Shown: piece by piece, positions 1 to 10,229 of the stretch
Position numbering within the stretch: position 1 is the stretch's first letter
Layout of the letters: each line of letters opens with the position of its first letter
Made by a program: the position numbers and the translations under genes
The notes under the pieces: model-generated
Told to the model about the DNA's origin: nothing
The model's input: the letters and a program-made list of their open reading frames with translations, nothing else
The model's database searches: none
Source: an uncultured Actinomycetes bacterium
GTDB taxonomy: Bacteria > Actinomycetota > Thermoleophilia > Solirubrobacterales > Solirubrobacteraceae
Reading direction: 5' to 3'
DNA: 10,229 nucleotides
Assembly: GCA_937888775.1 (NCBI GenBank)
Contig: CALAQT010000252.1
Span: 1 to 10,229 of the forward strand

Positions 1-442
1 TAGCGCTGGCGGCGCCGGCGGGGACCATCGCGCCGCGCGGGGCGGCGCTCGGGCCGACCGCATGCGCGCCGGAGGTCGAGTCGGCATCGACCACCTTGAG
101 CAGACCGGAACTGCGCAGCGGCGCCCTGAGCACGAAGCGTCCGTTGCGCCCGACCCTGGTCGAGGTCAGCGAGCGCCAGCCGGCGCCTCGCCCGGGCGCG
201 GTCTCCAACAGCAGCGTTGCACCCTGGTCCGCCGCCGGAGCTGCCCCGGTGACGGTCACGTCGCCACCGAAGGCAACCTGGTGGGGTTCGACGTCGATCT
301 TCAACGGCGTCTGGGCATCCACCGGCGTCTGGGGCACAACCGCCGTGGTCAGTGCGACGGCGGACGCGGGTACCGCGAGCACGGTTGTGGCAATAGTTAC
401 TTGGACAGAGCGCGTCGTGCGCCATCGGGCGTTGGGCCTCAA
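1..442 (-). CDS. Secreted Ig-like protein, probable cell-wall enzyme, 3' end cut off
   Basis: This minus-strand reading frame stays open for 147 codons and runs off the left edge. It starts at a TTG (442-440) placed 8 bases after a perfect AGGAGG. The N-terminus is basic (RPNARWRTTR), followed by a hydrophobic stretch at about residues 13-36, so it looks like a Sec signal peptide or anchor; cleavage could fall near residue 30 or 43. Residues 46-120 read as one Ig-like beta-sandwich: alternating strands with V-x-V-x-G, then LLLET, a GW pair, an N-G-R-F-V-L turn and GLLKVVDA. Such domains precede RlpA-like, NlpC/P60 or other wall-active domains in related actinobacteria. The catalytic part is not in the window, so the enzyme class is unknown. 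A cyclic-di-AMP riboswitch immediately upstream supports a wall-remodelling role by inference. The start and secretion call are fairly sure; the function is not. Confidence 0.72.
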   Translation of the reverse strand, partial: MRPNARWRTTRSVQVTIATTVLAVPASAVALTTAVVPQTPVDAQTPLKIDVEPHQVAFGGDVTVTGAAPAADQGATLLLETAPGRGAGWRSLTSTRVGRNGRFVLRAPLRSSGLLKVVDADSTSGAHAVGPSAAPRGAMVPAGAASA

Positions 443-450
443 GATGAGGA

Positions 451-456
451 CCTCCT
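451..456 (-). promoter_or_regulatory. Strong ribosome binding site deciding a TTG start
   Basis: The minus strand reads AGGAGG here, 8 bases before the TTG at 442-440. No ATG or GTG in that frame lies at a better distance; the nearest upstream ATG (at about 466) is followed almost at once by a stop. The site begins less than 20 bases after the last conserved riboswitch block, so folding of the riboswitch could directly affect ribosome access. Confidence 0.75.
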
Positions 457-469
457 GTTAAATCATTCG

Positions 470-700
470 ACCGGGCGCTTACGGGGTTAGCTGTCGGGCT
501 CGCAAACGAGAACTGCGCACGCATGGCGCGCGCCGTCCACCGATCGCTACGGCCGCCGCTGGTCAGTGCACCAGGCGGCCGATTCGCCCCGGCCGGCGGT
601 TGATCACAACACCACCGGCAATGGGTCCCCCGCTCACCCCCGCACCGGGCAGGGGCAACTCAGCAGGCCAAATTACGACTGGCTAAGACTGGCAGGCGCC
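470..700 (-). promoter_or_regulatory. Cyclic-di-AMP riboswitch (ydaO/yuaA type)
   Basis: On the minus strand the conserved blocks of this riboswitch class appear in order. GAGCGGGGGACCCA lies at about 635-622. GGGGCGAATC (590-581) corresponds to the class block GGGGUGAAUC. The terminal block CCCGACAGCTAACC (498-485) is followed by CCGTAAGCGCC. Between the first two blocks a hairpin pairs GCCGGTGGT with ACCGCCGGC; after the second, CGGCCGCC pairs with GGCGGCCG. An extra hairpin (CCCCTGC with GCGGGGG) sits in the 5' part. P1 may pair GGCGC (700-696) with GCGCC (478-474), so the 5' boundary is approximate. The class binds cyclic-di-AMP, usually lowers expression when bound, and in actinobacteria often controls wall hydrolase genes. 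No U-tract terminator is visible before the start codon, so control may be at translation. Confidence 0.88.
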
Positions 701-711
701 GTCGCGGGTAT

Positions 712-729
712 GTGTGATCTTCATCACAC
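712..729. promoter_or_regulatory. CRP-type cAMP receptor binding site
   Basis: The palindrome has 7-base arms GTGTGAT and ATCACAC around CTTC. It contains the exact CRP/Rv3676-type consensus TGTGA-N6-TCACA at 713-728. It lies between the riboswitch-controlled minus gene and the plus-strand acyltransferase gene, centred about 35 bases before the preferred GTG start at 756. A CRP/FNR-family regulator could act on either promoter. On the minus strand, TTGCAG (745-740) and GAAGAT (722-717) are 17 bases apart and would form a weak promoter overlapped by the box. The direction of regulation cannot be read from sequence. Confidence 0.7.
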
Positions 730-743
730 GGTCTAAACCCTGC

Positions 744-749
744 AAGAAT
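744..749 (+). promoter_or_regulatory. Possible -10 element for a leaderless acyltransferase mRNA
   Basis: AAGAAT matches four of six positions of TATAAT and ends 6 bases before the GTG at 756. No ribosome binding site precedes that GTG. This would place the transcript start on or next to the start codon. There is no clear -35; the CRP-type box lies where an activator could substitute for one. Weak evidence on its own. Confidence 0.3.
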
Positions 750-755
750 CCTCCG

Positions 756-2195
756 GTGGCCAACACCGATCGCCTGACCGGCCTCGACAGCTCCTTCCTT
801 CACCTCGAGCGCGACTCGGCTCACATGCACGTCGCCGGCTGCATGATCTTCAAGGGGGCGCCCCCCACTTACGACGAGCTCGTCGCTCAGATCGTCTCCC
901 GGCTGCACCTGGTGCCGCGCTACCGCCAGCGGCTGGCCTTCGTCCCGTTAAGCCAGGGACGTCCGGTGTGGGTAGACGATCCACACTTCAACGCCAAGTT
1001 CCACGTGCGCCACACCGCCCTCCCCCGGCCCGGAGACGAGCGCAAGCTCGCCCGGCTGGCCGGCCGGGTGTTCTCGCAGGCGCTTGACCGCTCGCGACCG
1101 CTGTGGGAACTGTGGCTGGTCGAGGGCGTAGCCGACGATCGATTCGCGCTGCTGTCAAAGACCCATCACGCGTTGGTGGACGGCATCTCCGGCGTGGACA
1201 TCGCCACGGTGCTGTTCGATTCCTCGCCCGATCCGATGCCCGTCGCGGCACCCGAGCGCGAGTGGATCCCCCGGCCGCTGCCCACCGACGTGCAGCTGCT
1301 CGCCGACGCGCTACTGGAGCGGGCCACCGTACCGGCGGAGATCGCCCGTGGGGTGCGCGCCACCGTGCGCCGCCCGCGCCAGATCGCATCCCAAGTGGGG
1401 AGCGCGCTGGCCGGCGTCGGCGCGATGGCCTGGGCCGGCCTGAAGGCGGCTCCCGCCAGCCCGTTCAACGTCCGCATCGGACCCCACCGCCGCTTCACCT
1501 GGGTGCGCAGCGAGCTGGCGCAGTTCAAGGCGGTCAAGAACGCGCTCGGCGGCACGGTCAACGACGCCGTGCTGACCGTCGTGGCGGGCGCGCTGGGTCG
1601 CTACATGCGCCTGCACGGCGAGGACGTCGAGGGCGTCGTGCTCAAGGCGATGGTGCCCGTATCGGTCCGCGCCGACGTCGAACGGGGCGCGCTGGGCAAC
1701 CGTGTGGCGGCGATGTGGGCTCCACTGCCGGTGGGAGTAACCGACCCCGTCGCGCGGATGCTGACGATCAGCCACGAGATGGAGGGCGTCAAGGACTCAG
1801 GTCAGGCGGTCGGCGCCCAGGTGCTGACCGAGCTCTCAGGCTTTGCGCCGCCGACGATCATGGCCCAGGCCGCCCGGCTGCAGGCGCGTCAGCGCCTGTT
1901 CAACGTCGTGGTCACCAACGTGCCGGGTCCCCAATTCCCGCTTTACATGCTCGGCCGTCAGCTCGAGGCGATGTTCCCGATGGTCCCGCTGGCGGAGAAC
2001 ACCGCGCTGGGGATCGCGATCATGAGCTACAACGGCCAGCTCAACTTCGGTCTGAACGCCGACTACGACGCGCTAGAGGATCTCGACGTGCTCGCCGACG
2101 AGCTGCGCGCCTCGATCGAGGAGCTCGTGGCCGCCGCCGGCGAGGGCTCGGTCCCCCGCCCGGCGAGCTCGCGGGCGTTGCGCATCGCCGAGTGA
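756..2195 (+). CDS. Wax ester synthase/diacylglycerol acyltransferase (WS/DGAT)
   Basis: The product transfers the acyl group of acyl-CoA to diacylglycerol or a long-chain alcohol, making triacylglycerol or wax ester at the inner membrane surface and lipid droplets. The N-terminus DRLTGLDSSFLHLE is typical of the family. The catalytic HHxxxDG is complete: H137, H138, D142, G143, inside KTHHALVDGISG. The second family block, NDAVLTVVAGAL, begins at N269, and the C-terminal block has TNVPGP followed by a PLAENTALGIAIMSYNGQLNFGL stretch. At 479 residues the length is normal. I chose GTG 756 because family members begin just before this LxxLD segment. The in-frame GTG at 714 would sit inside the CRP-type palindrome and add 14 atypical residues. 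Substrate preference cannot be read. A membrane protein gene follows 34 bases downstream and may be co-transcribed. Confidence 0.92.
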   Translation: MANTDRLTGLDSSFLHLERDSAHMHVAGCMIFKGAPPTYDELVAQIVSRLHLVPRYRQRLAFVPLSQGRPVWVDDPHFNAKFHVRHTALPRPGDERKLARLAGRVFSQALDRSRPLWELWLVEGVADDRFALLSKTHHALVDGISGVDIATVLFDSSPDPMPVAAPEREWIPRPLPTDVQLLADALLERATVPAEIARGVRATVRRPRQIASQVGSALAGVGAMAWAGLKAAPASPFNVRIGPHRRFTWVRSELAQFKAVKNALGGTVNDAVLTVVAGALGRYMRLHGEDVEGVVLKAMVPVSVRADVERGALGNRVAAMWAPLPVGVTDPVARMLTISHEMEGVKDSGQAVGAQVLTELSGFAPPTIMAQAARLQARQRLFNVVVTNVPGPQFPLYMLGRQLEAMFPMVPLAENTALGIAIMSYNGQLNFGLNADYDALEDLDVLADELRASIEELVAAAGEGSVPRPASSRALRIAE

Positions 2196-2229
2196 ACTAG
2201 TGGCCGCCGCCGTAGCCGGCCTTCGCTGA

Positions 2230-2793
2230 ATGGGCCGAGCTCGGGTCATCCGGCTGCTCGAGCGCAGCGCCATTGTCCTGGTCTCGCTGGCCCTGTCGAT
2301 CGGCGTGATCGCCCTTTTGTCAGGCGGACTGCTGGCCGGGCACGACCAGCCCGGGGTGTCGGGCACCGGCAGCGGACCCGGCGTGGCGTACCGTGACCTC
2401 GGCGACGCACGGCTGGCCCCGGGTCAGCGCCGGCCGGTATACGACTCTCAACCACCGACCAGCGGTCCCCATCTCCCCGTGACCGTCAGGCGCGACGAGA
2501 CCGAGCTCTCGGACGACCAGCTGCTGCAGGCGCTGGCGGTCGGCGATGTCGTGGTCATGTACGGAACTCGCAAGGCGCCCGCAGGTCTGCGACAGCTGGC
2601 GTTGGAGATAGCGGCGCCCTTCACGCCCGCGCTGGCCGCGGTCGGTCAGGCGGTGATCCTCGCCCGCCGCCCCGGCACCTTGGGACTGATCGCAGTGGCG
2701 TGGACGCACCTGGTCGGTGTTAGGGCGCCCGACGATCCGCTCCTGCGCGAGTTCATCCAGGCGTACCTGGACCGGGGCGCGCCCGGACGCTAG
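2230..2793 (+). CDS. Membrane-anchored DUF3105-like protein
   Basis: This is a 187-residue protein of unknown function. Residues 12-36 form one hydrophobic helix after a short basic start, so the rest is probably outside the membrane. Residues 71-81 (YDSQPPTSGPH) match the hallmark of DUF3105, and the C-terminal part (AWTH at 157-160, then PLLREFIQAYLDRGAP) fits the end of that domain. The family's usual HSLEHG-type histidine motif before the central strand is absent: the corresponding place reads LLQALAVGDVVVMY, so the central histidine is lost. The ATG is preceded directly by an in-frame TGA, which fixes the upstream limit; no good ribosome binding site is seen. It follows the acyltransferase gene by 34 bases. 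Family assignment is likely; function is unknown. Confidence 0.78.
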   Translation: MGRARVIRLLERSAIVLVSLALSIGVIALLSGGLLAGHDQPGVSGTGSGPGVAYRDLGDARLAPGQRRPVYDSQPPTSGPHLPVTVRRDETELSDDQLLQALAVGDVVVMYGTRKAPAGLRQLALEIAAPFTPALAAVGQAVILARRPGTLGLIAVAWTHLVGVRAPDDPLLREFIQAYLDRGAPGR

Positions 2794-2805
2794 GTGCGCT
2801 CGCTC

Positions 2806-2811
2806 CATAAT
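2806..2811 (+). promoter_or_regulatory. -10 element, probable leaderless nadE promoter
   Basis: CATAAT (five of six to TATAAT) ends 7 bases before the nadE ATG at 2819, in a 25-base spacer with no ribosome binding site. This spacing puts transcription start at or next to the ATG. No convincing -35 is visible, as is common for actinobacterial leaderless promoters. Confidence 0.5.
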
Positions 2812-2818
2812 TGATGCG

Positions 2819-4549
2819 ATGCCCGCGCCATTGAAGCTCGCCCTGTGCCAGATCAACCCCACGGTCGGGGACATCGCCGGCAACGAAGGCCAGATCCTGC
2901 GCTGGATGGGCGACGCGCGCAACGCGGGCGCCCAGCTGGTGCTGTTCCCGGAGCTGGCGGTGACCGGTTACCCGCCCGAGGATCTGCTGCTCAAGGAGCA
3001 CTTCCTCGCCGATGCTCGCCGGTCGCTGGAGCGGATTGCCGCGCAGACACAAGGAATCGTCGTGCTGGTCGGCTTCCCCGAGCACGCCGAGGACGTTTAC
3101 AACGCGTGTGCAGTACTGGCCGAAGGATCCGTGCGCGCGATCTACCGCAAGGTGTTCCTGCCCAACTACGGCGTGTTCGACGAGCAGCGCTACTTCCAGT
3201 CCGGTACCGGCGGCGCGGTGATCGAGCTCGGAGAGACGACGGTCGGGGTCACGGTCTGCGAGGACATCTGGGAGCCCGGGCCCCCGGCCTCCGACGAGGC
3301 GCTGGCCGGAGCCACCCTGCTGGTCAATATCTCCGCCTCGCCCTACCACGTCGGCAAGGGATCCGAGCGCGAGCGGATGCTCGTCCAGCGCGCCCGTGAC
3401 AACGTCGCGATGGTCGCCTTCTGCAACCTCGTCGGCGGCCAGGACGAACTCGTCTTCGACGGCTACTCGCTGGTGATCGACCACGAGGGCGAGGTGCTGG
3501 CGCGCGGAAAGCAGTTCGCCGAGGAGCTGATCCTGGCGACGATCGACCCCGACGCCGCTCGTGGCGTGCGGCTGCGTGATCCGCGCCACCGCCCGGTCAA
3601 CCGGCGCGCGCAGCCCGCCGTGGCGCGTCTGGGGCGCGTCCAGCTGCCGGTTTGCGCGGCCGAGACCGGCGGCCTGGGAGGACCCGTGCACGAACCGCTG
3701 GGGCGATGTGCCGAGGTCCACAGCGCGTTGGTGCTCGGGCTGCGCGACTACGTCGAGAAGAACGGCTTTGCCCATGTGGTAATCGGGCTCTCAGGCGGCA
3801 TCGATTCGGCGCTCGTGGCCGTGATAGCGGTTGACGCGCTCGGCGCCGAGCGCGTTTCGGTGGTCGTGATGCCGTCTCCGTATTCCTCGCCGGAGACCCA
3901 GCAGGACGCCCGCGATCTGGCGGCCAACCTCGGCGTGAGCGCCCGCGAGCTGCCGATCGCCGAGACGATGCATTCCTACGAACGCACGCTGGCCGGAGTG
4001 TTTGCCGGTCGCGAGGCAGATCTGACCGAGGAGAACCTGCAAGCCCGGATCCGGGGCAACCTGCTAATGGCGCTGTCGAACAAGTTCGGCTGGCTGGTCC
4101 TGACCACCGGCAACAAGTCTGAGATGGCAGTCGGCTACTCGACCCTCTACGGCGACAGCGCCGGCGGCTTTGCGGTGATCAAGGACTGTCCCAAGACGCT
4201 CGTATACGAGCTCGCGCGTCATCGCAACACACTCGCCGACGCCCCGGTGATCCCGGCATCGATCCTCGACCGCGCCCCCAGCGCCGAGCTTCGCCCTGGC
4301 CAGCGCGACGCCGACTCGTTGCCGCCCTATGAGGTGCTGGATCCGATCCTGGACGGCTACATCGAGGACGACCTCGGCCGCGAGGCGCTGATTCTGCGCG
4401 GGTTCTCAGAGACCGACGTCGAGCACGTGATCGCGCTGGTCGACCGCGCCGAGTACAAACGCCGCCAGGCCCCGCCGGGGATCAAGATCACTACCCGCGC
4501 GTTTGGACGCGACCGGCGCGTACCGATCACCAATCGCTACGGAGGCTAA
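2819..4549 (+). CDS. nadE: Glutamine-dependent NAD+ synthetase
   Basis: The enzyme catalyses the last step of NAD+ synthesis: ATP-dependent amidation of nicotinic acid adenine dinucleotide, using ammonia released from glutamine. Residues 5-250 form a nitrilase-type glutaminase with the full triad: E45 (FPELAVTGYPPEDLL), K111 (YRKVFLPNYGVFDE) and C147 (VTVCEDIW). Residues about 295-576 form the synthetase, with the SGGIDS pyrophosphate loop at 325-330, ENLQARIRGNLLMALSN at about 405-421 and TTGNKSEMAVGYSTLYGD at about 429-446. At 576 residues it matches the shorter bacterial form, not the roughly 680-residue mycobacterial form. I chose ATG 2819 (MPAPLKLALCQINP), because beginning further upstream would overlap the preceding gene and add 34 residues unlike the family. 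It is complete and ends in a short convergent spacer against the thioesterase gene. Confidence 0.95.
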   Translation: MPAPLKLALCQINPTVGDIAGNEGQILRWMGDARNAGAQLVLFPELAVTGYPPEDLLLKEHFLADARRSLERIAAQTQGIVVLVGFPEHAEDVYNACAVLAEGSVRAIYRKVFLPNYGVFDEQRYFQSGTGGAVIELGETTVGVTVCEDIWEPGPPASDEALAGATLLVNISASPYHVGKGSERERMLVQRARDNVAMVAFCNLVGGQDELVFDGYSLVIDHEGEVLARGKQFAEELILATIDPDAARGVRLRDPRHRPVNRRAQPAVARLGRVQLPVCAAETGGLGGPVHEPLGRCAEVHSALVLGLRDYVEKNGFAHVVIGLSGGIDSALVAVIAVDALGAERVSVVVMPSPYSSPETQQDARDLAANLGVSARELPIAETMHSYERTLAGVFAGREADLTEENLQARIRGNLLMALSNKFGWLVLTTGNKSEMAVGYSTLYGDSAGGFAVIKDCPKTLVYELARHRNTLADAPVIPASILDRAPSAELRPGQRDADSLPPYEVLDPILDGYIEDDLGREALILRGFSETDVEHVIALVDRAEYKRRQAPPGIKITTRAFGRDRRVPITNRYGG

Positions 4550-4577
4550 CGGGCGCCCGCGGGTCCAGCCCGGCCGG

Positions 4578-4994
4578 TTAGGGCCGCGGCAGGTCTCTGA
4601 CCGCGACGGTGACGCGCGACAGGACGCACAGCCGGCCGTCGTCGTCGGTGAGCTCCACCTCCCACACCCACGTCGTGCGCCCGCGATGCTTGACCTTGGC
4701 AGCTCCGAAGATCGTTCCCTGGGTGATCGGGCGCAGGAAGCTCGTCTGGTTTGAGAGGCCGACCGCGAGCTTGCCGTTCGGCATTACCTCCAGCGCGGTG
4801 CCCGTGGAGGCCAGGCTCTCCGACATCGCCGCATATACTCCCCCATGGATCAGCCCACCCGGCTGCTTGAGCTCGTCGCGCACCTGCACCTGACCGCGCA
4901 GGCAATCGGACTCAACGTTGGTGATGTCAAGCCCGTAGAGACCGTCAAAGCCGACCTTGTGGTTGAACGGAAGTTCGATCGACACGCTCGGCAC
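4578..4994 (-). CDS. PaaI/MenI-like hotdog-fold acyl-CoA thioesterase
   Basis: A 138-residue single hotdog domain, expected to hydrolyse acyl-CoA or aryl-CoA thioesters in the cytoplasm as a tetramer. The signature reads GLIHGGVYAAMSESLAS: H50-G51-G52 and E59, the position of the catalytic acid in the YdiI/MenI and 4-hydroxybenzoyl-CoA thioesterase group. The strand after it (TSFLRPITQGTIFGAAKVKHRGRTTWVWEVEL) is also typical. The substrate is not predictable: menaquinone synthesis (DHNA-CoA), phenylacetate or general CoA recycling are all possible. The start is uncertain. GTG 4994 gives MPSVSIELPF, but GTG 4985 (residue 4) lies 7 bases after a TATCGT -10-like element and would make a leaderless mRNA. 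It diverges from the membrane regulator gene at 5078. Confidence 0.88.
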   Translation of the reverse strand: MPSVSIELPFNHKVGFDGLYGLDITNVESDCLRGQVQVRDELKQPGGLIHGGVYAAMSESLASTGTALEVMPNGKLAVGLSNQTSFLRPITQGTIFGAAKVKHRGRTTWVWEVELTDDDGRLCVLSRVTVAVRDLPRP

Positions 4995-4998
4995 GATA
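4993..4998 (-). promoter_or_regulatory. -10-like element for the thioesterase gene
   Basis: The minus strand reads TATCGT (4998-4993), fitting the TANNNT pattern, followed by 7 bases and then the GTG at 4985. This suggests a leaderless transcript starting at residue 4 of the longer reading. It overlaps the upstream GTG at 4994, so both cannot serve together. No -35 stands out. Confidence 0.35.
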
Positions 4999-5063
4999 GT
5001 CGTTTGCCGAGCCGGGGCGTGGCCGGTGACGGGGGGTCGGAGTCATTCTGGCGCCCGCTCATT

Positions 5064-5069
5064 TACGCT
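5064..5069 (+). promoter_or_regulatory. -10-like element for the membrane sigma4 protein gene
   Basis: TACGCT fits TANNNT and ends 8 bases before the ATG at 5078. There is no ribosome binding site between them, so a leaderless or near-leaderless mRNA is likely. No clear -35 is seen in the 83-base divergent spacer. Confidence 0.4.
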
Positions 5070-5077
5070 AGGTACCG

Positions 5078-6115
5078 ATGGCCTCTCTGGACAGCCTCCC
5101 CGCCGACCAGCGCGCGGTACTCGCCCTCGTCCTGGGGCGCGGGCGCAGCTACGACGAGATCGCCCGGCTGCTCTCGATCGACCGAGCCGCCGTGCGAGCG
5201 CGAGCGTTGGCCGCCTTCGATTCCCTGGGGCCGCAGACGCGCGTCCCCGCCGAGCGTCGCGCGCTGATCACCGACTACCTGCTGGGCCAGCTCCCGCCAC
5301 GGGTGGCCGAGCAAACGCGGGTGCGCCTCGGCGAGTCGGCCAGCGAGCGCGCCTGGGCCAGGGTCCTGTCCTCTGAGCTCGGGCCGCTGGCCAGCAGTCC
5401 GCTGCCCGACATCTCGCTTGACGGCTACACAGCCAGCTCGCCCGCCCCGGCCACCGATGCGAGCTCACGGGCGCCGGTCGCTGCCATGCCTCCGCATTCC
5501 GAGCCCGAGCCCGAAGACGACCGCGACCGGCTCGAACCTGAAGCGGACAAGGCACGCAACGTGTCGCGCCTGGGCGGCGCCGTGCTGATTGGTATCGCGG
5601 TCGTTGGGGTGATCGCGGTGGTGGTCATCGTGATCAGCCTCGCCAGCTCCGGCTCGGGCAAGAGTTCGCACACGTCTTCGGTGGCGAGCGTCTCCAGCAC
5701 GACCTCGACGACAACAACGACGACGACGAGCGCCGCCACTACAAGCTCGGGAGCGGCGCAGGTCGTCGCTCAGATCAACCTGACGCCCCTCAACCCGGCC
5801 AGCAAGGCGGCCGGGATCGCCGAGGTGCTCAAGGAGGGCACCACCGACGGAATCGCGATCGTGGCCCAGAAGGTGGCGCCCAACACCACCAAGCCGGCCA
5901 ACGCGTACGCGGTGTGGCTGTACAACTCGCCGACCGACGCGCACATCCTCGGCTTCGTCAATCCGGGCGTGGGGTCCAGCGGACGGCTGTCAACCGCCGG
6001 CGGCCTACCGACCAACGCGTCGCACTACAAGGAGCTGATCGTCACGCTGGAGACGTCGGCCACCCCGAAGACGCCGGGAACGATCATCCTCCAGGGCGCG
6101 CTCAACGGCGTCTAG
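5078..6115 (+). CDS. Membrane protein: sigma4-like HTH, anti-sigma-like segment, TM, RskA-like outer domain
   Basis: This 345-residue protein has no name I recognise. Residues 1-50 (LPADQRAVLALVLGRG, then YDEIARLLSIDRAAVRARALAAFDSL) look like sigma-70 region 4, the helix-turn-helix that normally binds the -35 element. Residues 62-100 (ITDYLLGQLPPRVAEQTRVRL and on to SSEL) resemble the helical part of zinc anti-sigma domains, but no Cys or His ligands are present. Residues 110-160 are a Pro/acidic linker. Residues 165-189 are one strongly hydrophobic transmembrane helix, followed by a Ser/Thr stalk (194-226). Residues 228-345 form an outer domain with AYAVWLYNSP, GFVNPG, ELIVTLE and PGTIILQG, like the C-terminal domain of RskA-type anti-sigma factors. 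So the inside binds DNA or polymerase and the outside senses, by inference. No sigma region 2 is present. The ends are clear; the role is not. Confidence 0.8.
   Translation: MASLDSLPADQRAVLALVLGRGRSYDEIARLLSIDRAAVRARALAAFDSLGPQTRVPAERRALITDYLLGQLPPRVAEQTRVRLGESASERAWARVLSSELGPLASSPLPDISLDGYTASSPAPATDASSRAPVAAMPPHSEPEPEDDRDRLEPEADKARNVSRLGGAVLIGIAVVGVIAVVVIVISLASSGSGKSSHTSSVASVSSTTSTTTTTTTSAATTSSGAAQVVAQINLTPLNPASKAAGIAEVLKEGTTDGIAIVAQKVAPNTTKPANAYAVWLYNSPTDAHILGFVNPGVGSSGRLSTAGGLPTNASHYKELIVTLETSATPKTPGTIILQGALNGV
5699..5731 (+). repeat. Imperfect ACG/ACA triplet run encoding a Thr/Ser stalk
   Basis: A run of ACG, ACA and TCG codons encodes Thr and Ser around residues 207-218 of the membrane protein. 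It lies just after the transmembrane helix, where a flexible, possibly glycosylated outer stalk is expected. Triplet slippage could change stalk length without shifting frame. Confidence 0.6.
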
Positions 6116-6145
6116 AGCACGGCGCCGCGCGGCGGCGCCCCGCTC
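6115..6145. terminator. GC-rich convergent hairpin, likely bidirectional terminator
   Basis: GGCGCCG (6121-6127) pairs with CGGCGCC (6133-6139) around a 5-base loop. Past a 2x2 internal loop, GAGC (6115-6118) pairs with GCTC (6142-6145). It fills the 28-base spacer between two convergent stop codons. There is no U-tract on either strand, so it would be a U-less actinobacterial-type terminator or only an RNA-stabilising end. Confidence 0.5.
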
Positions 6146-6578
6146 AGTCGCAGATCTGCTCCAGTCCGCCCAGCGCGTCGTCGAGCTTGGCCGCGGTCGC
6201 CCGGCGCAGCATGAAGCCGCCGGTCTTGGAATAGCCGCGCAGCTTCTGGCGCTGTTCGATCGTGATCTCGGTCCCGCCCGGCACGCTCGCCAGCCTCACC
6301 TCTACGATCGACTCGTTGAGCACCCGCGCAAACGGCGTGCCGGCGAGCTCCTGCTCCCAGGCGCGCACCCAGGGTGCAGTCGACTCCACCACCCGGAAGT
6401 CCACCCGCACCGGGCGGCCCCGCTTGGTGGTGAAGACCTGGGTGAAGCGATCTGCCTGCACGCCCTCCATGCGCGTGATCCCAGGCCACCAGCGCGGCAT
6501 GTGGTGAGGATCCTCCAGCACCTCCCAGACACGTTGGGGGGAGGCCGCGACGGTGCGGGTTCGGCGAGCGGTCGCCAC
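6144..6578 (-). CDS. SRPBCC (polyketide cyclase/START-like) family protein
   Basis: A 144-residue single-domain protein. It begins with the family pattern TRTVAASPQRVWEVLEDP, followed by MPRWWPGI, a set of beta strands (FTQVFTTKRG, VRVDFRVVES, EQELAGTPFA, ESIVEVRLASVPGGTEITIEQ) and a long C-terminal helix (MLRRATAAKLDDALGGLEQI). This is the helix-grip fold that forms a deep hydrophobic pocket; members bind or transform lipids, polyketides or other hydrophobic ligands, and the ligand here cannot be told. There is no signal peptide or membrane segment, so it is cytosolic. The GTG start lies 4 bases after the apt stop codon, so it is almost certainly translated from the same mRNA as apt. No functional link to purine salvage is evident. 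Confidence 0.82.
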   Translation of the reverse strand: MATARRTRTVAASPQRVWEVLEDPHHMPRWWPGITRMEGVQADRFTQVFTTKRGRPVRVDFRVVESTAPWVRAWEQELAGTPFARVLNESIVEVRLASVPGGTEITIEQRQKLRGYSKTGGFMLRRATAAKLDDALGGLEQICD

Positions 6579-6582
6579 GATC

Positions 6583-7110
6583 TCAGCTGTCGTAGTCGAT
6601 CAACGAGTGCACCTCGTGGCCGGCCAGTCGCTGGCGGCCGCCCAGGAAGCTCAGCTCCACCAGGAAGGCACAGCCGACGATCTCGGCACCGAGATTGCCC
6701 ACCAGCTCGCAGAGCGCGCCCGCCGTCCCCCCGGTGGCGAGCAGATCGTCGTGGACCAGCACGCGCGCGCCGCCGGCCAGCGCGTCGGCATGGACCTCCA
6801 GCGCATCGATTCCGTACTCGAGCGCGTACTGGGCGCTGACGGTCTGGTGCGGCAGCTTGCCGGGCTTGCGGGCCGGAACGAACCCGGCGCCCAGCTCGCG
6901 GGCGAGCGCCGCACCGAGAATGAACCCGCGCGCTTCGGCGGCAACCACCAGATCGACCGCCTGCGGGGCGATCATCTGCGCCAGGCCCGACACGGCGTTG
7001 TCGAGCGCCTCGGCGTCGAGTAGCAGCGGCGTGATGTCCTTGAAGACAATCCCCGGCTGGGGAAAATCTGGGATGTCGCGGACCAGGGCCCGCAGATCAA
7101 CCGAGCTCAC
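6583..7110 (-). CDS. apt: Adenine phosphoribosyltransferase
   Basis: The enzyme converts adenine and PRPP to AMP and pyrophosphate in purine salvage, in the cytosol. All landmarks are present: the N-terminal VRDIPDFPQPGIVFKDITPLL, the adenine-site region VVAAEARGFILGAALA (56-70), the flexible-loop segment PARKPGKLP (79-87) and the PRPP-binding motif VLVHDDLLATGGTA (117-130) with D121 and D122. At 175 residues it has the usual length. The GTG at 7110 gives the correct N-terminus, though no good ribosome binding site precedes it. It lies 45 bases downstream of the ftsR-like gene, across a perfect palindrome, and is followed by the SRPBCC gene 4 bases on. Confidence 0.95.
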   Translation of the reverse strand: MSSVDLRALVRDIPDFPQPGIVFKDITPLLLDAEALDNAVSGLAQMIAPQAVDLVVAAEARGFILGAALARELGAGFVPARKPGKLPHQTVSAQYALEYGIDALEVHADALAGGARVLVHDDLLATGGTAGALCELVGNLGAEIVGCAFLVELSFLGGRQRLAGHEVHSLIDYDS

Positions 7111-7132
7111 GCCGCGCTGGAACCGGAGCTAA

Positions 7133-7155
7133 TGCCGTGATTCGAAATCACGGCA
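7133..7155. repeat. Perfect palindrome between ftsR-like and apt genes
   Basis: Ten-base arms TGCCGTGATT and AATCACGGCA flank a 3-base centre (CGA). It begins directly after the stop codon of the MerR-family gene and ends 22 bases before the apt start. As RNA it would form a stable hairpin, but on the minus strand only two T residues follow, so it is not a standard Rho-independent terminator. It could be a U-less terminator, an mRNA processing or stability element, or an operator for apt. Confidence 0.7.
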
Positions 7156-7923
7156 CTAAGTGGCGATCTTGCGCAGGTCGCGGATCAGCAACAGGTGCTT
7201 GAGGTGGGTTGTGACCGACGCCAGGTTCTCCAGCGCCTCGATCGCCTCCTTGCGACGCTCGGGGTTGCGCGAGCGCAGCGCCGGGGCCAGGATGCTCTGC
7301 AGCAGCTGCGCCTCACGGTCGGCGGAGCTCCGGAACACGCGCAGGTTGCGCCCGCCGACGCCGTAGCGAGCGAGCTCGGACACCGCCCGGACGATCTCCC
7401 GCTCGGTCTCGTCGAAATACCGGGCCCCGGCTCGGGTCTCGCCCTTGATCACGCCGAACTCGACGAGCTCGCGCACGAGCTTGGGATCGGCCCCGGTCTC
7501 CTCGACGACGTCGTCGAGCGAATACAGAGCGCCGGGCTCGCGGACCGCCACCATCGCGCGGCGCACCCCCCCGCGGCGATCAGTGGGAGGAGCAGTCACC
7601 TCCGGTTCCGAGCGCCCGCCGGCCAACTCCTGACGGATCACTCGCAGCGGCAGGAACTCATCGCGCTGCAGGCGCAGGATCGTCCGCAACCGCTGGATGT
7701 CGGTCTGGGTATAGAGCCGGTAGCCACCCTGGGTGCGCCGCGGCGTCAGCAGCTTCTGATCCTCCAGATAGCGAATCTTGGAGATCGAGATGTCAGGGAA
7801 CTCCTGGACCAGCGCCTTGCACACCGCGCCGATCGTGACCGCCTTCTGCCGCGGGCGATCCTCGCCTGAGTCAGGCGGATCCGGCAGCTCGACCGGTGGG
7901 TTGCCCGTCTCGGTGCCGGCCAT
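7156..7923 (-). CDS. MerR-family transcription regulator, FtsR/Rv1828-like
   Basis: A 255-residue protein with an N-terminal MerR-type winged helix at about residues 29-100: TIGAVCKALVQEFPDISISKIRYLE, then LTPRRTQGGYRLYTQTDIQRLR and RDEFLPLRVIRQEL. The opening with a spaced FPDISISKIR is characteristic of the Rv1828/FtsR branch and not of metal-sensing MerR proteins. No cysteine cluster is seen at the C-terminus. Residues 125-250 form a helical effector-like domain containing a second MerR-like segment (YSLDDVVEETGADPKLVRELVEFGVI). FtsR of Corynebacterium glutamicum activates ftsZ and lies beside odhI; the same neighbour order holds here. I chose the ATG whose A overlaps the TGA stop of the FHA gene (TGATG); the TTG one codon earlier is the alternative. 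The target genes are inferred only. Confidence 0.87.
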   Translation of the reverse strand: MAGTETGNPPVELPDPPDSGEDRPRQKAVTIGAVCKALVQEFPDISISKIRYLEDQKLLTPRRTQGGYRLYTQTDIQRLRTILRLQRDEFLPLRVIRQELAGGRSEPEVTAPPTDRRGGVRRAMVAVREPGALYSLDDVVEETGADPKLVRELVEFGVIKGETRAGARYFDETEREIVRAVSELARYGVGGRNLRVFRSSADREAQLLQSILAPALRSRNPERRKEAIEALENLASVTTHLKHLLLIRDLRKIAT

Positions 7924-8390
7924 CAACTGCTCAGGAACGCAAGCTTGTATTTGCCGATCTGGAGCTCATCGCCGTCGGCTAAGCGATGGGACTCGATCCG
8001 GCTCCGATTGACGTAGGTGCCGTTCAACGAACCGCAGTCGTCGAGGTAATAGTCGCTGCCGCGACGGACGATCATCGCGTGATCGCGTGACACGGTGACG
8101 TCGTCGAGGAATATGTCTGAGTCGGGACGACGGCCGACCGTGAGCCGGTCGGATTCCAGCGCAAAGCTCTCACCGGCCCGCCCCCCCCCGGCCCGGATCA
8201 CCAGCGCCGCCCCCCGGGCGACCATATCCTCGAGCTCTACCAATTCCAGCTCGCCGGTCTCGCCGACCTTGTAGGACGCTGTCGTCGCGCCCGGCGGAGG
8301 CTCGGATTGGGCCAGGAATGCACCGCATCGCTGGCAGTAGTTGGCGCCGTCTGCATTGGCGAAGCCGCACTCTGGACAGTGCTGGGCCAC
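7923..8390 (-). CDS. Zinc-ribbon plus FHA protein, GarA/OdhI-like
   Basis: A 155-residue protein. Residues 5-22 form a zinc ribbon, with C5-x2-C8 and C19-x2-C22. Residues 61-155 form a forkhead-associated domain that binds phosphothreonine, with GRRPDSDIFLDDVTVSRDH (G86, R87, S101, H104) and GSLNGTYVNR (N123, T125), then LADGDELQIGKYKLAFLS. This resembles GarA/OdhI very closely. Those proteins bind and inhibit 2-oxoglutarate dehydrogenase and act on glutamate enzymes, until Ser/Thr kinases phosphorylate an N-terminal ETT motif that the FHA domain then folds onto. Here the matching linker has T36-T37 in GATTASYKVGE, without the acidic residue directly before the threonines. GarA itself has no zinc ribbon. 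The GTG start lies 11 bases after the rsiG-like stop, and the stop overlaps the next start. Confidence 0.9.
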   Translation of the reverse strand: MAQHCPECGFANADGANYCQRCGAFLAQSEPPPGATTASYKVGETGELELVELEDMVARGAALVIRAGGGRAGESFALESDRLTVGRRPDSDIFLDDVTVSRDHAMIVRRGSDYYLDDCGSLNGTYVNRSRIESHRLADGDELQIGKYKLAFLSS

Positions 8391-8401
8391 CGAGACGGGC
8401 G

Positions 8402-8659
8402 CTAGTCGAGGCCCGGGCCCGGCGGCACGCGTCCGGCCAGGATGTCGGTCAGCTGCTGCACGTCGGCGCCCGAGATGATCAGCTCGCCGCTCTCGTCCTT
8501 CTTGCGCAGGCGGTTGACGAGTTCGGCGCGCAGGATGTCGATCTTCCCGTGCATGATCCGCCGCTTGTAGGAGATCTCCATCTCCTCCTCGGTGAGCTGC
8601 TTGATGAGGTCCTTCAGCTCCTGATCCGTCAGTGAGCCGAGGTCGGGAAACGTTTCCAT
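8402..8659 (-). CDS. RsiG-like small coiled-coil protein with a cyclic-di-GMP motif
   Basis: An 85-residue protein with no membrane segment. Residues 10-22 (LTDQELKDLIKQL) and 23-54 are helical, the second being a long, charged coiled-coil helix; a short C-terminal segment follows. The second helix carries E26-x3-S30-x2-R33-x3-H37-x3-D41. This is the E(X)3S(X)2R(X)3Q(X)3D cyclic-di-GMP motif of RsiG with His in place of Gln. RsiG in Streptomyces is an anti-sigma factor that holds the sporulation sigma factor WhiG when loaded with cyclic-di-GMP and has two motif copies. Single-copy forms in Rubrobacter pair as homodimers, and one copy is seen here. The ATG is well supported by GGAGGAG 8 bases upstream. 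No sigma factor gene is in the window, so the partner is unknown; a non-sigma role is possible. Confidence 0.85.
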   Translation of the reverse strand: METFPDLGSLTDQELKDLIKQLTEEEMEISYKRRIMHGKIDILRAELVNRLRKKDESGELIISGADVQQLTDILAGRVPPGPGLD

Positions 8660-8667
8660 GCGAATAA

Positions 8668-8674
8668 CTCCTCC
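8668..8674 (-). promoter_or_regulatory. Strong ribosome binding site of the rsiG-like gene
   Basis: The minus strand reads GGAGGAG, 8 bases before the ATG at 8659. It is one of only two strong Shine-Dalgarno sequences in the window and fixes the start. Confidence 0.8.
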
Positions 8675-8712
8675 CCCGTCCGCCGGGGTTGATATGGCGA
8701 AGGGCTTGCGCG

Positions 8713-8740
8713 AGTATAACTGGCGGGCTCAGAGGGTCAA
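8713..8740 (-). promoter_or_regulatory. Housekeeping-type promoter of the rsiG-garA-ftsR operon
   Basis: On the minus strand, TTGACC (8740-8735) and TATACT (8718-8713) are separated by 16 bases, matching the sigma-A/HrdB -35 and -10 elements at five of six positions each. Transcription would start near 8706, leaving a leader of about 45 bases before the rsiG-like ATG. It is the best-matching promoter in the window and lies in the 121-base gap after pgsA, so the three downstream genes have their own start. Confidence 0.75.
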
Positions 8741-8751
8741 GCTGAGCTTGA
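8737..8751. repeat. 15-base inverted repeat overlapping the -35 element
   Basis: Arms TCAAGCT and AGCTTGA flank a single central base. The left arm shares four bases with the TTGACC -35 element of the rsiG-like promoter. A one-base loop makes an RNA hairpin unlikely, so the repeat fits a dimeric repressor or activator site on DNA better. The regulator is unknown. Confidence 0.5.
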
Positions 8752-8780
8752 GGGTACCCCAGGCGTCGCCGGGACGATCC

Positions 8781-9389
8781 TCAGGCGCGCTTGCGGACCT
8801 CGTGCACCCCGCGCCTAACGTACAGCACCGTCGCCAGCAGCGAAAGGGCCACCCCCACGTAGAGCAGCGCCAGCGCGAGCCCATGGACACCCGCCATGGC
8901 AAAGAACGGCGCTCCCATCGTGGGCGCCACGCCGAGCCTTCCGGCCCAGTTGATCTTCAGCTCCACCCCGCGCTTGAGCCCGTAGCGGCTCAGACCGAGC
9001 ATGAACACTTCCCGCGCAACCACGATCACCAGCGCCCAGCGCGGCAGCAGCTCGAACACGAACGCGACCAACATGCCTGAGATCACCAGCAGCCGGTCGA
9101 CGATCGGATCGAGCATCGCGCCCAGGCGGCTGTACTGCCCGGTGAGCCGCGCCGTGAAGCCGTCCAGGTAGTCGGCCCAGCCGATCACCGCGAACAGCAC
9201 CACGGCCACCGTGTCGCGTCCGTGGGGGCTGGAGAGCGCCAGCGCCAGGAACACCGGAATTCCCAGCAGCCGCGCGTAGCCGATCGCGTTGGGGATCGTC
9301 CACGGGTTCAGCGGCCGATCTGACAGGGTCGCCTCGGGCGGCGGGCCCGAGCGGTCTAGGCCGAACAGGCGGCGCTTGGTGATTGGCAA
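8781..9389 (-). CDS. pgsA: CDP-diacylglycerol--glycerol-3-phosphate phosphatidyltransferase family
   Basis: An integral membrane enzyme of the CDP-alcohol phosphatidyltransferase family, about 202 residues. The full catalytic signature D-x2-DG-x2-AR-x8-G-x3-D-x3-D is present: D73, D76-G77, A80-R81, G90, D94 and D98. It is flanked by about five to six hydrophobic segments (for example 42-53, 61-72, 101-113, 118-130, 157-190). PNAIGYARLLGIPVFLALA at the start is typical of PgsA, which makes phosphatidylglycerol phosphate; actinobacteria also have phosphatidylinositol-phosphate and cardiolipin synthases of the same fold, so the alcohol substrate is probable, not certain. The start is unclear: no ATG or GTG lies in frame between the proS stop and the conserved part, and I use TTG 9389, which sits in a hairpin. 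A reading opening further upstream would be proS read in another frame. Confidence 0.86.
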   Translation of the reverse strand: MPITKRRLFGLDRSGPPPEATLSDRPLNPWTIPNAIGYARLLGIPVFLALALSSPHGRDTVAVVLFAVIGWADYLDGFTARLTGQYSRLGAMLDPIVDRLLVISGMLVAFVFELLPRWALVIVVAREVFMLGLSRYGLKRGVELKINWAGRLGVAPTMGAPFFAMAGVHGLALALLYVGVALSLLATVLYVRRGVHEVRKRA

Positions 9390-9409
9390 AAGGCCACCAG
9401 GCCTTTGCC
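9385..9409 (-). promoter_or_regulatory. Hairpin between proS and pgsA, covering the proposed pgsA start
   Basis: Minus-strand arms GGCAAAGGCC (9409-9400) and GGCCTTTTGCC (9395-9385) pair around TGGT with one bulged T. It begins 2 bases after the proS stop codon. The T-run is within the 3' arm and not after it, so a standard terminator is doubtful. The 3' arm contains the TTG proposed as the pgsA start, so the fold could limit pgsA translation. Confidence 0.5.
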
Positions 9410-9411
9410 GC

Positions 9412-10229
9412 TCAGGGGAGCCCTCGCCAGAGCTCCGCGACGGCCTGTGCCGCATCGGGCAGCGGCACCGTCTGCGACCGGCGCCCGCGGCGGACCTGCA
9501 CCTCGAGCTCACCGGCGGCGATCGTCCGGCGTCCGACCGTGAGGCGCAGCGGGCAGCCGAGCAGCTCGGCGTCGGTGAACTTCTCCCCCGGACCCGCGTC
9601 GCGGTCGTCGTAGAGGGTCTGCAGGCCGGCTTGCTGGAGCTCGCGGTAGAGGCGGTCGGCGAGCTCGCGCTCCGGGCTGGCGGGCTTTCCCAGCACGACC
9701 AGTTCGACGTCGAACGGCGCGATCGCCCGCGGCCACGAGATTCCCTGCTCATCGGCGTACTGCTCGACGGAGGCGGCAGCGGCGCGGGCCGGACCGAACC
9801 CGTAGGAGCCCATCCACACCAGCCGGGATTTGCCCGACTCATCCAGATAGGTTGCCCCGAGCGGCTCCGAATAGCGTGTGCCCAGCTTGAAGATGTTGCC
9901 GATCTCGATCGCCGGCTCGATCCGCACGACGCTCCCGTGGACCGTGTCGCCCGCCGTGACCAGTCGCACGTCGACGGTCTCATAGGCGAAGTCGCGGCCG
10001 GGCTCGACGGAGCGCAGGTGCGCGTCGGGCTTGTTGGCACCGGTCACGTAGCCCCCTGGTGGCACCGCGGCGTCGAGCAGGATCGGGAGCTGCGCGCCCA
10101 CGGGGCCGATGTACCCCGGCGGTCCCAGCCGCTCGGCGACCTCGTCCGGGCGCGCGGGGCGAAACTCGCCCCCTAGCGCGGTCCGCAGCTTGATCTCGTT
10201 GACGCGATGGTCGCCGCGCACCATCACGA
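9412..10229 (-). CDS. proS: Prolyl-tRNA synthetase, C-terminal part (5' end cut off)
   Basis: The visible 272 or so codons are the C-terminal half of a bacterial-type ProRS, which charges tRNA-Pro. The first part (VRGDHRVNEIKLRTALG, then RPARPDEVAERLGPPGYIGPVG) is the end of the inserted YbaK-like editing domain that hydrolyses Ala-tRNA-Pro. IEIGNIFKLGTRYSEPLGATYLDESGK returns to the class II core, and MGSYGFGPARAAAASVEQ is motif 3, with its conserved Arg kept but PA replacing the more usual VS or VG before it. The last 90 residues form the anticodon-binding domain (VELVVLGKPASPE, GLQTLYDDRDAGPGEKFTDAELLGCPLRLTVG). The frame is open to the right edge, so the true start lies beyond the window and the GTG/ATG codons near the edge are internal. 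It is followed by pgsA. Confidence 0.95.
   Translation of the reverse strand, partial: VMVRGDHRVNEIKLRTALGGEFRPARPDEVAERLGPPGYIGPVGAQLPILLDAAVPPGGYVTGANKPDAHLRSVEPGRDFAYETVDVRLVTAGDTVHGSVVRIEPAIEIGNIFKLGTRYSEPLGATYLDESGKSRLVWMGSYGFGPARAAAASVEQYADEQGISWPRAIAPFDVELVVLGKPASPERELADRLYRELQQAGLQTLYDDRDAGPGEKFTDAELLGCPLRLTVGRRTIAAGELEVQVRRGRRSQTVPLPDAAQAVAELWRGLP

Follow-up and report, generated by a model that had tools for sequence, protein, structure and literature searches.

In a stretch of DNA of 10,229 nucleotides, here called the window, one open reading frame joins a piece of a sigma factor to pieces resembling a membrane-bound anti-sigma factor. The question raised by this locus is how such a chain arose and what it may do. 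The reading frame (5078..6115, + strand, ATG start, stop codon included), supported by its translation and its homologs, encodes 345 amino acids comprising, in this order, a sigma-4 HTH, an anti-sigma-like segment, a linker, a TM helix, a Ser/Thr stalk, and a beta-sandwich of the RskA_C type. Of 7994 candidates scored in a protein database, 2342 were homologs at E<=1e-3. Among the homologs listed with an organism given, this was Solirubrobacteraceae bacterium; product names, where given, were mostly 'hypothetical protein' or sigma factor / sigma region 4 protein. The HTH, the anti-sigma segment and the TM helix were retained in 120/120 of the best 120 of these homologs, and no internal stop occurred in five full-length orthologs. 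A random reading frame is rejected by the number of homologs together with the kept synteny.

Structures were predicted with AF2 for the whole protein, using the homolog P0001 which has one extra residue in the stalk (numbering is +1 thereafter), and for residues 1-112, using 11 homologs. The P0001 model reached a mean pLDDT of 75.6 with linker and stalk disordered; the model of residues 1-112 reached a mean pLDDT of 94.3 and a pTM of 0.86 and consists of six helices. Neither model had a Foldseek match reaching E 0.001. Conservation was analyzed in an alignment of 29 homologs hand-picked from the best 120 of the 2342.

A sequence-only reading of this DNA had assigned residues 1-50 (5078..5227, +) to a HTH of the sigma-70 region 4 type, and this assignment was confirmed. 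Two Pfam models scored over their cut-offs, Sigma70_r4_2 (PF08281; 31.8 bits, cut-off 25.7, residues 3-43) and Sigma70_r4 (PF04545; 29.0 bits, cut-off 24.1, residues 4-50), and AF2 placed helices at 9-21, 25-32, and 36-50. The same reading had proposed structure prediction and a fold search for residues 1-110; the 1-112 model puts the HTH on region 4 of sigmaE (2h27_D) over 46 columns at 1.0 A (Foldseek prob 0.98, E 1.0). Region 4 of E. coli sigmaE was also the top sequence match among solved structures, with E 0.2 for the single protein and E 0.0046 for a 29-row profile. Many columns of the HTH are invariant in the 29-homolog alignment, and residue R40 of the recognition helix is Arg in 120/120 near and 33/34 far aligned members (153/154 in total). 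In an ungapped alignment R40 lines up with sigmaE R171 (E. coli numbering), a -35 DNA contact. The near-invariance of R40 speaks for a HTH that may bind DNA; the decoy that the sequence-only reading had offered as an alternative is possible as well. Residues 1-52 carry a net charge of +1 only; furthermore, in PhyR the sigma fold is described as kept as a protein decoy, so that the HTH fold alone is no proof of DNA binding (PMC8103513).

Sigma region 2 is absent, as had been claimed from the letters alone. PF04542 was not found in the 345-amino-acid protein by a Pfam scan at E<=1. Upstream of the ATG only two codons are open; therefore, no in-frame sigma-2 region is possible there, and a missed upstream sigma-2 region is rejected. 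A complete sigma factor is likewise rejected for this protein.

The HTH is followed by a putative anti-sigma-domain (ASD) remnant, a metal-less three-helix segment H1-H3 (residues 58-104; 5249..5389, +), identified by hhalign, zf-HC2 matches in homologs, and AF2. Helices were confidently predicted at 58-68, 74-86, and 88-104, and the segment carries the signature DYLLGQ...R.WA...L, with DYLLGQ at residues 66-71. The positions of the zinc ligands Hx3Cx2C are occupied by R83, S87, and E90, and the 345-amino-acid protein contains no Cys at all. The Hx3Cx2C motif occurred in 0/157 proteins and a Cys at either Cys position in 0 of 147 aligned members; His was found at the His position in 17/120 near and 6/28 far members, which looks like a vestige of the ligand. 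The zf-HC2 model (PF13490) matched 4/29 homologs at E<=0.1 (best 5.1e-4). In P0022, which has 15 extra N-terminal residues, it reached 13.5 bits (cut-off 22.2) at residues 76-104, corresponding to 61-89 in the 345-amino-acid protein.

A profile of 20 members of the segment was compared by hhalign with 14 Hx3Cx2C segments of related genomes, i.e. 14/16 zf-HC2-type motif rows, without L047 and a chance frame in L040. The score was 25.9 (P 6.6e-5). In 300 column shuffles the maximum was 9.44; this was a repeat with a different seed, and the earlier set of 300 shuffles for the same comparison held one unexplained value of 126.6. In 67 natural decoys taken from neighbour proteins the maximum was 13.6, windows with <3 usable rows being skipped. 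The claim of a metal-less anti-sigma-like segment is supported by the three AF2 helices, the hhalign score, and the R/S/E residues at the ligand positions, and the similarity to the sigma-4-binding bundle H1-H3 of class I anti-sigma factors was found with the sequence profile. At the level of folds the picture is mixed: the three helices were predicted with high confidence, and the fold matches listed (50 of 337 and 50 of 463) contained no anti-sigma chain and included, among others, sigma-4 and LuxR-type HTH chains. The profile of the middle segment alone retrieved no anti-sigma chain from PDB sequences either. LuxR/GerE-type chains of ~60 residues align over residues 1 to about 106 of the 1-112 model, and these ranges suggest that helix 88-104 may take the place of the GerE-type fourth helix, where it would not cover the recognition helix.

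The metal-less state is not exceptional in itself: in one survey of class I anti-sigma domains the zinc motif was present in ~56% and lacking in about 44% (PMC7406223). In class I anti-sigma factors, H1-H3 are described to bind sigma-4 and H4 to bind sigma-2 (PMC7406223). Between residue 104 and the TM helix AF2 predicted no fourth, sigma-2-binding helix, a result that rests on predicted disorder in a stretch of mostly low confidence. In these models the lost parts would be matching, H1-H3 being kept, H4 not predicted, and sigma-2 gone. A Pfam scan of 10 neighbouring proteins (a PgsA-like ORF was left out) revealed no sigma-factor gene and thus no adjoining cognate ECF.

The ASD remnant is connected to the membrane by a low-complexity Pro/acidic cytoplasmic linker (residues 105-162; 5390..5563, +), recognized in the alignment and by a pLDDT <50 over most of 118-167, and by a juxtamembrane S-R-x-G-G motif (residues 163-167; 5564..5578, +) of which S163, G166, and G167 are invariant and R164 is nearly so in the 29 homologs. 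The single TM helix postulated earlier was predicted by AF2 at residues 167-189 (5576..5644, +), its N-terminus being placed inside by hydropathy and charge bias. Exactly one hydrophobic segment was present in 120/120 near and 36/37 far proteins. Lys and Arg were in excess on the N-terminal side of this helix in 103/120 near proteins (15 had equal numbers on both sides and 2 had fewer there) and in 35/36 far ones; therefore, the HTH lies inside. A Ser/Thr-rich extracytoplasmic stalk (residues 190-227; 5645..5758, +) was assigned from sequence, alignment, and low pLDDT at 190-224. Across the 29 homologs, linker and stalk are of freely varying length.

The outer domain (residues about 228-345; 5759..6112, +) is a RskA_C-like beta-sandwich with a Y-x-V-W-L signature and is strongly conserved in the same alignment. 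In the P0001 model it has eight strands from residue 229 on, with pLDDT values of 72-93 per ten-residue block from residue 231. The earlier proposal that it resembles RskA was upheld in family members and could not be reproduced for the 345-amino-acid protein itself, in which PF10099 (RskA_C) was not detected by a Pfam scan at E<=1. In five related genomes, two orthologs and one paralog exceeded the curated cut-off of 29.4 (39.0, 29.6, and 34.2 bits), two orthologs remained under it, and the Conexibacter ortholog was unlisted; P0108 reached 30.3 bits, and 7/29 homologs matched at E<=0.1. These profile matches indicate an RskA_C identity for the family, not for the 345-amino-acid member itself. 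The fold matches of the outer domain were Cu,Zn SODs; the domain holds two His only. A genome search also revealed a TM protein (L032:949-1968, +) with RskA_C just under the cut-off at 28.5 bits and, by eye, a HTH-like N-terminus and no ASD motif; the protein scan gave no Pfam match at E<=0.1. From this protein, the HTH-TM-RskA_C layout may represent a wider class.

Searching genome contigs yielded 14 loci, mostly from Solirubrobacterales MAGs and Conexibacter sp. DBS9H8. The gene of L012 is full length, though partial in tblastn; in L014, from a Pseudonocardiales MAG, the match is confined to the HTH. With a 112-position N-terminal model, 133/151 relatives of Conexibacter sp. DBS9H8 matched at E<=1e-5; in five of the 151 the presence of the gene had been established before. 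The match was strong in 120/151, including a gene truncated at a contig end (G063) and another distributed over two frames (G123), and in 13 of the 133 the best E was weaker than 1e-13; genomes lacking a match may have draft gaps or diverged genes. Exactly one match was counted by eye in 103/133 genomes. Conexibacter sp. DBS9H8 has a diverged second copy with full architecture elsewhere in its genome (L020:1483-2574, -).

The surroundings of the gene are also conserved. By Pfam, its neighbours are WS_DGAT, DUF3105, NAD synthase, 4HBT, Polyketide_cyc2 (SRPBCC), Pribosyltran (Apt), MerR, FHA, and RsiG. Immediate partners are a divergent 4HBT (hotdog) thioesterase (4578..4994, -; 58.2 bits) and a convergent Polyketide_cyc2 (SRPBCC) protein (6144..6578, -; 57.8 bits), both conserved by synteny and with no proven functional link; Apt and MerR are likewise convergent neighbours. 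Among L001-L013 the divergent 4HBT gene was found in 12/13 (the sequence of L011 begins within the gene), SRPBCC in 11/13, Apt in 10/13, and NadE in 3/13, some contigs ending early. Twenty further loci, picked for diversity among the matches of the N-terminal model, were cut out and contained the fused gene in 20/20, 4HBT in 19/20, and MerR in 18/20 cases. The block at 714-10227 (WS/DGAT, DUF3105, NadE, 4HBT, SRPBCC, Apt, MerR, FHA, RsiG, PgsA-like, ProS) is largely kept over very diverged genomes, NadE and Apt being its variable members.

Six loci (L095-L100), selected because they matched the HTH only, encode proteins in which the HTH is directly followed by a Pro-rich linker, the TM helix, and the outer domain, the anti-sigma segment being absent. 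Within the limits of the cut loci their neighbours are unchanged, except that 4HBT was not found in L097. The L095 protein has 1992 relatives at E<=1e-3 among 7998 scored; in the 120 of them that were listed, the DYLLGQ-like motif was absent from 120/120 and R40 was kept in 0.99. A tree was calculated from up to three neighbour proteins per locus for the 39/40 loci with enough sequence; the NadE row of L113 (31% match) was dropped. The six ASD-less loci form one clade (0.995) adjoining ASD-bearing loci (0.991), and midpoint rooting, in a tree that has no outgroup, nests this clade inside the ASD-bearing loci. A single loss of the ASD is the simplest account of this midpoint-rooted, outgroup-free tree. 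The absence of the ASD in L095-L100 coincides with two substitutions in the HTH, L19 to Ala and A43 to Val, which may reflect either repacking of the core or a lost interface, probably as one event.

A clade of same-locus orthologs without the ASD segment that has kept HTH, TM helix, and sensor is new, and it provides our strongest discriminating result: the core of the protein consists of HTH, TM helix, and sensor, and the ASD is dispensable. Because the ASD-less clade keeps these three parts, we regard the HTH as the probable output; the ASD remnant would serve as an accessory cis-latch at best. A HTH held by the adjacent segment, as suggested by the sequence-only reading, is not supported as a general mechanism, given that in L095-L100 and in 120/120 listed relatives of the L095 protein the segment is missing and the HTH present.

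Furthermore, the order of the domains points to a possible origin. In related genomes an ECF gene has a separate RskA-type gene next to it, in the order of the domains here (L023, L026, L028, L029); in L023 the ECF gene at 505-1164 is followed by the RskA-type gene at 1186-1884, and in L029 the two overlap (599-1180 and 1177-1905). The domain order sigma4-ASD-TM-RskA_C equals the order of an ECF-rskA operon. The SigK-RskA genes of M. tuberculosis presumably have this order, too. The fused gene might have originated by collapse of an ECF sigma gene and the RskA-type anti-sigma gene downstream of it into a single frame, with loss of sigma-2. No evolutionary intermediate between an ECF/RskA pair and the fused protein was found.

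HTH, TM helix, and outer domain in one chain, as seen by Pfam, AF2, and hydropathy, correspond to the layout of a membrane one-component regulator. ToxR/CadC-type membrane one-component regulators likewise have an N-terminal HTH, one TM helix, and an outer sensor; they differ by an OmpR-type winged helix rather than sigma-4 and by having no anti-sigma remnant. The membrane-tethered one-component regulator proposed earlier is the most economical reading of this chain, and that the protein is a sigma-4-derived regulator of this kind, which arose from a collapsed ECF/RskA operon without sigma-2, appears to us almost an even chance. As an activator or a repressor, the HTH would bind a -35-like DNA site or meet RNA polymerase at promoters. 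The outer domain would sense an envelope condition via stalk and TM helix, and the signal would pass by a conformational change or by stepwise proteolysis freeing the cytoplasmic part. The ASD remnant would pack on its own HTH as a dispensable structural support or cis-latch. Features counting against this reading are the +1 charge of residues 1-52, the missing operator (see below), the undetected RskA_C in the 345-amino-acid protein, the lack of anti-sigma chains among the fold matches listed and in the PDB search with the middle segment, and the PhyR example of a sigma fold serving as decoy. The more specific idea that in Solirubrobacterales or more widely a tethered switch from a collapsed operon uses sigma-4 as a stand-alone, cis-latched promoter-binding domain, with the latch dropped in one clade, is possible and in our opinion doubtful.

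Fusions of sigma and anti-sigma parts have been described, namely ECF48, ECF52, ECF53, and IutY/ECF243 (PMC8999054; PMC5826349). By these examples from PMC8999054, the earlier premise that sigma and membrane anti-sigma factors are always separate does not hold. Like ECF48/52/53 (e.g. SCO4117) and IutY, the protein studied here has sigma-4, then an anti-sigma-like segment and a TM helix in one chain; SCO4117 is described with an outer domain as well, and ECF48/52/53 stem from Actinobacteria (PMC8999054, PMC5826349). However, ECF48/52/53 and IutY are described with a complete sigma core, and ECF48/52/53 with a zinc finger, whereas neither sigma-2 nor zinc ligands are present here. With SigK-RskA the protein has in common an outer domain of the RskA_C type, as detected in its family, and an ASD independent of zinc (PMC7406223); SigK-RskA, in contrast, consists of two proteins with a complete sigma factor and an ASD whose fourth helix serves sigma-2. 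Sigma-4 without sigma-2 is found in SigO of B. subtilis, and PhyR has a sigma-like domain without being a true sigma factor (both PMC8103513). Unlike PhyR, described there as a response regulator with a degenerate promoter-binding region, the present protein has kept the Arg of the recognition helix. Fusions with a complete sigma factor, the sigma-4-only SigO, and the mimic PhyR are already known (PMC8999054, PMC5826349, PMC8103513); in the open-licence literature searched, no description of a sigma-4-only fusion with a TM helix and RskA_C was recognized.

The RsiG-like gene of the conserved block would allow another role. It is located 2.3 kb downstream of the fused gene (8402-8659, -) and encodes 85 amino acids matching PF22802 with 67.8 bits (cut-off 27). 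By eye, its product shows a single c-di-GMP motif, E(X)3S(X)2R(X)3[Q/H](X)3D, as described for single-motif WhiG anti-sigma factors of Thermoleophilia (PMC8325347). The gene is present in 9/13 near loci and in 3/20 cut loci, the majority of the latter stopping short of it, and its product is a candidate partner of the sigma-4 domain; as a candidate for a protein-partner role this conserved gene counts against a regulator. Like PhyR in solution, the sigma-4-like domain or the ASD remnant could act on other proteins at the membrane as a sigma mimic or partner switch, trapping ECF sigma-4 domains or unbound anti-sigma factors, be it the RskA type or the RsiG-like protein. We consider this rather unlikely. 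Sigma-4 and ASD surfaces do occur in one chain, separate ECF/RskA pairs exist in related genomes, the RsiG-like gene belongs to the same block, sigma mimicry has a precedent in PhyR (PMC8103513), and one ortholog without the ASD, L097, shows a weak match to the sigma-like model of PhyR (E 0.033). However, promoter- and core-binding regions of PhyR are reported as degenerate (PMC8103513), whereas R40 is near-invariant here; the ASD is missing in one clade and hence no universal effector, and the known partner of RsiG is the sigma factor WhiG (PMC8325347).

If the gene were kept for an envelope or cell-wall function of its outer domain, the HTH would merely be a folding or docking module. Such a role agrees with the strong conservation of this domain, with its Cu,Zn-SOD-like sandwich which has two His only and resembles generic binding domains, and with the freely varying lengths of linker and stalk; it is distinctly improbable in view of the invariant HTH columns and the recognition-helix Arg, kept over the whole range including the ASD-less orthologs. 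Very unlikely indeed is a membrane-held half of a split sigma factor, in which the protein would supply sigma-4 to a separate sigma-2 protein. The 345-amino-acid protein does contain sigma-4 alone, and SigO (sigma-4) and RsoA (sigma-2) of Bacillus subtilis are a real precedent (PMC8103513). SigO/RsoA, in contrast, has its sigma-2 partner, whereas the present protein is membrane-anchored and no sigma-2 protein was found among the 10 neighbours scanned. Moreover, the sigma-2 matches listed for Conexibacter G004 and judged by eye mostly have their own region 4: 22 of 26 have a same-length-frame PF08281 just downstream, three without PF08281 are probably of the housekeeping type with a region 4 fitting PF04545, and one looks like a frame-broken ECF gene. 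An ECF-like gene of Conexibacter whose frame is seemingly lost after sigma-2 was noted at L115:693-1127 (-).

If the tethered regulator is real, sigma region 4 can be put to new use as a DNA-binding domain that works independently and is held at the membrane, and one-component regulators can evolve from sigma/anti-sigma pairs. Same-locus orthologs with and without the anti-sigma segment form a natural contrast which makes cis-inhibition directly testable.

Additionally, we have analyzed the region upstream of the gene. The promoter scan found none, and besides a -10-like element no conserved operator was seen in 12 upstream regions. All 12 share this element, which reads TACNCT in 10, TACGAT in one, and TAGTCT in one; it is located at 5064-5069 in the window, with counterparts in L001-L010 and L013. 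The distance to the ATG is 8-11 bases in 11/12 regions and 21 bases in L004. A spacing of 8-11 bases leaves little room for a ribosome site and, judged from these sequences, the fused gene may be transcribed without a leader.
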